Shown: positions 1 to 64,000 of the stretch, in pieces
Layout: each line of letters begins with the position of its first letter
How positions within the stretch are numbered: position 1 is the stretch's first letter
Assembly (NCBI RefSeq): GCF_001417735.1
Contig: NZ_BBUZ01000037.1
Location: 62,001 to 126,000, forward strand
Length of the DNA stretch: 64,000 nt
Direction of reading: 5' to 3'
Origin: Streptomyces sp. NBRC 110028
GTDB taxonomy: Bacteria > Actinomycetota > Actinomycetes > Streptomycetales > Streptomycetaceae
The notes under the pieces: generated by a model
Database searches by the model: none
Seen by the model: only the letters and a program-made list of their open reading frames with translations
Told to the model about the DNA's origin: nothing
Translations under genes and position numbers: made by a program

Positions 1-1181
1 GTCGCGGGATCGTCCGGGCGCAGGACGGTGACGGTGGGGTGAGCGGAGGGCGCGCGCAGGCCATCGCGATCGCCGCTGCCCTTGCCCTCGGTTTCGCCGA
101 AGACGGCGGTCAGCTCCGCCGCGCGGTCCGGGGTGTGCACCACGGTCCGGTGCACCGCGTCGTCGGGGCGGCCGCCGCGCAGCGCCAGGAAGACGCTGAG
201 CCGACCGGGCGGACCGCTGCCGGGCCCCCGCCCGGGCGTCACGTCCTCGCCCTCCCGCCAGGGCTCCTGCCCGCCCAGCAGGGCGGGCAGCAGCGCCGGG
301 TCGATGCCCGCGACCACCACGTCCGCCTCGGCGACCGTGCCGTCGGCCAGCTGGACGCCCGCCGCCCGGCCGTCCTTCTCGACGATGCCGGTGACCTCGG
401 CCTCGAAGCAGAACTCCACCTTCCGCTTGCCGCAGCGCTCGTACAGCGCGTCGGCGAGCGCCCGCATCCCGCCGCCGACGTACCAGGTGCCGAAGGTCTG
501 CTCCAGATAGGGCAGCACGGTGGCGCTCGCGGGGGCGGTGCGCGGGTCCAGGCCGTGCGCGAGGGCATGGCTCTCCAGGAAGGCGACGGCCCGCGGGTCC
601 ACCAGCTCACGCCGCGCCACCTCGGCCAGGGTGGGCGCCCCCGGACGGCCGCCGCCGCGCGCGAAGAGCCCGCCGAACCAGCCACGCCGCACCGGGGCGG
701 CCGGATACGGATCGCCGCCCAGCGCCTGCCAGTCGGCGCGCAGCGGCTCCTCCAGCAGCGGTCTGCGGGTGGCGTCCCACGCCTCGCGCGCCCGGTTGAC
801 CAGAGCGCTCCAGCGCTCGCCCGCGCCCGGGCCGAAGGCGCCGTCCAGCGCCCGGAGCACCCCGGCGCGCGAGGCGTTGGGCAGCAGGACGTCCGTGCCG
901 TCGGCGAAGAGATGCCGCGCCGCCGGGTCGACCTGGGTGAGCCGGACGGTCTGCTCCAGGGTCTCCTTGCCGGTCTTCACGAACAGGTCCCGGTAGACGG
1001 CGGGCAGCCGCAGCAGCCCCGGGCCCGTGTCGAACCGGAAGCCGTCCCGCTCGAACAGCCCCACCGCGCCGCCGTGGGTCCGGCCGCGCTCGTACACCAC
1101 CACCCGGTGGCCCGCGACGGCCAGCCGGGCGGCAGCCGCCATGGCGCCCATCCCGGCGCCGATCACCGCAATCCGTGCCAT
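1..1181 (-). CDS. FAD-dependent oxidoreductase, phytoene desaturase (CrtI)-like, 3' end outside window
   Basis: The minus-strand frame is open from an ATG at 1181 to the window edge, so the C-terminus is missing. The N-terminus reads MARIAVIGAGMGAMAAAARL, a Rossmann FAD-binding fold with a GxGxxxxxxAA motif. It is followed by VYERGRTHGGAVGLF and a FDTGP motif, as in CrtI-type desaturases and related NAD(P)/FAD amine oxidases. A -10-like TAAAGT lies at 1194-1189, only 7 nt before the ATG, and there is no Shine-Dalgarno, so the mRNA may be leaderless. No carotenoid genes are in the window. The substrate is unknown, so only the family is claimed. Confidence 0.8.
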   Translation of the reverse strand, partial: MARIAVIGAGMGAMAAAARLAVAGHRVVVYERGRTHGGAVGLFERDGFRFDTGPGLLRLPAVYRDLFVKTGKETLEQTVRLTQVDPAARHLFADGTDVLLPNASRAGVLRALDGAFGPGAGERWSALVNRAREAWDATRRPLLEEPLRADWQALGGDPYPAAPVRRGWFGGLFARGGGRPGAPTLAEVARRELVDPRAVAFLESHALAHGLDPRTAPASATVLPYLEQTFGTWYVGGGMRALADALYERCGKRKVEFCFEAEVTGIVEKDGRAAGVQLADGTVAEADVVVAGIDPALLPALLGGQEPWREGEDVTPGRGPGSGPPGRLSVFLALRGGRPDDAVHRTVVHTPDRAAELTAVFGETEGKGSGDRDGLRAPSAHPTVTVLRPDDPA

Positions 1182-1435
1182 GCCAGTGACTTTATCCGGC
1201 CCCACCGACAGCCCCGCGCTCGTCCCCAGGCGAACGCTGGGCAGGTGCGCGCGGACTGAGTACCCGTACCTAGTCGCCGAGATGAGTAGGCGCGCGGATG
1301 GGCGGCCACCCCCGTGGACGAGAGAGTGGAGCACACGGAAGGGGCGCGGACCTGACCGCCGACACGGGGCGGCGGTACGGCACGGTGGCCCTTCCGGACG
1401 GGGGAGCCGCCGGGGAATTCGCCCCGGGGGCTCTC

Positions 1436-1480
1436 ACGGGGGAAACACGGGGGAAAGTACGGGGGAAGTACGGGGGGAGG
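1436..1480. repeat. Four ~11-bp direct repeats ACGGGGGAA(A)GT
   Basis: Copies start at 1436, 1447, 1459 and 1470, i.e. every 11-12 bp. They lie in the roughly 400-bp non-coding stretch 1182-1577 between tetR and the oxidoreductase, next to the tetR terminator hairpin. Nothing else in that stretch looks coding. The helical-turn spacing could suit a regulator, but this is only a pattern. Confidence 0.6.
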
Positions 1481-1532
1481 CGCTGTTCCGAGGCGGGTCG
1501 ATGGGGGTCGAACCGCTCCGGAACAGCGCCTT
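1477..1532 (-). terminator. Large stem-loop after tetR
   Basis: AGGCGCTGTTCCG (1478-1490) pairs perfectly with CGGAACAGCGCCT (1519-1531). An inner stem (GGCGG with CCGCT) and a TCGA/TCGA pair extend the hairpin. It sits 46 nt past the tetR stop with no T-run, like many Streptomyces terminators. Confidence 0.7.
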
Positions 1533-1577
1533 CTGTTGCGTGCGGGCGACCGTCGGGCGGCTTACGCGACGGCGGCG

Positions 1578-2210
1578 TCAGCCCGGGGCCGGCGCCCCCT
1601 TGGCCAGGGCTCCGCCCACCCGGCCCTGCAACAGCCGCGACAGGGCGGCGTGGACATCGTCCAGCGACCGCTCCGGCTGGTAGGACTGCCAGTCGAGCGC
1701 GGCCACCAGCACCATCCCGAACAGCGCCGAGGCGGTCAGCGGGATGTCGATGTCGTCGCTCAGCTCCCGCGCCGCCACCCCGGCCCGCAGCTCGGTCTCG
1801 ATCACCGCTATGGCCTGCTGCCTGACCATCATCAGCGTCGACTGCCAGACCCGGTTGGTGCGCCACAGCTCGGCCACGTACAGCTGGGTCAGGGCCGGAT
1901 AGCGGGAGATGAAGTGCAGCCCGGCCCGGACCATGGCGTCCAGCGCGTCCACATGGCTGCCGCCGCGCTCGGCGTTCTCGTCGGCGGCGTTCTGCAGCGA
2001 GGCGGTCAGCAGGTCGACGCCGTGCCGCAGCAACTCCTCGAAGAGCACGGTCTTCGACGCGAAGTTGTAGTACACGGTGCCCTTGGCCACCCCCGCCCGC
2101 TCGGCGATCTCGTCCACGGTGGTGGAGGAGAAGCCCTGTTCGGCGATGAGGGTGACCGCTGCCTCGAAGAGTTTCTGCCGGGTGCCCTGGCGGCGCGTGC
2201 TGCTGTCCAT
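1578..2210 (-). CDS. TetR/AcrR-family transcriptional regulator
   Basis: 210 aa. The N-terminal helix-turn-helix is clear (TVDEIAERAGVAKGTVYYNF, about residues 33-52), followed by SKTVLFEELL as usual in TetR proteins. The C-terminal ligand domain is divergent. The ATG at 2210 is chosen because the family starts just before RRQGTRQKLFEAA; the frame stays open upstream to 2291 but that part looks non-coding. It is the third gene after the ABC/YhgE pair, 124 bp downstream of yhgE. It probably represses its own operon by binding the ACTGAC-CA-GTCAGT palindrome at 5219-5232. Loss of repression by a ligand of the exporter is the usual logic, here inferred. Confidence 0.88.
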   Translation of the reverse strand: MDSSTRRQGTRQKLFEAAVTLIAEQGFSSTTVDEIAERAGVAKGTVYYNFASKTVLFEELLRHGVDLLTASLQNAADENAERGGSHVDALDAMVRAGLHFISRYPALTQLYVAELWRTNRVWQSTLMMVRQQAIAVIETELRAGVAARELSDDIDIPLTASALFGMVLVAALDWQSYQPERSLDDVHAALSRLLQGRVGGALAKGAPAPG

Positions 2211-2264
2211 GGCGCCGATTCTGCCCGCTGCCGGAGTGGTCCCGCTCACAGGGCGCTCACAGGC

Positions 2265-2316
2265 CCGGTCGCTCATGGACCCGGTCCGCACGGGACCCGG
2301 TCGCTCACGGACCCGG
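2265..2316. repeat. 20-bp direct repeat between yhgE and tetR
   Basis: CCGGTCGCTCATGGACCCGG (2265-2284) recurs with one mismatch at 2297-2316. The shorter CTCACAGG occurs three times (2245, 2256, 2334). The 124-bp yhgE-tetR gap is made largely of these repeats. Confidence 0.6.
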
Positions 2317-2334
2317 CCTTCACGGACGCGCCCC

Positions 2335-4422
2335 TCACAGGGACAGCTCCGGGTGCAGCCGGTCGACCGACCATACCTGCATGCGCCGCGCCGACCACGC
2401 GGTGAGCGCGAGCGCGGCCGCGCCGAAGCCGAGCAGCACCCCGCACGCGACCCACACCGGGCCGAGTCCGCCGCCCGTGATCAGCCGCCGCAGCCCGTCC
2501 ACGACGTAGCTCATCGGCAGGAACGGGTGGATGGCGTTGAAGAACCGGGGGCTGGTCTGCACCGGATAGGTGCCGCCCGCCGAGGTCAGCTGGAGCATCA
2601 GCAGCGCCAGTACGAGGATCCGCCCGGCCGGTCCGAAGCGGGCGTTCAGCCACTGCACGATCGCCGCGAAGCAGGCCGCCACCAGCATCAGGAAACCGAT
2701 CGTGCCCGCGGCCCGCACCATCTGCAGCCCCACCGCCCAGTGCAGCACCGCCATCAGGGCCGCCGTCTGCAGCGCGCCGATCGCGGCGACCGGCAGCCAT
2801 CCGGCGAGCGCGACGCGCCAGGAGGAGGCCCCGGCGGCGACCGCCCGGGCGTTGAGCGGCGGGATCAGCATGTAGGCCACCATCGCGCCGACCCACAGGG
2901 ACAGCGGGATGAAGTACGGGGCGAAACCGGTGCCGTAGTTGGGCGCCTTGTGCAGCGCCTGGCCGGCGAGCTGGACGGGGTCCGCCATCACCCCCGTACG
3001 GGCGTCCCGGTCGTGCTTGTCGTACGCGGGGATCTTCCCGGCGCCGTCGTGCAGCCCACCGGCGAGCGTGCCGGAGCCGTCGGCCAGCTTGACCAGCCCG
3101 CCCTTCAGGGACGTCGACCCGGAGCGCAGCTTCCCGATGCCGCTGTCGAGGGTGGACGCCGCGCCGTGGGCGGTGGTCAGGCCGCTGTGGAGCTTGCCCG
3201 CGCCCTTGGCGACCTTGTGCGCACCGGAGTTGAGGGCGTTCACCTTCTTGACGGCGGAGTCGAGGTCGGTGCCCAGGTGCGGGGCCTTGTCGGCGAGCAG
3301 CCGCGCCTTGTCGTGCAGGTCGTTCAGATCGGTTGCGAGGGTGTCGAGTCGCCCGGTGTTGTCCTTGACCAGCTTGTTGACGTCCTCGGCCACGTCGGCG
3401 GCGCGGTCGGCCGCGCCCACCGCCTTCTTCAGCGCCGGGCAGTCGGGGGTGGTGGTCACCGGCCCCTCGCAGCGGGTCCGGTAGTCGGCGGCGAGGTCGT
3501 CGGACGCCTGACGGGCGTCGGTGGCGGCCGTGGCGGCCTCGTCGGGAAGATCGTCCAAGTGGTCGGACGCCCGCTGGGAGGCGTCCGCGACCAGCCGGGC
3601 GACGTCGCCGATCTCCTTGCCGTGCTTCTTGAGGAACGGACCGGCCTTTGCCGATACGCCGTTCACCGTGTCGGCCAGGGTCTGGGTGCCGTCGGCGACC
3701 CCGCCCGCGCCCGTGTCCAGCGTTCCGGCGCCCTTGTCGAGCTTGCCCAGCCCGGACGCCAGGCCGTGGCTGCCCTTCTTCGCCGTGCCCAGGCCCTTGG
3801 CGAGGTCACCGGCGGCCCTCCTGGCCTTGCCGATGCCCTGGCCGAGCCGGTCGGCGCCCTCGGCGGCCTTCTCGGTCCGGCCGTGGATGTCCGCGAAGGA
3901 GACGAAGATGTTGTCGTAGAAGCCCCGGGACGCCTTGGCGGAGGCCGCGGCGCGCACCTCGGAGAACACGCTGCGGGAGATCTGGCCGACGATGTAGTTG
4001 TTGGCGTCGTTGGTGCGCACTTTCAGGGCGCCCGTCTCCGGGCTCGCGCCGGAGCTGGAGGCGATCCGCTTGCTGAAGTCCTCGGGCACGGTGAGCGACA
4101 GGTAGTACGTGCCGTTCTCCACGCCCGTGCGCGCCTCGGCGGCGCTGGTGCGGTGCCAGTCGAAGCTCTTGCCGCTGTCGAGCAGCCGGTCGGTGAGGTC
4201 GTCGCCCGCGGTGAGGTGCTTGCCCTTCACGGTGGCGCCGCTGTCGGAGTTGACGAGCGCGACCGGGATCTTGTCGAGCTTGCCGTACGGGTCCCAGAAG
4301 GACCACAGATAGAGCGCGCCGTACAGCAGGGGCAGCAGGAGCAGGGCGGCGAGCGCCGCCCGGGGCAGCTTCCCCCTGCCGAACCGCTTCAGCTCAAGCG
4401 CGGCCAGTTTCGGCGAGCGCAT
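2335..4422 (-). CDS. YhgE/Pip-family membrane protein (ABC-2-like exporter)
   Basis: 695 aa. The architecture is typical of YhgE/Pip. There is one membrane helix near residues 20-42, then a short conserved segment (KIPVALVNSDSGA). A long extracytoplasmic region of about 400 residues follows, with Gly/Ala heptad repeats (GLGKLDKGAGTLDTGAGG). The C-terminal third (about 495-690) has five or six membrane helices. The ATG at 4422 is preceded by GGAGGGGGCGGCGG and overlaps the end of the ABC ATPase gene by 29 nt, indicating translational coupling. With the ATPase it probably forms an exporter. Members of this family have been linked to phage infection, type VII toxin export and drug efflux; the cargo here is unknown. 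Confidence 0.85.
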   Translation of the reverse strand: MRSPKLAALELKRFGRGKLPRAALAALLLLPLLYGALYLWSFWDPYGKLDKIPVALVNSDSGATVKGKHLTAGDDLTDRLLDSGKSFDWHRTSAAEARTGVENGTYYLSLTVPEDFSKRIASSSGASPETGALKVRTNDANNYIVGQISRSVFSEVRAAASAKASRGFYDNIFVSFADIHGRTEKAAEGADRLGQGIGKARRAAGDLAKGLGTAKKGSHGLASGLGKLDKGAGTLDTGAGGVADGTQTLADTVNGVSAKAGPFLKKHGKEIGDVARLVADASQRASDHLDDLPDEAATAATDARQASDDLAADYRTRCEGPVTTTPDCPALKKAVGAADRAADVAEDVNKLVKDNTGRLDTLATDLNDLHDKARLLADKAPHLGTDLDSAVKKVNALNSGAHKVAKGAGKLHSGLTTAHGAASTLDSGIGKLRSGSTSLKGGLVKLADGSGTLAGGLHDGAGKIPAYDKHDRDARTGVMADPVQLAGQALHKAPNYGTGFAPYFIPLSLWVGAMVAYMLIPPLNARAVAAGASSWRVALAGWLPVAAIGALQTAALMAVLHWAVGLQMVRAAGTIGFLMLVAACFAAIVQWLNARFGPAGRILVLALLMLQLTSAGGTYPVQTSPRFFNAIHPFLPMSYVVDGLRRLITGGGLGPVWVACGVLLGFGAAALALTAWSARRMQVWSVDRLHPELSL

Positions 4423-5182
4423 CCGCCGCCCCCTCCTCGTCGTCCTGGGTGGTGTCCGGGGTGCCGGTCCGGGCGTCTGCGGCGGTCGGGACCACCACGG
4501 CGCCCTCCGGGGCCTGGCTGCACACCGCGAGGACCGTGATGCCGCTCTCCGCGATCTCCCGCAGCAGCGTCCAGGCGCGCTCGCGCTCGGCGTCCGAGAG
4601 CTTCAGGTCGGTGTCGTCCACGGCCAGCAGACGCGGCCGGGAGATCAGCGCGAGCGCCACCGAAAGCCGCAGCGCCTCCAGCCGCTCCAGGTCCCGTACG
4701 GCCGTACGCGCCCCCTTGGGCAGCGCCTCCGGGTCGAGCCCCGCCGCCGCGAGGGCCGCCTCGATCGCGGCCCGGGAGGCGGTCGCGCGCTCCCGTCGCG
4801 GCCGCAGCAGCCCGCGCGGCGAGTCCCCGAACCGGCGCTGGAGCAGGGCCCGCTCGCGCAGGTGCTCGGCGACCGTCAGCGCCGGGTCGAGTTCGGTGAC
4901 GCCCGGCACATGGGCGAGCGCGCTGATGCGACGTATATGGCGCATCTGCCGGGGAACCCGGAAACCGCCGACGGCGGCCTCCCCGGTGGTGGGGCGCATG
5001 CGGCCGGTGAGGGTGAGCAGCAGACAGGTGCGGCCGGAGCCCGAGGGGCCCTCGACCGCGATCAGTGCTCCGGGGTCCGCGGTGAGGGCGACATCGCGAT
5101 ACGCCCAGCCGTGTGAGCCCTTGACGCCGAGTCCGCCGGCCGTCACCGCCGCTCCGGCGCCCCCGTCCGGGGTGCCCGTCAC
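4394..5182 (-). CDS. Degenerate ABC ATPase-like protein paired with YhgE
   Basis: 262 aa. It aligns by eye with ABC ATPases but key motifs are altered. Walker A reads GPSGSGRT (45-52), with Arg51 where Lys is expected. The LSGGQ signature is replaced by LERLEALRL (165-173). Walker B is LLAVDD (185-190), with Asp in place of the catalytic Glu. The GTG at 5182 is chosen because AGGGAG at 5196-5191 leaves an 8-nt spacer; another GTG at 5191 overlaps that ribosome binding site. It is the first gene of the operon with yhgE and tetR, directly behind the TetR-type palindrome. It may bind nucleotide without normal hydrolysis. Confidence 0.85.
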   Translation of the reverse strand: MTGTPDGGAGAAVTAGGLGVKGSHGWAYRDVALTADPGALIAVEGPSGSGRTCLLLTLTGRMRPTTGEAAVGGFRVPRQMRHIRRISALAHVPGVTELDPALTVAEHLRERALLQRRFGDSPRGLLRPRRERATASRAAIEAALAAAGLDPEALPKGARTAVRDLERLEALRLSVALALISRPRLLAVDDTDLKLSDAERERAWTLLREIAESGITVLAVCSQAPEGAVVVPTAADARTGTPDTTQDDEEGAADALAETGRA

Positions 5183-5218
5183 ATGAACCACTCCCTGTGT
5201 GAATCATCAATTTTTTAA

Positions 5219-5236
5219 ACTGACCAGTCAGTGCAA
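5219..5236 (-). promoter_or_regulatory. TetR-type operator overlapping the ABC/yhgE promoter
   Basis: ACTGAC-CA-GTCAGT (5219-5232) is a palindrome with 6-bp arms and a 2-bp centre. On the minus strand it overlaps a -35-like TTGCAC (5236-5231) and would fill the spacer of the promoter for the ATPase gene at 5182. The position suits repression by the TetR protein of the same operon. The divergent HEPN gene also begins downstream on the plus strand, so the site could affect both. Confidence 0.72.
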
Positions 5237-5396
5237 TTCAGTATGCGGGATCAGTGAACGGGTATCCGCACCGGGTGGCGTGAGAGTCGGAAGACGCAGG
5301 TCAGGACCGATTGTCAGTGGTGTGCCCCACGATGGGCCCATACGGCGGTCGCTGTGTCATTCGGCCCGGCCGCCACGCGACGACAGGAGGTTCGTC

Positions 5397-5936
5397 ATGG
5401 CCAGTACCGCCGCAGAGCGCCGGCACCGTGCCGCCGCCCCTGCCCCTATCCCTGCCCCTTCGTCGACTGGCCCCGCGAGCGATGTCCACCCCGTTCTGCG
5501 CCGCTCCGCGGCCCCGCCCGCCGCACTCGACCTGCTGACCCAGGCCCACCAGGGGTTGGAGGAGGCCGCCGTGCTGGAAACCGCGAACGAGCGGTTCGCC
5601 ACCGCGCATCTGGCGGCCCTGCGCACGGCGGCCGCCGTGCTCGCCGCGCGGGGCCGCCCCGAGACCACGGCCCGCCGCCGTGCCCGCATCCGCAGCACCT
5701 GGGACGTGCTCCCGGAGGTCGCCCCCGAACTGACCGAGTGGAGCGCGCTGTTCGCCTCCGGCGCCGAGCGCCGGGCCCGCGCCGAGGCGGGTATAGCGGG
5801 CGCCGCCACCTGCCGGGACGCGGACGATCTGCTGCGCGCCGCCGCCATGTTCCTGCGGCTGGTCGAGCGGATGCTGGTGCTCCAGCCCGCGCTGCCCCGG
5901 CAGCCCCCCTCGGCGGACGGCGGGCCGGGCCGCTGA
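5397..5936 (+). CDS. SAV_6107-type HEPN-domain protein
   Basis: 179 aa. After a disordered Ala/Pro-rich N-terminus (1-40), residues 41-170 form an all-helical bundle like the Streptomyces SAV_6107 HEPN family. Helices include ALDLLTQAHQGLEEAAV and DDLLRAAAMFLRLVERML. An R-x4-H string (R66-FATA-H71) resembles the HEPN RNase motif but lies in an early helix, so catalysis is uncertain. The ATG at 5397 has ACAGGAGG six nt upstream; the open frame before it is not coding-like. The methyltransferase follows in the same direction after 111 bp, with a possible own promoter (TAGGCT near 5975). Biological role unknown. Confidence 0.8.
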   Translation: MASTAAERRHRAAAPAPIPAPSSTGPASDVHPVLRRSAAPPAALDLLTQAHQGLEEAAVLETANERFATAHLAALRTAAAVLAARGRPETTARRRARIRSTWDVLPEVAPELTEWSALFASGAERRARAEAGIAGAATCRDADDLLRAAAMFLRLVERMLVLQPALPRQPPSADGGPGR

Positions 5937-6047
5937 AACCACCACCGGACCGGCCCGGGCTCCGGAGGCAATAGGCTGGGATCGACGTCAGTAACCCGTC
6001 GTCGCCGCCCCGTGCGGCGGCGGCACCGCGCCGAGGAGCCACCCGCC

Positions 6048-6851
6048 GTGTCAGACCCGCAGCGCCCCCGTGCGTCCCTCCGTACCGCCGTGGTGTGGGA
6101 GGTCCTGAAAGACGCCCTGGAACGGCGGGCCAAGGCCGCGGGCCGGGAGCCGGGGGCGGCCGAGGGGGCCGAGCACGGGGCGCACGGGGCGCACGGGGCG
6201 CTCGACGTGCTCGACACCGGAGGCGGCAGCGGGAACTTCGCCGTGCCGGTCGCCCGGCTGGGCCACCGCGTCACGGTCGTCGACCCCAGCCCCAACGCGC
6301 TGTTCGCGCTGGAGCGGCGGGCCGCCGAGGCCGGGGTCGCCGACCGGGTGCGCGGCGTCCAGGGCGATGCCCACGGCCTGTTCGACGTGGTCGAGCGCGG
6401 AGGCCACGACGTGGTCCTGTGCCACGGCGTGCTGGAGTACATGGACGACCCCGCCGAGGGTCTGCGGAACGCGGCGGACGCGCTGCGCCCGGCCGGGACC
6501 CTCAGCGTGCTCGCCGCGGGGCTGGGCGGCGCTGTGCTGGCCCGCGCCCTGGCCGGACACTTCACCGAGGCCCGGCAAGCGCTGACCAGCCCGGAGGGGC
6601 GCTGGGGCGACGGCGACCCCGTGCCGCGCCGCTTCACCGCCGACCAGCTGTCCGAGCTGGTCGCCGCGGCCGGGCTGGAGATCGCCGCGGTGCACGGTGT
6701 ACGGGTCTTCGCCGATCTGGTGCCCGGAGTGCTGGTCGACACCGAGCCCGGCGCCCTCGACGCGCTGCTGCGGCTGGAGGAGGCCGCCGCCGAGCTGCCC
6801 GCCTTCCACTCGGTCGCCACCCAGCTGCACGTCCTCGCCGAGCGCGACTGA
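6048..6851 (+). CDS. Class I SAM-dependent methyltransferase
   Basis: 267 aa. Motif I is DVLDTGGGSGNFAVPVARLG, followed by RVTVVDPSPNAL (acidic end of strand 2) and HDVVLCHGVLEYMDDP (motif IV region). This is a standard Rossmann methyltransferase of the SmtA/UbiE-like group. The GTG at 6048 has GAGGAG nine nt upstream. Residues before motif I contain three tandem His-Gly-Ala units encoded by perfect 9-bp repeats. The gene lies between the HEPN gene and a DUF3040 gene. The substrate cannot be read from the sequence. Confidence 0.88.
   Translation: MSDPQRPRASLRTAVVWEVLKDALERRAKAAGREPGAAEGAEHGAHGAHGALDVLDTGGGSGNFAVPVARLGHRVTVVDPSPNALFALERRAAEAGVADRVRGVQGDAHGLFDVVERGGHDVVLCHGVLEYMDDPAEGLRNAADALRPAGTLSVLAAGLGGAVLARALAGHFTEARQALTSPEGRWGDGDPVPRRFTADQLSELVAAAGLEIAAVHGVRVFADLVPGVLVDTEPGALDALLRLEEAAAELPAFHSVATQLHVLAERD
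6174..6200 (+). repeat. Three perfect CACGGGGCG repeats inside the methyltransferase
   Basis: Three contiguous 9-bp copies encode HGA-HGA-HGA just before the SAM-binding motif. Repeat number could vary in frame by slippage, in a non-core loop. Confidence 0.85.
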
Positions 6852-7037
6852 CGGCCCCGTCCGACCCCGCCTCGATCCGCGCCCCGTTCCGCCCCTCGTT
6901 CCGCCCCTCGTTCCGTCCCCGTCGCGTGACGGACGGCGCAGGTGGAGTAGGCCACAGGGCACCCGCGCGGCCGTCCGGCCCCGTATGATCGGGGTACACC
7001 GTCCGGCATGGCGAATCGGCGGGAGGGGAATGGACGT

Positions 7038-7088
7038 CTCAGCGCCAAGTTTCGTCACACACCTAACGGTGGGCGAATTGGCGCTGAG
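7038..7088 (+). other. Stem-loop in the leader of the DUF3040 gene
   Basis: CTCAGCGCCAA (7038-7048) pairs perfectly with TTGGCGCTGAG (7078-7088). A possible inner CACC-TAAC-GGTG hairpin sits at 7060-7071. The non-coding stretch 6852-7175 also holds a -10-like TATGAT (6984-6989) and TATCCT (about 7119), so the stem-loop may be transcribed ahead of the gene. Confidence 0.5.
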
Positions 7089-7175
7089 GGGCGGGTTTCA
7101 CGGGGGCGATTCCCTGCCTATCCTGAAAGGGTCGCACCCCGGTCGCCCCCCGCGACCGACGAGTAGGAGGACTCC

Positions 7176-7574
7176 GTGCCGCTCTCGGAGCACGAGCAGC
7201 GCATGCTCGAGCAAATGGAGCGAGCGTTGTACGCCGAAGATCCCAAGTTCGCGACAACGCTTGAGGGAAGCGGCCTGCGCACGTACACCCGGCGACGGGT
7301 CTACCAGGCGGTCGCGGGATTTCTGGTCGGCATCGCGCTCCTGATGGTCGGAGTGATCGTTCCGCAGATCTGGATCAGCGTGGTGGGCTTCCTCATCATG
7401 CTGGGATGTGCGGTGCTCGCCGTGACGGGCTGGCGCAAGGCGCCCAAGCCGGGCGAGGCGCAGCGGGCGGGAGGCGGGGCCGGGCCACCCCGTCGTCAGG
7501 GCCGCCAGCGCCGCTCCATGATGGACCGCATCGAGGAGCGGTGGCAGCGCCGCCGCGACGAGCAGGGTCACTGA
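7176..7574 (+). CDS. DUF3040-domain membrane protein
   Basis: 132 aa. The N-terminus MPLSEHEQRMLEQMERALYA is diagnostic of actinobacterial DUF3040 proteins. Two adjacent membrane helices follow (about 43-63 and 66-84), then a basic Arg/Gln-rich cytoplasmic tail. AGGAGG lies 8-9 nt upstream of the GTG start. It has its own promoter region with a stem-loop leader and is closed by strong hairpins. Homologues are common near actinobacterial cell-wall genes; the function is not known. Confidence 0.88.
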   Translation: MPLSEHEQRMLEQMERALYAEDPKFATTLEGSGLRTYTRRRVYQAVAGFLVGIALLMVGVIVPQIWISVVGFLIMLGCAVLAVTGWRKAPKPGEAQRAGGGAGPPRRQGRQRRSMMDRIEERWQRRRDEQGH

Positions 7575-7622
7575 TCTGACCCCCGGGGGCCCCGGCCGCA
7601 GCGGGCCCACCGGCTGAGAACT

Positions 7623-7669
7623 CATGAGTGAGGGGCGAATCGCCACCGGCGATTCGCCCCTCACTCATG
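7623..7669. terminator. Bidirectional terminator, 22-bp perfect arms
   Basis: Arms 7623-7644 and 7648-7669 are perfectly complementary around the 3-nt loop ACC. It lies 49 nt past the DUF3040 stop, between convergent genes. Confidence 0.9.
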
Positions 7670-7750
7670 TCCCGGGCCGTATACCGCACCGACCGTCCCC
7701 GCACCGGGGCACCGGTCCGCCCCGCAGCCCGCGGCGCGCAGCCCGCGGCC

Positions 7751-7802
7751 GAGCGGTCCCTCTGCGGCCCCCCGGGTCCGGGAGGCCGCAGAGGGACCGC
7801 TC
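7751..7802. terminator. Second bidirectional terminator, 19-bp perfect arms
   Basis: Arms 7751-7769 and 7784-7802 are perfectly complementary with a 14-nt loop. It lies 12 nt past the end of the transglutaminase gene, which runs towards it on the minus strand. Confidence 0.9.
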
Positions 7803-7813
7803 GTGGGACCGGC

Positions 7814-10246
7814 TCAGCCCCGCTCGCCGCGGGGCCCTCGGAGCTGGGCCGCCCATCGGGCCCACCGCGGGGCTCCCCACCGCTCGGTCAGCGTGGACCA
7901 GCGCCGCGAGGCCGCCCACACCAGCTGGACCGCCGAGCGCGGGGCCAGCAGCGCCCGCAGCCGCTCCCGGCGCCCGGCCCCGGCCCGGAGACCGGCCAGG
8001 ACCCGCCGCACATCGTCGGCGACGCCGGGGACCGGCCGTGGCCGTGGCGCGTACAGCATCTGCTCCACGGCGGCGGCCACCCGATGCGCCGCCTGGCTCG
8101 CCTCGTCGTCCAGCTCGGTGAGCCGCGCGATGCGGGCCACGGCCTTGCGGGAGGTCTGCGAGTCGTCCGGCATGACGCCGAAGTCCCAGGCCGAATCGAC
8201 CAGTTCGTGCCAGGCGGCCAGGATCCGGTCGGTGGCGTCCTGCTCGGTGCGCCCGCCGGAGCCGTCCAGTCGGCGGGCCCGGACCCGCCGCCGCCACAGC
8301 ATGGGCAGCAGTGGCACTCCGAGCAGCAGCACCGCCAGCGACGTCCAGCTGGTGACCGTGATCACCGACAAGCCACCGCCCGAGGCGCCGTCGCCGGGCT
8401 GCTGGGCCGCGGCGGCCTCGCAGGCGCCCTGCTTCCGCAGCTCCGGCGCGCAGCTGTCCGAGGCGGACGGCGCGGCCGTCGGCTCGGAGCTGGTGCTCGG
8501 ATCGGCCGTCGGTTCGTCCGGAACCTCGCCCGACGGGGTCTGCTCCATCGTGTAGTCGGGCTGGGTGCCACGGCTCGGGGTGGGCTCGAAGCGGGTCCAG
8601 CCGACCCCCTCGAAGTACAGCTCGGGCCAGGCGTGGGCGTCCTTGAGCCCGACCGACACCGAGCCGTCCGCCTGCGAGGTGCCGGGGGTGAACCCGACGG
8701 CCACCCGCGCCGGGATGCCCAGCGTCCGGGCCATCGCCGCCATGGAGAAGGAGAAGTGGACGCAGAAGCCCGCCTTCTGCTTCAGGAACTTCGCGATGGC
8801 GGTCGAACCGCTGCCGGACTGCACCTGGGTGTCGTACCGGAAGCCCCCGTTCACCGCGAACCAGTCCTGGAGCTTGACCGCCTTCTGGTACGCGTTGGAC
8901 GCGCCCGCGGTCACCTCGCGCGCGGTCCGGGCGACCACGGGCGGCAGCGAATCCGGCACCTCGGTGTACTCGCGCTGCAGCCGCGGCGGCGGTGGCGGGG
9001 CGCCGGCCAGCTGGTCGGCGGTCGGCTCGACCAGCAGGCTGGTGACCCGGTAGCGGGCGCCCCGGGTGGTCTGGCCGCGGTCGCCGACGAGCGTGCGGCC
9101 CTCGGGTTCGTACCGCCAGCGCCCGTCGATCTGCACCTTGTCGGCCGGGTAGGGGAGCGGCAGCCAGTTCTGCGCGTACCACTCGGCGGCCGAGATGGAT
9201 GTGTCCACGGAGGTGGTCCGGACCGCGGGGCCGAGGCCCGTCGGCGACGGCAGCCGGCTCGGCACATCGGTGACATGCCGCTCCGAGGACTTCCACGCGG
9301 CGCCGTCGAACTTGTCGAGCGCCACGATCCGCAGATACATGTCCTGGGTGGTCTGCGAGGAGGTGCGGTACCGCAGCACCTCCCGGTTCTCCGGCTGGTT
9401 CAGGCTGTCCTGCAGCGACACCAGCGGATTCACCGCCGAGATGGTGCCGCCCCCGCCGCCCGGCCCGCCGCCGCTGCCCTGCCGGTCCAGCAGCCCGCCG
9501 TTCAGCGACGGCAGCACCGCGGGCACCGCGACCGCGATGCCCAGGGCCAGCACGCCGATGCGGTGGCCCGCTGCCCGGACCGGCGCGGACGCGGGCCCGC
9601 CCCCGGTCCCGGCCAGGCCCGAGGGCGGCATACCGGGCGCACGCGGGGCCCCGCCGCTGAAGACGCGGCCCCACTGGGAGAGCCGGTCCCGGCCCTCGGC
9701 CAGGAGCAGCAGCAGATAGCCGGCCGCGGCCACCAGGAACCACAGCCAGTCGCTTCCGTCGTCCGACAGGCCCGCCGCGACCGAGTACAGCGCCAGCAGC
9801 GGCAGCCCGGCCGGGGCCGCGCTGCGGTACGTCACCGCGAGCGCGTCGACCGCCAGCCCTATCAGCAGCACCCCGCCGACCAGCAGCAGCCGGATGCCGT
9901 CGGTGACCGGCGCCGGGGTCGCGTACTGTCCGACGTCGCTGGTGCCCTCGCGTAGCAGCAGCCCGAACTCATGGAGGGCCTGCGGGCTCGGCAGCACCCC
10001 GGCGAACGCCTGCCCGGACGTGAAGACGACCGTGAGCAGCAGCGTCATCACCACGCCCTGCACCGCCACCGTCAGCGGACGGGCCAGCGGCACCCGGCGG
10101 GCGGCCACGCCCGCCGTGCTCTGGACCGCCAGCAGCAGGACGGCCTGCAGCAGCCAGCCGGCCGGATTCACCAGCGGCAGCAGCGCGCACGCGGCCGTGG
10201 CCGTGGCCAGCGCCGCGCAGACGGCCAGCCGAACGCTCCCACTCAT
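7814..10246 (-). CDS. TgpA-like transglutaminase membrane protein with DUF4129-like tail
   Basis: 810 aa. The N-terminal 240 residues hold six or seven membrane helices (TgpA N-terminal domain). A large extracellular part carries a transglutaminase-like core. The expected Cys is in [20 protein letters not shown], the His in [17 protein letters not shown] and the Asp/Glu region in RFEPTPSRG. After a Pro/Ser/Thr linker there is a last membrane helix and a cytoplasmic helical tail like DUF4129. The ATG at 10246 overlaps the DUF58 stop (ATGA). With MoxR and DUF58 it forms a widespread actinobacterial trio, probably acting on secreted or cell-envelope proteins; the substrate is unknown. Confidence 0.9.
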
Positions 10247-11631
10247 CCCCAGCTCCCTGTCATGCCGCCGACGCCCCCACGCCCGGCGTCGGCCCGGATG
10301 GCGCCCTGCCCGTCGGCCTGCCGCCACAGCTCCGCCATCGAGGCGCCCGGGGCGACCGGCAGCGCCGTCCACCCCGCTTCGCGCAGCCGCCGCAGCCCGT
10401 CCTCCAGCTGTCGCGGGTCGGTGGGCTCCATCCCCCGTGACCAGGCCGGGCCGTCCATGACGAACGCCACCGCCGCAGTGGAGCGGTGCCGCATCCGCCC
10501 GACGAGCGCCGCCTGCGCCTCGTCCAGGTCGCCCAGGAAGGCCACCAGCAGGCCCTCGCCCCCGCCGCCCAGCACGTCGTACGCGAGGGAGAGCCCGTCC
10601 TCGTCGGAGTGGTCCACCACCGCGAGGGTGTCCAGCATCAGCCCGGCCGTCTCCGCCGAGTCATGCGTGGAACCGGCGAATCCGCCTCCGCCGTCCGGGC
10701 CGGGCACCGAACTTCCGGTGTCGGTCAGCAGCCGGACCGCGTAGCCGCGCTCCAGCAGGTGCACCGCGGCCGAGGCAGCGCCGCACACCGCCCACTCGAA
10801 GGGCGAGTCGGGCCCCGCGCCCTCGTAGGCGCAGCCCCGGGTGTCCAGCAGCACCGTGCAGTGGGCACGCCGCGGCTGCTCCTCCCGGCGCACCATCAGC
10901 TCCCCGTAGCGCGCGGTGGACCGCCAGTGCACCCGGCGCAGGTCGTCGCCGTGGCGATAGCCGCGCGGGATCACATCGTCCTCACCGGCCAGGGCCAGCG
11001 AGCGGTGCCGCCCGTCCCCGTACCCCGCGGCCTCGCCGGTCAGCGGTATCGCGGGCAGCGGCTCGACCTGGGGCACCACGGTGAGCGTGTCGTACGCGCT
11101 GAAGGCGCGGGTCAGCTCGCACATCCCGAACGGGTCGCCCAGCCGCAGCTGCAGCGGGCCCAGGGGATAGCGGCCGCGCAGATCGGAGCGGACCCGGTAG
11201 GACACCTCGCGGCGGCCGCCCGGCTCCACCCGGTCCAGGACGAAGCGGGGGCGCGGCCCCAGCACATACGGCACCCGGTCCTGGAGCATGAGCAGCCCGG
11301 TGGGCAGCCGCGAGACGTTGTCCATGCGCAGGTGCACCCGGGCCTCGGAGCCCGCCGGGACCCGCGCGGGCGCGAGCCGGCGGCTGCCCGCCACCTGGTA
11401 CCGGGTGCGGTGGACGACGGCCACGCACACCAGGGGCAGTGCCGCCAGCAGCAGCCCCACCCGCAGCAGGTCGGCCTGGCCCAGCACATAGCTGCACACC
11501 GCGGCGGCGACCCCGGCGGCCAGGAAGGAGCGGCCGCGGGTGGTCAGCCCGGCGAGCGCCGCCCGGATCGTGCCCCGGTCCTCCTCGCCCGCGGCGCTCC
11601 CGGGGACCGCGCCCGTCCCCCCTGTGGTCAT
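10243..11631 (-). CDS. DUF58-domain protein
   Basis: 462 aa. Two membrane helices at about 37-75 precede a soluble region. The DUF58 signature is plain: [20 protein letters not shown] followed by [10 protein letters not shown] vWA-like fold follows (TVLLDTRG). The ATG at 11631 overlaps the MoxR stop (TGATG) and has GGAGG five nt upstream. DUF58 proteins pair with MoxR AAA+ ATPases, which probably remodel or activate them. The gene also overlaps the next one by 4 nt. Confidence 0.92.
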
Positions 11632-12680
11632 CACAACCTCCGTGCGCCCGGCTGCTGCCCGTAGTCGACCGGGGGCATGGGCGGCACCGGAGGCAGGTGT
11701 CCGCCGGTCCGCTGCGAGGAGGTGGGCACCGGGGTGCGCTGCAGGATGTCCCCGACGACCTGCTCCGAGGTGCGCCGGTTCAGCTGGGCCTGGGCGGTGG
11801 GCAGCAGCCGGTGGGCCAGCACGGGGACGGCGAGCGACTGCACATCGTCGGGGAGGGCGAAGTCCCGCCCGGCCAGCGCGGCCGCCGCCTTGGCGGCCCG
11901 CAGCAGATGCAGGGTGGCCCGGGGCGAGGCGCCGAGCCGCAGGTCGGGGTGGTTGCGGGTGGCGGACACCAGGTCCACCGCATACCGCCGGATGGCCTCG
12001 GCGACGTGCACCGAGCGCACCGCCTCGACCAGCTTGACGATCTCGTGGGCGTGCGCGACCGGCTGCATGTCGTCCAGCGGGGAGACCCCGCCGTGCACGT
12101 CCAGCATCTCCAGCTCCGCCTGCGGGCTGGGGTAGCCGATGGAGACGCGCGCCATGAAGCGGTCGCGCTGCGCCTCGGGCAGCGGATAGGTGCCCTCCAT
12201 CTCGATGGGGTTCTGGGTGGCCACCACCATGAAGGGCCCGGGCAGTTCGTAGCTCTTGCCGTCGATGGTGACCTGGCGCTCTTCCATCGATTCAAGGAGC
12301 GCGGACTGGGTCTTGGGCGAGGCGCGGTTGATCTCGTCGCCGATGACGATCTGGGCGAAGATCGCGCCCGGCTTGAACTCGAACTCCTTGCGCTGCTGGT
12401 CGTAGATGCTCACCCCGGTGATGTCCGACGGCAGCAGGTCGGGGGTGAACTGGATACGGCGCACCGAGCAGTCGATGGATCGCGCGAGTGCCTTGGCGAG
12501 CATGGTCTTGCCCACGCCCGGGACATCCTCGATCAGCAGATGTCCCTCGGCGAGCAGTACGGTCAGCGAAAGCCGTACGACCTCGGGCTTGCCCTCGATC
12601 ACACCCTCCACCGACCGGCGGACCCGCTCCGCTGTGGTGGTCAGATCGCTGAGGCTCGCTCGTTCGTCATAGGTCGTCAC
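11631..12680 (-). CDS. MoxR-family AAA+ ATPase
   Basis: 349 aa. Walker A is [15 protein letters not shown] (GVGKT at 55-59) and Walker B is [20 protein letters not shown]. The sensor region [18 protein letters not shown] and arginine RDRFMARVS are also present. The C-terminus is a Pro-rich tail. A GTG at 12680 with GGAGGG four nt upstream is the only good start. It is the first gene of the MoxR/DUF58/TgpA operon. MoxR proteins act as chaperone-like ATPases for vWA/DUF58 partners. Confidence 0.93.
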
Positions 12681-12756
12681 CCGGCCCTCCTCGGCCCGTT
12701 CTCAGGGCCGACTGCCCACCAAGGACGGACCGGCCCACCGCAAACGCTGGCACCGG

Positions 12757-12775
12757 CCCCCGCGGGTTGCGGGGG
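12757..12775 (-). terminator. Short GC hairpin between carbonic anhydrase and moxR
   Basis: CCCCCGC (12757-12763) and GCGGGGG (12769-12775) form a 7-bp stem with loop GGGTT, about 110 nt past the carbonic anhydrase stop. It could end that transcript or lie in the moxR leader. Confidence 0.4.
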
Positions 12776-12826
12776 ACGATGTCATCTACGCATTCTTGCG
12801 GTCTTCGCCGTCTCGCGTCACTCGGC

Positions 12827-12846
12827 TGTGGATAACCCGGGGTTAT
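12827..12846. promoter_or_regulatory. Palindrome ATAACCC-G-GGGTTAT overlapping a DnaA-box-like 9-mer
   Basis: 12832-12846 is a 15-bp palindrome with 7-bp arms. TGTGGATAA at 12827-12835 is the exact reverse complement of the E. coli DnaA box TTATCCACA. The site lies upstream of moxR. A single box may be chance. Confidence 0.4.
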
Positions 12847-12884
12847 TTGTCATGCTTGTACGAGTGAGTGGCGGAAAATCCCAC

Positions 12885-13442
12885 TCAGCCGCGCGGCTCG
12901 ACCTCACGCAGCAGACCGGTCGTCACATCGAAGACGAAACCCCGCACGTCGTCGCGGTGGAGCAGGAACGGCGAGGTGCGCACCCGCTCGATCGACTGGC
13001 GTACGTCGGCGTCCAGGTCCTTGAAGCTCTCGACCGCCCACGACGGCCGCTGACCCACTTCCTCCTCCAGCTCGTGCCGGAAGTCCTCGGTGAGGTTCAG
13101 CAGACCGCAGCCGGTGTGGTGGATCAGCACGACGCTGCGGGTGCCCAGCGCGCGCTGGCTGATGGTCAGGGAGCGGATGATGTCGTCGGTGACCACGCCG
13201 CCCGCGTTGCGGATGGTGTGGCAGTCGCCCAGCTCCAGGCCGAGCGCCTCGTGCAGATCGAGACGTGCGTCCATGCAGGCGACGATGGCGACGTGCTGCA
13301 CGGGGCGCGCGTCCATACCGGGGTCGGTGAAGCTGGCGGCGTACTGGCGGTTGGCCTCGACGAGCCGGTCGGTGACCGAGCCGGCGGTGCCGGCGGCGCT
13401 GTCGGAGGACTGGGGCAACGGCTGCGACGCAGATATCGACAT
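12885..13442 (-). CDS. Beta-class carbonic anhydrase
   Basis: 185 aa. Zinc ligands fit the beta class: Cys56 and Asp58 in ACMDAR, then His109 and Cys112 in HHTGCG. The segment TIRNAGGVVTDDIIRSLTIS is conserved in the Mycobacterium Rv1284-like subgroup. It interconverts CO2 and bicarbonate in the cytoplasm. The ATG at 13442 fits the family length; upstream codons to 13541 look non-coding and no strong ribosome binding site is visible. It is transcribed away from rsmH, so the region 13443-13860 contains divergent promoters. Confidence 0.92.
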   Translation of the reverse strand: MSISASQPLPQSSDSAAGTAGSVTDRLVEANRQYAASFTDPGMDARPVQHVAIVACMDARLDLHEALGLELGDCHTIRNAGGVVTDDIIRSLTISQRALGTRSVVLIHHTGCGLLNLTEDFRHELEEEVGQRPSWAVESFKDLDADVRQSIERVRTSPFLLHRDDVRGFVFDVTTGLLREVEPRG

Positions 13443-13626
13443 GGCTACGACCCTAATCCCACCAGCTGATTTTGTCTTTTCTTTAGGTTGCGCAAACGAG
13501 GGCATCGGGTGCTCCGAAGGAGTGATTGTGAGCCACTCCACACCTCCGCGCGCCCCTTCCCACCGCCCTCGGACGGAACCATTCCGCTCCGGTCCACTCC
13601 GTCGGCGGGGCGCGCTGGCCGGTTGG

Positions 13627-13666
13627 TTGACCGAGGGGACGAGTGGACTAAAGTGGCGCGAAGTGG
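13627..13666 (+). promoter_or_regulatory. dcw promoter overlaid by three 10-bp-phased AGTGG repeats (MraZ-box-like)
   Basis: AGTGG occurs at 13642, 13652 and 13662, exactly 10 bp apart (gAGTGGacta aAGTGGcgcg aAGTGG). The MraZ repressor is known to bind arrays of short GTG-rich boxes with 10-bp period at dcw promoters. A promoter-like TTGACC (13627-13632), 16-bp spacer, TAAAGT (13649-13654) coincides with the repeats. No mraZ gene is present here: nothing in 13443-13860 looks like its 140-odd-residue product. Confidence 0.6.
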
Positions 13667-13860
13667 GAGGCGTGACGCTCCCCTTGGACCCCGGAATTTT
13701 CGCGTGAGCGCGGTGCGTACGTACCCCTCGGCCTCCTCCCGCTCCGGCCGCCTGACGTCACTTCCCCGGCGCCAGTCGGCCGCTTCCCCTTCGAGCGGGT
13801 GGGGACCCGGCGGTGCGTACCCGCCACGCCCGACCCTCAGAAGGGCGCACGAGCAGCGCA

Positions 13861-14820
13861 ATGAGCAGCAACGCTCTCCACGTTCCCGTCATGCTTCAGC
13901 GCTGCCTGGACATGCTGGCCCCCGCCCTCGCCGAACCCGGCGCGGTGGTGGTCGACTGCACGCTCGGCCTCGGAGGGCACAGCGAGGCGCTGCTGCGCAG
14001 CTTCCCCGCGGCCCGGCTCATCGCCCTCGACCGCGACCCCGACGCGCTCCGGCTGGCCGGTGAGCGCCTGGCCCCCTACGGCGACCGGGCGACCCTGGTG
14101 CACGCCGTCTACGACGAGCTGCCCGAGGTCCTGGACCGGCTCGGCGTGCCGCGCGTCCAGGGCGTCCTGTTCGACCTCGGCGTCTCCTCCATGCAACTGG
14201 ACGAGGCCGAGCGAGGCTTCGCCTACGCGCAGGACGCCCCGCTGGACATGCGGATGGACCAGACGACGGGCATCGGCGCCGCCGAGGTGCTGAACACCTA
14301 TCCGCCGGGCGACCTGGTGCGCATCCTGCGGACGTACGGCGAGGAGAAGTTCGCCAAGAAGATCGTGGACGCGGTGGTCAGGGAGCGCGAGAAGGAGCCG
14401 TTCAGCAACAGCGCCCGGCTCGTCGAGCTGATCCGCGAGGCCCTGCCGCAGGCCGCCAAGCGCACCGGCGGCAACCCCGCCAAGCGCACCTTCCAGGCGC
14501 TGCGCATCGAGGTCAACGGCGAGCTGGCCGTCCTGGAGCGGGCCGTTCCGGCGGCCGTGGCGGCGCTCGCGGTGGGCGGGCGGATCGCCGTGCTGTCGTA
14601 CCACTCGCTGGAGGACCGGCTGGTCAAGCGCGTGTTGGCGGCCGGTGCCGCCAACACCGCGCCACCCGGTCTGCCGGTCGTCCCGGAGCGCTATCAGCCC
14701 CGGCTCAAGCTGCTCACCCGCGGCGCCGAGCTGCCCACCGAGGAGGAGATCGCCGAGAACCGCCGCGCCGCCCCGGCCCGTTTCCGCGGAGCGGAGCGCA
14801 TCCGCGAGGACGCCCTGTGA
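13861..14820 (+). CDS. rsmH: 16S rRNA m4C1402 methyltransferase RsmH (MraW)
   Basis: 319 aa. The family N-terminus [13 protein letters not shown] is followed by the SAM motif [16 protein letters not shown]. Also conserved are [18 protein letters not shown] and the C-terminal [13 protein letters not shown]. It N4-methylates C1402 in the ribosomal decoding centre. The ATG at 13861 matches the family start; an in-frame GTG at 13813 is an alternative, and neither has a strong ribosome binding site. It is the first gene of the dcw cluster, and its stop overlaps the ftsL start (GTGA). Confidence 0.95.
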
Positions 14821-15356
14821 GCGGGGCCGGGGCCAAAGGGCAGGCCAGACCCAAGAGGCTGGCGAAAGGGGCGGCGCCGGGGGCGGTCACGGCCCGGCGC
14901 GCGCCCTTCGTGCTGCTCGTCGTCGTCCTGCTCGGCTCCGGCCTGATCGCGCTGCTGCTGCTGAACTCCTCCCTCAACCAGGGCTCGTTCGAGCTGAGCA
15001 ACCTGGAGAAGCAGACCGGCGAGCTGAGCGACGAGCGCCAGTCGCTCCAGCAGGAGGTCGACCAGCTCTCCGCCCCCGGTGCGCTGGAGCAGCGCGCCCG
15101 GGAGCTGGGCATGGTGCCCGGCGGCAGCCCGGCCTTCCTCAACCCGGACGGGACCGTGGCCGGGGTACCCGCCCCCGCCACCGGGCAGCCCTCGGTGGCG
15201 CACGCCCCCGGCCCGCTGCCCCCGCTCGTGCTGGATCCCACCCCGGCGGCCTCCACCCCGTCGCCCGCACCGGCCCCGGCCGCGGTGCCGTCGGCGGGCC
15301 CCCTGGCCCCGGCGGCCGGCGCCGGCGGCCCGACCACCCCGGCCCCTGGCAGGTGA
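14817..15356 (+). CDS. ftsL: FtsL-like septum formation protein
   Basis: 179 aa. A basic cytoplasmic N-terminus is followed by one membrane helix ([20 protein letters not shown], about 31-50). A periplasmic coiled coil follows ([26 protein letters not shown]). The last 75 residues are a Pro/Ala-rich tail, as in streptomycete FtsL. It bridges FtsQ/DivIC to FtsW and FtsI in the divisome. The GTG start overlaps the rsmH stop by 4 nt. Identity rests on topology and position because FtsL sequences diverge widely. Confidence 0.88.
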
Positions 15357-15360
15357 CACG

Positions 15361-17343
15361 GTGACGCGACCCCAGGACCCCCGCCGGCGGGTGCCCGGCC
15401 CGGCGGCACCGCGCGGCGACCGTGACCGCCGCCCGCGCCAGGGGGCGCAGCGCCGCCCCTCGGGGCGCGGCCCGCGCCCCGGCGCGCAGCGCGGCGGGCG
15501 CCCCGGTGGCGCCCAGGCGCAACTGCGGCTGGGCAGCCCGCGCCCCCGGCTGCGGCTGATCGGCCTCGGCCTCACCCTCGTCATGCTGGTCTTCGTCGTC
15601 CGGCTGCTCCAGGTGCAGGCCGTGGACGCCTCCGCGTACGCCGCCAAGGCCAACGTCAACCGCTACATCCCGGTGAAGCTGTCCGCGGAGCGCGGGTCCA
15701 TCACCGACCGCGACGGCGTCAACCTGGCCACCACCGTGGACGCGTACGACATCACAGCCGCCCCCGACCTGCTCACCCCGCGCAACGCCAAGATCAAGGA
15801 CGCGCCCCGGCAGGCGGCCGCCCTCCTCGCGCCGATCCTCGGCAAGAACGAGGCGGACCTGGAGAAGAAGCTCACCGACAACCCGAAGTCGCAGTACGCC
15901 GTGCTGGCCCGGCAGCAGACCCCGCAGGTCTGGAACCAGATCAAGGACCTGAAGAACGCCCTGGACGACAGCGCGAGCAAGGGCAAGGGCACCAACGTCC
16001 TGGCCGGGGTCAACCGGGAGTCGCACAGCAAGCGGGTCTACCCCGGCGGCGACCTCGCCGCCGGGATCCTGGGCTTCGTGGGCGCCGACGGGCGCGGCGC
16101 GGCGGGGATCGAGCAACTCCTGAACAACAAGCTCGCGGGCAAGGACGGCAAGCGCGTCTACGCCCAGTCCGGCGGCCACCAGGTGCCCACCGGCGACCTC
16201 AGCGAGAAGCCCGCGGTGCCCGGCAGCGACGTCGAGCTGACGATCGACCGCGACATCCAGTGGGCCGCCCAGAGCGCCATCTCCGACCAGGTGAAGCGGT
16301 CACGGGCGGACCGCGGCTACGTCGTCGTGCAGGACACCCGCACCGGACAGCTGCTGGCCATGGCCAACGCCCCCGGCTTCGATCCCAACGACATCTCCGC
16401 CGCGGACGGCGACACCCTCGGCAACGCCGCGGTCTCCGACGCGTACGAACCGGGCAGCGTCAGCAAGCTGATGTCGATGGCCGCCGTACTGCAGGAGGGC
16501 GCCGCCCGCTGGGACACCCAGGTGGAGGTCCCGAACCGGCTGCCGCGCGCGGGCCGCGCCTTCGCCGACGACATCGACCACCCCACCTGGTACCTCACGC
16601 TCAACGGGGTGCTCGCCAAGTCCAGCAACATCGGCACCATCCTCGCCACCGAGCAGCTGGGCAAGACCGAGAAGCAGAAGAACCGGATCCTCTACCGCTA
16701 TCTGCGGCGGTTCGGCATCGGGCAGCCCACCGGGCTCGGCCTCCCCGGCGAGACCCCGGGCATCCTGGCCAAACCGCAGGACTGGAGCGCCTCGCAGGGG
16801 TACACCATCCCCTTCGGCCAGGGACTGTCGCTCAACGCCGTCCAGGCGGCCTCCGTCTACTCCACCGTTGCAGGCGGCGGCCGGCGCATCGCCCCCAGCC
16901 TGGTGCGCGGCACCAGGGGCCCCGGCGGCCACTTCACCGCCGCCCCGGCGCCCGAGAAGAACCGGGTGGTGAGCGCGAAGACCGCGAAGACGCTCGCCGA
17001 GATGCTCGAATCGGTCGTGGACGACCAGGAGGGCACCGGCAGCAAGGCGAAGATCCCCGGCTATCGCGTCGCGGGCAAGACGGGCACCTCCAACCGCGTG
17101 GATCCGAAAACCGGCCGTTATCACGGATACACGGCTTCCTTCGCCGGTTTCGCACCAGCTGACAAACCGCGCCTCACGGTCTACTGCGCGGTGCAGAATC
17201 CGACCCGGGGCAGCTATTTCGGTGGGCAGGTCTGCGGTCCGGTCTACAAAAAGGTCATGGAGTTCGCGCTCAAGTCGCTGCAGGTCCCGCCCACGGGTGC
17301 GCAGCCCAAGCGGCTCCCCGTGAGCTACAGCCCGGGCCGCTGA
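15361..17343 (+). CDS. ftsI: Septal class B penicillin-binding protein FtsI (PBP3)
   Basis: 660 aa. A long basic cytoplasmic tail (1-60) precedes the membrane anchor (LRLIGLGLTLVMLVFVVRLL). The PBP dimerisation domain begins at SAERGSITDRDG. Transpeptidase motifs are S366-V-S-K369, S421-S-N423 and K573-T-G575. It cross-links peptidoglycan at the septum together with FtsW. The GTG at 15361 lies 4 nt after the ftsL stop with AGGTGA upstream. Streptomyces need it for sporulation septation rather than for vegetative viability, from general knowledge of the genus. Confidence 0.95.
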   Translation: MTRPQDPRRRVPGPAAPRGDRDRRPRQGAQRRPSGRGPRPGAQRGGRPGGAQAQLRLGSPRPRLRLIGLGLTLVMLVFVVRLLQVQAVDASAYAAKANVNRYIPVKLSAERGSITDRDGVNLATTVDAYDITAAPDLLTPRNAKIKDAPRQAAALLAPILGKNEADLEKKLTDNPKSQYAVLARQQTPQVWNQIKDLKNALDDSASKGKGTNVLAGVNRESHSKRVYPGGDLAAGILGFVGADGRGAAGIEQLLNNKLAGKDGKRVYAQSGGHQVPTGDLSEKPAVPGSDVELTIDRDIQWAAQSAISDQVKRSRADRGYVVVQDTRTGQLLAMANAPGFDPNDISAADGDTLGNAAVSDAYEPGSVSKLMSMAAVLQEGAARWDTQVEVPNRLPRAGRAFADDIDHPTWYLTLNGVLAKSSNIGTILATEQLGKTEKQKNRILYRYLRRFGIGQPTGLGLPGETPGILAKPQDWSASQGYTIPFGQGLSLNAVQAASVYSTVAGGGRRIAPSLVRGTRGPGGHFTAAPAPEKNRVVSAKTAKTLAEMLESVVDDQEGTGSKAKIPGYRVAGKTGTSNRVDPKTGRYHGYTASFAGFAPADKPRLTVYCAVQNPTRGSYFGGQVCGPVYKKVMEFALKSLQVPPTGAQPKRLPVSYSPGR

Positions 17344-17502
17344 GCGGGTTCAGCCGTGACGACGATCACGCCGGAGCCAGGGAACCAGGGCCCGGTGCGC
17401 CGCTGCTCCGCCGCCGGATTTCGCGACGGAGCGGGTGAGCCGGGTACGCTCACCGCCGTGCCCCAAGCTGATCAGTCCCAAACCCCTCAGAAGGACGTTT
17501 CT

Positions 17503-19119
17503 GTGGAATACCCGGGAGCGCCCCGCCCTCTCCAGGTCCGCCCCGTACCGCTCGCGGAGCTGGCAGACCAGCTGGGCGTCGATGCCTCCGGAGTCCCGGC
17601 CGAGGCCGCGGTCACCGGGATCACCCATGACTCGCGCGCCGTGCGCCCGGGCGATGTGTACGCGGCGCTGTCCGGCGCCCGGCTGCACGGCGCGGACTTC
17701 GCCGCCCAGGCAGCCGACCTCGGCGCGGCCGCCGTGCTGACCGACCCGGAGGGCGCCGAGCGCGCCGCCGCCACCGGACTGCCGGTCCTGGTCGTGGACA
17801 ACCCGCGCGCCCGGATGGGCGCGCTGGCCGCCACCATCTACGACGAGCCGGGCCACGGCCTGCTGCAGATCGGCATCACCGGCACCTCCGGCAAGACCAC
17901 CACCGCCTACCTCGTCGACGGCGGGCTCCGGGCCGCCGCCGAGCAGGCCGGGGGCGGCCCCACGGGGCTCATCGGCACCGTGGAGATGCGCATCGGCGAC
18001 GAGCGCATCAAGTCCGAGCGCACCACCCCCGAGGCCACCGATCTGCAGGCGCTGTTCGCGGTGATGCGCGAACGCGACGTCCACTCGGTCGTCATGGAGG
18101 TCTCCAGCCACGCCCTGGTCCTCGGCCGCGTCGACGGCTGCGTCTTCGACATCGCCGTCTTCAACAACCTCTCCCCGGAGCACATGGAGTTCCATTCGGG
18201 GATGGAGGACTACTTCCAGGCCAAGGCCCAGCTGTTCACCAAAGCCCGCAGCCGGGCCGGAGTGATCAACTACGACGACGAGTACGGCCGCCGGCTCATC
18301 GGGGAGTCCGAGGTCCCCGTCACCACCTTCTCCGCCGAGGGCCACCCCGACGCCCACTGGCGCGCCGCGGATGTCGAGGTCGGCCCGTTCGGCTCGACCT
18401 TCACCGCGATCGGCCCCAACGGCGAGACGGTGCGGGCCGCCGCCCCGATCGCGGGCCCGTTCAACGTCGCCAACGCGCTCGCCGCCCTCGTCGCGCTCGC
18501 CGTCGCCGGGATCGACCCGCAGACGGCCGCGGACGGCATCGCCGCCGTCCCCGGTGTGCCCGGGCGGCTGGAGCGCATCGACGTGGGCCAGCCGTACCTC
18601 GCGGTGGTCGACTACGCCCACAAGACCGACGCCGTCGAGTCGGTGCTGCGCGCCCTGCGCAGGGTCACCGACGGCAAGCTGCACGCCGTCCTCGGCTGTG
18701 GCGGCGACCGCGACCGGCTCAAGCGCGGGCCGATGGGCTCCGCGGTGGCCCGGTACGCCGACACGGCCGTACTGACCTCGGACAACCCCCGCTCCGAGGA
18801 CCCGCTCGCCATCCTCGCCGCGATGCTCGCGGGCGCCGCCGAGGTGCCCGCGCACGAGCGCGGCGACGTCCTGGTCGAGGAGGACCGGGCGAACGCCATC
18901 GCGGCCGCCGTCGCCCGCGCGGAACCCGGCGACACCGTGATCGTCGCGGGCAAGGGCCATGAGCAGGGCCAGACGATCGCCGGGGTGGTTCGCGCCTTCG
19001 ACGACCGCGAGGTCCTGCGGGAAGCCATCGAGCTCAGCGAGCGAGCCAAGGGGCGCGGTCCGCGACGCCCCGAGGCGAGCGAACCGCACGGGCACACCCA
19101 TCAAGACAACCAGGGATGA
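17503..19119 (+). CDS. murE: UDP-MurNAc-tripeptide synthetase MurE (diaminopimelate-adding)
   Basis: 538 aa from this start. The ATP loop GTSGKTT is at 127-133. The acceptor motif DNPR (427-430) marks diaminopimelate rather than lysine specificity; streptomycetes use LL-DAP. The GTG at 17503 is chosen because AGAAGGA lies 7 nt upstream and the codons before it lose third-position GC. Alternatives in frame are GTG 17458, which follows a -10-like TACGCT (17445-17450) and could be leaderless, and GTG 17356, 12 nt after ftsI. The -10 suggests a promoter inside the cluster. Confidence 0.93.
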   Translation: MEYPGAPRPLQVRPVPLAELADQLGVDASGVPAEAAVTGITHDSRAVRPGDVYAALSGARLHGADFAAQAADLGAAAVLTDPEGAERAAATGLPVLVVDNPRARMGALAATIYDEPGHGLLQIGITGTSGKTTTAYLVDGGLRAAAEQAGGGPTGLIGTVEMRIGDERIKSERTTPEATDLQALFAVMRERDVHSVVMEVSSHALVLGRVDGCVFDIAVFNNLSPEHMEFHSGMEDYFQAKAQLFTKARSRAGVINYDDEYGRRLIGESEVPVTTFSAEGHPDAHWRAADVEVGPFGSTFTAIGPNGETVRAAAPIAGPFNVANALAALVALAVAGIDPQTAADGIAAVPGVPGRLERIDVGQPYLAVVDYAHKTDAVESVLRALRRVTDGKLHAVLGCGGDRDRLKRGPMGSAVARYADTAVLTSDNPRSEDPLAILAAMLAGAAEVPAHERGDVLVEEDRANAIAAAVARAEPGDTVIVAGKGHEQGQTIAGVVRAFDDREVLREAIELSERAKGRGPRRPEASEPHGHTHQDNQG

Positions 19120-19181
19120 CAGACCGCCATGCGCGCACCAGCCCCCTCCAGGCAGCTCTCCCGCACGGCCGGAGGTGATCA

Positions 19182-20609
19182 GTGATCCCACTGTCCCTCA
19201 CCGAGATCACCGGCCTCGTCGGTGGGCAGCCGCACGACATACCGGACCCTGACCTGAAGGTCACCGGACCCGTCGTGATCGACTCCCGCGAGGTGCGGCC
19301 CGGGAGCCTGTTCGCCGCGCTCCCCGGCGAGCGCGTGGACGGCCACGACTACGCGCGCGGCGCGGTCGAGGCGGGCGCGGTGGCGGTCCTGGCCACCCGC
19401 CCGGTCTCCGCACCGGACGCCCCGGTTCCGTCGATCGTCGTCCCCGACGTCGTCGCCGCCATGGGCGCGCTCGCCCGCGCCGCCGTCGAGCGGCTGGGCA
19501 CCACCGTGGTGGCGCTCACCGGCTCCGCCGGGAAGACCAGCACCAAGGACCTCATCGCCCAGCTGCTCCAGCGGCACGGCCCGACCGTATGGACGCACGG
19601 CTCGTTCAACAACGAGATCGGGCTGCCGCTGACCGCGCTGCGCGCCGATACGACGACCCGGCACCTGGTGCTGGAGATGGGCGCCCGAGGCAAGGGCCAC
19701 ATCCGTTATCTGACGGACCTCACCCCGCCCCGCATCGGGCTCGTCCTCAACGTCGGCACCGCCCACATCGGCGAGTTCGGCGGCCGCGCGCAGATCGCCG
19801 AGGCCAAGGGCGAACTGGTCGAGGCGCTGCCCTCCGCCGAGGACGGCGGGGTGGCGGTGCTCAATGCCGACGACCCCCTGGTGCGCGCCATGGCGTCCCG
19901 TACGAAGGCCCGTACCGTCCTGTTCGGCGAGGCCGAGGACGCCGACGTACGTGCCTCGAATGTCCGGCTTGCCGACGGTGGCCGCCCCGCCTTCACGCTT
20001 CACACCCCTACCGGGTGCGGTGACGTGACCATGCGCCTGTACGGTGAGCACCACGTGTCGAACGCGCTCGCCGCGGCCGCCGTCGCCCATGAGACGGGCA
20101 TGTCCGTCGACGAGATCGCCGTGGCGCTCTCCGAGGCGGGGCAGCTCTCCCGCTGGCGGATGGAGGTCACCGAGCGCTCGGACGGCGTGACGGTCGTCAA
20201 TGACGCCTACAACGCGAACCCCGAGTCCATGCGAGCCGCGCTGCGCGCGCTGGCCGCGATGGGCGCCGCAACACCGGGGCGTCGCACGTGGGCGGTGCTG
20301 GGCCCGATGGCCGAGCTGGGCGATGAGTCACTGGCCGAGCACGACGCGGTCGGACGGCTGGCCGTCCGGCTCAACGTCAGCAAGCTCGTGGCGGTCGGCG
20401 GCCGGGAGGCCGCGTGGCTGGACATGGGCGCCAAGAACGAGGGTTCGTGGGGTGAGGAGTCGGTGCACGTGTCCGACGTGCGGGCAGCGGTCGATCTGCT
20501 GCGGAGCGAGCTGCGACCGGGGGATGTCGTGTTGGTGAAGGCGTCCAGGTCGGTCGGCCTGGAGGCACTCGCGCAGGCGTTGCTCGAGGGTGAGGTCACC
20601 GGGCGATGA
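19182..20609 (+). CDS. murF: UDP-MurNAc-tripeptide:D-Ala-D-Ala ligase MurF
   Basis: 475 aa. The P-loop GSAGKTST is at 114-121, followed by THGSFNNEIGLPLT and the conserved DAYNANPESM. It adds D-Ala-D-Ala to the UDP-MurNAc-tripeptide made by MurE. The GTG at 19182 is preceded by GGAGGTGATC, a near-perfect ribosome binding site. The stop overlaps the mraY start (ATGA), so the two are likely co-translated. A 62-nt gap separates it from murE. Confidence 0.96.
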   Translation: MIPLSLTEITGLVGGQPHDIPDPDLKVTGPVVIDSREVRPGSLFAALPGERVDGHDYARGAVEAGAVAVLATRPVSAPDAPVPSIVVPDVVAAMGALARAAVERLGTTVVALTGSAGKTSTKDLIAQLLQRHGPTVWTHGSFNNEIGLPLTALRADTTTRHLVLEMGARGKGHIRYLTDLTPPRIGLVLNVGTAHIGEFGGRAQIAEAKGELVEALPSAEDGGVAVLNADDPLVRAMASRTKARTVLFGEAEDADVRASNVRLADGGRPAFTLHTPTGCGDVTMRLYGEHHVSNALAAAAVAHETGMSVDEIAVALSEAGQLSRWRMEVTERSDGVTVVNDAYNANPESMRAALRALAAMGAATPGRRTWAVLGPMAELGDESLAEHDAVGRLAVRLNVSKLVAVGGREAAWLDMGAKNEGSWGEESVHVSDVRAAVDLLRSELRPGDVVLVKASRSVGLEALAQALLEGEVTGR

Positions 20610-21736
20610 CCATGGGGCAGATCCTCCTCGCCGGTGGCCTCGCCGCGGGAGAAGAACACGTACCCGCCATGCGGCAGATCCTCTTCTCCGGAGCCATCGG
20701 GCTCTTCCTGACCCTGATCGGCACCCCGCTGCTGATCAAGCTGCTCGCCCGCAAGGGCTACGGCCAGTACATCCGGGACGACGGCCCGCGGACGCACGGC
20801 AGCAAGAAGGGCACGCCCACCATGGGCGGCATCTCCTTCATCCTGGCCACGCTGATCGCCTACGCGGTGACGAAGGTGATCACGGGCAGCCAGCCCACCT
20901 TCTCCGGTGTGCTGGTGCTCTTCCTGTTCGCGGGCATGGGCCTGGTCGGCTTCCTCGACGACTACATCAAGATCGTCAAGCAGCGCAGCCTGGGTCTGCG
21001 GGCCAAGGCCAAGATGGCCGGTCAGCTGATCGTCGGTGTCGCCTTCGCGATCCTCGCGCTGAACTTCGCCGATGCCCGCCAGCAGACCCCGGCCTCCGAC
21101 CGGCTGTCCTTCGTCCAGGACTTCGGCTGGTCCTTCGGCCCGGTGATCTTCGCGATCTGGGCGCTGTTCATGATCCTCGCGATGTCGAACGGCGTGAACC
21201 TCACCGACGGCCTGGACGGCCTGGCCACCGGCGCCTCCGTGATGGTCTTCGGCGCCTACACCTTCATCGGCGTCTGGCAGTACCAGGAGTCCTGCGCCAA
21301 CGCGGACACCCTCACCAACCCCTCGTCCTGCTTCGAGGTGCGCGACCCGCTCGACCTCGCGGTCGTCGCCTCCGCGCTGATGGGCGCCTGCTTCGGCTTC
21401 CTGTGGTGGAACACCTCGCCCGCCAAGATCTTCATGGGGGACACCGGCTCGCTCGCGCTCGGCGGCGCTCTCGCGGGGCTCGCCATCTGCTCCCGTACGG
21501 AGCTGCTGATGGCCATCCTCGGCGGGCTGTTCGTCCTGATCACCCTGTCCGTGGTCATCCAGGTCGGCTCGTTCCGGCTCACCGGGCGCCGGGTCTTCCG
21601 GATGGCGCCACTCCAGCACCATTTCGAACTCAAAGGCTGGAGCGAGGTCTTGGTGGTGGTCCGGTTCTGGATCATCCAGGGCATGTGCGTGATCGTCGGA
21701 CTCGGCCTCTTCTACGCCGGCTGGCGGGCTTCGTGA
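20606..21736 (+). CDS. mraY: Phospho-MurNAc-pentapeptide translocase MraY
   Basis: 376 aa, ten membrane helices. Catalytic loops are recognisable: GFLDDYIKI (first Asp pair), NGVNLTDGLDGLA and MGDTGSLALGG, with the C-terminal MAPLQHHFELKGW histidine motif. It makes lipid I from UDP-MurNAc-pentapeptide and undecaprenyl phosphate. The ATG at 20606 overlaps the murF stop and has GAGG about 10 nt upstream. Most homologues start at the in-frame ATG at 20669 (MRQILFSG), so the first 21 residues are uncertain. Its stop overlaps the murD start. Confidence 0.95.
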   Translation: MTMGQILLAGGLAAGEEHVPAMRQILFSGAIGLFLTLIGTPLLIKLLARKGYGQYIRDDGPRTHGSKKGTPTMGGISFILATLIAYAVTKVITGSQPTFSGVLVLFLFAGMGLVGFLDDYIKIVKQRSLGLRAKAKMAGQLIVGVAFAILALNFADARQQTPASDRLSFVQDFGWSFGPVIFAIWALFMILAMSNGVNLTDGLDGLATGASVMVFGAYTFIGVWQYQESCANADTLTNPSSCFEVRDPLDLAVVASALMGACFGFLWWNTSPAKIFMGDTGSLALGGALAGLAICSRTELLMAILGGLFVLITLSVVIQVGSFRLTGRRVFRMAPLQHHFELKGWSEVLVVVRFWIIQGMCVIVGLGLFYAGWRAS

Positions 21737-23181
21737 CCATCGACGTCACCGACCTCGCCGGACGGCATGTCACCGTCGCCGGACTCGGCGTCTCCGGGGT
21801 TCCCGCAGCGCGTGCGCTGCGGGGCCTCGGGGCCACGGTGACCGTCGTCAACGGAAGCGACGGCGAGCCCCAGCGCGCCCAGGCGGCCGAACTGGAACCG
21901 CTCGGCGTCACGGTCCGGCTCGGCGACGGGGCCACGTTGCCCGAGGGCACCGAGCTGGTCGTCACCACGCCCGGCTGGAAGCCCACCAGCCCGCTGTTCC
22001 TGGCCGCCGAGAAGGCCGGCGTCCCGGTGTGGGGCGATGTGGAGCTGGCCTGGCGCTTGCGCGAGACCCCGGCGGGGAAACCAGCCGCGCCCTGGCTCGC
22101 GGTCACCGGCACCAACGGCAAGACCACCACCGTGCGCATGCTGGCGTCCATCCTGGAGGCGGCCGGATTGCGCACCGCCGCCGTCGGCAACATCGGCGTC
22201 TCGCTCCTGGACATCGTGCTGGGCGACGAGCCCTACGACGTGCTCGCCGTCGAGCTGTCCAGCTACCAGCTGCACTGGGCGCCCTCGCTGCGCGCCCACT
22301 CCGGCGCGGTGCTCAACCTCGCCCCCGACCACCTCGACTGGCACGGCTCCATGGCGGCGTACGCGGCCGACAAGGGCCGGATCTACGAGGGCAACCAGGT
22401 GGCCTGCGTCTACAACGCCGCCGACCCCGCCACCGAGGACCTGGTCCGGGCGGCCGATGTCGAGGAGGGCTGCCGGGCGATCGGCTTCACCCTCGGCACC
22501 CCCGGCCCCTCCCAGCTCGGCGTCGTCGAGAACATCCTCGTCGACCGGGCGTTCGTCACCAACCGGCAGAAGAACGCCCAGGAACTGGCCGAGGTCGCCG
22601 ACGTCAACCCGCCCGCGCCGCACAACATCGCCAACGCGCTCGCCGCCGCGGCCCTGGCCCGCGCCTTCGGCGTGCCGCCCGCCGCCGTACGGGACGGGCT
22701 GCGCGCCTTCCGCCCCGACCCGCACCGGGTGGAGCACGTCGCGGACGTCGAGGGCGTAAGTTACGTGGACGACTCCAAAGCCACCAACACCCACGCCGCC
22801 GAGGCGTCGTTGGGCGCGTACGAGCACATCGTGTGGGTCGCCGGCGGCCTCGCCAAGGGCGCCACCTTCGACGACCTCGTATCCACGGCCGCCCAGCGGC
22901 TGCGCGGCGTGGTGCTGATCGGCGCCGACCGCGCCCTGATCCGGGAAGCGCTCGCGCGACACGCAGCGGATGTCCCGGTCGTGGACCTCGACCGGACCGA
23001 CACTGGGGCGATGGCGGCGGCTGTCCGGGAAGCGGCCCGGCTCGCCCGGCCGGGCGATACCGTCCTTCTGGCCCCGGCCTGCGCCTCGATGGACATGTTC
23101 ACCAACTACAACAAGCGGGGCGACGCCTTCGCCGCGGCGGTTCACGACCTGGCCTCCGGCCCGGTCACGGACGAGCAGTAG
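21733..23181 (+). CDS. murD: UDP-MurNAc-L-Ala:D-Glu ligase MurD
   Basis: 482 aa. The N-terminal Rossmann segment VAGLGVSGVPAARAL binds the UDP part. The P-loop is GTNGKTTT (126-133). Also present are LAVELSSYQL, LNLAPDHLDWHG and the C-terminal DDSKATN and PACASMDMF motifs. It adds D-glutamate to UDP-MurNAc-L-Ala. The GTG at 21733 overlaps the mraY stop (GTGA). It lies between mraY and ftsW in the canonical dcw order. Confidence 0.96.
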   Translation: MTIDVTDLAGRHVTVAGLGVSGVPAARALRGLGATVTVVNGSDGEPQRAQAAELEPLGVTVRLGDGATLPEGTELVVTTPGWKPTSPLFLAAEKAGVPVWGDVELAWRLRETPAGKPAAPWLAVTGTNGKTTTVRMLASILEAAGLRTAAVGNIGVSLLDIVLGDEPYDVLAVELSSYQLHWAPSLRAHSGAVLNLAPDHLDWHGSMAAYAADKGRIYEGNQVACVYNAADPATEDLVRAADVEEGCRAIGFTLGTPGPSQLGVVENILVDRAFVTNRQKNAQELAEVADVNPPAPHNIANALAAAALARAFGVPPAAVRDGLRAFRPDPHRVEHVADVEGVSYVDDSKATNTHAAEASLGAYEHIVWVAGGLAKGATFDDLVSTAAQRLRGVVLIGADRALIREALARHAADVPVVDLDRTDTGAMAAAVREAARLARPGDTVLLAPACASMDMFTNYNKRGDAFAAAVHDLASGPVTDEQ

Positions 23182-23238
23182 CCCGCAGGTCCCCCGCGAG
23201 GACCACCGCTCGCGCGGAGAACCTGGAGGGGATACGAC

Positions 23239-24774
23239 ATGACGCCTGACCAGCCCGCGGCGCCGCGGTCCCGGCAGGCCGGAACAGCCCCCGGCCGCCC
23301 CGGGCCGCGGGCGGGCGGCGCCGCGCGGCCACGGCCCGCGGCGGCGCGGGGCGGGGAGCGGTCCGCGGCACCCGCCCGCCCGCCGAGCGGCCGGGGCAAG
23401 GCCGCGGTCACGACCCCCCAGGGCAGGGACAAGGCGGGCAAGGGCCGTCAGAGCGCTCCCAGGGCGCCCCGCCGCCCCGTGGTCCGCGCACCCCGCCGCC
23501 CCTCCAAGGGCGGCCTGCTGGACGCCCTGCGGGGCGCACAGCAGCGCGCCAAGAAGGCCTGGGACCGGCCGCTCACCGCGTACTACCTGATCCTCGGCGG
23601 CGCCGCCCTGATCATCGTGCTGGGCCTGGTGATGGTCTACTCCGCCTCCCAGATCAAGGCGCTCCAGTCCGGCCTCGCCCCCTCGTACTTCTTCCGCAAA
23701 CAGCTCTTCGCCGCGGCGCTCGGCGGCGCGCTGATGCTGCTGGCCGTGCGCATGCCGATCAAGCTGCACCGCGCCTTCGCCTATCCGCTGCTGGCCGCCT
23801 CGGTCTTCCTGATGTGCCTGGTCCAGGTGCCGGGGATAGGGATCTCGGTCAACGGCAACCAGAACTGGATCTCCTTCGGCGGCCCGTTCATGCTCCAGCC
23901 GAGCGAGTTCGGCAAGCTCGCGCTCGTCCTGTGGGGAGCCGATCTGCTCGCCCGCAAGCAGGACAAGCGGCTGCTCGCGCAGTGGAAGCACCTCCTGGTG
24001 CCGCTCGTCCCGGCGGCGGCCCTGCTGCTCGGGATGATCATGCTGGGCGGCGACATGGGCACCGCGATCATTCTCTCGGCGATTCTTTTCGGCCTGCTTT
24101 GGCTGGCGGGCGCCCCCACCCGGCTCTTCGCCGGCGTGCTCGCCTTCGCCGGGGCGATCGCGATTCTGCTGATCAAAACCAGCCCCAACCGGATGTCCCG
24201 GCTCGCCTGCATCGGCGCCACCGAGCCCGGAGCAGGCGATCAGTGCTGGCAGGCGGTGCATGGGATCTATGCTCTGGCCAACGGCGGATGGTTCGGCTCC
24301 GGACTGGGCGCGTCCATGGAGAAATGGGGCGAACTCCCCGAACCGCACACCGACTTCATCTTCGCCATTACCGGGGAGGAACTCGGCCTGGCGGGGACGC
24401 TGTCGGTGCTCGTCCTCTTCGCGGCTCTAGGCTATGCGGGTATCCGCGTGGCCGGACGCACGGAGGACCCCTTCGTGAGGTACGCCGCGGGAGGTGTGAC
24501 CACCTGGATCACGGCCCAGGCCGTGATCAACATCGGTGCGGTGCTCGGTCTGCTGCCGATCGCCGGGGTCCCGCTCCCGCTGTTCTCCTACGGAGGGTCC
24601 GCCCTGCTGCCGACCATGTTCGCCGTAGGTCTGCTGATCGCCTTCGCCCGGGCCGAGCCCGCCGCGCGGGCGGCGCTGGCCATGCGGCAGCCTGCTTTGC
24701 GGAAGAAGCTGGCCCGGGTGAGACGGAAGACGATGAGACGGCGCGTCAAGGAACGGCCGTCCGGAGAGCGGTGA
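23239..24774 (+). CDS. ftsW: SEDS peptidoglycan polymerase FtsW
   Basis: 511 aa. A long basic, Ala/Pro/Arg-rich cytoplasmic tail (1-110) precedes ten membrane helices. SEDS signatures are MVYSASQ, QNWISFGGPFMLQPSEFGKL, GGDMGTA, EPHTDFIFAITGEELGL and the last-loop GVPLPLFSYGGSAL. It polymerises septal glycan from lipid II with FtsI. The ATG at 23239 has GGAGGGGAT upstream. The C-terminus is again very basic. Confidence 0.95.
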   Translation: MTPDQPAAPRSRQAGTAPGRPGPRAGGAARPRPAAARGGERSAAPARPPSGRGKAAVTTPQGRDKAGKGRQSAPRAPRRPVVRAPRRPSKGGLLDALRGAQQRAKKAWDRPLTAYYLILGGAALIIVLGLVMVYSASQIKALQSGLAPSYFFRKQLFAAALGGALMLLAVRMPIKLHRAFAYPLLAASVFLMCLVQVPGIGISVNGNQNWISFGGPFMLQPSEFGKLALVLWGADLLARKQDKRLLAQWKHLLVPLVPAAALLLGMIMLGGDMGTAIILSAILFGLLWLAGAPTRLFAGVLAFAGAIAILLIKTSPNRMSRLACIGATEPGAGDQCWQAVHGIYALANGGWFGSGLGASMEKWGELPEPHTDFIFAITGEELGLAGTLSVLVLFAALGYAGIRVAGRTEDPFVRYAAGGVTTWITAQAVINIGAVLGLLPIAGVPLPLFSYGGSALLPTMFAVGLLIAFARAEPAARAALAMRQPALRKKLARVRRKTMRRRVKERPSGER

Positions 24775-24780
24775 ATTTCG

Positions 24781-25875
24781 GTGCATGTCGTACTCGCCGG
24801 TGGGGGGACCGCCGGCCACATCGAGCCCGCGCTCGCCCTCGCGGACGCCCTGCGAAGGCAGGATCCGACCGTGGGGATCACAGCGCTCGGCACGGAGCGC
24901 GGGCTCGAGACCCGGCTCGTGCCCGAGCGCGGCTACGAACTCGGGCTGATCCCGGCCGTGCCGCTGCCACGCAAACCCACCCCCGAGCTGATCACCGTCC
25001 CCGGGCGGCTGCGCGGCACGATCAAGGCCGCCGAGCAGATCCTGGAGCGCACCAAGGCCGACTGTGTGGTCGGCTTCGGCGGCTATGTGGCCCTGCCCGG
25101 CTATCTGGCCGCCAAGCGGCTGGGCGTGCCGATCATCGTCCATGAGGCCAACGCCCGGCCCGGGCTCGCCAACAAGATCGGCTCCCGCTACGCCACGTCG
25201 GTCGGGGTCTCCACCCCGGACAGCAAGCTCCGGGGCGCCCGCTACGTGGGCATCCCGCTGCGCCGCTCCATCGCCACCCTGGACCGGGCGGCGGTCCGCC
25301 CCGAGGCGCGCGCGGCCTTCGGGCTCGACCAGAACCTGCCGACGCTGCTGGTCTCCGGCGGCTCGCAGGGCGCGCGCCGGCTGAACGAGGTGGTCCAGCG
25401 GGTCGCCCCGTTCCTGCAGCGGGCCGGAATTCAGGTGCTGCACGCGGTCGGCCCGAAAAACGAACTGCCGCATGTGGACAACATGCCCGGAATGCCGCCC
25501 TATATCCCGGTACCGTACGTGGACCGGATGGACCTCGCGTACGCCGCGGCCGACATGATGCTCTGCCGTGCGGGCGCGATGACCGTCGCCGAGCTGTCCG
25601 CCGTCGGGCTGCCGGCCGCCTACGTCCCGCTGCCCATCGGCAACGGCGAGCAGCGGCTCAACGCCCAGCCGTTGGTCAAGGCGGGCGGCGGACTGCTGGT
25701 CGACGACGCCGAACTGACGCCCGAATGGGTGCAGAGCAACGTCCTGCCGGTGCTCGGCGACCCGCACCGGCTGTACGAGATGTCGCGGCGCGCCGCCGAG
25801 TTCGGCCGCCGGGACGCCGACGAGCTGCTGGTCGGCATGGTGTACGAGGCAATCGCGGCACGCCGCCAGGCGTGA
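24781..25875 (+). CDS. murG: Lipid II synthase MurG (GlcNAc transferase)
   Basis: 364 aa, GT-B fold. The glycine-rich loop GGGTAGHIEPALALA starts the protein, and VGFGGYVALPGYLAA is the second. The UDP-GlcNAc site reads SGGSQGARRLNEVV and MLCRAGAMTVAELSAVGLPA. It transfers GlcNAc to lipid I at the membrane. The GTG at 24781 lies 6 nt after the ftsW stop, with GGAGAG inside the ftsW end as ribosome binding site. Confidence 0.96.
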   Translation: MHVVLAGGGTAGHIEPALALADALRRQDPTVGITALGTERGLETRLVPERGYELGLIPAVPLPRKPTPELITVPGRLRGTIKAAEQILERTKADCVVGFGGYVALPGYLAAKRLGVPIIVHEANARPGLANKIGSRYATSVGVSTPDSKLRGARYVGIPLRRSIATLDRAAVRPEARAAFGLDQNLPTLLVSGGSQGARRLNEVVQRVAPFLQRAGIQVLHAVGPKNELPHVDNMPGMPPYIPVPYVDRMDLAYAAADMMLCRAGAMTVAELSAVGLPAAYVPLPIGNGEQRLNAQPLVKAGGGLLVDDAELTPEWVQSNVLPVLGDPHRLYEMSRRAAEFGRRDADELLVGMVYEAIAARRQA

Positions 25876-25888
25876 GAAGGCAGGGAGC

Positions 25889-26686
25889 GTGGCCGGACCG
25901 ACGACCGCCGAGAGCGGCACCCGAAGGACGTCGCCGTCCGGCCCGCCCCCGCGTCTGTTCGCGGCGCGGCGCAGGTTCCGCCTGCCCAGCCGCCGCACCG
26001 TGGTGATCGCCGCGGTGGCGGCCGCCCTGCTGGGCGGCGGGACCGGCTGGCTGCTGTACGGGTCGAGCTGGCTGCGGGCCGAGCGGGTGACGGTCACCGG
26101 CGCGGACGTGCTCACCCCGGACGCGGTCCGCGAGGCCGCGGCCGTCCCGCTGGACACCCCCCTGGCCGCGGTGGACACCGACGCGATCGGGCGGCGACTA
26201 CGGGACCGGCTGCCGCGGATAGCGAAAGTGGACGTATCCCGGTCATGGCCGCACACCATCAGTCTTGATGTGACGGAACGCAAGGCCGAAGTGATTGTCG
26301 AAGAGGACGGGAAGTTCCGCGAAGTGGACGTCCATGGCGTGCGGTTCTCCCGTGTGACCAAGCGGCCCAAGGGCGTTCCCCTGCTCGAAATGGAGCCGGA
26401 CCGGTCGCCGAGTTCACGCCATTTCGGCCCGGCGCGACTGCGCCGGGAGGCCGTCCGGGTGGTCGCCGGGCTCCCGGCGAAGGTCCGCGACGACATGCGC
26501 TCGGTCCGGGTCCGCTCGTACGACTCGATCACCCTGGAGCTGTCCCGGAGCCGGACGGTCGCGTGGGGGAGCGATGAGCGCGGAGCCGCGAAGGCCAAGG
26601 CGCTCACGGCGCTCATGAAAGCGCGGCCCGACGCCGGTCACTTCGACGTCAGCGCGCCGAGCGCGCCCGCGGTGTCCCGTAGTTGA
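25889..26686 (+). CDS. ftsQ: Cell division protein FtsQ
   Basis: 265 aa. A basic cytoplasmic N-terminus is followed by one membrane helix (TVVIAAVAAALLGGGTGWLL, about 38-57). The POTRA domain reads ERVTVTGADVLTPDAVREAA. The FtsQ/DivIB domain follows (SWPHTISLDVTERKAEVIVE). It scaffolds FtsL/DivIC in the divisome. The GTG at 25889 has AAGG 8 nt upstream. It is followed by the regulatory region of ftsZ. Confidence 0.94.
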   Translation: MAGPTTAESGTRRTSPSGPPPRLFAARRRFRLPSRRTVVIAAVAAALLGGGTGWLLYGSSWLRAERVTVTGADVLTPDAVREAAAVPLDTPLAAVDTDAIGRRLRDRLPRIAKVDVSRSWPHTISLDVTERKAEVIVEEDGKFREVDVHGVRFSRVTKRPKGVPLLEMEPDRSPSSRHFGPARLRREAVRVVAGLPAKVRDDMRSVRVRSYDSITLELSRSRTVAWGSDERGAAKAKALTALMKARPDAGHFDVSAPSAPAVSRS

Positions 26687-26843
26687 CGGGCATAGCGGCA
26701 GGCCAGCAGCCCTGGTTGGCTGGACCACTGGGTGATCACATAGGGTGAAAAGAAAAGCGGTCGGTTCGGCGTGTTCATTGAACGCGCGCCACTTGTCGAC
26801 TTAGTGTCCTGTTCCGAAGACTCCGGGAAACAGAGGCACTGGT

Positions 26844-26938
26844 AACCCTAAACTTCAGCGTTAGGGTTGGGGTCGGCAATCGGAACCGTCCCATTCGGCA
26901 TCAGTCGGCGCACCGCGGCAACGGCGGGGTGACGACAC
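26844..26938 (+). promoter_or_regulatory. ftsZ upstream region: 8-bp inverted repeat and WhiA-type GACAC
   Basis: AACCCTAA (26844-26851) and TTAGGGTT (26861-26868) form an inverted repeat with a 9-nt loop. It overlaps a -10-like TAAACT (26849-26854). GACAC at 26934-26938 matches the short motif recognised by the sporulation regulator WhiA, which is known to activate ftsZ in Streptomyces. The 278-bp ftsQ-ftsZ gap is where developmental ftsZ promoters are expected. Confidence 0.5.
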
Positions 26939-26964
26939 GTAACTCGAGGCGAGAGGCCTTCGAC

Positions 26965-28203
26965 GTGGCAGCACCGCAGAACTACCTCGCAGTCATCAAG
27001 GTCGTCGGCATCGGCGGCGGTGGCGTGAATGCCATCAACCGGATGATCGAGGTCGGGCTCAAGGGCGTCGAGTTCATCGCGATCAACACCGATGCGCAGG
27101 CCCTGCTGATGAGTGACGCGGACGTCAAGCTCGACGTCGGCCGCGAGCTCACTCGTGGATTGGGCGCCGGCGCCAACCCCGATGTCGGCCGGAAGGCCGC
27201 CGAGGACCACCGCGAGGAGATCGAGGAGGTCCTCAAGGGGGCCGACATGGTCTTCGTGACGGCGGGCGAGGGCGGTGGCACCGGCACCGGTGGCGCCCCC
27301 GTGGTCGCCAACATCGCGCGCTCCCTGGGCGCGCTGACGATCGGCGTGGTCACCCGTCCGTTCACCTTCGAGGGCCGCCGGCGCGCCAATCAGGCCGAGG
27401 ACGGCATCGCGGGACTGCGCGACGAGGTCGACACCCTCATCGTCATTCCGAACGACCGGCTCCTGTCGATTTCCGACCGTCAGGTGAGCGTGCTCGACGC
27501 GTTCAAGTCGGCGGACCAGGTGCTGCTGTCGGGTGTTCAGGGCATCACCGACCTCATCACCACCCCCGGTCTGATCAACCTCGACTTCGCGGACGTCAAG
27601 TCCGTGATGTCCGAGGCGGGCTCGGCGCTCATGGGCATCGGCTCGGCGCGCGGCGACGACCGTGCGGTGGCCGCCGCGGAGATGGCGATCTCCTCACCAC
27701 TGCTGGAGGCGTCCATCGACGGCGCCCGGGGGGTGCTGCTCTCCATCTCCGGCGGCTCCGACCTCGGCCTGTTCGAGATCAACGAGGCCGCCCAGCTGGT
27801 GAGCGAGGCCGCCCACCCCGAGGCCAACATCATCTTCGGCGCGGTGATCGACGACGCGCTCGGGGACGAGGTCCGGGTCACCGTGATCGCGGCGGGCTTC
27901 GACGGCGGTCAGCCGCCCGCGAAGAACCAGAACCGCGACAAGGTGCTGGGCTCGTACAGCGGCGGTCGCGAGGAGAGCGGGAGCGGTCAGGCCCCCCGCC
28001 AGTCCGCCCCGGAGCCCGGCCGTCCGTCCTTCGGCGGCCTGGGCAGCGTCACTCCGCGTGAGGAGGAGCCCGTCCCGGCGGAGCCCGCTCCGGTCGCCGA
28101 GGTCCCGCCGCCGCCCCCGGTGTCCACCCCGCAGGTCCCGCCGGCCCGTCCCTACCAGGACAGCCAGGCCGAGGAGCTGGACGTGCCGGACTTCCTGAAG
28201 TGA
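26965..28203 (+). CDS. ftsZ: Cell division tubulin homologue FtsZ
   Basis: 412 aa. The GTP signature GGGTGTG is at 103-109, with the T7 loop [11 protein letters not shown]. The linker is Pro/Glu-rich and the C-terminal peptide is [11 protein letters not shown], which binds SepF and other partners. It polymerises into the septal rings of hyphae and spores. The GTG at 26965 ([14 protein letters not shown]) matches the streptomycete start and has GAGAGG 8 nt upstream. Confidence 0.98.
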
Positions 28204-28246
28204 GCCCGCTGCCATGGCTCCACGGCGACCCTGAAGCGATCCCGCA

Positions 28247-28978
28247 GTGATAGCGCAACAGCACGACGCCAGCGGCGCGCACTTCGGCTTCACCGACCGG
28301 TGGGGCGGGGTGAGCGCCGCTCCGTATGACGAGCTCAACCTCGGCGGCGCGGTGGGCGACGACCCCCAGGCCGTGACGGCCAACCGCGAGCTGGCGGCCA
28401 AGGCGCTCGGCCTGGACCCGTCGTCCGTCATCTGGATGAACCAGGTGCACGGCCGGGACGTGGCCGTGGTCGAGGGTCCCTGGACGACCGGTGAGATCCC
28501 CGCCGTGGACGCGGTGGTGACGTCGCGTCGGGGGCTCGCCCTCGCCGTCCTCACCGCCGACTGCACTCCGGTGCTGCTGGCCGATCCGGTCGCCGGTGTC
28601 GCCGGCGCCGCGCACGCGGGCCGGCCCGGACTGGTCGCCGGGGTGGTCCCGGCGGTGGTCGAGGCGATGGTGGCCCAGGGCGCGGACCCGGCCCGGATCG
28701 TGGCCCGAACCGGACCCTCCGTTTGCGGCCGGTGCTACGAGGTGCCCGCGGCCATGCGCGCCGAGGTCGCCGAGACGGTGCCCGAGTCCTGGGCGGAGAC
28801 CAGCTGGGGCACCCCGGCGGTGGACGTGGCGGCCGGGGTGCGGGCCCAACTCGGCCGGGCCGGTGTGGAGATGGATGGACAATCTCACATCTGCACCCGG
28901 GAATCGGCGGACCACTTCTCGTACCGGCGCGACCGCACGACAGGGCGGCTCGCGAGCTATGTCTGGTTGGACGGCTGA
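28247..28978 (+). CDS. pgeF: Peptidoglycan editing factor PgeF (YlmD/YfiH, multicopper-like)
   Basis: 243 aa. The YfiH metal/active-site residues are visible: His in MNQVHGRDV, Cys in LTADCTPVLLAD and His in GAAHAGRPG. In E. coli the family removes wrongly incorporated amino acids (L-Ser for L-Ala) from cell-wall precursors; others report purine nucleoside phosphorylase activity. The GTG at 28247 lies 43 nt after ftsZ, so it is probably co-transcribed. No clear Shine-Dalgarno is seen. Confidence 0.9.
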   Translation: MIAQQHDASGAHFGFTDRWGGVSAAPYDELNLGGAVGDDPQAVTANRELAAKALGLDPSSVIWMNQVHGRDVAVVEGPWTTGEIPAVDAVVTSRRGLALAVLTADCTPVLLADPVAGVAGAAHAGRPGLVAGVVPAVVEAMVAQGADPARIVARTGPSVCGRCYEVPAAMRAEVAETVPESWAETSWGTPAVDVAAGVRAQLGRAGVEMDGQSHICTRESADHFSYRRDRTTGRLASYVWLDG

Positions 28979-28981
28979 GCT

Positions 28982-29701
28982 GTGACGGATCGCAAGACGG
29001 AACTGGCCGCGAACCTGGCACAGGTGGAGGAACGTATCTCTGCCGCCTGTGCCTCCGCCGGTCGCAAGCGCGAAGAGGTGACCCTGATCGTGGTCACCAA
29101 GACCTACCCGGCGAGCGATGTCCGTTTGCTCGCGGAACTGGGCGTCCGGCACGTCGCCGAGAACCGTGATCAGGAGGTCGCTCCCAAAGCGGCGGAATGT
29201 GCTGATCTGCCCTTGATTTGGCACTTTGTCGGGCAATTGCAGACCAATAAAGCGCGTTCTGTGTGCAGTTATGCCGATGTGGTGCAATCGGTTGATCGCA
29301 AGCGCTTGGTCGACGCCCTCTCGAGGGCGGCCGTGGGGGCCGCGCGCGAGCTGGGCGTCCTGATTCAAGTGGCGCTCGACGCGGACTCCGACGAGCGGGG
29401 TCAGCGGGGCGGTGTCGGTCCGGACGGTGTGGGCGCTCTGGCCGATGCCGTGGCCGCGGCCGACGGGTTGCGGCTGGACGGTCTGATGACCGTGGCGCCG
29501 CTGACCGGCCCCTACGCGGACCGGCCGCGGGCGGCCTTCGACCGGCTGAGGGAAATCTCGTCCGGCCTGCGCGTGGCTCATCCGGCTGCGAACATGGTCT
29601 CGGCGGGAATGAGCTCAGATCTGGAAGAAGCGGTTGCGGCGGGGGCGACACATGTGCGCGTCGGCACTGCGGTACTCGGAGTCCGCCCCAGGCTCCGGTA
29701 A
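28982..29701 (+). CDS. YggS-family PLP-binding protein
   Basis: 239 aa, single-domain PLP fold type III. PLP would bind Lys40 in LIVVTKTYP. Other conserved strings are LGVRHVAENRDQE, WHFVGQLQTNKAR and the phosphate-binding GMSSDLEEAVAAGATHVRVG. It regulates PLP homeostasis rather than catalysing a known reaction. The GTG at 28982 is 3 nt after pgeF. The stretch 29200-29300 has noticeably lower GC than its surroundings. Confidence 0.93.
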   Translation: MTDRKTELAANLAQVEERISAACASAGRKREEVTLIVVTKTYPASDVRLLAELGVRHVAENRDQEVAPKAAECADLPLIWHFVGQLQTNKARSVCSYADVVQSVDRKRLVDALSRAAVGAARELGVLIQVALDADSDERGQRGGVGPDGVGALADAVAAADGLRLDGLMTVAPLTGPYADRPRAAFDRLREISSGLRVAHPAANMVSAGMSSDLEEAVAAGATHVRVGTAVLGVRPRLR

Positions 29702-29717
29702 CGTCGCGAAGAAGTCG

Positions 29718-29802
29718 GACCACAGTAGAAAATATGGTCATTCCCGTCAAAAGACGGGCAGGCCACGTGGATCCAAGGCATCCGGTGGCGGAGCCGATCC
29801 AC
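29718..29802 (+). promoter_or_regulatory. sepF leader with inverted repeats
   Basis: GACCA and TGGTC flank an AT-rich TAGAAAATA (29718-29739), a possible promoter. CCCGTC-AAAA-GACGGG (29743-29758) is a 6-bp hairpin. GTGGATC (29767-29773) pairs with GATCCAC (29796-29802). The gap 29702-29824 therefore looks structured and may carry an internal promoter. Confidence 0.4.
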
Positions 29803-29824
29803 CACAGAGCGGAGGACGCAGAGA

Positions 29825-30439
29825 ATGGCCGGCGCGATGCGCAAGATGGCGGTCTACCTCGGCCTCGTGGAGGACGATGGGTACGACGGCCGGGGGTTCG
29901 ACCCCGACGACGAATTCGAACCCGAGCCGGAGCCCGAGCGGGAGCGCCGGCGTCATCCGGCGGTGGAGACCGAGCCGCGGCCGGAGAGGGGCGAATCTGT
30001 GCGAGTGGTCCACCCCCCCGCACAGCGTGAACCGGCTCCGCTTGTAACGGAAAGCAGACAACCCGCCCGAATTGCCCCCGTGGCGTCTATCACACCTGAA
30101 CGTCAGAGCCTGGAGAAGAACGCACCGGTGATCATGCCCAAGGTTGTGTCCGAGCGGGAGCCGTACCGCATCACCACACTGCACCCCCGGACCTACAACG
30201 AGGCCCGTACTATCGGGGAACACTTCCGCGAGGGCACCCCGGTGATCATGAATCTGACGGAGATGGACGACACGGACGCGAAGCGACTTGTCGACTTTGC
30301 CGCCGGACTCGTGTTCGGCCTCCATGGGAGCATTGAGCGAGTGACGCAGAAGGTGTTCCTGTTGTCTCCTGCTAACGTCGATGTCACGGCGGAGGACAAG
30401 GCCCGTATCGCAGAGGGCGGGTTCTTCAACCAGAGCTGA
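29825..30439 (+). CDS. sepF: FtsZ-anchoring protein SepF
   Basis: 204 aa. The N-terminal [14 protein letters not shown] is the membrane-targeting amphipathic helix region. An acidic/basic linker follows. The SepF core runs from [20 protein letters not shown] to [19 protein letters not shown]. It tethers FtsZ to the membrane; actinobacteria lack FtsA, so it is the main anchor. The ATG at 29825 has GGAGGACGCAGAGA upstream; the internal Met at residue 5 is an alternative start. Confidence 0.95.
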
Positions 30440-30512
30440 GACGCAACACGGCAACACCGAGTCATCCGAGGCCGTAAGGCCGCGTACGAAACAGGGGAGA
30501 GGGACGCGCGAG

Positions 30513-30809
30513 ATGGGCATCGCACTGCAGGTGATCTACATCGCGTTGTACTGCTTCCTGATCGTGCTGATCTTCCGGCTGGTGATGGACTACGTCTTCC
30601 AGTTCGCGCGCTCGTGGCAACCCGGTAGGGCGATGGTGGTCATCCTCGAGGCCACCTACACTGTGACCGATCCGCCACTCAAGCTGCTGCGGCGGGTCAT
30701 CCCGCCGTTGCGTCTCGGGGGTGTGGCGCTCGACCTGTCCTTCTTCGTGCTGATGATCATCGTCTGGATCCTGATCACCGTCGTGAGCAATTTTGCGAGC
30801 AGGGTGTGA
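30513..30809 (+). CDS. YggT-family membrane protein
   Basis: 98 aa. Two membrane helices flank a loop containing TDPPLKLLRRVIPPLRLGGVALDLS, typical of YggT. The ATG at 30513 (MGIALQVIYIALYC) has GGGAGAGGGA upstream; the frame before it is not coding-like. It lies between sepF and divIVA as in most Gram-positive dcw regions. A role at the division site is inferred from position; in plants the relative CCB3/YlmG acts in plastid and nucleoid distribution. Confidence 0.92.
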   Translation: MGIALQVIYIALYCFLIVLIFRLVMDYVFQFARSWQPGRAMVVILEATYTVTDPPLKLLRRVIPPLRLGGVALDLSFFVLMIIVWILITVVSNFASRV

Positions 30810-30858
30810 ACGATACGGTCTTGCCGGTTGCCGACGACTACGTTGAGGTGAAGTAGAG

Positions 30859-32031
30859 ATGCCGTTGACCCCCGAGGACGTGCGGAACAAGCAGTTCACG
30901 ACCGTCCGCCTCCGAGAAGGCTATGACGAGGACGAGGTCGATGCCTTCCTCGACGAGGTCGAAGCCGAACTGACCCGGCTGTTGCGGGAGAACGAGGACC
31001 TGCGCGCCAAGCTGGCCGCAGCCACCCGGGCCGCCGCACAGAGTCAGCAGCAACAAGGCATGCGCAAACCTCCGGAACAGCAGGAGCGACCCGGCGCCCC
31101 TGTTCCCGCCGCCATATCCGGACCGCCGCAGCAGCAGGGCCAGCCCGGCCCGCCGCAGCAACAGCAACAGCAGCAGCAGATGGGCGGCCCGCCGCAGCTT
31201 CCGGGCGGTGCTCCGCAGCTGCCGGCCGGTCCGATGGGCCAGGGCCCCGGCCCGATGGGTCAGGGCGGTCCCGGTGGCCCGGGCGGTCCCGGCGGCCCCG
31301 GTCCGATGGGTCAGAACGGCCCCATGGGTCCCGGCGGGCCCATGGGTGGCCCGATGGGCGGTCCCGGTGGCCCCGGCGGCCCGCAGCTGCCGCAGCCGGG
31401 TCAGGGCCCGGGCGGCGACAGCGCCGCGCGCGTGCTCTCGCTCGCGCAGCAGACCGCCGACCAGGCGATCGCGGAGGCCCGTTCCGAGGCCAACAAGATC
31501 GTCGGTGAGGCCCGCAGCCGCGCCGAGGGCCTGGAGCGCGACGCCCGCGCCAAGGCCGACGCGCTGGAGCGGGACGCGCAGGAGAAGCACCGTGTCGCGA
31601 TGGGCTCCCTGGAGTCCGCTCGTGCCACGCTCGAGCGCAAGGTCGAGGACCTGCGCGGCTTCGAACGCGAGTACCGCACGCGCCTGAAGTCGTACCTGGA
31701 GAGCCAGCTGCGCCAGCTGGAGAACCAGTCCGACGACTCGCTGGCCCCGCCGCGGACTCCGGCGACCGCCTCGCTGCCGCCGTCCCCCTCGATGAGCGGG
31801 TCCATGGCTTCCTCGGGTGCCGGCTCGATGGGTGGCCACACGATGGGTGGCAACCAGTCGATGGGCGGCGGCCACAACCAGAACGGCGGCGCGCCGTCGT
31901 ACGGTGGGCAGCAGCAGATGTCTCCCGCGATGACCCAGCCGATGGCACCGGTGCGGCCGCAGAGTCCGCAGCCGATGCAGCAGGCGCCGAGCCCGATGCG
32001 GGGCTTCCTCATCGACGAGGACGACAACTGA
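30859..32031 (+). CDS. divIVA: Polar growth determinant DivIVA
   Basis: 390 aa. The conserved N-terminus [20 protein letters not shown] binds membranes and is followed by a short coiled coil ([20 protein letters not shown]). A long P/Q/G/M-rich linker (about 70-180) includes an eight-Gln run. The second coiled coil runs from about 187 to 290, then a Met/Gly/Ser-rich tail ending [10 protein letters not shown]. In Streptomyces DivIVA marks hyphal tips and recruits wall synthesis. GAGGTGAAGTAGAG precedes the ATG. It is the last dcw gene before the terminator. Confidence 0.97.
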
Positions 32032-32066
32032 CGCGTCGCGCGTAAGCGCGCGTCGGCAATCACCAA

Positions 32067-32112
32067 GGGCTGGGCCCCGGGAGCGGATCGCTCCCGGGGC
32101 CCAGCCCCTTTT
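32067..32112 (+). terminator. Rho-independent terminator after divIVA
   Basis: 19-bp perfect arms (32067-32085 and 32089-32107) with a 3-nt loop GAT, followed by CTTTT. It ends the dcw transcript 36 nt after the divIVA stop. Confidence 0.95.
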
Positions 32113-32140
32113 CGCGTTGATCGATGGTTGCGGCCCCGTT

Positions 32141-32183
32141 GTCCACGCCCCTCGCGCAATACCGCCGCGCGAGGGGCGTGGAC
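32141..32183 (-). terminator. Terminator hairpin for ileS
   Basis: 17-bp perfect arms (32141-32157 and 32167-32183) with a 9-nt loop, 24 nt past the ileS stop on the minus strand. Confidence 0.85.
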
Positions 32184-32206
32184 GGGGAACAAGACCCCGC
32201 CGGGCG

Positions 32207-35338
<3,132 letters not shown>

Positions 35339-35531
35339 CGGAATGCGTCCTCCGGCGGATACGTCTCGTCGTTTCCGTCGGAGGGACGAGAGCCGTCAGC
35401 GCTCCCGCGGTACCACCCTCCTTGGCCGCGAGCAGTGCGCTCCCGGCCCCCTCATTGGGGCGCGATGCCGGTTCTACTGGCCCAGGGAGGGTGTTCTTCC
35501 GGCGGCTCCGGGGTGATCCTTCACGTCGCGC
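35339..35531 (-). promoter_or_regulatory. Translational T-box riboswitch of ileS
   Basis: The minus strand carries the T-box core GGGTGGTACCGCGG (35418-35405). Stem I is closed by GCGCGA (35531-35526) and TCGCGC (35465-35460), with a candidate isoleucine specifier AUC at 35517-35515. CCTCCGACGG (35384-35375) can pair with CCGCCGGAGG (35358-35349), hiding the Shine-Dalgarno GGAGGA. Uncharged tRNA-Ile would favour the antisequestrator (CTCGCGG with CCGCGGGAG around the T-box) and allow translation. A -10-like TACACT at 35621-35616 is the likely promoter element. Confidence 0.9.
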
Positions 35532-35875
35532 TCGCCCCCGGGCTCACACCGTCCCCGGGTCGCTCGTGGCCGCGTACGCCGCTACTCGTCCCCATCCACG
35601 CCTTTCGCTGCGCCCAGTGTACGGGGCCGGACGGACCGCGGCCGACCGATTTCCGCCGCTGCGCCGACTGGGGGAGGGGCCGGACCCGAGATGACCCGAA
35701 TGCCGATACGCCGGGTGCTGCAGTGCGGGAGTCGTCGCGCGTCACTCTCCGGTACCGGTTCCCGGCCGGATTACCGGGCGGTGGGTGGGGCACAACCGTG
35801 GAGACCGGGTTGCCGTACGGGCAAGCCGGGCGAATCGGGCGGCGTGCCCCGTTGCCGCGTGCCCGGAGTCGATTT

Positions 35876-35891
35876 ATCGTTCCGGAACGAT
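35876..35891. promoter_or_regulatory. 16-bp perfect palindrome ATCGTTCCGGAACGAT
   Basis: It lies 38 nt before the ATG of the DksA/TraR gene, in the 35622-35929 gap between the ileS promoter and that gene. It is probably an operator. No cognate regulator is identified. I see nothing else recognisable in that gap. Confidence 0.6.
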
Positions 35892-35929
35892 TCGCGAGCA
35901 AGATCACAATATGTGAAGGGGCCGCGGCC

Positions 35930-36694
35930 ATGGTGGCGAGGAAGACCGCCGTGCAGAAGAGCACGGCGAAGGCGACGAAGGCCGCGTCCGCGAAGAAGAG
36001 CGCCTCGGCGGGCAAGGCCACGTCGGCCGCCGCGCAGGACGAGAAGGCCGCGAAGGTCACGAAGAAGGCGGCCGCCAGGACCACGGCCAAGAAGACCACG
36101 AAGGCCGCGGTCAAGAAGGCCACGGCGAAGAAGACCGCATCGGCCGCATCCGCCAAGAAGGCGGTGCCCGCGAAGAAGACGGGAGCCAGGAAAGTGGTTG
36201 CGAAGAAGACTCCGGGCGGTGCGCCGACCGCCAAGCAGACCGCGCCGTCGTTCCCGCCGTCCGGCGTGCCCAAGGCCCGGGCCGGCGGGCCCGTGGACCC
36301 CGGTGAGCTGGCCGTACGCCCCGGGGAGGACCCCTGGTCGGCGGAGGAGGTCGACGAGGCGCGCACCGGGCTGCTGGCCGAGGCCGGCCGGCTGCGCACC
36401 GAGATCCTCGCCTCCGAGGAGGCCATCACCGGGCTCATGCGGGACTCCGGCGACGGCGCGGGCGACGACCAGGCCGACACCGGCACCAAGAACATCACGC
36501 GCGAGCACGAGATGGCCCTGGCCGGGAACGCCCGCGAGATGCTGCTGCAGTCCGAGCGCGCCCTGGAGCGGCTGGACGCCGGGACCTACGGCCTGTGCGA
36601 GAACTGCGGGAACGCGATCGGCAAGGCCCGGATGCAGGCGTTCCCGCGCGCGACGCTGTGCGTCGAGTGCAAGCAGCGCCAGGAGCGCCGCTGA
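35930..36694 (+). CDS. DksA/TraR-family zinc-finger protein with histone-H1-like N-terminus
   Basis: 254 aa. Residues 1-105 are Lys/Ala-rich with repeated AKKT/AAKK units, like histone H1 tails. The C-terminal half is a DksA/TraR domain: a helical hairpin ([20 protein letters not shown]) and a four-Cys finger, CENCG and CVECK. Streptomycetes commonly carry this fusion near lspA. It probably acts on RNA polymerase or DNA. The ATG at 35930 has AAGGGG upstream; the frame is open far upstream only because it is antisense to ileS. Confidence 0.9.
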
Positions 36695-36750
36695 CCGTTC
36701 GCAAGCCTGTGTCGTACCCTCGTCTGAGCCAGGGGGAGACTGGCCCGACA

Positions 36751-37347
36751 ATGAGGGAACATACGTTGACAGAGGCGGAGCAGGCCATCGGTACGCCAGA
36801 TGCGGGGAAGGCCGAGGAGGGCGCCGGGCCCAGCGACGCCGGGGCCGTGGCCGGAGCCGGGAAGAGGCGGCGGATCGGGGTGCTGGCCGCGGTCGCCGGG
36901 TTCGCCTACCTCCTGGATCTGTGCAGCAAGCTGGCCGTGGTCGCGAAGCTGGAGCACCACGCTCCAGTCGAGGTGATCGGCACCTGGCTGCAGCTGGAGG
37001 TGATCCGTAACCGCGGTGCGGCCTTCGGCATGGGCGAGGCGATGACCATCGTCTTCACGGTGATCGCGGCCGGGGTGATCGTGGTCATCGCGCGGCTGGC
37101 CCGCAAGCTCTACAGCCTGCCCTGGGCCATCGCGCTCGGCATGCTGCTCGGCGGCGCCTTCGGCAACCTCACCGACCGGGTCTTCCGGACGCCCGGCGAT
37201 CTGCAGGGGGCGGTCGTGGACTTCATCGCGCCCGCCCACTTCGCGGTCTTCAACCTTGCCGACTCGGCGATCGTGTGCGGCGGCTTCCTGATCGTGATCC
37301 TGTCCTTCCGCGGCCTGGACCCGGACGGCACTGTTCACAAGGACTGA
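36751..37347 (+). CDS. lspA: Lipoprotein signal peptidase (signal peptidase II)
   Basis: 198 aa. A 38-residue cytoplasmic extension precedes four membrane helices. Conserved segments are [18 protein letters not shown] (catalytic Asp) and VVDFI...FNLADSAI (second catalytic Asp). It cleaves signal peptides of prolipoproteins after lipidation. The ATG at 36751 follows AGGGGGAG with a longish spacer; a TTG at 36766 is possible. It is downstream of the DksA/TraR gene by 56 nt. Confidence 0.94.
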
Positions 37348-37406
37348 CGCGGGCCGGTATGCGACGGGCGTACGAACCGGTGCGCGCGGTCCGTCATACT
37401 CGACGG

Positions 37407-38348
37407 GTGAGTACGATTCCCGAGATCCGCACCCTGCCCGTACCCGACGGACTGGAGGGCGAGCGCGTCGACGCCGCGATCGCCCGCATGTTCGGCTTCT
37501 CGCGGACCAAGGCGGCCGAGCTGGCCGCCGCCGGGAAGGTGCAGGTCGACGGCAGCACCGCCGGTAAGTCCGACCGGGTCTCCGGCGGGGCCTGGCTCGA
37601 AGTCGAGATGCCCCAGGCCGCGCCGCCGGTGCAGGTCGTCGCCGAGCCCGTCGAGGGCATGGAGATCGTCCATGACGACGACGACATCGTGGTCATCGCC
37701 AAGCCGGTCGGCGTCGCCGCCCACCCCAGCCCCGGCTGGAGCGGCACGACCGTGATCGGCGGGCTCGCGGCCGCGGGTTTCCGCATCGCCACCTCGGGCG
37801 CCGCCGAGCGCCAGGGCATCGTCCACCGGCTGGATGTGGGCACCTCCGGTCTGATGGTCGTCGCCAAGTCCGAGCGCGCGTACACCCTGCTCAAGCAGCA
37901 GTTCCGGGAGCGCACGGTCGACAAGCGCTACCACGCGCTGGTCCAGGGCCACCCCGATCCGCTCAGCGGCACCATCGACGCGCCGATCGGGCGTCATCCG
38001 CAAGCCGACTACAAGTGGGCGGTGACCGCGGACGGCAAGCCGAGCGTCACCCACTACGACCTCATCGAGGCCTTCCGCGCCGCCAGCCTGCTCGACATCA
38101 AGCTGGAGACCGGGCGCACCCACCAGATCCGGGTGCACATGTCGGCCCACCGCCATCCATGCGTCGGCGACCTCACCTACGGGGCCGACCCGACGCTCGC
38201 CAAGCGGCTGAAGCTGACCCGGCAGTGGCTGCACGCGATGCGGCTGGGCTTCGAGCATCCCTCCGACGGCAGCTGGATCGAGTTCGAGAGCCCCTACCCG
38301 GACGATCTGCAGCGGGCGCTGGACATCGTGCGCGCGGAGAGCGCGTGA
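37407..38348 (+). CDS. RluA-family pseudouridine synthase (RluD-like)
   Basis: 313 aa. An S4 RNA-binding domain at about 18-65 ([20 protein letters not shown]) is followed by the catalytic domain. The catalytic Asp is in [24 protein letters not shown] is also conserved. It probably modifies 23S rRNA; RluD-type position specificity is inferred from family. The GTG at 37407 gives the family N-terminus but lacks a clear ribosome binding site. The stop overlaps the next start (GTGA). Confidence 0.92.
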
Positions 38349-38821
38349 ACCCGCCGTACGCGATCGAGGTCGTGACCGACGGCGACCTCACGGGCTGCCA
38401 CGCCGTGCGCCACGAGGTCTTCGTGGTCGAGCAGGAGATTCCCGTGGAGGAGGAGATGGACGCGTACGACGCGCACGCCGTCCACCTCCTGGCCTCCTCG
38501 GCGGGCCGCCCCGTGGGCACCGTCCGCTTCCTGTACGGCGCGGCGGCCGACATCAAGTACGGCCACGCCGGGGTGAACGGCGCCACCACCGCCGTCCTCG
38601 GCCGCCTCGCCGTGGCCGGCGTGGCGCGCGGCACCGGGCTGGGGGCCGCGCTGGTCCGGGCGGTCGAGGCGGAGGCGGCGCGGCGCGGGCTGTCCGGGGT
38701 CTACCTGGAGGGGCAGACGCGCGCGCTCGCCTTCTACGAGCGGCTGGGCTACGAGGCGTTCGGGCCGGAGTTCGACGAGGGCAGCGGCATTCCCCACCGC
38801 GCGATGCGGCGGGCGCTGTGA
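38345..38821 (+). CDS. GNAT-family N-acetyltransferase
   Basis: 158 aa. The acetyl-CoA motif A is [20 protein letters not shown], followed by [20 protein letters not shown]. The N-terminal [19 protein letters not shown] is typical of the ElaA-like subgroup. The GTG at 38345 overlaps the pseudouridine synthase stop by 4 nt. The substrate is unknown. Confidence 0.9.
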
Positions 38822-38861
38822 GGCGCTGGAGGCGCTGAGCCCCGTGCCCCCCCCGCGGCGG

Positions 38862-39989
38862 TCAGCTCTTGCGGAAGCCGTCGTCGAAGCGGGCGAAGTG
38901 GTCCTCGCGCCGGGAGCCGGGCCGGGAGGCGGCCGCCGTCGCGGGCAGCTGGGCCTGCGCCGCGGGCGCGGTCGTGATCCGCGGCAGCGCGTACGGATGC
39001 TCCGTGCGCAGCCACGTGATCATCTGCTCCCGGATGTCGCACCGCACCGTCCACGCGTCGTCGGAGTCCCGCGCGGTCACCAGCGCCCGCACCACGATGG
39101 TGCTCGGGCTGGTGTCGGTGACGACCAGGCTCCAGTCCCGCCCGTCCCAGGCCGGGGACTTCTGCACGATCTCGCGCAGCTTCGCCCGCATCTCCTCGAT
39201 CGGGGCGTGGTGGTCGAGGTGGAAGAAGACCGTGCCGGTCTTCTGGGTGCCGCCGCGCGACCAGTTCTCGAAGGGCTGGCCGGTGAAGTACGACACCGGC
39301 ATGGTGATCCGGCGCTCGTCCCAGGTCCGCACCGACAGGAAGGTGAGGGTGATCTCCTCGACCGTGCCCCATTCGCCGTTGACCACCACCGTGTCGCCGA
39401 TCCGCACCATGTCGCCGAAGGCGATCTGCAGTCCGGCGAAGAGGTTGCCCAGCGTCGACTGGGCGGCGACACCGGCGACGATGCCCAGGATTCCGGCGGA
39501 CGCCAGCATGGACGTGCCGACGGTTCGCATCGCGGGGAACGTCAGCAGCATCGCCGACGCCGCCACCACCCCGACCACCGCGGCCACCACCCGCTGGATC
39601 AGCGTGACCTGGGTGCGCACCCGCCGCACCCGCGCCGCGTCGTGCGCGCTGGCGGCGTAGCGGGAGTACGAGGACTCCACGATGGCGCCGGAGGCCCGGA
39701 TCGCCAGCCAGGCCGTCGCCGCGATCAGCACCAGGGTGAGCAGCCGGCCGATCGCCGTCTGGTGTGAGGTGATGGCCTGCGCCTTGATCGTGTCGTACGA
39801 GCCGCGCAGCAGCGCCGTGCACACCGTCACCTGAAGGGGCAGCCGGCAGCCGCGCAGCAGGTCCCACAGCGGGGTTTCCGGGTGCCGGGCGTCGATCCGC
39901 CGCAACAGCCAGTCGGCTCCCCAGCCGATGAACACGGTGATGGCGAGCGAGCCGCCGATGACGATGACGGGACGCAGCACGTCCTCCAT
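38862..39989 (-). CDS. MscS-family mechanosensitive channel
   Basis: 375 aa. Four or five membrane helices fill residues 5-190. The pore-lining helix is ASAGILGIVAGVAAQSTLGNLFAGLQIAF. The cytoplasmic beta domain follows (IGDTVVVNGEWGTVEEITLTFLSVRTWD). It releases solutes on osmotic down-shock. The ATG at 39989 has GGAAG six nt upstream. It converges with the GNAT gene with only 40 nt between and no clear terminator. Confidence 0.92.
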   Translation of the reverse strand: MEDVLRPVIVIGGSLAITVFIGWGADWLLRRIDARHPETPLWDLLRGCRLPLQVTVCTALLRGSYDTIKAQAITSHQTAIGRLLTLVLIAATAWLAIRASGAIVESSYSRYAASAHDAARVRRVRTQVTLIQRVVAAVVGVVAASAMLLTFPAMRTVGTSMLASAGILGIVAGVAAQSTLGNLFAGLQIAFGDMVRIGDTVVVNGEWGTVEEITLTFLSVRTWDERRITMPVSYFTGQPFENWSRGGTQKTGTVFFHLDHHAPIEEMRAKLREIVQKSPAWDGRDWSLVVTDTSPSTIVVRALVTARDSDDAWTVRCDIREQMITWLRTEHPYALPRITTAPAAQAQLPATAAASRPGSRREDHFARFDDGFRKS

Positions 39990-40094
39990 GAAGATCTTCC
40001 TCGTCCTTCCGCCGGAGGTTCTCGATTTCCGCCTTCCCGGGCCGTACCTGGCACGATGGGCGAAGCGCGTTTCACCCACAAGGAAGTGACCACT

Positions 40095-40676
40095 GTGACC
40101 GGTTCCCCGATCCTGCTCCTCCATTCCATGTACGGCCTGCGGCCCGCGGTGCGCGCGGCCGCGGACCGGCTGCGCGCCGCGGGGCACGAGGTGTACGTAC
40201 CCGATCTGTACGAGGGGCGGACGGCGGCCACCGCGGAGGAGGGCATGGCCCTCAAGGAGGAGATCGGCGGGGACGAGTTGCTGAAGCGGGCGGTGCGGGC
40301 CGCGGCGCCGGTCTCGGACCGGGGCCTGGTCTACGCGGGCTTCTCGCTCGGCGGCTCGCTCGCGCAGAACCTGGCGCTGGCCGACGACAAGGCGCGCGGG
40401 CTGCTCCTGCTGCACGGGACGTCGGACATCGCCGACGACACCACGACCGATGAGCTGCCGGTGCAGCTGCACGTCGCCGATCCCGACCCGTTCGAGCCGC
40501 ACGACTGGCTGAACGCCTGGTATCTGCGGATGGGGCGGACCGGGGCCGATGTGGAGGTCTTCCGCTATCCGGGAGCCGGGCATCTGTACACCGACCCGGA
40601 GCTGCCGGACTACGACGAGCAGGCCGCCGAGGCCACCTGGCGGGTGGCCCTCGGCTTCCTCGAGGAACTGGGGTAG
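40095..40676 (+). CDS. Dienelactone hydrolase-like alpha/beta hydrolase
   Basis: 193 aa. The fold is DLH-like (ILLLHSMYGLRPAVRAAADRL, YVPDLYEG). The nucleophile elbow is GFSLGGSL, with Ser where true dienelactone hydrolases have Cys. Asp in HVADPDPFEP and His in PGAGHLYTD complete a likely triad. The GTG at 40095 has AGGAAG eight nt upstream. It ends 5 nt before the convergent phoD. The substrate is unknown. Confidence 0.88.
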   Translation: MTGSPILLLHSMYGLRPAVRAAADRLRAAGHEVYVPDLYEGRTAATAEEGMALKEEIGGDELLKRAVRAAAPVSDRGLVYAGFSLGGSLAQNLALADDKARGLLLLHGTSDIADDTTTDELPVQLHVADPDPFEPHDWLNAWYLRMGRTGADVEVFRYPGAGHLYTDPELPDYDEQAAEATWRVALGFLEELG

Positions 40677-40681
40677 GGCTT

Positions 40682-42328
40682 TCAGGCCACCGGCGTGTCG
40701 GCGCGCTCGACCCGCTGGGTGCCGGAGCGGGTCAGGTAGGACCGGCTCCAGGACGCCGTGGCGCGCGGGTCGGCCTTGTCGGAGACGGCGTAGTAGTCCA
40801 TCTGGGCCCGTTCGGCGGTGACGTCGAGCACGCCGTAGCCGTGGGCGTCCATGTCCAGCCACTTCACGTGCCGGTTGGCGGCGCGGAGGGCGGCGGCCGC
40901 GGCCAGGGAGACGGTGCGCTCCGGCACGTGGAGCAGATCGTCGAGGTTGTCGGAGGTCACCGAGGTGACCACGAACTCGGTCGCGGCCGAGTCGGACAGC
41001 GGATAGGTCGCGGCTTTCACCGGCACGTCGTTGGCCCACGCCATGTGGATGTCACCGGTGAGGAAGACGGTGTTGCCGATGGCGTTCCCGGTGAGATGGG
41101 CGAGCAGTTCGCGCCGGTCGTCGGTGTAGCCGTCCCATTGGTCGGTGTTGATCGCCAGGCCCTCCTTGGGCAGCCCGAGGAGTTCGGCCAGCGGGGCGAG
41201 CACCTCGGCGGGGAGCGAGCCGAAGGCGACCGGCGAGATCATCACGGAGTTGCCCACCAGCCGCCAGGTGGTGTCCGAGCCGCTGAGCCCGGACTTGAGC
41301 CAGTCGAGCTGGGCGCGCCCGGTGACCGTGCGCTCCGGGTCGTCCACCGCGCCGCTGCCCACGGACACCTGCTGCGAGCGGAACGAGCGCAGGTCGAGCA
41401 GGTGGAGGTCGGCGAGCGTGCCGTAGCGCAGCCTCCGGTAGGTGGTGCCCTCGGTGGAGGGGCGCACCGGCATCCACTCGAAGTACGCCTGTTTGGCGGC
41501 GGCCATCCGTGAGGCCCAGGCTCCCTCGGTGCCGGGGGTGTGGTTCTCGGCCCCGCCCGACCAGGCGTCGTTGGCGAACTCGTGGTCGTCCCAGATGGCG
41601 ATCATCGGTATCGCGGCGTGCAGCGCCCGCAGATCGGCGTCCGTCTTGTACCTGCCGTGCCGGGTGCGGTAGTCGGCGAGGGTGGTGATCTCGTGGGTGG
41701 GGGCGTGCTGCCGGACCGTGTACGTCCGGTCGGGGTATTCGCCGCTCCGGTACTCGTAGATGTAGTCGCCCAGGTGCAGGACCGCGTCCAGGTCGGTGCG
41801 GGCCGCGAGATGGCGGTACGGGGAGAACCAGCCCGCTTCCCAGTTGGCGCAGGAGACCACGCCGAAGCGGATCCCGGGGGCGGCGGTGTCGGCCGCCGGG
41901 GCGGTGCGGGTGCGTCCCACGGGGGAGTAGGCGCCGCCGTCGGCCCGGAAGCGGTAGAAGTAGTCGGTGGCCGGCCGCAGTCCGCGCACATCGGCCTTGA
42001 CGGTGTGGTCGGCCGAGGCGGTGGTCTTGGCGGTGCCGTGCGCGACGACCGTACGGAACTCCCGGTCCGTGGCGACCTCCCAGCCGGTCTCGACGGCCGG
42101 GCCGAGTCCCGAACCGGGCACGGCGTCCGGGGTGGGGGTGACGCGCGTCCACAGCAGGACGCCGTCGGGCAGCGGATCGCCGGAGGCGACGCCGTGCAGG
42201 AAGGCGGGGCCGGTATCGGCGTGGGCGGCGGTCTGGGCGGCGAGCGGCAGCAGGGCGGCGGCCGCTACGGCCGTGACGGCGCTGCGGCGGGATATGTGGT
42301 TTTCGGCGTCGGTCACGGCCGACGACAT
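40682..42328 (-). CDS. phoD: Secreted alkaline phosphatase D (PhoD)
   Basis: 548 aa. A twin-arginine signal peptide is present ([20 protein letters not shown], then AHA cleavage site). The metal-site motifs of PhoD are [39 protein letters not shown] and LTGDIHMAW. It releases phosphate from diesters and monoesters outside the cell. Streptomyces phoD is classically under PhoR-PhoP control; I could not identify convincing PHO boxes. The start is ATG 42328, with GTG 42316 an alternative. Confidence 0.94.
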
Positions 42329-42402
42329 TACTGGCAAGTAGGCCCGAAGGGCAGTTCTTCCGGGGGAAGTTCGCCCGCGCGTCGCCGCCAGGTCACGTCA
42401 CG

Positions 42403-42460
42403 GCCGGGCCGGCGGGCGCGCCACCGGGGGGACACTCCGGGGCGCGCCCGCCGGCCCGGC
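42403..42460 (-). terminator. Terminator after the thioredoxin-like gene, 20-bp arms
   Basis: Arms 42403-42422 and 42441-42460 are perfectly complementary, with an 18-nt loop containing a further CCGG/CCGG pair. It begins 13 nt past the stop of the minus-strand gene at 42473. Confidence 0.88.
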
Positions 42461-42472
42461 GGTGCGGGGCGG

Positions 42473-43303
42473 CTACTTCTTGAGGCCCTGCTGGACGAGC
42501 GGGGTGAACTGGTCCGGCGTCATGGGCGGCTTGCCCTGCTCGACCTCCAGCTTCTTGCCGTTGAGCTTGAAGGACGGGGTGCCGGTGATGTCCTTGGTGT
42601 CGTTGAACGTCTTGGACATGGCCAGGGCCCACCGGTCGTATGTGCCCTTCTTCACGGCCTTCTCGAAGGCCGTGTTGCCCTTCAGCTCCTTGACCTGCTG
42701 GGCGACATCGATCAGCTTCTGGTCGCTGGCGAAGGCGTCGTCGGTCTCGTCCGGGTGGTTCTTCGGGGAGTACAGCGCCGTCTTGTAGTCCAGGAAGGCC
42801 TGCGGGCTGACGTTGAGCGCCGCGCCGAGCGCGCTCAGGGCGTTCTTCGAGCCGGCGCCGGGCATCTGCTTGTTGTCGTCGAGGAAGGTGCCCATCGTGA
42901 ACTGCGCCTTGTAGGTGCCGTCCTTGATGTCCATGAGCACGGTCGGGCCGGTGTACTTCTCGAACGTGGCGCAGACCGGGCAGCGCATGTCCTCGTAGAC
43001 GTGCAGGGTGTTCTTGGCCTTCTTGTCGCCGATGATCACCGTGGTGCCCTGGGGGCCGCTGGTGTGGGCGGGCTTCACCAGCGACTGCTTCTGGGCCGCC
43101 GCCCGCCACTTCTGGTTGACGTCGTCGGTGTTCATGTTGGTGACGGCGTAGCCTATGCCGCCCGCTATCGCGAGGACCGCGACGACCGCGCCGCCGACGA
43201 ACAGCTGGCGGCGCACCCGGTCCTTCTTGGCCTGACGCTCACGCTCGGCGCGCAGCCGCTCGCGCGCGGCCTGCTTGTTCTGGTGGCTGTTGCGGTTGCT
43301 CAT
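42473..43303 (-). CDS. DsbA/thioredoxin-like membrane-anchored protein
   Basis: 276 aa. A basic N-terminal segment (1-33) precedes one membrane helix (LFVGGAVVAVLAIAGGIGYAV). The extracellular thioredoxin-like domain has a CPVC active site in EDMRCPVCATFEKY and a cis-Pro-like GTPSF. It probably oxidises or isomerises disulfides of secreted proteins. The ATG at 43303 has weak upstream purines. A large terminator follows. Confidence 0.92.
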   Translation of the reverse strand: MSNRNSHQNKQAARERLRAERERQAKKDRVRRQLFVGGAVVAVLAIAGGIGYAVTNMNTDDVNQKWRAAAQKQSLVKPAHTSGPQGTTVIIGDKKAKNTLHVYEDMRCPVCATFEKYTGPTVLMDIKDGTYKAQFTMGTFLDDNKQMPGAGSKNALSALGAALNVSPQAFLDYKTALYSPKNHPDETDDAFASDQKLIDVAQQVKELKGNTAFEKAVKKGTYDRWALAMSKTFNDTKDITGTPSFKLNGKKLEVEQGKPPMTPDQFTPLVQQGLKK

Positions 43304-43367
43304 AAGTGATCGATCTCCGTCGTTCTACGTCGGTCGGTAGTGCGTACGTGGAAGGGAAGCGCTGTGC

Positions 43368-44078
43368 TCAGGCGGCGACTGAGCAGGGCGGTCCACGACG
43401 CACGACGGAGTGCACCAGAAGGGGGAGCGCGGGGGCCGGACGCACCGGGCGTGCCGGCCGCGCGGCCGGGGTGCGCGGCCGCAGGGCCGCGGTGACGACC
43501 GCGACGGCCAGCAGCAGCGGCCGGAAGGCGAAACCGGCGAGGGCCCCCAGCAGCCGCCCGAAGGCGGCCTCACCGCGCCGCAGCCAGGCCGAGGCGATCA
43601 GCCCGACGGCCACATGGGCGGCGAGCAGCAGCCAGGGCGTGGCGGAGCTGACGGCGGCGGACAGGGCCGTACCGGCACCCCCCGAATGGGTGACGCCGGC
43701 CAGCGGGGTGCCCACGTCACCGTTGCCGCAGAGCAGGTCGACGCCCATCGAGCGCAGGGGCCCGGCCACCGGGCCGCCGGACTGGCCGTAACAGGCGTCC
43801 TGGCCCGTGGTGAAGATCGTGTCGGCGGCCAGTTCCAGCGGGACCAGCAGGGCGGCGATGCCCCAGAAGCCCCGCTCCCGGCCCGCGAGCGCGTAGGCGA
43901 GGGTGAAGACGGCCGCCGAGAGCGCCGCGACTGTGGGGAGCGGCAGCGGGACGCGGGAGAGCAGCACATGGGACGTCGAGGACAGGGTGACGCACAGCGC
44001 TGTGAAGAGCGCCGCGCGCAGGGCCCTCAGCCGGGGCCCGGTGCCGCCTGTGCCGACGGTGCCGCCCATGCCGTCCAT
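43368..44078 (-). CDS. Unrecognised polytopic membrane protein
   Basis: 236 aa. I do not recognise the family. There are about five hydrophobic segments: LRAALFTALCVTLSSTSHVL, TVAALSAAVFTLAYALAGRE, GIAALLVPLELAADTIF, PWLLLAAHVAVGLIASAWL and PLLLAVAVVTAAL. Two Cys lie in the loop DACYGQSGG...DLLCGNGD. The C-terminus is Pro/Ala-rich and basic. The ATG at 44078 is chosen because the open frame upstream is not coding-like. It lies 64 nt upstream of the thioredoxin-like gene in the same direction, so the pair may act together at the membrane. Confidence 0.75.
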   Translation of the reverse strand: MDGMGGTVGTGGTGPRLRALRAALFTALCVTLSSTSHVLLSRVPLPLPTVAALSAAVFTLAYALAGRERGFWGIAALLVPLELAADTIFTTGQDACYGQSGGPVAGPLRSMGVDLLCGNGDVGTPLAGVTHSGGAGTALSAAVSSATPWLLLAAHVAVGLIASAWLRRGEAAFGRLLGALAGFAFRPLLLAVAVVTAALRPRTPAARPARPVRPAPALPLLVHSVVRRGPPCSVAA

Positions 44079-44175
44079 AGGGTCGGATTGTGCCACGTTC
44101 ACCTGTAGGAGTGATATCAAGAGGGGCCGTGGGGTGCCCGCCCGGCGGACACCCCCGTCCCCGACACGGTGTCGC

Positions 44176-45501
44176 TCAGAGGCCCGGGATACGGCCGTTG
44201 CGGAAGAGGTCCACGAAGATCTGGTGATCGGCGCGGGCCCGGGCGCCGTAGCTGTGGGCGAAGTCCACCAGCAGGTCACCGAAGCCGTCCTCGTCGGCGG
44301 CGATCACCGCGTCGATGGCGCGTTCGGTGGAGAACGGCACCAGGGAGTGACCGCTCTGGTCGTCTGCGGCGGCGTGCATGGTGGCCGTGGCCCGCCCGAG
44401 GTCCGCGACGACCGCGGCGATCTCGGCCGGGTCGTCGATGTCGCTCCAGTCCAGGTCCACCGCGTACGGCGAGATCTCGGCGACCAGCTGCCCGGCCCCG
44501 TCCAGCTCGGTCCAGCCCAGCCACGGGTCGGCGTGCGCCTGGAGCGCGCGCTGCGAGATGACCGTGCGGTGGCCCTCGTGGTGGAAGTACGCGCGGACCT
44601 GCTCGTCGGTGATGTGCCGGGAGACCGCCGGGGTCTGCGCCTGCTTCATGTAGATCACCACATCGTTCTCCAGGGCGTCGCTGTTGCCCTCCAGGAGGAT
44701 GTTGTACGAGGGCAGCCCGGCGCTGCCGATGCCGATGCCCCGGCGGCCCACGACGTCCTTGACGCGGTAGGAGTCCGGACGCGCGAGACTGGACTCGGGA
44801 AGCGTCTCCAGATAGCCGTCGAAGGCGGCCAGCACCTTGTAGCGGGTCGCGGCGTCCAGCTCGATGGAGCCGCCGCCCGGCGCGAAGCGGCGCTCGAAGT
44901 CGCGGATCTCGGTCATCGAGTCGAGCAGCCCGAATCGGGTCAGGGAGCGGGCGACGCGCAGCGCGTCCAGCAGCGGACCGTCGGCGGTCTCCAGCGTGAA
45001 GGGCGGCACCTCGTCGTTCTTGGCGCCGGTGGCCAGCGCGTGGATCCGTTCGCGGTAGGCGGCGGCGTAGACGCGCACCAGCTCGGTGATCTTCTCGTCG
45101 CTGAGCGCCTTGGTGTAGCCGATGAGCGCGACGGAGGCGGCGAAGCGTTTGAGGTCCCAGGTGAAGGGGCCGACGTAGGCCTCGTCGAAGTCGTTCACGT
45201 TGAAGACCAGACGCCCGTTGGCGTCCATGTAGCTGCCGAAGTTCTCGGCGTGGAGGTCACCGTGGATCCACACCCGGCTGGTGCGGTCGTCCAGGTACGG
45301 GCCGCCGGCGCGCTCGCGCTCCACGTCGGAGTAGAACAGGCAGGCGGTGCCACGGTAGAACGCGAACGCCGAGGCGGCCATCTTCCGGAATTTCACCCGG
45401 AAGGCGGCCGGGTCGGCGGCGAGCAGCTCGCCGAAGGCGGTGTCGAAGACGGCGAGGATGTGTTCGCCGCGCTGTTCCGCCTGGGTCTGCTGGGTCGACA
45501 T
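44176..45501 (-). CDS. DUF2252 kinase-like protein
   Basis: 441 aa. DUF2252 hallmarks resemble aminoglycoside phosphotransferases: WIHGDLHAENFGSYMD (catalytic loop) and VFNVNDFDEAYVGPFTWDLK (metal-binding). GRRGIGIGSAGLPSYNILLEG is also conserved. It is probably a small-molecule kinase of unknown substrate. The ATG at 45501 has AGGAGGCG upstream. It is divergent from dnaE, and 45502-45739 holds both promoters. Confidence 0.9.
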   Translation of the reverse strand: MSTQQTQAEQRGEHILAVFDTAFGELLAADPAAFRVKFRKMAASAFAFYRGTACLFYSDVERERAGGPYLDDRTSRVWIHGDLHAENFGSYMDANGRLVFNVNDFDEAYVGPFTWDLKRFAASVALIGYTKALSDEKITELVRVYAAAYRERIHALATGAKNDEVPPFTLETADGPLLDALRVARSLTRFGLLDSMTEIRDFERRFAPGGGSIELDAATRYKVLAAFDGYLETLPESSLARPDSYRVKDVVGRRGIGIGSAGLPSYNILLEGNSDALENDVVIYMKQAQTPAVSRHITDEQVRAYFHHEGHRTVISQRALQAHADPWLGWTELDGAGQLVAEISPYAVDLDWSDIDDPAEIAAVVADLGRATATMHAAADDQSGHSLVPFSTERAIDAVIAADEDGFGDLLVDFAHSYGARARADHQIFVDLFRNGRIPGL

Positions 45502-45739
45502 CGCGGAGCGCCTCCTGGGGCATGGGGGTCACGGCGTGGTGACGTGGTGATGGCTTGTACGACTGGGTGTTCTTCATCCCGTGCGACTTACATTCCGACG
45601 TACAGGACGGGACGGAGGATCCCGAGAGGATCAGCGTCCGAGGCTACTCGCCCGCGCCCGTCCGCTGTCAGTCCGGAGGGGTAACCTTCGGTCCTGTCCC
45701 ACCCGCCCGTCATCGACCGTTCGCCGGAGGTCTGCCACC

Positions 45740-48700
45740 GTGACCAAGCCGCCCTTCACGCACCTGCATGTCCACACCCAGTACTCGCTGCTGGACGGTG
45801 CGGCGCGGCTCAAGGACATGTTCAACGCCTGCAACGAGATGGGCATGACGCACATCGCCATGACCGACCATGGCAACCTCCACGGTGCGTACGACTTCTA
45901 CCAGCAGGCGACCGGCGCCGGGGTCACCCCGATCATCGGCATCGAGGCGTATGTCGCCCCGGAGTCGCGGCGCTACAAGCGACGGGTCCAGTGGGGCCAG
46001 CCGCACCAGAAGCGCGATGACGTCTCCGGTTCCGGTGGTTACACCCACAAGACCATCTGGGCGACGAACAAGACCGGCCTGCACAACCTCTTCCGGCTCT
46101 CCTCCGACGCCTACATGGAGGGCTACTTCGTCAAGTGGCCCCGGATGGACAAGGAGACCATCGCCCAGTGGTCCGAAGGGCTGATCGCCTCCACCGGCTG
46201 CCCGTCCGGCGAGCTGCAGACCCGGCTGCGGCTCGGCCAGTTCGACGAGGCCCTGAAGGCGGCCTCGGAGTACCAGGACATCTTCGGCAAGGACCGCTAT
46301 TTCCTGGAGCTGATGGACCACGGCATCGAGATCGAGCGCCGGGTCCGGGACGGGCTGCTGGAGGTCGGCAAGAAGCTGGGCATCCCGCCGCTGGTCACCA
46401 ACGACTCGCACTACACCTACTCCCGCGAGTCCGTGGCGCACGACGCGCTGCTGTGCGTCCAGACCGGCAAGAACCTCTCCGACCCGGACCGCTTCCGCTT
46501 CGACGGCACCGGCTACTACCTGAAGTCCACGGAGGAGATGTACGCCATCGACTCCTCGGACGCCTGGCAGGAGGGCTGCCGCAACACCCTCCTGGTCGCC
46601 GAGCAGATCGACAACACCGGCTGGTTCGAGAAGCGCGACCTGATGCCGCGCTTCGACGTGCCCGAGGGGTACACCGAGGTCACCTGGTTCCAGGAGGAGG
46701 TCCGCAAGGGGATGGCCCAGCGCTTCCCCGGCGGCGTCCCCGAGGACCGGCAGAAGCTCGCCGAGTACGAGATGGACGTCATCATCCAGATGGGGTTCCC
46801 GGGCTACTTCCTCGTGGTCGCCGACTTCATCATGTGGGCCAAGAACAACGGCATCGCGGTGGGCCCCGGCCGAGGCTCGGCGGCCGGTTCGATCGTGTCG
46901 TACGCGCTGGGCATCACCGACCTCGACCCGGTCGAGCACGGGCTGATCTTCGAGCGGTTCCTCAACCCCGAGCGCGTGTCCATGCCGGATGTCGACATCG
47001 ACTTCGACGAGCGCAGGCGCGGTGAGGTCATCCGGTACGTCACCGAGAAGTACGGCGCCGACAAGGTCGCCCAGATCGGTACGTACGGCACCATCAAGGC
47101 CAAGAACGCCATCAAGGACTCCGCCCGCGTGCTGGGCTACCCGTACGCGATGGGCGACCGCATCACCAAGGCCATGCCCGCCGACGTCCTCGGCAAGGGC
47201 ATCCCGCTGTCCGGCATCACCGACGAGAAGCACCCCCGCTACAGCGAGGCGGGCGAGGTGCGCGGGATGTACGAGAACGAGCCGGACGTGAAGAAGGTCA
47301 TCGACACCGCGCGCGGTATCGAGGGCCTGGTCCGTCAGATGGGCGTGCACGCCGCGGGCGTGATCATGTCCAGCGAGACGGTGACCGACCACGTCCCGGT
47401 CTTCTCGCCGAAGAACGACGGCCAGGTCGTGACCCAGTGGGACTACCCCACCTGTGAGTCGCTGGGCCTGCTGAAGATGGACTTCCTCGGCCTGCGCAAC
47501 CTCACCATCATGGACGACGCGGTGAAGATGGTCCGCGCCAACAAGGGCGTCGACCTCAAGCTGCTCGACCTGTCGCTGGACGACCCCAAGACCTTCGAAC
47601 TGCTCTGCCGCGGCGACACCCTCGGCGTCTTCCAGTTCGACGGCGGCCCCATGCGCTCCCTGCTGCGCATGATGAAGCCCGACCACTTCGAGGACATTTC
47701 CGCCGTCTCGGCCCTCTACCGGCCGGGCCCGATGGGCATGAACTCGCACATCAACTACGCCCTGCGGAAGAACGGCCAGCAGGAGATCACCCCGATCCAC
47801 CCCGAGCTGGAGGAGCCGCTCAAGGAGGTCCTGGGCATCACCTACGGCCTCATCGTGTACCAGGAGCAGGTGCAGAAGGCCGCCCAGGTGCTCGCGGGGT
47901 ACTCGCTCGGACAGGCCGACCTGCTGCGCCGGGCGATGGGCAAGAAGAAGCAGGAGGTCCTGGACAAGGAGTTCGTGCCCTTCCAGAAGGGCTGCCGCGA
48001 GCGCGGCTACTCCGACGAGGCCATCCAGGCGGTGTGGGACGTGCTGGTCCCGTTCGCCGGATACGCGTTCAACAAGGCGCACTCCTCCGCGTACGGCCTG
48101 GTCACCTACTGGACCGCGTACCTCAAGGCCAACTACCCCGCCGAGTACATGGCGGCGCTGCTCACCTCGGTCCGTGACGACAAGGACAAGTCGGCGATCT
48201 ACCTCAACGAGTGCCGCCGCATGGGCATCAAGGTGCTCACGCCGAACGTCAACGAGTCGGAGGCCAACTTCACCGCCCAGGGTGACGATGTGATCCTCTT
48301 CGGCCTCACGGCGGTCCGCAACGTCGGGCAGAACGTGGTGGAAGCGATCATCCGCGGCCGCAAGTCCAAGGGGAAGTACACCTCGTTCCCCGACTACCTC
48401 GACAAGGTCGAGGCGGTCGTCTGCAACAAGCGCACCACCGAATCGCTCATCAAGGCGGGCGCCTTCGACGAGATGGGTCACACCCGCAAGGGCCTCACCG
48501 CGCACTACGAAACGATGATCGACAACGTGGTGGCGGTGAAGCGCAAGGAGGCCGAGGGGCAGTTCGACCTCTTCGGCGGCATGGGTGGCGAGAGCGGCGG
48601 CGGGGACGCGCCGGGCTTCGGTCTCGACATCGAGTTCTCCGACATCGAGTGGGACAAGACCTATCTGCTCGCCCAGGAGCGCGAGATGCTGGGCCTCTAC

Positions 48701-49285
48701 GTCTCCGACCACCCGCTCTTCGGCATCGAGCACGTTCTCAACGACAAGGCGGACGCCGCGATCTCCCAGCTCACCGGCGGCGAGCACGCAGACGGGGCGA
48801 TCGTCACCATCGGCGGCATCATCTCCGGCCTCCAGCGCAAGATGACCAAGCAGGGCAACGCCTGGGCCATCGCGACCGTCGAGGACCTGGCCGGATCGAT
48901 CGAGTGCATGTTCTTCCCGGCCACCTATCAGCTGGTCTCCACCCAGCTCGTCGAGGACGCCGTCGTCTTCGTCAAGGGACGGCTCGACAAGCGCGAGGAC
49001 GTGCCCCGGCTGGTCGCCATGGAGCTGATGGTCCCCGACCTGTCCGAGGCGGGCGCCAACGCCCCCGTGACGATCACCATTCCGACCGTCAAGGTCACCC
49101 CGCCGCTGGTCGAGAAGCTGGGCGAGGTGCTGACCCACCACCGCGGTTCGACCGAAGTGCGGATCAAGCTGCAAGGGGCCCGCAAGACCACCGTGCTGAG
49201 GCTCGACCGGCACCGGGTCACCCCCGACCCGGCACTCTTCGGCGACCTCAAGGTGCTGCTGGGAGCCTCCTGCCTGGCGGGCTGA
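45740..49285 (+). CDS. dnaE: DNA polymerase III alpha subunit (replicative, DnaE1 type)
   Basis: 1181 aa. The N-terminal PHP domain starts HLHVHTQYSLLDGAARLKDM. The polymerase core includes GPGRGSAAGSIVSYALGITD and the catalytic PDVDIDFDERRR. A tandem helix-hairpin-helix and an OB-fold (VTIGGIISGLQRKMTKQGN) follow. The PHP active site supplies proofreading in mycobacterial DnaE1; I infer the same here. The GTG at 45740 has CCGGAGG nine nt upstream. A -10-like TAACCT lies at 45682-45687. Confidence 0.97.
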   Translation: MTKPPFTHLHVHTQYSLLDGAARLKDMFNACNEMGMTHIAMTDHGNLHGAYDFYQQATGAGVTPIIGIEAYVAPESRRYKRRVQWGQPHQKRDDVSGSGGYTHKTIWATNKTGLHNLFRLSSDAYMEGYFVKWPRMDKETIAQWSEGLIASTGCPSGELQTRLRLGQFDEALKAASEYQDIFGKDRYFLELMDHGIEIERRVRDGLLEVGKKLGIPPLVTNDSHYTYSRESVAHDALLCVQTGKNLSDPDRFRFDGTGYYLKSTEEMYAIDSSDAWQEGCRNTLLVAEQIDNTGWFEKRDLMPRFDVPEGYTEVTWFQEEVRKGMAQRFPGGVPEDRQKLAEYEMDVIIQMGFPGYFLVVADFIMWAKNNGIAVGPGRGSAAGSIVSYALGITDLDPVEHGLIFERFLNPERVSMPDVDIDFDERRRGEVIRYVTEKYGADKVAQIGTYGTIKAKNAIKDSARVLGYPYAMGDRITKAMPADVLGKGIPLSGITDEKHPRYSEAGEVRGMYENEPDVKKVIDTARGIEGLVRQMGVHAAGVIMSSETVTDHVPVFSPKNDGQVVTQWDYPTCESLGLLKMDFLGLRNLTIMDDAVKMVRANKGVDLKLLDLSLDDPKTFELLCRGDTLGVFQFDGGPMRSLLRMMKPDHFEDISAVSALYRPGPMGMNSHINYALRKNGQQEITPIHPELEEPLKEVLGITYGLIVYQEQVQKAAQVLAGYSLGQADLLRRAMGKKKQEVLDKEFVPFQKGCRERGYSDEAIQAVWDVLVPFAGYAFNKAHSSAYGLVTYWTAYLKANYPAEYMAALLTSVRDDKDKSAIYLNECRRMGIKVLTPNVNESEANFTAQGDDVILFGLTAVRNVGQNVVEAIIRGRKSKGKYTSFPDYLDKVEAVVCNKRTTESLIKAGAFDEMGHTRKGLTAHYETMIDNVVAVKRKEAEGQFDLFGGMGGESGGGDAPGFGLDIEFSDIEWDKTYLLAQEREMLGLYVSDHPLFGIEHVLNDKADAAISQLTGGEHADGAIVTIGGIISGLQRKMTKQGNAWAIATVEDLAGSIECMFFPATYQLVSTQLVEDAVVFVKGRLDKREDVPRLVAMELMVPDLSEAGANAPVTITIPTVKVTPPLVEKLGEVLTHHRGSTEVRIKLQGARKTTVLRLDRHRVTPDPALFGDLKVLLGASCLAG

Positions 49286-49304
49286 GCGGCAACGGAACAC
49301 GAGG

Positions 49305-49339
49305 TGAGGGGCGCGCCCGGCAGCCGGGCGCGCCCCTCA
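49305..49339. terminator. Bidirectional terminator, 16-bp arms
   Basis: Arms 49305-49320 and 49324-49339 are perfect with loop CAG. It serves dnaE (+) and the small basic gene (-). Confidence 0.92.
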
Positions 49340-49357
49340 ACCGCTCATGGGCGGCGG

Positions 49358-49525
49358 TCAGTTGTGGCCGAAGCTCTTCTGGCGGCTCTTCCGCGCCGTC
49401 GAAGGGGCACCCTCCGGCCGCATCTGCTGCGGCTGCGCTTCCATCGAGGACTGCTGCGCCTGGTCGGCCTGACCGCGGTTCTGCCGGCTCTGCTGCTTCC
49501 GATCGCGGTTCTTGTTCTTACCCAT
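49358..49525 (-). CDS. Small basic Gln-rich protein, unknown function
   Basis: 55 aa, MGKNKNRDRKQQSRQNRGQA to SRQKSFGHN. It is rich in Lys, Arg, Gln and Asn with no hydrophobic core, so it is probably disordered and may bind nucleic acid. A strong GGAGG lies nine nt upstream of the ATG at 49525, and a terminator follows 18 nt after the stop, so it looks like a real single gene. I do not know a function. It diverges from the NYN-domain gene. Confidence 0.75.
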   Translation of the reverse strand: MGKNKNRDRKQQSRQNRGQADQAQQSSMEAQPQQMRPEGAPSTARKSRQKSFGHN

Positions 49526-49781
49526 GGTGGTGTGCCTCCAGTTGGGATCAGCCCCCGGGAAGAACAGTGACACGCCTTGGTGACCCGTGCATTTCGGGCA
49601 ATTACCGTGAGTGAGAAGGGCGGTCCTGCCGAGGAGGCCGTATCCGCCACGCCGGTGATCCAGTTCGGACTGATAACCCCCGTACGGTCGGGCAGACTCG
49701 AAGGGAGGACGAAGAAAAGATTCGGGGCACGGCTGTGTCGGGGGGCGACCGACGACTGGACTTCAGGAAAGAGGGTGGAAC

Positions 49782-51092
49782 GTGGACCGCTGCGTCGTCC
49801 TGGTGGACGCCGGTTATCTGCTGGGCGCCGCCGCGAGCCTGCTGGCCGGGGAGCCCGCCCGCTCCCGCATCTCCGTCGATCACGCGACTTTGATCCAGGG
49901 CCTGCGGGAGCGCGCCGAGGCCGACACCGAGCGCCCGCTGCTGCGCATCTACTGGTTCGACGGCGCCCCCGACCGCGTACCCCAGCCCGAGCACCGGCGG
50001 CTGCGGGTGATGCCCCGGGTCACCGTCCGGCTCGGCGCGCTGACCCGCAGCGACGGCCGCTGGGCGCAGAAGGGCGTGGACGCCGCCATGCACGCCGAGC
50101 TGACCGAGCTGGCCCGCAACCGCGCCTGCTCCGACATCGTGCTGGTCACCGGCGACGGCGATCTGCTGCCCGGACTGATGTCGGCCAAGGAGCACGGGGT
50201 CGCCGTCCATCTGTGGGCGGTCCAGGCCGCCGACGGCGACTACAACCAGTCCGAGGACCTGGTCGCCGAGGCCGACGAGCGGCGCGTCCTGGACCGGGCG
50301 TGGATCACCCGGGCGGTGCGTGCCAAGGAGCTTCCCGGGCCCTGCGCCCCCACCACCGAGCCGCGTCCCGAGATCGCCGCCATCCTCGCCGCCCCGCTGC
50401 CGGAGACCGCCGCGGCGGCCGCCGCGGCAGCGGCCGGCGAGTCGCCCGCCGGGCGCAACGGCACGGCGCGGCCCGCGGCGGGCACCCCGGGCGCCGCCGC
50501 CCCCGCGCCGTCCGGGCAGGACGCCCGGACGGCGCCCGGCCCGGCCCCCGCCGCCGGGCAGGACGCCACGACCGGGGGCGGGGCCAGAGGCGTGCCCACC
50601 CCGAAGGACCTTGCGGGCCTGGGCCGCGGGCCCGGCGGCCCCGCCGCACCCCAGCCGGCCCCCAGCGCCACCCTCCGCTGGTCCTCCGACAAGGGCTGGA
50701 TCGACCGCGGCCCGGGCTCCGGGGCGGGCGAGCCGCCGGAGACCGCCAATCTGCCCATGCTGGCCCAGCTCACCAGCGCCGAGCAGCGCTGGGCCGACCG
50801 CGAGGAGGACATCACCGCGGTCAGCGGCGACCCGTTCGAGGTGGGCCAGGTCTTCGCCCGCCGCTGGATCGAGCGGCTCTCCGACGCCGGGCACCTCCAC
50901 CAGCTGTCGACGGAGTACCCGCGCATCCCGCACCGCATCGACGGCGAGCTGCTGCGCTACGCCGCCCGCTTCGGTCTGCTCGCCCACAAGGACGACCAGA
51001 TCGACGAGCACGACCGCTACGCCATCCGGGCCGGGTTCTGGCGCGAGATCGACGTCCGCAGCGCCGCCGAGCACGCCCCGGCGGGGGAGTAG
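49782..51092 (+). CDS. NYN-domain (PIN-like) putative RNase
   Basis: 436 aa. Residues 1-180 form a NYN/LabA domain with the acidic set VLVDAGYLLG (Asp9), KGVDAAMHAEL and VTGDGDLLPGL. Residues about 195-300 are an Ala/Pro/Gly low-complexity linker. The C-terminal domain (about 310-430, FARRWIERLSDAGHLHQLS) is helical and unassigned. NYN proteins are usually metal-dependent RNases. The GTG at 49782 has GAGG 7 nt upstream. A hairpin follows the stop directly. Confidence 0.88.
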   Translation: MDRCVVLVDAGYLLGAAASLLAGEPARSRISVDHATLIQGLRERAEADTERPLLRIYWFDGAPDRVPQPEHRRLRVMPRVTVRLGALTRSDGRWAQKGVDAAMHAELTELARNRACSDIVLVTGDGDLLPGLMSAKEHGVAVHLWAVQAADGDYNQSEDLVAEADERRVLDRAWITRAVRAKELPGPCAPTTEPRPEIAAILAAPLPETAAAAAAAAAGESPAGRNGTARPAAGTPGAAAPAPSGQDARTAPGPAPAAGQDATTGGGARGVPTPKDLAGLGRGPGGPAAPQPAPSATLRWSSDKGWIDRGPGSGAGEPPETANLPMLAQLTSAEQRWADREEDITAVSGDPFEVGQVFARRWIERLSDAGHLHQLSTEYPRIPHRIDGELLRYAARFGLLAHKDDQIDEHDRYAIRAGFWREIDVRSAAEHAPAGE

Positions 51093-51095
51093 GCC

Positions 51096-51128
51096 CCGCG
51101 GGCCCCGGGCGGGACCCGGCCCCCGCGG
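51096..51128 (+). terminator. Hairpin after the NYN gene
   Basis: CCGCGGG-cc-CCGGG pairs with CCCGG-cc-CCCGCGG, with a symmetrical CC/CC internal loop and a 5-nt apex. It starts 4 nt after the stop. Confidence 0.7.
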
Positions 51129-51165
51129 ACGGCTCCGGGTGTTCGGGCGCGTACCCTCATAGCTC

Positions 51166-52185
51166 GTGAGGACGGGCGCGAAACAGGCGACGGCAGGCGA
51201 TGTGGTGTGCACCGTGCGTGGCCTGGTCAAGACCTATCCCGCGGCGCGTGGCCGCCGCGGTGCGCCCGCCACGCCCGAGGTCCGGGCCAGTGACGGCATC
51301 GACCTGGACGTGGTGCGCGGTGAGGTGTTCGGGCTGCTCGGGCCCAACGGCGCCGGGAAGTCGACCCTCGTACGCCAGCTCACCGGCCTGCTGCGGCCCG
51401 ACGAGGGCCAGGTGAGGGTGCTCGGCCACGACCTCGTACGCCACCCCGAGCGTGCCTCCCGCCTCCTGGGCTACCTGGGTCAGGACTCCACCGCGCTGGA
51501 CGAGCTGACCGTCGCGCTCGCCGCCGAGACCACCGCACGGCTGCGCGGGCTGGACGCGCGCGCCGCCCGCGCCGAGCGGGACGCGGTGATCGAGGAGCTG
51601 GGGCTCACCAAGATCGCCGGGCGGCCGCTCAAGAAGCTCTCCGGCGGTCAGCGCCGGCTGGCCTGCGTCGCCGCCGCCCTGGTGGGGGAGCGGCCGCTGC
51701 TGGTGCTGGACGAGCCGACCACCGGGATGGATCCGGTGGCGCGGCGCGCCGTCTGGGCCGCGGTGGACCGGCGGCGGGCCGAGCGCGGGGTGACCGTGCT
51801 GCTGGTGACGCACAACGTCATCGAGGCCGAGACCGTGCTCGACCGGGTCGCGGTGCTCGACCGGGGCCGGGTCATCGCCTGCGACACCCCCGCCGGGCTC
51901 AAGGAGATGATCGCGGACGAGGTACGGGTGGAGCTGGTGTGGCGCGCCGAGGCGCCGCTGCACATCCCCGGGGTAGCCGCGCTGCGGGACGCCGCGCACG
52001 CCTCCGGGCGGCGCTGGACCCTGCGGCTGGCCCCGGACGCGGCGCGCGCCGCGATCGCCACGGTGACCGGCGGACCCGCCTTCGCCGCGCTGGACGACTT
52101 CACCCTCGCCACGCCCAGCCTGGAGGACGTGTACGTGGCGCTGGGCGGCCGTACGGAGGGCGCGGAGGGGCTGGTGAAGACGTGA
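51166..52185 (+). CDS. ABC transporter ATP-binding protein (DrrA-like)
   Basis: 339 aa. Walker A is LLGPNGAGKSTLVRQL, the signature KLSGGQRRLACVAAAL, Walker B LLVLDEPTTGMDP and the H-loop VTHNVIEAE. All catalytic residues are intact, unlike the ATPase at 4394-5182. A C-terminal domain of about 80 residues follows. The GTG at 51166 lies 8 nt after a -10-like TACCCT (51152-51157), so the transcript may be almost leaderless. It pairs with the permease downstream. Confidence 0.92.
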   Translation: MRTGAKQATAGDVVCTVRGLVKTYPAARGRRGAPATPEVRASDGIDLDVVRGEVFGLLGPNGAGKSTLVRQLTGLLRPDEGQVRVLGHDLVRHPERASRLLGYLGQDSTALDELTVALAAETTARLRGLDARAARAERDAVIEELGLTKIAGRPLKKLSGGQRRLACVAAALVGERPLLVLDEPTTGMDPVARRAVWAAVDRRRAERGVTVLLVTHNVIEAETVLDRVAVLDRGRVIACDTPAGLKEMIADEVRVELVWRAEAPLHIPGVAALRDAAHASGRRWTLRLAPDAARAAIATVTGGPAFAALDDFTLATPSLEDVYVALGGRTEGAEGLVKT

Positions 52186-52200
52186 GGGACGGCAGGAGGG

Positions 52201-52284
52201 GAACGCGACCGTGAACGCGACCGTGAACGCGACCGTGATCATGTCCGTAACCAAGCCCGTGACCAAGCCCGTGACCAAGCCAGA
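52201..52284 (+). repeat. Seven degenerate 12-bp tandem repeats
   Basis: Units GAACGCGACCGT x3, GATCATGTCCGT, AACCAAGCCCGT, GACCAAGCCCGT and GACCAAGCCAGA run without a break between the two ABC genes. Six of the seven units end in CGT. Confidence 0.88.
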
Positions 52285-52309
52285 CGGAAGAGGAGCAGCG
52301 CAGACGTGA
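52211..52309 (+). CDS. Possible 32-aa leader peptide built from the 12-bp repeats
   Basis: The frame GTG(52211) to TGA(52309) encodes (VNAT)2-VIMS-(VTKP)3-DGRGAAQT. GGAGGGG lies 9 nt upstream. Its stop overlaps the permease start as GTGA, and the frame differs from the permease frame. It is therefore placed to couple permease translation. It could equally be a by-product of repeat expansion. Confidence 0.35.
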   Translation: MNATVNATVIMSVTKPVTKPVTKPDGRGAAQT

Positions 52310-53163
52310 GTGTCGTGCCCGCCCAGGCCATGCCCGGCATGCCGAAGTCCGGTGCGCCGGCCGGTGAGGCCGGTGGCGCCGTGCCCCGGCCGGCCGACGG
52401 CGTTCCCGCCCCGCTCGCGGCCTCCGCGCGGCTGCTGCCCGCGCTGGTCGCGGTGTACCGGGCGCAGCTGTCGCGGGCGCGGGTGGCCCGGATCCCCCTG
52501 CTGTTCGTCGCGACCTTCCAGTCCGTCGGGATCATGGTCCTGATGCGCGGTGTGGTGGACGAGGGCGGCGGCGCGGCGCGCTCCGTGGTGGCCGGGTCGA
52601 GCGTGCTCGTCGTGGCCTTCGTGGCGCTCAACCTGCTCGCGCAGTACTTCGGCCAGCTCCGGGCGAGCGGCGGGCTCGACCACTACGCGACGCTGCCGGT
52701 GCCGCCCGCCGCGGTGGTGCTCGGCGCGGCCGCCGCGTACGCCTCCTTCACCGTGCCCGGGACGGCCGTCACCGCGGTCGTGGGCAGTGTGCTGTTCCAG
52801 CTGCCGCTGGGCCACCTGTGGGTGCTCGCCGCGGTGATCCCGCTCTCCGGCGCGGCTCTCGCGGGCCTGGGCGCCGCCCTCGGACTGCTCGCGCCGCGCC
52901 AGGAACTGGCCACGCTGCTGGGACAGCTGGGGATGTCGGCCGCGCTGCTGCTGGGGGTGCTGCCCGCCGCCCGGATGCCGGAGGTGGTGTCGTACGCGCG
53001 CGATCTGCTGCCGTCGACGTACGGTGTGGAGGCCTTGGCCCGGTCCTTCGACGGGCAGCCCGACTGGCTGGCGGTCTGCGCCGACCTCGGGGTGTGCGCG
53101 GGGGTGGCCGTGGTGTCGCTCGCGGCGGCGACCTGGGCCTATCGCCGGGCCGCCGTGCGGTGA
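52306..53163 (+). CDS. ABC-2-type transporter permease
   Basis: 285 aa. Residues 1-40 are Pro/Ala-rich, then six membrane helices, e.g. IPLLFVATFQSVGIMVLMRG, SVLVVAFVALNLLAQYF and GAALAGLGAALGLLAP. The C-terminal loop YARDLLPSTYGVEALARSF resembles DrrB-type permeases. With the ATPase at 51166-52185 it should form an exporter; the cargo is unknown. The GTG at 52306 has GAGGAG upstream. Confidence 0.9.
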   Translation: MSVVPAQAMPGMPKSGAPAGEAGGAVPRPADGVPAPLAASARLLPALVAVYRAQLSRARVARIPLLFVATFQSVGIMVLMRGVVDEGGGAARSVVAGSSVLVVAFVALNLLAQYFGQLRASGGLDHYATLPVPPAAVVLGAAAAYASFTVPGTAVTAVVGSVLFQLPLGHLWVLAAVIPLSGAALAGLGAALGLLAPRQELATLLGQLGMSAALLLGVLPAARMPEVVSYARDLLPSTYGVEALARSFDGQPDWLAVCADLGVCAGVAVVSLAAATWAYRRAAVR

Positions 53164-53222
53164 CGCGCCGCAGTGAACCTCCCGCCGACCGAAGTACACC
53201 ATCCACCTGGCACGATGACGGA

Positions 53223-53900
53223 GTGACCGCACCGTTGACGCCACATGATCAGCCCTCGCCGCACGACAACTCCGAGCACGGACAGCCCGCACCGGGCGAG
53301 CCCGCCGCGCAGGGTCATCCCGAGCCGTATCCCGCAGGGGGGTCCGAGCACGCCGAGCACTCCGAACCGGGGGAGGAGCTGCGCGCCGAGCTGGTGCAGG
53401 CATCCGTGGTGGCGATCGCGGTGGCGGTCGCGGGGGTGCTGCTCGGGCTGCTGTGGCTGTGGCTGGCGCCTCGGGTGGGGCTGATCTCGGACGGCAAGGC
53501 CGTTTATCTGAAGAACTCGGAGGGCGAGGACGCGGTCGGCGCCGACGGGGTGTTCGTGCTGGGCGCGCTCGCCTTCGGCCTCGTTTCGGCGCTGCTGACC
53601 TTCCTGTTCTGCCGGCGCGGCGGGGTCGCCCTGGTGGTCGGGCTGGCCATCGGCGGCGTCCTCGGCTCGGTGATCGCCTGGCGGCTGGGCGTGTGGCTCG
53701 GGCCGTCCACGGACGTCGTGGCGCACGCCCGGCAGGTCGGCAAGGGTGTCACGTTCGACGCCCCGCTGAAGCTGAACGCCAAGGGCGCGCTGCTGGCGTG
53801 GTCGGTGGCCGCGATGGTCGTGCACCTGGCCCTGACCGGCCTGTTCGGTCCCCGCGACGAGGAGCCGGAGACCTACTACCAGGCCTCGACCACGGCGTAG
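53223..53900 (+). CDS. Membrane protein of unknown function downstream of the ABC pair
   Basis: 225 aa. A hydrophilic His/Pro/Glu-rich N-terminus (1-55) precedes four membrane helices: VVAIAVAVAGVLLGLLWLWL, GVFVLGALAFGLVSALLTFL, ALVVGLAIGGVLGSVIAWRL and ALLAWSVAAMVVHLALTGLF. It may belong to DUF2567, with low certainty. The GTG at 53223 follows CACGAT closely, a possible -10. The last residues are ETYYQASTTA. It converges with the LacI gene. Confidence 0.78.
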   Translation: MTAPLTPHDQPSPHDNSEHGQPAPGEPAAQGHPEPYPAGGSEHAEHSEPGEELRAELVQASVVAIAVAVAGVLLGLLWLWLAPRVGLISDGKAVYLKNSEGEDAVGADGVFVLGALAFGLVSALLTFLFCRRGGVALVVGLAIGGVLGSVIAWRLGVWLGPSTDVVAHARQVGKGVTFDAPLKLNAKGALLAWSVAAMVVHLALTGLFGPRDEEPETYYQASTTA

Positions 53901-53933
53901 CCGGCGGCCCGGTGCCGCTGACGCCGGTACGTC

Positions 53934-54959
53934 CTACGGCCTCGGCGCGCTGGAGGCGCGGACGACCAGTTCCGGGCGCAGCCGCTCGGATTCGACCGCT
54001 TCGCCCTCCAGCAGCCGGGCCAGCAGCCGCAAGCCCCGGCGGCCCATCTCCAGCATCGGGGACCGGACGGTCGTCAGCGGCAGCGGCAACTCCGCCGCCA
54101 GCGGGGTGTCGTTGAACCCCACCACCGCCACATCGGCGCCCGCCCGCAGACCCCGGTCGCGGAGGGCGCCGATCGCGCCGATGGCGGCGAAGTCGTTCAC
54201 CGCGAAGACCGCCGTCGGCGGCTCCGGCGTGTCCAGCAGCCGCGCCGTGGCGGTGTGCCCGCCCGGCACGTCGAAACGGGAGTGCGTGATCCGGTGGTCC
54301 GGGATCGGCAGCCCCGCCTCCCGGTAGCGGTCCACCAGGCCCGCCGTACGGTCGATGCCGGTGCTCGCGTACGGCTCGCCCGCGACGACCGCGACATCGC
54401 GGTGGCCCAGCTCCAGCAGATGCTCGGCGACCAGCCGACCGCCCAGGTAGTCGTCGCAGGTCACGGACGGATGTCCGGCACAGGTCCGGCTGACCAGGAC
54501 GAACGGGATACCGCGCCCGGCCACCTCGGCCAGGAAGTGCCCGTCCGCATGGGCGTCGCCGAAGATCATGCCGTCGACGCGCCGGCCGATGACCATCTTG
54601 GTGCGGGTGCGCTGGGCCTCGGGGTTGTCGCCGGTGTTGGCGACGAACGTCGACAGGCCCTGCTCGGCGGCGGCCTCCTCGATCCCCTCGTAGATCGTGG
54701 CGAGCACGATGTCCGACAGCCGGGGGACCAGGACGCCCACCAGGTTGCTGCGCCGGGTGCGCAGGCTGGTGGCGTGGGGGTTGGGCTGGTAGCCCAGTTC
54801 GTCGGCGAGCCGGCGGACCCGCTCCACGGTGCCGGGCGAGGCGGCGCGCAGGCTCTCGTCCGGCTTGGCGTGCAGCACCCGGGAGACGGTCGAGACATGC
54901 AGCCCGAGCTGATCGGCGATGGTCCGCAGGGTGACCGGTCGTGATTGCTGCGTGCCCAC
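53934..54959 (-). CDS. LacI-family transcriptional regulator
   Basis: 341 aa. The N-terminal HTH is VTLRTIADQLGLHVSTVSRV, followed by the hinge helix and GYQPNPHATSLRTRRSNLVG. The ligand domain is periplasmic-binding-protein-like. The GTG at 54959 has GGAGG nine nt upstream; the longer frame to 55064 lacks a ribosome binding site. It is divergent from the asparaginase operon and probably represses it at the palindromes 55071-55097. The inducer is unknown but should be a pathway substrate. Confidence 0.92.
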   Translation of the reverse strand: MGTQQSRPVTLRTIADQLGLHVSTVSRVLHAKPDESLRAASPGTVERVRRLADELGYQPNPHATSLRTRRSNLVGVLVPRLSDIVLATIYEGIEEAAAEQGLSTFVANTGDNPEAQRTRTKMVIGRRVDGMIFGDAHADGHFLAEVAGRGIPFVLVSRTCAGHPSVTCDDYLGGRLVAEHLLELGHRDVAVVAGEPYASTGIDRTAGLVDRYREAGLPIPDHRITHSRFDVPGGHTATARLLDTPEPPTAVFAVNDFAAIGAIGALRDRGLRAGADVAVVGFNDTPLAAELPLPLTTVRSPMLEMGRRGLRLLARLLEGEAVESERLRPELVVRASSAPRP

Positions 54960-55070
54960 TCGGCTCGGCCTCCGGTTGTCCCACCGCCGCACCCCGGACC
55001 CCGTTACGGCGAACGAACGTGATGGTAACAGCGAACCTCTTGACACCTGTGGCCGGTGACGCACATCCTA

Positions 55071-55097
55071 CCCAAACGATTGCCCCAAACGTTTGGG
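55071..55097. promoter_or_regulatory. Two tandem LacI-type operators
   Basis: CCCAAACGTTTGGG (55084-55097) is a perfect 14-bp palindrome. CCCAAACGATTG (55071-55082) is a second, imperfect copy with its centre 13 bp upstream. The core CAAACGTTTG fits LacI-family operators. They lie between the divergent lacI and asparaginase genes. Confidence 0.85.
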
Positions 55098-55163
55098 TGC
55101 TGATTTGAGTCACGCAAGGCGCGCTTTCAAGCCATATGCCGCGCCACGTCAGGAGGAGGCCGG

Positions 55164-56183
55164 GTGCGCAGAATCGTCGTACTGTCGACGGGCGGGACCA
55201 TTGCCACCCGCCAGGACGCCCAGGGCACCCGGCTCGCCGCCGACCCGGCGGACGCCCTGCTGGAACGGCTTCCCCGGCCCCCGGGGGTGCCGGTCGAGAC
55301 GCGCGACGTCTTCTGCCTCGGCAGCTATCTGCTGACGCCGGCCGACATGCGCGACATCGCCGTGGCCGCCCACGAGGCGCTGGCCGACGAGAGCGTCCGG
55401 GGCGTCGTGGTGACCCACGGCACCGACAGCCTGGAGGAGACCGCGTACCTCCTCGACCTGTTCCACTCGGACCCCCGGCCCGTGGTGTTCACCGGCGCGA
55501 TGCGCCCGGCGGACGCCCCGGACGGCGACGGCCCGCGCAACCTCGCCGACGCCATCGCCGTCGCGAACGCCGCCAGCGCCCGGGACCTCGGCGTCCTGAT
55601 CTCCTTCGACGGCCGGATCTACCCCGCGCGCGGCACCCGCAAGACCCACACCCTGGCCCCCGCCGCGTTCGCCGCTCCCGACGGCGGTCCGCTGGGGCGG
55701 GTGGCCGACGGCGAGGTGGAGGTCACCGCGGCGCCGCTGCGCGCCAAACCGCTCGACCTCGCGGCCTTCCGCCTCGAGCGGCCCGAGCGCGTCCGTACCG
55801 ACATCGTCGCGGTCTACCCCGGCTGCGACATCCGGGCCCTGCGCGCGGTGGCCGACGCGGGCGCCCGCGCGGTGGTCCTCGAAGCCACCGGCGCGGGCAA
55901 CGCCAACCCGCAGGTCGCCGCCGAGGTCGCCCGGCTCACCGGCTCCGGCGTCGTGGTCGCGCTCTCGACCCGCGTCCACGCGGGTCCGGTCACCGCGGTG
56001 TACGGCAACGGCGGCGGCGCCGACCTGGTCCGGGCCGGGGCCGTTCCCACCGGCACCCTGCGCCCCTCCCAGGCGCGGGTCCTGCTCACCGCCCTGCTCG
56101 GGTGCTACGGCGACCCGGCGCGGGTGCGGACCGCACTGGAAACACCACTGGAAACACCATTGGAGAGGAACCAGCATGGCTAA
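55164..56183 (+). CDS. Asparaginase-family amidohydrolase
   Basis: 339 aa. The two catalytic Thr motifs are present: STGGTIAT (Thr12) and [13 protein letters not shown] (Thr84, with Lys/Asp partners downstream). No signal peptide is seen, so it is cytoplasmic. The family hydrolyses side-chain amides such as asparagine; substrate here is open given the operon. The GTG at 55164 has AGGAGGAGG upstream. The last codons contain a short direct repeat ([10 protein letters not shown]). Its end overlaps the next gene by 8 nt. Confidence 0.9.
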
Positions 56184-57054
56184 AGAGATCTTTGTGGCGT
56201 TCGGCGTCGATGTCGACGCGGTGGCGGGCTGGCTGGGCAGCTACGGCGGCGAGGACTCGCCCTGTGACATCTCCCGCGGCCTGTTCGCCGGGGAGGTCGG
56301 AGTGCCGCGGCTGCTGCGCCTGTTCGAGCGCAAGGAGCTGCGTACCACCTGGTTCATCCCCGGCCATTCCCTGGAGACCTTCCCCGACCAGACCCGCGCG
56401 GTGGTCGACGGCGGCCATGAGATCGGCGCCCACGGCTACTCGCACGAGAACCCGATCGCGATGACCCGGGCTCAGGAGGGCGCCGTCCTGGACCGCGGCA
56501 TCGAGCTGATCGAGAAGGTCGCGGGGCGCCGCCCGACCGGCTATGTCGCCCCCTGGTGGGAGTTCTCGCCGGTGACCAACGAGCTGCTGATCGAACGCGG
56601 CATCGCGTACGACCACTCCCTGATGCACAACGACTTCACGCCCTACCACGTGCGCGTCGGCGACAGCTGGACGAAGATCGACTACTCGCGGCCGGCCGAG
56701 GAGTGGATGAAGCCGCTGGTGCGCGGGGAGGAGACCGATCTGGTCGAGATCCCGGCCAACTGGTACCTCGACGACCTGCCGCCCATGATGTTCGTCAAGG
56801 CCAGCGCCAACAGCCATGGCTTCGTCAGTCCGCGCGAGCTGGAGCAGACCTGGCGCGACCAGTTCGACTGGGTCTACCGCGAAATGGACTACGCGGCCTT
56901 CACCATGACGATCCACCCCGATGTCTCTGGCCGCCCCCAGACGCTGCTCATGCTGGAGCGGCTCATCGAGTACATCAGCGGCCACGAGGGTGTCCGCTGG
57001 TCGACCTTCGACGAGATCGCCACCGACTTCAGGACCCGCTCCCCCCGGACCTGA
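56176..57054 (+). CDS. NodB-fold (polysaccharide deacetylase family) hydrolase, HpPgdA/cyclic-imidase-like
   Basis: 292 aa. From memory it closely resembles Helicobacter HP0310 (PgdA): [50 protein letters not shown] and [13 protein letters not shown]. Metal ligands would be Asp12/Asp14, His86 and His90 (GAHGYSHEN). The same NodB-fold subgroup includes PuuE allantoinase and cyclic-imide hydrolase, so polysaccharide deacetylase may be a misleading name. There is no signal peptide, which argues against a cell-wall substrate. GGAGAGG precedes the ATG at 56176. Confidence 0.88.
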
Positions 57055-57269
57055 TCTCCCTCCGCACTCCCCATCCCCCGGCTCCGCTCCCCTCGCCATC
57101 AGCCCGCACGCGCGGTCACCCCGCGCCGGGCGCGGCACCCTCCCCGCGCGGCAGATCACCCGCCGCCCGGCCCTCACCCCCGGCCGACGAAGCATCCCCT
57201 CCCCATCTCACCGCGACGGCGCACCGCGTCGGCGCGGCGAAACCCCGCTTCCGACAAAGGGCTTCCGTC

Positions 57270-58625
57270 ATGACCACCGTCTCCTCCCACAGCACAGACA
57301 GCTCCCGACCCAGATCCCCCCAGGCCCCCGCCCGGCGACTGCCGCGCATCGGGGTGCGCGCCACGCGCAAGGCCACCGCCATCGCCTTCTGCGCCTGGGT
57401 GTTCGCCGTCTACGACTACATCCTGTTCGGCACCCTGCTGCCCGAGATCTCCGGCCGCTTCGGCTGGAGCGAGGAGCGGGCGGCGCTGATCTCCACCCTG
57501 ATCTCCGTCGGCACCGCCGTCGTCGTCCTCGGCGTCGGCCCGCTCGTCGACCGGCTCGGCCGCCGCCGGGGCATGATCCTCACCGTCTCGGGCACCGCCC
57601 TGGCCTCCGCCGCCTCGGCCGTCACGCCCGGCGCGGCCTATCTGGTCGGGGTCCGCTCGATCGGCGGTCTCGGCCTGTCCGAACAGGCCGTCAACACGAC
57701 CTATCTGAACGAGGTCTACGCCGTCACCGAGGACGAGGCGATCAAGAAGCGCCGCGGCTTCGTCTACAGCCTGGTGCAGTCCGGCTGGCCGGTCGGCACC
57801 TTGGTCGCGGCCGCGTTCGTCGCCGTCTTCCTGCCGCTCGTCGGCTGGCGCGGCTGCTTCCTGCTCGCCACCTTCCCCGCCGTCGTCATCGCCCTGCTGC
57901 GGCGCGGCCTGCCGGAGACCCCGCAGTTCGAACTGGAGAAGCGGCTGCGGGCCCTGCGGAAGGAGGGCAAGGAGGCGGAGGCGCGGCAACTCGCCGCCGA
58001 GTACGGCGCGGACGAGACCGCAGGTACCCCGCTGCTGGAGATCTTCCGCGGCCGGGCGCGGCGCAACACCCTCGTCCTCAGCTTCGCCTGGCTCGCCAAC
58101 TGGTTCGGCATCCAGATCTTCAGCGTGCTCGGGACGACGGTGCTCACCAAGGCCAAGGGCGTCAGCTTCGAGGGCTCCCTGCTGCTGTTCATCGTCATCA
58201 ACGCCGTCGGCTTCGCCGGATACCTCTTCCACGGCTGGGCCGGTGACCGCTTCGGCCGCCGCAATGTCATCGCCTGCGGCTGGATCCTCTCCGGTGTCCT
58301 CTTCGCCCTCATGCTCACCGTCGCGCACGGCACCGGGGCCGTGGTGGCGCTCTACTCCCTCGGGATGTTCTTCCTGATCGGCCCGTACGCGGCGATGCTC
58401 TTCTACATGGGCGAGTGCTACGACACCCGCTGCCGCGCCACCGGCACCTCGTTCATCAACGCCTTCAGCCAGCCCGGGGCCGTCATCGCCGGTGCCCTCG
58501 CCACCACGATGCTCGCCTCCGGCGCCCACTGGGACCAGACCGCGCTGCTCATCGGCGCCGCCGGAACCTTCCTCTCCGGCTTCGTGATGTTCGCGGCCCG
58601 CCGGGTCGACACCGTCGAAGCCTGA
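57270..58625 (+). CDS. MFS transporter
   Basis: 451 aa, twelve membrane helices. The loop 2-3 motif is GPLVDRLGRRRGM and its repeat is GWAGDRFGRRNV. The N-terminal helix 1 motif FAVYDYILFGTLLPEI resembles aromatic-acid/sugar-type symporters. The ATG at 57270 has AAAGGG eight nt upstream. The 215-nt gap before it is C-rich and non-coding. It probably imports the substrate of the operon. Confidence 0.92.
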   Translation: MTTVSSHSTDSSRPRSPQAPARRLPRIGVRATRKATAIAFCAWVFAVYDYILFGTLLPEISGRFGWSEERAALISTLISVGTAVVVLGVGPLVDRLGRRRGMILTVSGTALASAASAVTPGAAYLVGVRSIGGLGLSEQAVNTTYLNEVYAVTEDEAIKKRRGFVYSLVQSGWPVGTLVAAAFVAVFLPLVGWRGCFLLATFPAVVIALLRRGLPETPQFELEKRLRALRKEGKEAEARQLAAEYGADETAGTPLLEIFRGRARRNTLVLSFAWLANWFGIQIFSVLGTTVLTKAKGVSFEGSLLLFIVINAVGFAGYLFHGWAGDRFGRRNVIACGWILSGVLFALMLTVAHGTGAVVALYSLGMFFLIGPYAAMLFYMGECYDTRCRATGTSFINAFSQPGAVIAGALATTMLASGAHWDQTALLIGAAGTFLSGFVMFAARRVDTVEA

Positions 58626-58661
58626 TCCCCCGCAGCCCGCACCCCACCAGGAGTCTCCCCA

Positions 58662-59441
58662 GTGCTACAGAACGATCAGCCCGAGCGGCCGGTCGCCGTG
58701 ATCACCGGCGCGGCCAGCGGTATCGGCCGCGCGCTCGCCGTCACCTACGCCCGCCGCGGCGTGCGGACGGTGCTCGGCCACTACCCCGGCGACCCCCACG
58801 ACCCGGACGAGACCGTCACGCTGGTCGAGGCGGCGGGCGGCACCTGCGTACGGCACGAGGTGGACGTGAGGGATCCCGCGGCGGTCGAGGCGTTCGCGGA
58901 GACCGCCCTCACCGCGTACGGCCGCCTGGACATCGCCGTGGCGAACGCCGGGGTGCTGCGCCGCGCGCCGCTCGCCGAACTCACCGACGACGCCTGGGAC
59001 GACATGCTCTCCGTCGACCTCACCGGGGTGCTGCGCACCCTGCGCTCCGCCGCCGGGCGCATGTCCGGGCCGGGCGCGATGGTGGCCGTCTCCTCCATCG
59101 CGGGCGGCGTCTACGGCTGGGGCGACCACGCCCACTACGCCGCCGCCAAGTCCGGAGTGCTGGGGCTGTGCCGGAGCCTGGCGGTCGAGCTGGCCCCGCG
59201 CGGAATCCGCGTCAACGCGGTGATCCCCGGGCTCATCGTCACCCCGCAGTCCGCCGACCCGGTCAACTCGCTCGGCCCCGACGGGCTCGCCCGCGCCGCC
59301 GGTTCCATTCCCTGGGGGCGGGTCGGCAGGCCCGAAGAGGTCGCCTCCGCGATCGCCTATCTGACCTCGGGGGACGCCTCGTACGTCACGGGGCAGAGCC
59401 TCGTGGTGGACGGCGGACTCACCGTGCGGATGCCCGCATGA
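58662..59441 (+). CDS. Short-chain dehydrogenase/reductase (SDR)
   Basis: 259 aa, classical SDR. The cofactor motif is TGAASGIG (15-22), then VANAGVL, the catalytic Ser in VSSIAGG and Tyr-x3-Lys in HYAAAKSG. Residues after strand 2 (LGHYPGD) lack the acidic residue typical for NAD preference, so the cofactor is uncertain. The GTG at 58662 has AGGAG eight nt upstream. The stop overlaps the next SDR (ATGA). Confidence 0.93.
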
Positions 59442-60181
59442 CGGCCGGCGCGCTGCAGGGGCGCACCGCCTTCGTCACGGGCGGGGCCAGTGGCATCGGC
59501 CGCGCCATCGCGGCGGCCTACGTGCGCGAAGGCGCCCGGGTCGTGATCGCCGACCGCGACGCGTCCCGCGCCGCGGCGGCCGCCGCCGGGACCGGCGCGG
59601 CGGGGCACGCCGTCCTGGACGTCACCGACCCGGCCGCCGTCGAGGCCGTGACGGACGCGGTGGCGGGGGAGTACGGCGGCATCGACATCCTGGTCAACGC
59701 CGCGGGCATCCTCACCGAGGCGCCCCTGACCGAGATGGACCCGCGGCTGTGGTCGGAGACCATCGCCGTCGACCTCACCGGGGTCTTCCTCTGCTGCCGC
59801 TACGTCGTACCGGGGATGGCCGAGCGCGGCTGGGGACGGGTCATCAACATCGCCTCCCAGCTCGGCATCAAGGGCGGCCGCTCGCTGTCCCACTACGCGG
59901 CGGCCAAGGCCGGGGTCATCGGGCTGACCAAGTCGCTGGCACTGGAGGTGGCGGAACGCGGCGTGCTGGTGAACGCCATCGCGCCCGGCCCCGTCGACAC
60001 CCCGATGGTCGCCGGGATCACCGCCGAGTGGAAGGCCGCCAAGCAGGCCGAACTCCCCCTGGGCCGGTTCGGCCGCCCGGAGGAGGTGGCCCCCACCGCC
60101 GTCCTGCTGGCGAGCGAGCCGGGCGGCAACCTGTACGTCGGCCAGACACTGGGGCCCAACAGCGGCGATGTCATGCCGTAG
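59438..60181 (+). CDS. Second short-chain dehydrogenase/reductase
   Basis: 247 aa. TGGASGIG (14-21) is the nucleotide site and IADRD carries an acidic residue after strand 2, suggesting NAD(H). NAAGIL, the Ser in NIASQLG and HYAAAKAG complete the active site. The ATG at 59438 overlaps the previous SDR stop. Two different SDRs in one operon suggest successive oxidation steps on an alcohol-bearing substrate. Confidence 0.93.
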
Positions 60182-60281
60182 CCGCGCCGGCTCACGAGCC
60201 GCCCTGGGCCGGACGTGTACCTCGGTCGGGTGCCGGCGGGCGGGAGACCTTGGGCGGCACCTGGACGGAGGAGGTGACGGG

Positions 60282-60977
60282 ATGTGCGGGGCGTGTGGTG
60301 AGCGTGGGGCGTTCGACTGGGCCCGGGCCTGGACCACCGGGGTCGCCGCCCGCCGGGCGGTGGCCGCCGCAGCGGCCCGGGCGGCGGACCGGCGCGGGCT
60401 GCGGGTGACCGCGGGCAGCGGCGGGTGGCTGGTCAGCGGGCCCACCGGGGCGGCCACCGCCTGCGACGGGCTCGGCGCCCTCGTCGCGGCCGTACGGCGC
60501 TGGGCCGGGGACGGCGAGCCCGCGCCCTGGGACCCGGGACGGCCCTCCGGGCCGCTGTCGGTGCCGGGGGAGCCGGACCGGCGTACCGGGGTCGTGCTGC
60601 GGGTGGGCCCCGGCGGCGCCCGCTGCCCCGACGCGGCGCTGGACGGGCGGCCCGGGGAAGCGGCGGTGGTGGACTGCGAGACCACCGCCCGCGCGGTGCT
60701 GGCCGCGCTCGCCTCACCCCGCTGGTCCCCGCGCCGCTACCTGGAGCGGGTGGAGGGCGTCTTTGCGCCCTGGGGGCACCCGGTGGACGATACGGCCCCG
60801 CAGCGCCCCGAACTGGCCGCCGACCACCTGGTCCGGCTGGAGTGGACGCGCCAGAGCGGACGGCTGGACGGCACGGCCCTCGCGGCCCGCGGCCCGCTCG
60901 GGCCGGGCGCGGAATACGACGTGGAGATCCGCGACGGACAACTGGTGCGCGCCCGGACCCGCTACGCCGTCCGCTAG
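60282..60977 (+). CDS. Unrecognised cytoplasmic protein with N-terminal CxxC
   Basis: 231 aa. I do not recognise the family. It begins MCGACGERG, a CxxC that could bind metal, but I see no second Cys pair. It has no membrane helix or signal peptide. GGAGGAGGTGACGGG precedes the ATG at 60282, a strong ribosome binding site. It follows the SDR pair by 100 nt and may have its own promoter. It converges with ybaK. Confidence 0.72.
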   Translation: MCGACGERGAFDWARAWTTGVAARRAVAAAAARAADRRGLRVTAGSGGWLVSGPTGAATACDGLGALVAAVRRWAGDGEPAPWDPGRPSGPLSVPGEPDRRTGVVLRVGPGGARCPDAALDGRPGEAAVVDCETTARAVLAALASPRWSPRRYLERVEGVFAPWGHPVDDTAPQRPELAADHLVRLEWTRQSGRLDGTALAARGPLGPGAEYDVEIRDGQLVRARTRYAVR

Positions 60978-60991
60978 CGCGTGCCCCCGGC

Positions 60992-61011
60992 GCCGCGGGC
61001 CGGCCCGCGGC
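60992..61011. terminator. Hairpin between convergent genes
   Basis: GCCGCGGG-CCGG-CCCGCGGC forms an 8-bp stem with a 4-nt loop (a 20-bp palindrome), between the genes ending at 60977 and 61044. Confidence 0.65.
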
Positions 61012-61043
61012 TCGCGGGTCCGGCGGGACGTGGCGGAGAAGCC

Positions 61044-61556
61044 CTATCCGTCGAAGCGGGCGATCGGCGCCACCACCGCGTCGGTCAGCGCCGCCAGGTC
61101 CTTCGGGGACAGCTCGACCTCCAGGCCCCGGCGGCCCGCCGAGACGCAGACCGTCTCGTGGCCGTCGGCGGAGGCGTCCAGCGCGGTCGGCAGCCGCTTG
61201 CGCTGGCCGAGCGGGGAGATGCCGCCGCGTACGTAGCCCGTGGTGCGCTCGGCCGCCGCCGGGTCCGCCATGGTGGCGCGCTTGCCGCCGACCGCGGCGG
61301 CGAGCGCCTTGAGGTCGAGCGAGGCCGATACGGGCACGATGGCGACCGTGAGCCGGTCGTCGACGCTCGCGATGAGGGTCTTGAACACCCGGCCCGGCTC
61401 CACGCCCAGCGCCCGCGCGGCCTCCTCGCCGTACGAGGGGGCGGCCGGGTCGTGGTCGTAGGAGTGCACGGTGAAGGCCGTGCCCGCCGCGGTGAGGGCG
61501 GTGGTGGCCGGGGTGCCGGTGGACCCGGAGGAGTTCTTCTTGGCCTTCTTCGCCAT
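61044..61556 (-). CDS. ybaK: Cys-tRNA(Pro) deacylase YbaK
   Basis: 170 aa. YbaK features are present: FTVHSYDHDPAAPSYGEEAA, RVFKTLIASVDD (conserved Lys), a VVPVSASLDLKALA-like strand-helix, and GYVRGGISPLGQRKRLPT. It hydrolyses Cys-tRNA-Pro formed by ProRS. It starts at the ATG at 61556, 18 nt after the LON-domain gene, so the two form an operon. Confidence 0.93.
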   Translation of the reverse strand: MAKKAKKNSSGSTGTPATTALTAAGTAFTVHSYDHDPAAPSYGEEAARALGVEPGRVFKTLIASVDDRLTVAIVPVSASLDLKALAAAVGGKRATMADPAAAERTTGYVRGGISPLGQRKRLPTALDASADGHETVCVSAGRRGLEVELSPKDLAALTDAVVAPIARFDG

Positions 61557-61574
61557 GGCTGAAGTGAGTCCGCG

Positions 61575-62315
61575 TCAGTTGGGGCTGGTGGGGTGGCGGG
61601 TGAGGTCGACGGCGGGCAGGGACGGGAGCTTACCGATGACCGCGCTCTCGGAGCGCAGCATTTTCAGCTCCTCGGCCAGCCGGCTCGCCGTGTCGGGCGC
61701 CTGGAGCAGCCGCTGCTTGGCCGGGGTGTCGAGCACGGCGGCGGCCGCGACCAGATAGGAGAGCACCGAGGGCTCGCCCGGCAGGTCCTGCTCGGCGGCG
61801 AGGGTGCGCTCCCGGGCGCCCGCCAGCCGCTTCTGGTACGTGCGGAAGGCCCGTACCACCCCGGAGGCCAGTGCCCCGGCGCCGTCGCCCGGCTCCTCCT
61901 CCAGCTCGTTGACCTCGCCCATCAGGTAGGGGCCCGCGGAGTCCACGGACAGCAGTTCGAACCGGGTGGTGCCGGTGGCCAGCACCTCGAAGGTGCCGTC
62001 CTCCTGCTCCCGGATGGTGGCCGCGTCCGCGACACAGCCCACCCCGTAGAACGACTTGGCCGGGTCCGGGCCGAAGCCCGCGGCCGGGCCCCGGTCGGGC
62101 GTGGGCGCCGACTCCGGGAGGCCGATCGCACTGGGTGCGACCTCGTGGCCGTCCCTGATGGCGATCACCCCGAACCGGCGCGGGGCGTCCTCGGGAAGCG
62201 CCGAAAGATCGCGCATCAGGGAGCGGTACCGCTGTTCGAAGACGTTCAGGGGCATGACGAGCCCCGGGAACAGCACCGTGTTCAGCGGGAAGAGCGGAAG
62301 GCGCGCGGAGGTCAC
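61575..62315 (-). CDS. LON N-terminal (substrate-binding) domain protein
   Basis: 246 aa. The LON-N domain begins LPLFPLNTVLFPGLVMPLNV and continues FEQRYRSLMRD. There is no AAA+ or protease part, so it is a stand-alone LON-N protein as in many actinobacteria. A helical C-terminus follows. The GTG at 62315 lies 8 nt after a -10-like TAGGCT (62329-62324) with no Shine-Dalgarno, so translation is probably leaderless. It precedes ybaK in an operon. Confidence 0.9.
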   Translation of the reverse strand: MTSARLPLFPLNTVLFPGLVMPLNVFEQRYRSLMRDLSALPEDAPRRFGVIAIRDGHEVAPSAIGLPESAPTPDRGPAAGFGPDPAKSFYGVGCVADAATIREQEDGTFEVLATGTTRFELLSVDSAGPYLMGEVNELEEEPGDGAGALASGVVRAFRTYQKRLAGARERTLAAEQDLPGEPSVLSYLVAAAAVLDTPAKQRLLQAPDTASRLAEELKMLRSESAVIGKLPSLPAVDLTRHPTSPN

Positions 62316-62349
62316 GGGGTGTAAGCCTAATGGCCTCACGCGCGTCTCT

Positions 62350-63945
62350 TCACTGACGGCGCAGCAGCCGGGAGGCACCGGCCGCCACGGTGGTGGCCAG
62401 CACCCAGCCGAGCAGGATCATCACGATGGACGCCCACTGGATCGCGCCCGCGGGTTTCCAGTAGCCGTCCTGGCCCAGATCGATGACCGGGATCAGCAGG
62501 TCGAGCGCGTAGAGCGAGGCGTTCCAGTGCGGGGTCTCACCCGGTTTGATGGCCTCCGGTCTGTTGTGCGCGAAGAACACCGAGCCGATGGCCCACAGCA
62601 CCGCCATCCACACCGCCGCGCGGCCGGGCCGGTAGCCGTAGGCCACCGTCCAGTCCTGCAGATAGCCCCACATCTTCCCGGCGAGCGGCAGCGTCTCGCG
62701 GCGCCGCCGCTGCTTGGCGAGCAGCACCTCGCGCGCGTCGGCGTCCTCGCCGCTGGCCCGCATCGTGTTGGCCAGCATCTCGTACGGCTCGGGCGCGTAC
62801 TCGGGGGTCGCTGCGGCCACCCACTCCAGCCGCCGGGACAGCGGGAAGTGGCCGCGCGGGATCAGGTTCTCGTAGCAGAAGCCCGCCATGGTCAGCCCGC
62901 CCGGGCCCGGCCAGCTCACCGACCTGTCGACCAGGTTGACCACCCGGGCGCCGGAGAGGATCACCCGCCCGCGCTGCGGCCGCTCGCCCAGGAAGCGCAG
63001 CTCGGGCGTCTGCACCCGGCGCAGCGACAGCTCCTGGTCGTTCTCCATGACGAAGCGCGCCTGGTCGAAGTCGATGGCGTCGCCGATCCGCCCGTCGTCC
63101 AGCCGGATCCCGCCCTCGCATTCGAAGCGCTGGATGCGGGTGCCGCGGGTCGGCGTGCTGGTGGTGCCGTACGGCGGCGTCGAACCGCTGGAGTAGGTGC
63201 TCACCCCGCCCGCGGTGAGGTACAGGCTGCGCTCGACGGTCAGCTGCGGCGCGTTCAGCGCCCGCCGCCCGTACGGATTGCGCAGCCGGCTGCCGCGCAG
63301 ACTGAGCGACACGCCGATCTGGGCCCCGCGCAGACTGATCTCGCCGTACGACTCGATCATGTCGGCCTGGAAGTCCTGGGCCACGGTCAGCCCGTCGGCC
63401 GTGATCGACATCCCCCGGCGGTCCCGGCGCACGATCAGCTGGTTCAGGAGTAAATCGGTGCCGATGTGGGCGTCGGTGAGCCGGATGCCGTGGTCGACCA
63501 CGCAGCGCGGCAGATGCAGATCGCCCTCGGTGCTCAGCCGGGCCGCCTCCAGCCGGGGGAGCGAGCAGCCCACCAGGCGGAGCGTGGTGAAGTGGGATTC
63601 CGGCAGCAGCACCTCCCGCTCGAAGCGGCAGTTCTTCAGCTCCACATACGGGTCGATGGTGCCGCCCGCCAGGTCGAGGGTGCCGGTGATGTGCACCCCG
63701 TTCAGCTTGAGCGCCGCCACCCGGCCCGGCTGGGCGGGCGGCCCGTCCAGCAGCAGCAGGGCCACGACCCGGGCGCGCACGCTGCGCTCCGGGCCCCAGG
63801 CGTACGGGCCGGAGGGGTCGTTCCGCTGGGGGTGGGAGGTGCGCAGATCGTGCGTACTGCCGTTGCGGAACGCCTGCCACATGCCCCACTCGGCGGTGGT
63901 CAGGTCGAGCCCCGGGGGAGGATCGCCGTCGTGTGGCTCGGTCAC
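62350..63945 (-). CDS. Beta-helix membrane protein (often called membrane-associated oxidoreductase); contains a TTA codon
   Basis: 531 aa. Residues about 70-370 are short beta-strand repeats with alternating hydrophobics (LKLNGVHITGTLDLAGGTI; EISLRGAQIGVSLSLRGS), like a right-handed beta-helix. Three or four membrane helices follow at about 435-525. I see no flavin, NAD or metal motif that supports an oxidoreductase name. A TTA codon (63453-63451, in GTDLLLNQL) makes translation depend on bldA tRNA. The GTG at 63945 has GGAGG ten nt upstream. Confidence 0.8.
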   Translation of the reverse strand: MTEPHDGDPPPGLDLTTAEWGMWQAFRNGSTHDLRTSHPQRNDPSGPYAWGPERSVRARVVALLLLDGPPAQPGRVAALKLNGVHITGTLDLAGGTIDPYVELKNCRFEREVLLPESHFTTLRLVGCSLPRLEAARLSTEGDLHLPRCVVDHGIRLTDAHIGTDLLLNQLIVRRDRRGMSITADGLTVAQDFQADMIESYGEISLRGAQIGVSLSLRGSRLRNPYGRRALNAPQLTVERSLYLTAGGVSTYSSGSTPPYGTTSTPTRGTRIQRFECEGGIRLDDGRIGDAIDFDQARFVMENDQELSLRRVQTPELRFLGERPQRGRVILSGARVVNLVDRSVSWPGPGGLTMAGFCYENLIPRGHFPLSRRLEWVAAATPEYAPEPYEMLANTMRASGEDADAREVLLAKQRRRRETLPLAGKMWGYLQDWTVAYGYRPGRAAVWMAVLWAIGSVFFAHNRPEAIKPGETPHWNASLYALDLLIPVIDLGQDGYWKPAGAIQWASIVMILLGWVLATTVAAGASRLLRRQ

Positions 63946-64000
63946 AGCCGTGTCGCCTCCTGTCCTCCGTACTCCCCGTACGGATCCCCATGCCCGCTGA

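Follow-up and report, generated by a model that had tools for sequence, protein, structure and literature searches.

What is an MraZ-box-like array doing over the first promoter of a division (dcw) gene cluster that has no mraZ, and is it still read? The question is raised by a stretch of 64,000 nucleotides of a Streptomyces genome (contig C37, 62001-126000; hereafter the window). This genome (8.92 Mb, completeness 100%) is placed inside Streptomyces by its neighbours in the rsmH tree. Direct reading of the sequence confirmed three copies of AGTGG at exact 10-bp spacing (starting at 13642, 13652 and 13662), which a preliminary description of this DNA had pointed out. Its statements that these repeats overlie a promoter, TTGACC-16-TAAAGT, upstream of rsmH, and that mraZ is absent from the interval between the divergent gene and rsmH, were likewise borne out (Table 1). 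The promoter, with rsmH about 200 nt downstream, satisfies the sigma-70-type (HrdB-like) pattern TTGAC-16/18-TAnnnT and is the sole match of sigma-70 type within 13440-13870 (shuffled sequences: mean 0.0, standard deviation 0.1). A scan of the window gave the triple itself, without mismatch, and a second match that overlaps it, with two mismatches, at 13632; the latter reveals a decayed fourth repeat in register with the others; two matches were seen in none of 100 shuffles. The GTGG cores of the four repeats are numbered R1 to R4.

Table 1. Features of the rsmH promoter region, in window coordinates.
Feature	Position	Strand	Basis
Divergent gene, putative beta-carbonic anhydrase (name from the preliminary description)	12885..13442	-	open reading frame; start at 13442 chosen by the authors
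Upstream stretch, constrained in Streptomyces and not in mraZ carriers	13608..13626	+	Streptomyces consensus CGACGCGCAGGCCGGTTGA
-35 hexamer TTGACC	13627..13632	+	sequence reading and promoter match
R1, first MraZ repeat, decayed (GAGG for GTGG)	13633..13636	+	GTGG of the carriers
R2, second MraZ repeat GTGG, strongly held	13643..13646 (AGTGG 13642-13646)	+	change counts
-10 hexamer TAAAGT, overlapping R3	13649..13654	+	sequence reading and promoter match
R3, third MraZ repeat GTGG, overlapping the -10	13653..13656 (AGTGG 13652-13656)	+	window has the state of the carriers
R4, fourth MraZ repeat GTGG, near the expected transcription start	13663..13666 (AGTGG 13662-13666)	+	
Predicted 5' hairpin of the leader RNA, GGGAG...CUCCC	13665..13682	+	fold; R4 forms the 5' arm
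mraW RNA (RF01746)	13713..13828	+	35.3 bits, E 1.3e-5, below the gathering score of 50
rsmH (mraW), with which the dcw cluster begins here	13861..14820	+	PF01795, 372.9 bits; start codon chosen by the authors

Arrays of this kind precede mraZ in other actinobacteria. Three or more GTGG exactly 10 bp apart stand in the 420 nt preceding the first MraZ match at 44 of 49 actinobacterial loci, these being the best-scoring matches of three draws of genomes (class, order and family) and not a random sample; shuffled sequences gave 0 of 980. The five loci with fewer than three repeats were counted as misses (L037, at a contig end; L098, where the 420-nt stretch falls inside mraZ; L053, L054 and L059). 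For the Streptomycetaceae, comparison was made with 32 promoters from ten genera, namely those obtained whole out of 54 strong mraZ carriers in the family draw. A promoter with TTG(A/C)C and TA-n-n-GT stands before mraZ in all 32, and the promoters align base by base. R1, R2 and R3 are GTGG in every one of these carriers, and R4 is GTGG in 25 and ATGG in the other seven. Elsewhere in the order, family f48 has R2 to R4 intact but not R1 in each of its 11 rows, and the single row of family f47 has R1 to R3. Since the f48 rows keep only R2 to R4, three repeats also occur before a living mraZ, and binding of a foreign MraZ to the box of the window, where the same three are intact, is therefore plausible.

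The sequence downstream of the promoter records what happened to the gene. Carriers of mraZ have, in this order, the promoter, a short leader, mraZ, a spacer with the mraW RNA, and rsmH. The leader of the window, from about 13709 to between 13818 and 13855, aligns with the mraZ-rsmH spacer of all 32 carriers, each alignment scoring above 40 shuffles and its start and end differing from row to row. From the other side, the match of the promoter region extends by eye to about 13685 in some carriers (L255), and approximately 25 nt separate it from the spacer homology. As the leader corresponds to the old mraZ-rsmH spacer, the whole of mraZ has been lost and its promoter now serves rsmH. The terms "MraZ-box-like" and "inherited operator" used in the preliminary description are thus supported both by the aligned boxes of mraZ-bearing relatives and by the shared downstream spacer; judged by these comparisons, the array of the window is an inherited MraZ operator whose own regulator gene is gone. 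A frame ending in LDPGIFA-stop at 13707, which resembles the MraZ end LPGIL-stop, was considered as a coding remnant of mraZ and rejected, as it is absent from other Streptomyces leaders.

The mraW RNA motif has been recorded for Actinomycetales, according to the part of the source available (PMC2864571), and in the window it is likewise found in the leader before rsmH. It differs in scoring below gathering here and in the rarity of the motif at rsmH in Streptomyces, where a fast search matched 8 of 38 genomes, six of them at that place. Scores over gathering were obtained for three of 12 relatives tested (3/6 mraZ-bearing, 0/6 mraZ-less), and at the level of whole genomes, whatever the place, a match occurs in all 17 genera of the family. 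Position and alignment to the spacer of the carriers support the view that the mraW RNA of the window is there by descent. The motif seems to be eroding in Streptomyces.

In the rsmH tree the 104 Streptomyces rows group together (SH-aLRT 94; 99/98 in a 66-row tree) inside a clade (100/99) that also holds eight mraZ-bearing genera. The mraZ-less groups g116, g117, g124 and g127 form a separate clade (100/99). A constraint placing all mraZ-less rows together was rejected (p-AU 0.000189), as was one joining Streptomyces to these four groups (p-AU 0.00171), in tests on 66 author-picked rows that include 20 of the 104 Streptomyces rows and whose mraZ state was known beforehand. The tree needs four changes of mraZ state; the placement of g123 and g128 is unsure, and the claim is for this reason limited to at least two losses of mraZ within the Streptomycetaceae, regain at the same place being formally possible.

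The fate of the operator after the loss was followed through its rate of change. Parsimony changes per column were counted on the rsmH tree, which is built from one gene and weakly supported at many branches, for the 104 mraZ-less Streptomyces rows (tree length 7.12, with two identical pairs, L074/L210 and L089/L237) and for the 32 carriers (3.75). Control regions changed at equal speed in both sets, the spacer 13637-13642 with 84 versus 45 changes (1.97 versus 2.00 per column and unit length, p = 0.93) and the downstream flank 13667-13676 with 150 versus 83 (2.11 versus 2.21, p = 0.73), and the -10 was equally slow in Streptomyces and carriers (0.12 versus 0.13). R1, by contrast, underwent 73 changes over four columns in Streptomyces and none in the carriers (p = 7e-14), which equals the speed of the spacer, its first G being slower than the rest (7 changes). 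R2 changed five times over four columns versus 0 in the carriers (p = 0.17). For R3, at the two bases outside the -10, 14 changes compare with 0 (p = 0.004), and 80 of 104 Streptomyces rows have A in place of its last G, where the window keeps the state of the carriers. R4 changed 32 times versus twice (p = 0.0002). The 80 named Streptomyces rows alone gave 52 changes in R1, 4 in R2 and 22 in R4.

Conservation in related species, on which the preliminary description had made its reading depend, holds for the promoter and for R2 but not for the array. In the Streptomyces rows, the first T, first A and last T of the -10 are invariant (104/104), and TTGAC of the -35 changed nine times over five columns, the -35 being altered in ten rows; the intact triple R2 to R4, GTGG throughout, persists in no more than 14 of the 104, among them the six that make up the window's clade. 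Outside Streptomyces, 14 mraZ-less rows were compared, and two of them, L267 (g123) and L271 (g127), yielded no promoter. Given the drift of R1 at the rate of the spacer and the partial relaxation of R3 and R4, Streptomyces has probably ceased to read the array as an MraZ box, and it is from this drift that we infer the absence of a reader. The window therefore resembles MraZ boxes of other bacteria in that its first dcw promoter is overlain by at least three short direct repeats spaced about 10 bp, or roughly one helical turn, and in aligning with the box before mraZ in its sister genera. According to the part of the report available, the MraZ repeat of Mollicutes is AAAGTG[T/G] (PMC8475190), and AAAGTGG at 13650-13656 of the window matches it. 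The window differs in that its box precedes rsmH, with mraZ neither directly behind it in the operon nor found anywhere in the genome, in the decay of R1, and in that purifying selection in the lineage holds R2 only, a drift which suggests that the array goes unread as such.

The explanation we favour, with a fair degree of confidence, is that the repeats are the remnant of an MraZ operator of an ancestral mraZ-rsmH operon and that the array has gone unread since mraZ was lost. The ancestral operon would have carried the operator at its promoter and, by analogy with other bacteria, would have been autorepressed by its MraZ. Loss of the entire mraZ in the Streptomyces lineage would have brought the mraZ promoter up against the old spacer, with its mraW RNA, and rsmH; the inherited housekeeping-type promoter, freed of MraZ control, would continue to drive the dcw cluster. 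The four-repeat array, left without an MraZ-like reader, would then be drifting at R1 and partly relaxed at R3 and R4, and R2 would be under a real constraint. That R2 to R4 are nevertheless intact in the window is attributed to a clade that has yet to lose them, to the overlap of R3 with the -10, with which it shares two bases of GTGG, and to R4 encoding the 5' arm of the predicted leader hairpin.

The remaining constraint on the promoter region is best explained by the core promoter, the 5' RNA hairpin (for R4) and a so far unexplained constraint on R2. The fold energy of the putative hairpin is no better than that of shuffles (z-score 0.30). A stem of at least five pairs can form in 80 of the 85 Streptomyces rows that have the GG of R4, in 4 of the 19 that do not and in 14 of the 32 mraZ carriers (control with shuffled 3' sides: 1898/4250), a count that is partly circular since the stem includes this GG. 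R2 is conserved to about the same degree as the -10, and in four rows around S. anulatus (L226, L232, L233 and L243), where the -35 is TCGATC, GTGGACTAAAGT is unchanged and R2 survives. On account of this tight hold and of its survival in the TCGATC rows, R2 may still be read by something.

A second region of interest is the stretch immediately upstream of the -35 (13608-13626), which underwent 146 changes in Streptomyces versus 169 in the carriers on about half the tree length (1.08 versus 2.37 changes per column and tree length, p = 5e-12). Columns 13587-13605 were faster in Streptomyces than in the carriers (611 versus 215 changes, p = 2e-7), which is taken for ungapped misalignment; the stretch was for this reason judged against the carriers, aligned by the same ungapped method. 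It might belong to the divergent gene. CGGT-N6-ACCG flanks the -35.

Together with R2, this stretch underlies the main competitor of the remnant-operator reading, in which the reader was replaced: after the loss of mraZ, a new regulator, some other DNA-binding protein, would recognise 13608-13632 and R2 (as GTGGAC), one old repeat being re-used and the others left to decay. We regard this as possible but distinctly less likely. It is favoured by the difference between R2 and R1 in the same rows (5 versus 73 changes, p = 1.5e-16), by the constraint gained at 13608-13626 and by a 21-base pattern over the upstream stretch and the -35, GCGCNGGCCGGTTGATTGACC, for which 15 of 26 Streptomyces genomes have a match with at most one mismatch, a single one in 14 of them and two in the fifteenth (authors' count). 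With at most three mismatches, however, the same pattern is found at 60 places versus 20 for a control, most of them weak. Moreover, upstream of a neighbouring moxR-type gene some 45 bases are equally conserved by eye in 98 Streptomyces rows, so that bases may be conserved outside the hexamers with no special regulator behind them. In the mraZ-less g127, five of seven rows keep both hexamers without R2 (in L270 a GTGG lies two bases out of register), which also argues against a replaced reader. WhiA was considered in this role and set aside as no more than a lead, given that the window has GGACG at 13637-13641 in place of the WhiA core GACAC, that these columns change at the rate of the spacer and that the published WhiA peak within the dcw operon is at ftsW (core and peak as given in the part of the source available, PMC3781837). 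In 29 of 104 Streptomyces rows (L169, L171, L172, L209, L214 and others, the window not among them), GACAC does occur at 13637-13641, between the -35 and R2. The preliminary description had allowed for a different repressor reading the inherited operator; this is not supported for the whole array, where R1 drifts and R3 and R4 are relaxed, and survives as a possible partial reader of the constrained R2 and upstream stretch. Were it true, the first promoter of the division cluster would have been rewired, and the independent losses of mraZ (two at least) would amount to a natural experiment in operator turnover. The same two elements, 13608-13626 and R2, are places in which the present control of the division genes in Streptomyces could be sought.

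Far less probable is the other proposal of the preliminary description, that the operator is still bound by a remote or very divergent MraZ with its gene at another locus. A search of the window's own genome with the PF02381 profile gave no match, and a profile built from ten MraZ sequences of the same order gave only one match there, of 15 bits and with a stop inside; one AbrB-type (PF04014) match was over its cut-off. MraZ is very widespread in the class (258 of 296 genomes match PF02381, one of them, a Streptomyces genome, weakly), yet none of the strong matches in the order and family draws came from Streptomyces. The family draw gave matches in 61 of 150 genomes, 54 strong ones, all in ten genera, and seven weak ones (authors' count), with three weak and no strong matches among its 38 Streptomyces genomes. 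In the order draw, 15 strong matches fell in families f47 and f48, and 17 of 147 genomes, all Streptomyces, matched weakly. These last 17 are the point in favour of a remote MraZ, but on the loci read the weak matches (22-27 bits) were rejected as MraZ. All 15 Streptomyces loci read (L105-L119; G545, G546, G436 and G448 of g116, G414 and G460 of g127, and G395 stand outside this reading) share a single motif, LDRAGRLQLPA, which in the two loci with frames listed terminates an ABC-transporter-like protein (L106:616-1626; L107:1489-2571, minus strand). The last 40 or so residues of this protein resemble half an MraZ domain (LDRAGRLQLPADY...), and one such protein, when scanned, matched ABC_tran and, with 22.2 bits, MraZ, the latter under its cut-off of 23. 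The drift of R1 is likewise not expected if an MraZ were reading four repeats.

That a GTGG-rich promoter in a G+C-rich genome merely resembles an MraZ box by chance, a reading in keeping with the lack of over-representation of the bare pattern in Streptomyces genomes, is refuted for practical purposes by the aligned promoter and repeats before mraZ in sister genera and by the same spacer downstream. The bare triple is not unusual in such genomes and is rarer than its reversed control: 24 of 101 Streptomyces genomes together contain 29 places with three exact AGTGG, versus 53 for the control (authors' table count), and in the window's own genome three GTGG with at most one mismatch occur at 108 places versus 176. 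Ten of the 29 places are an identical 25-mer, present once each in 10 of the 101 genomes and upstream of rsmH in all ten; at the other 19 no rsmH was found within 1.5 kb on either side. Genomic position and homology, and not the bare pattern, are what counts.

Several parts of this picture are already known, namely MraZ boxes, the mraW RNA, the loss of mraZ in Mollicutes and control by MtrA in Dietzia, and structures of MraZ have been solved (1n0e, 9qlr, 9qlg and 9sx6). For Mollicutes, the available part of the source states that mraZ was lost in several species and proposes its replacement by a non-orthologous protein (PMC5138195), a case alike in the loss of the gene from some species and different in concerning another phylum and, in the part available, in making no mention of operators that were kept. 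It has been described that MtrA controls the mraZ promoter in Dietzia (PMC9602371, as far as the available part of that source goes), and a regulator other than MraZ can thus act on an actinobacterial mraZ promoter, which for the window provides a lead only. A description of an orphan MraZ operator, or of missing mraZ, in Streptomyces was not found in the open-licence literature and may still have been published. Within the family, promoters range from a full four-repeat operator with mraZ, by way of the window's three-repeat orphan, to ones with no repeats, so that one can trace base by base what becomes of a site once its regulator is lost. A perfect-looking MraZ box without MraZ also shows how risky it is to infer a regulator's identity from an operator motif.

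Two further conserved blocks were observed nearby. Upstream of the moxR-type gene, the window has TTATCCACA on the minus strand (12827-12835), which resembles a DnaA box; it stands within a block conserved across 98 Streptomyces rows with the consensus TTGTCCACA. Between the divergent gene and rsmH, at about 13526-13545, lies a block that is possibly a control site of the divergent gene. Its Streptomyces consensus, TTGTGAGGTAACCCACA, closely resembles TGTGAGGTAACCCACA of an mraZ-bearing relative (L076).
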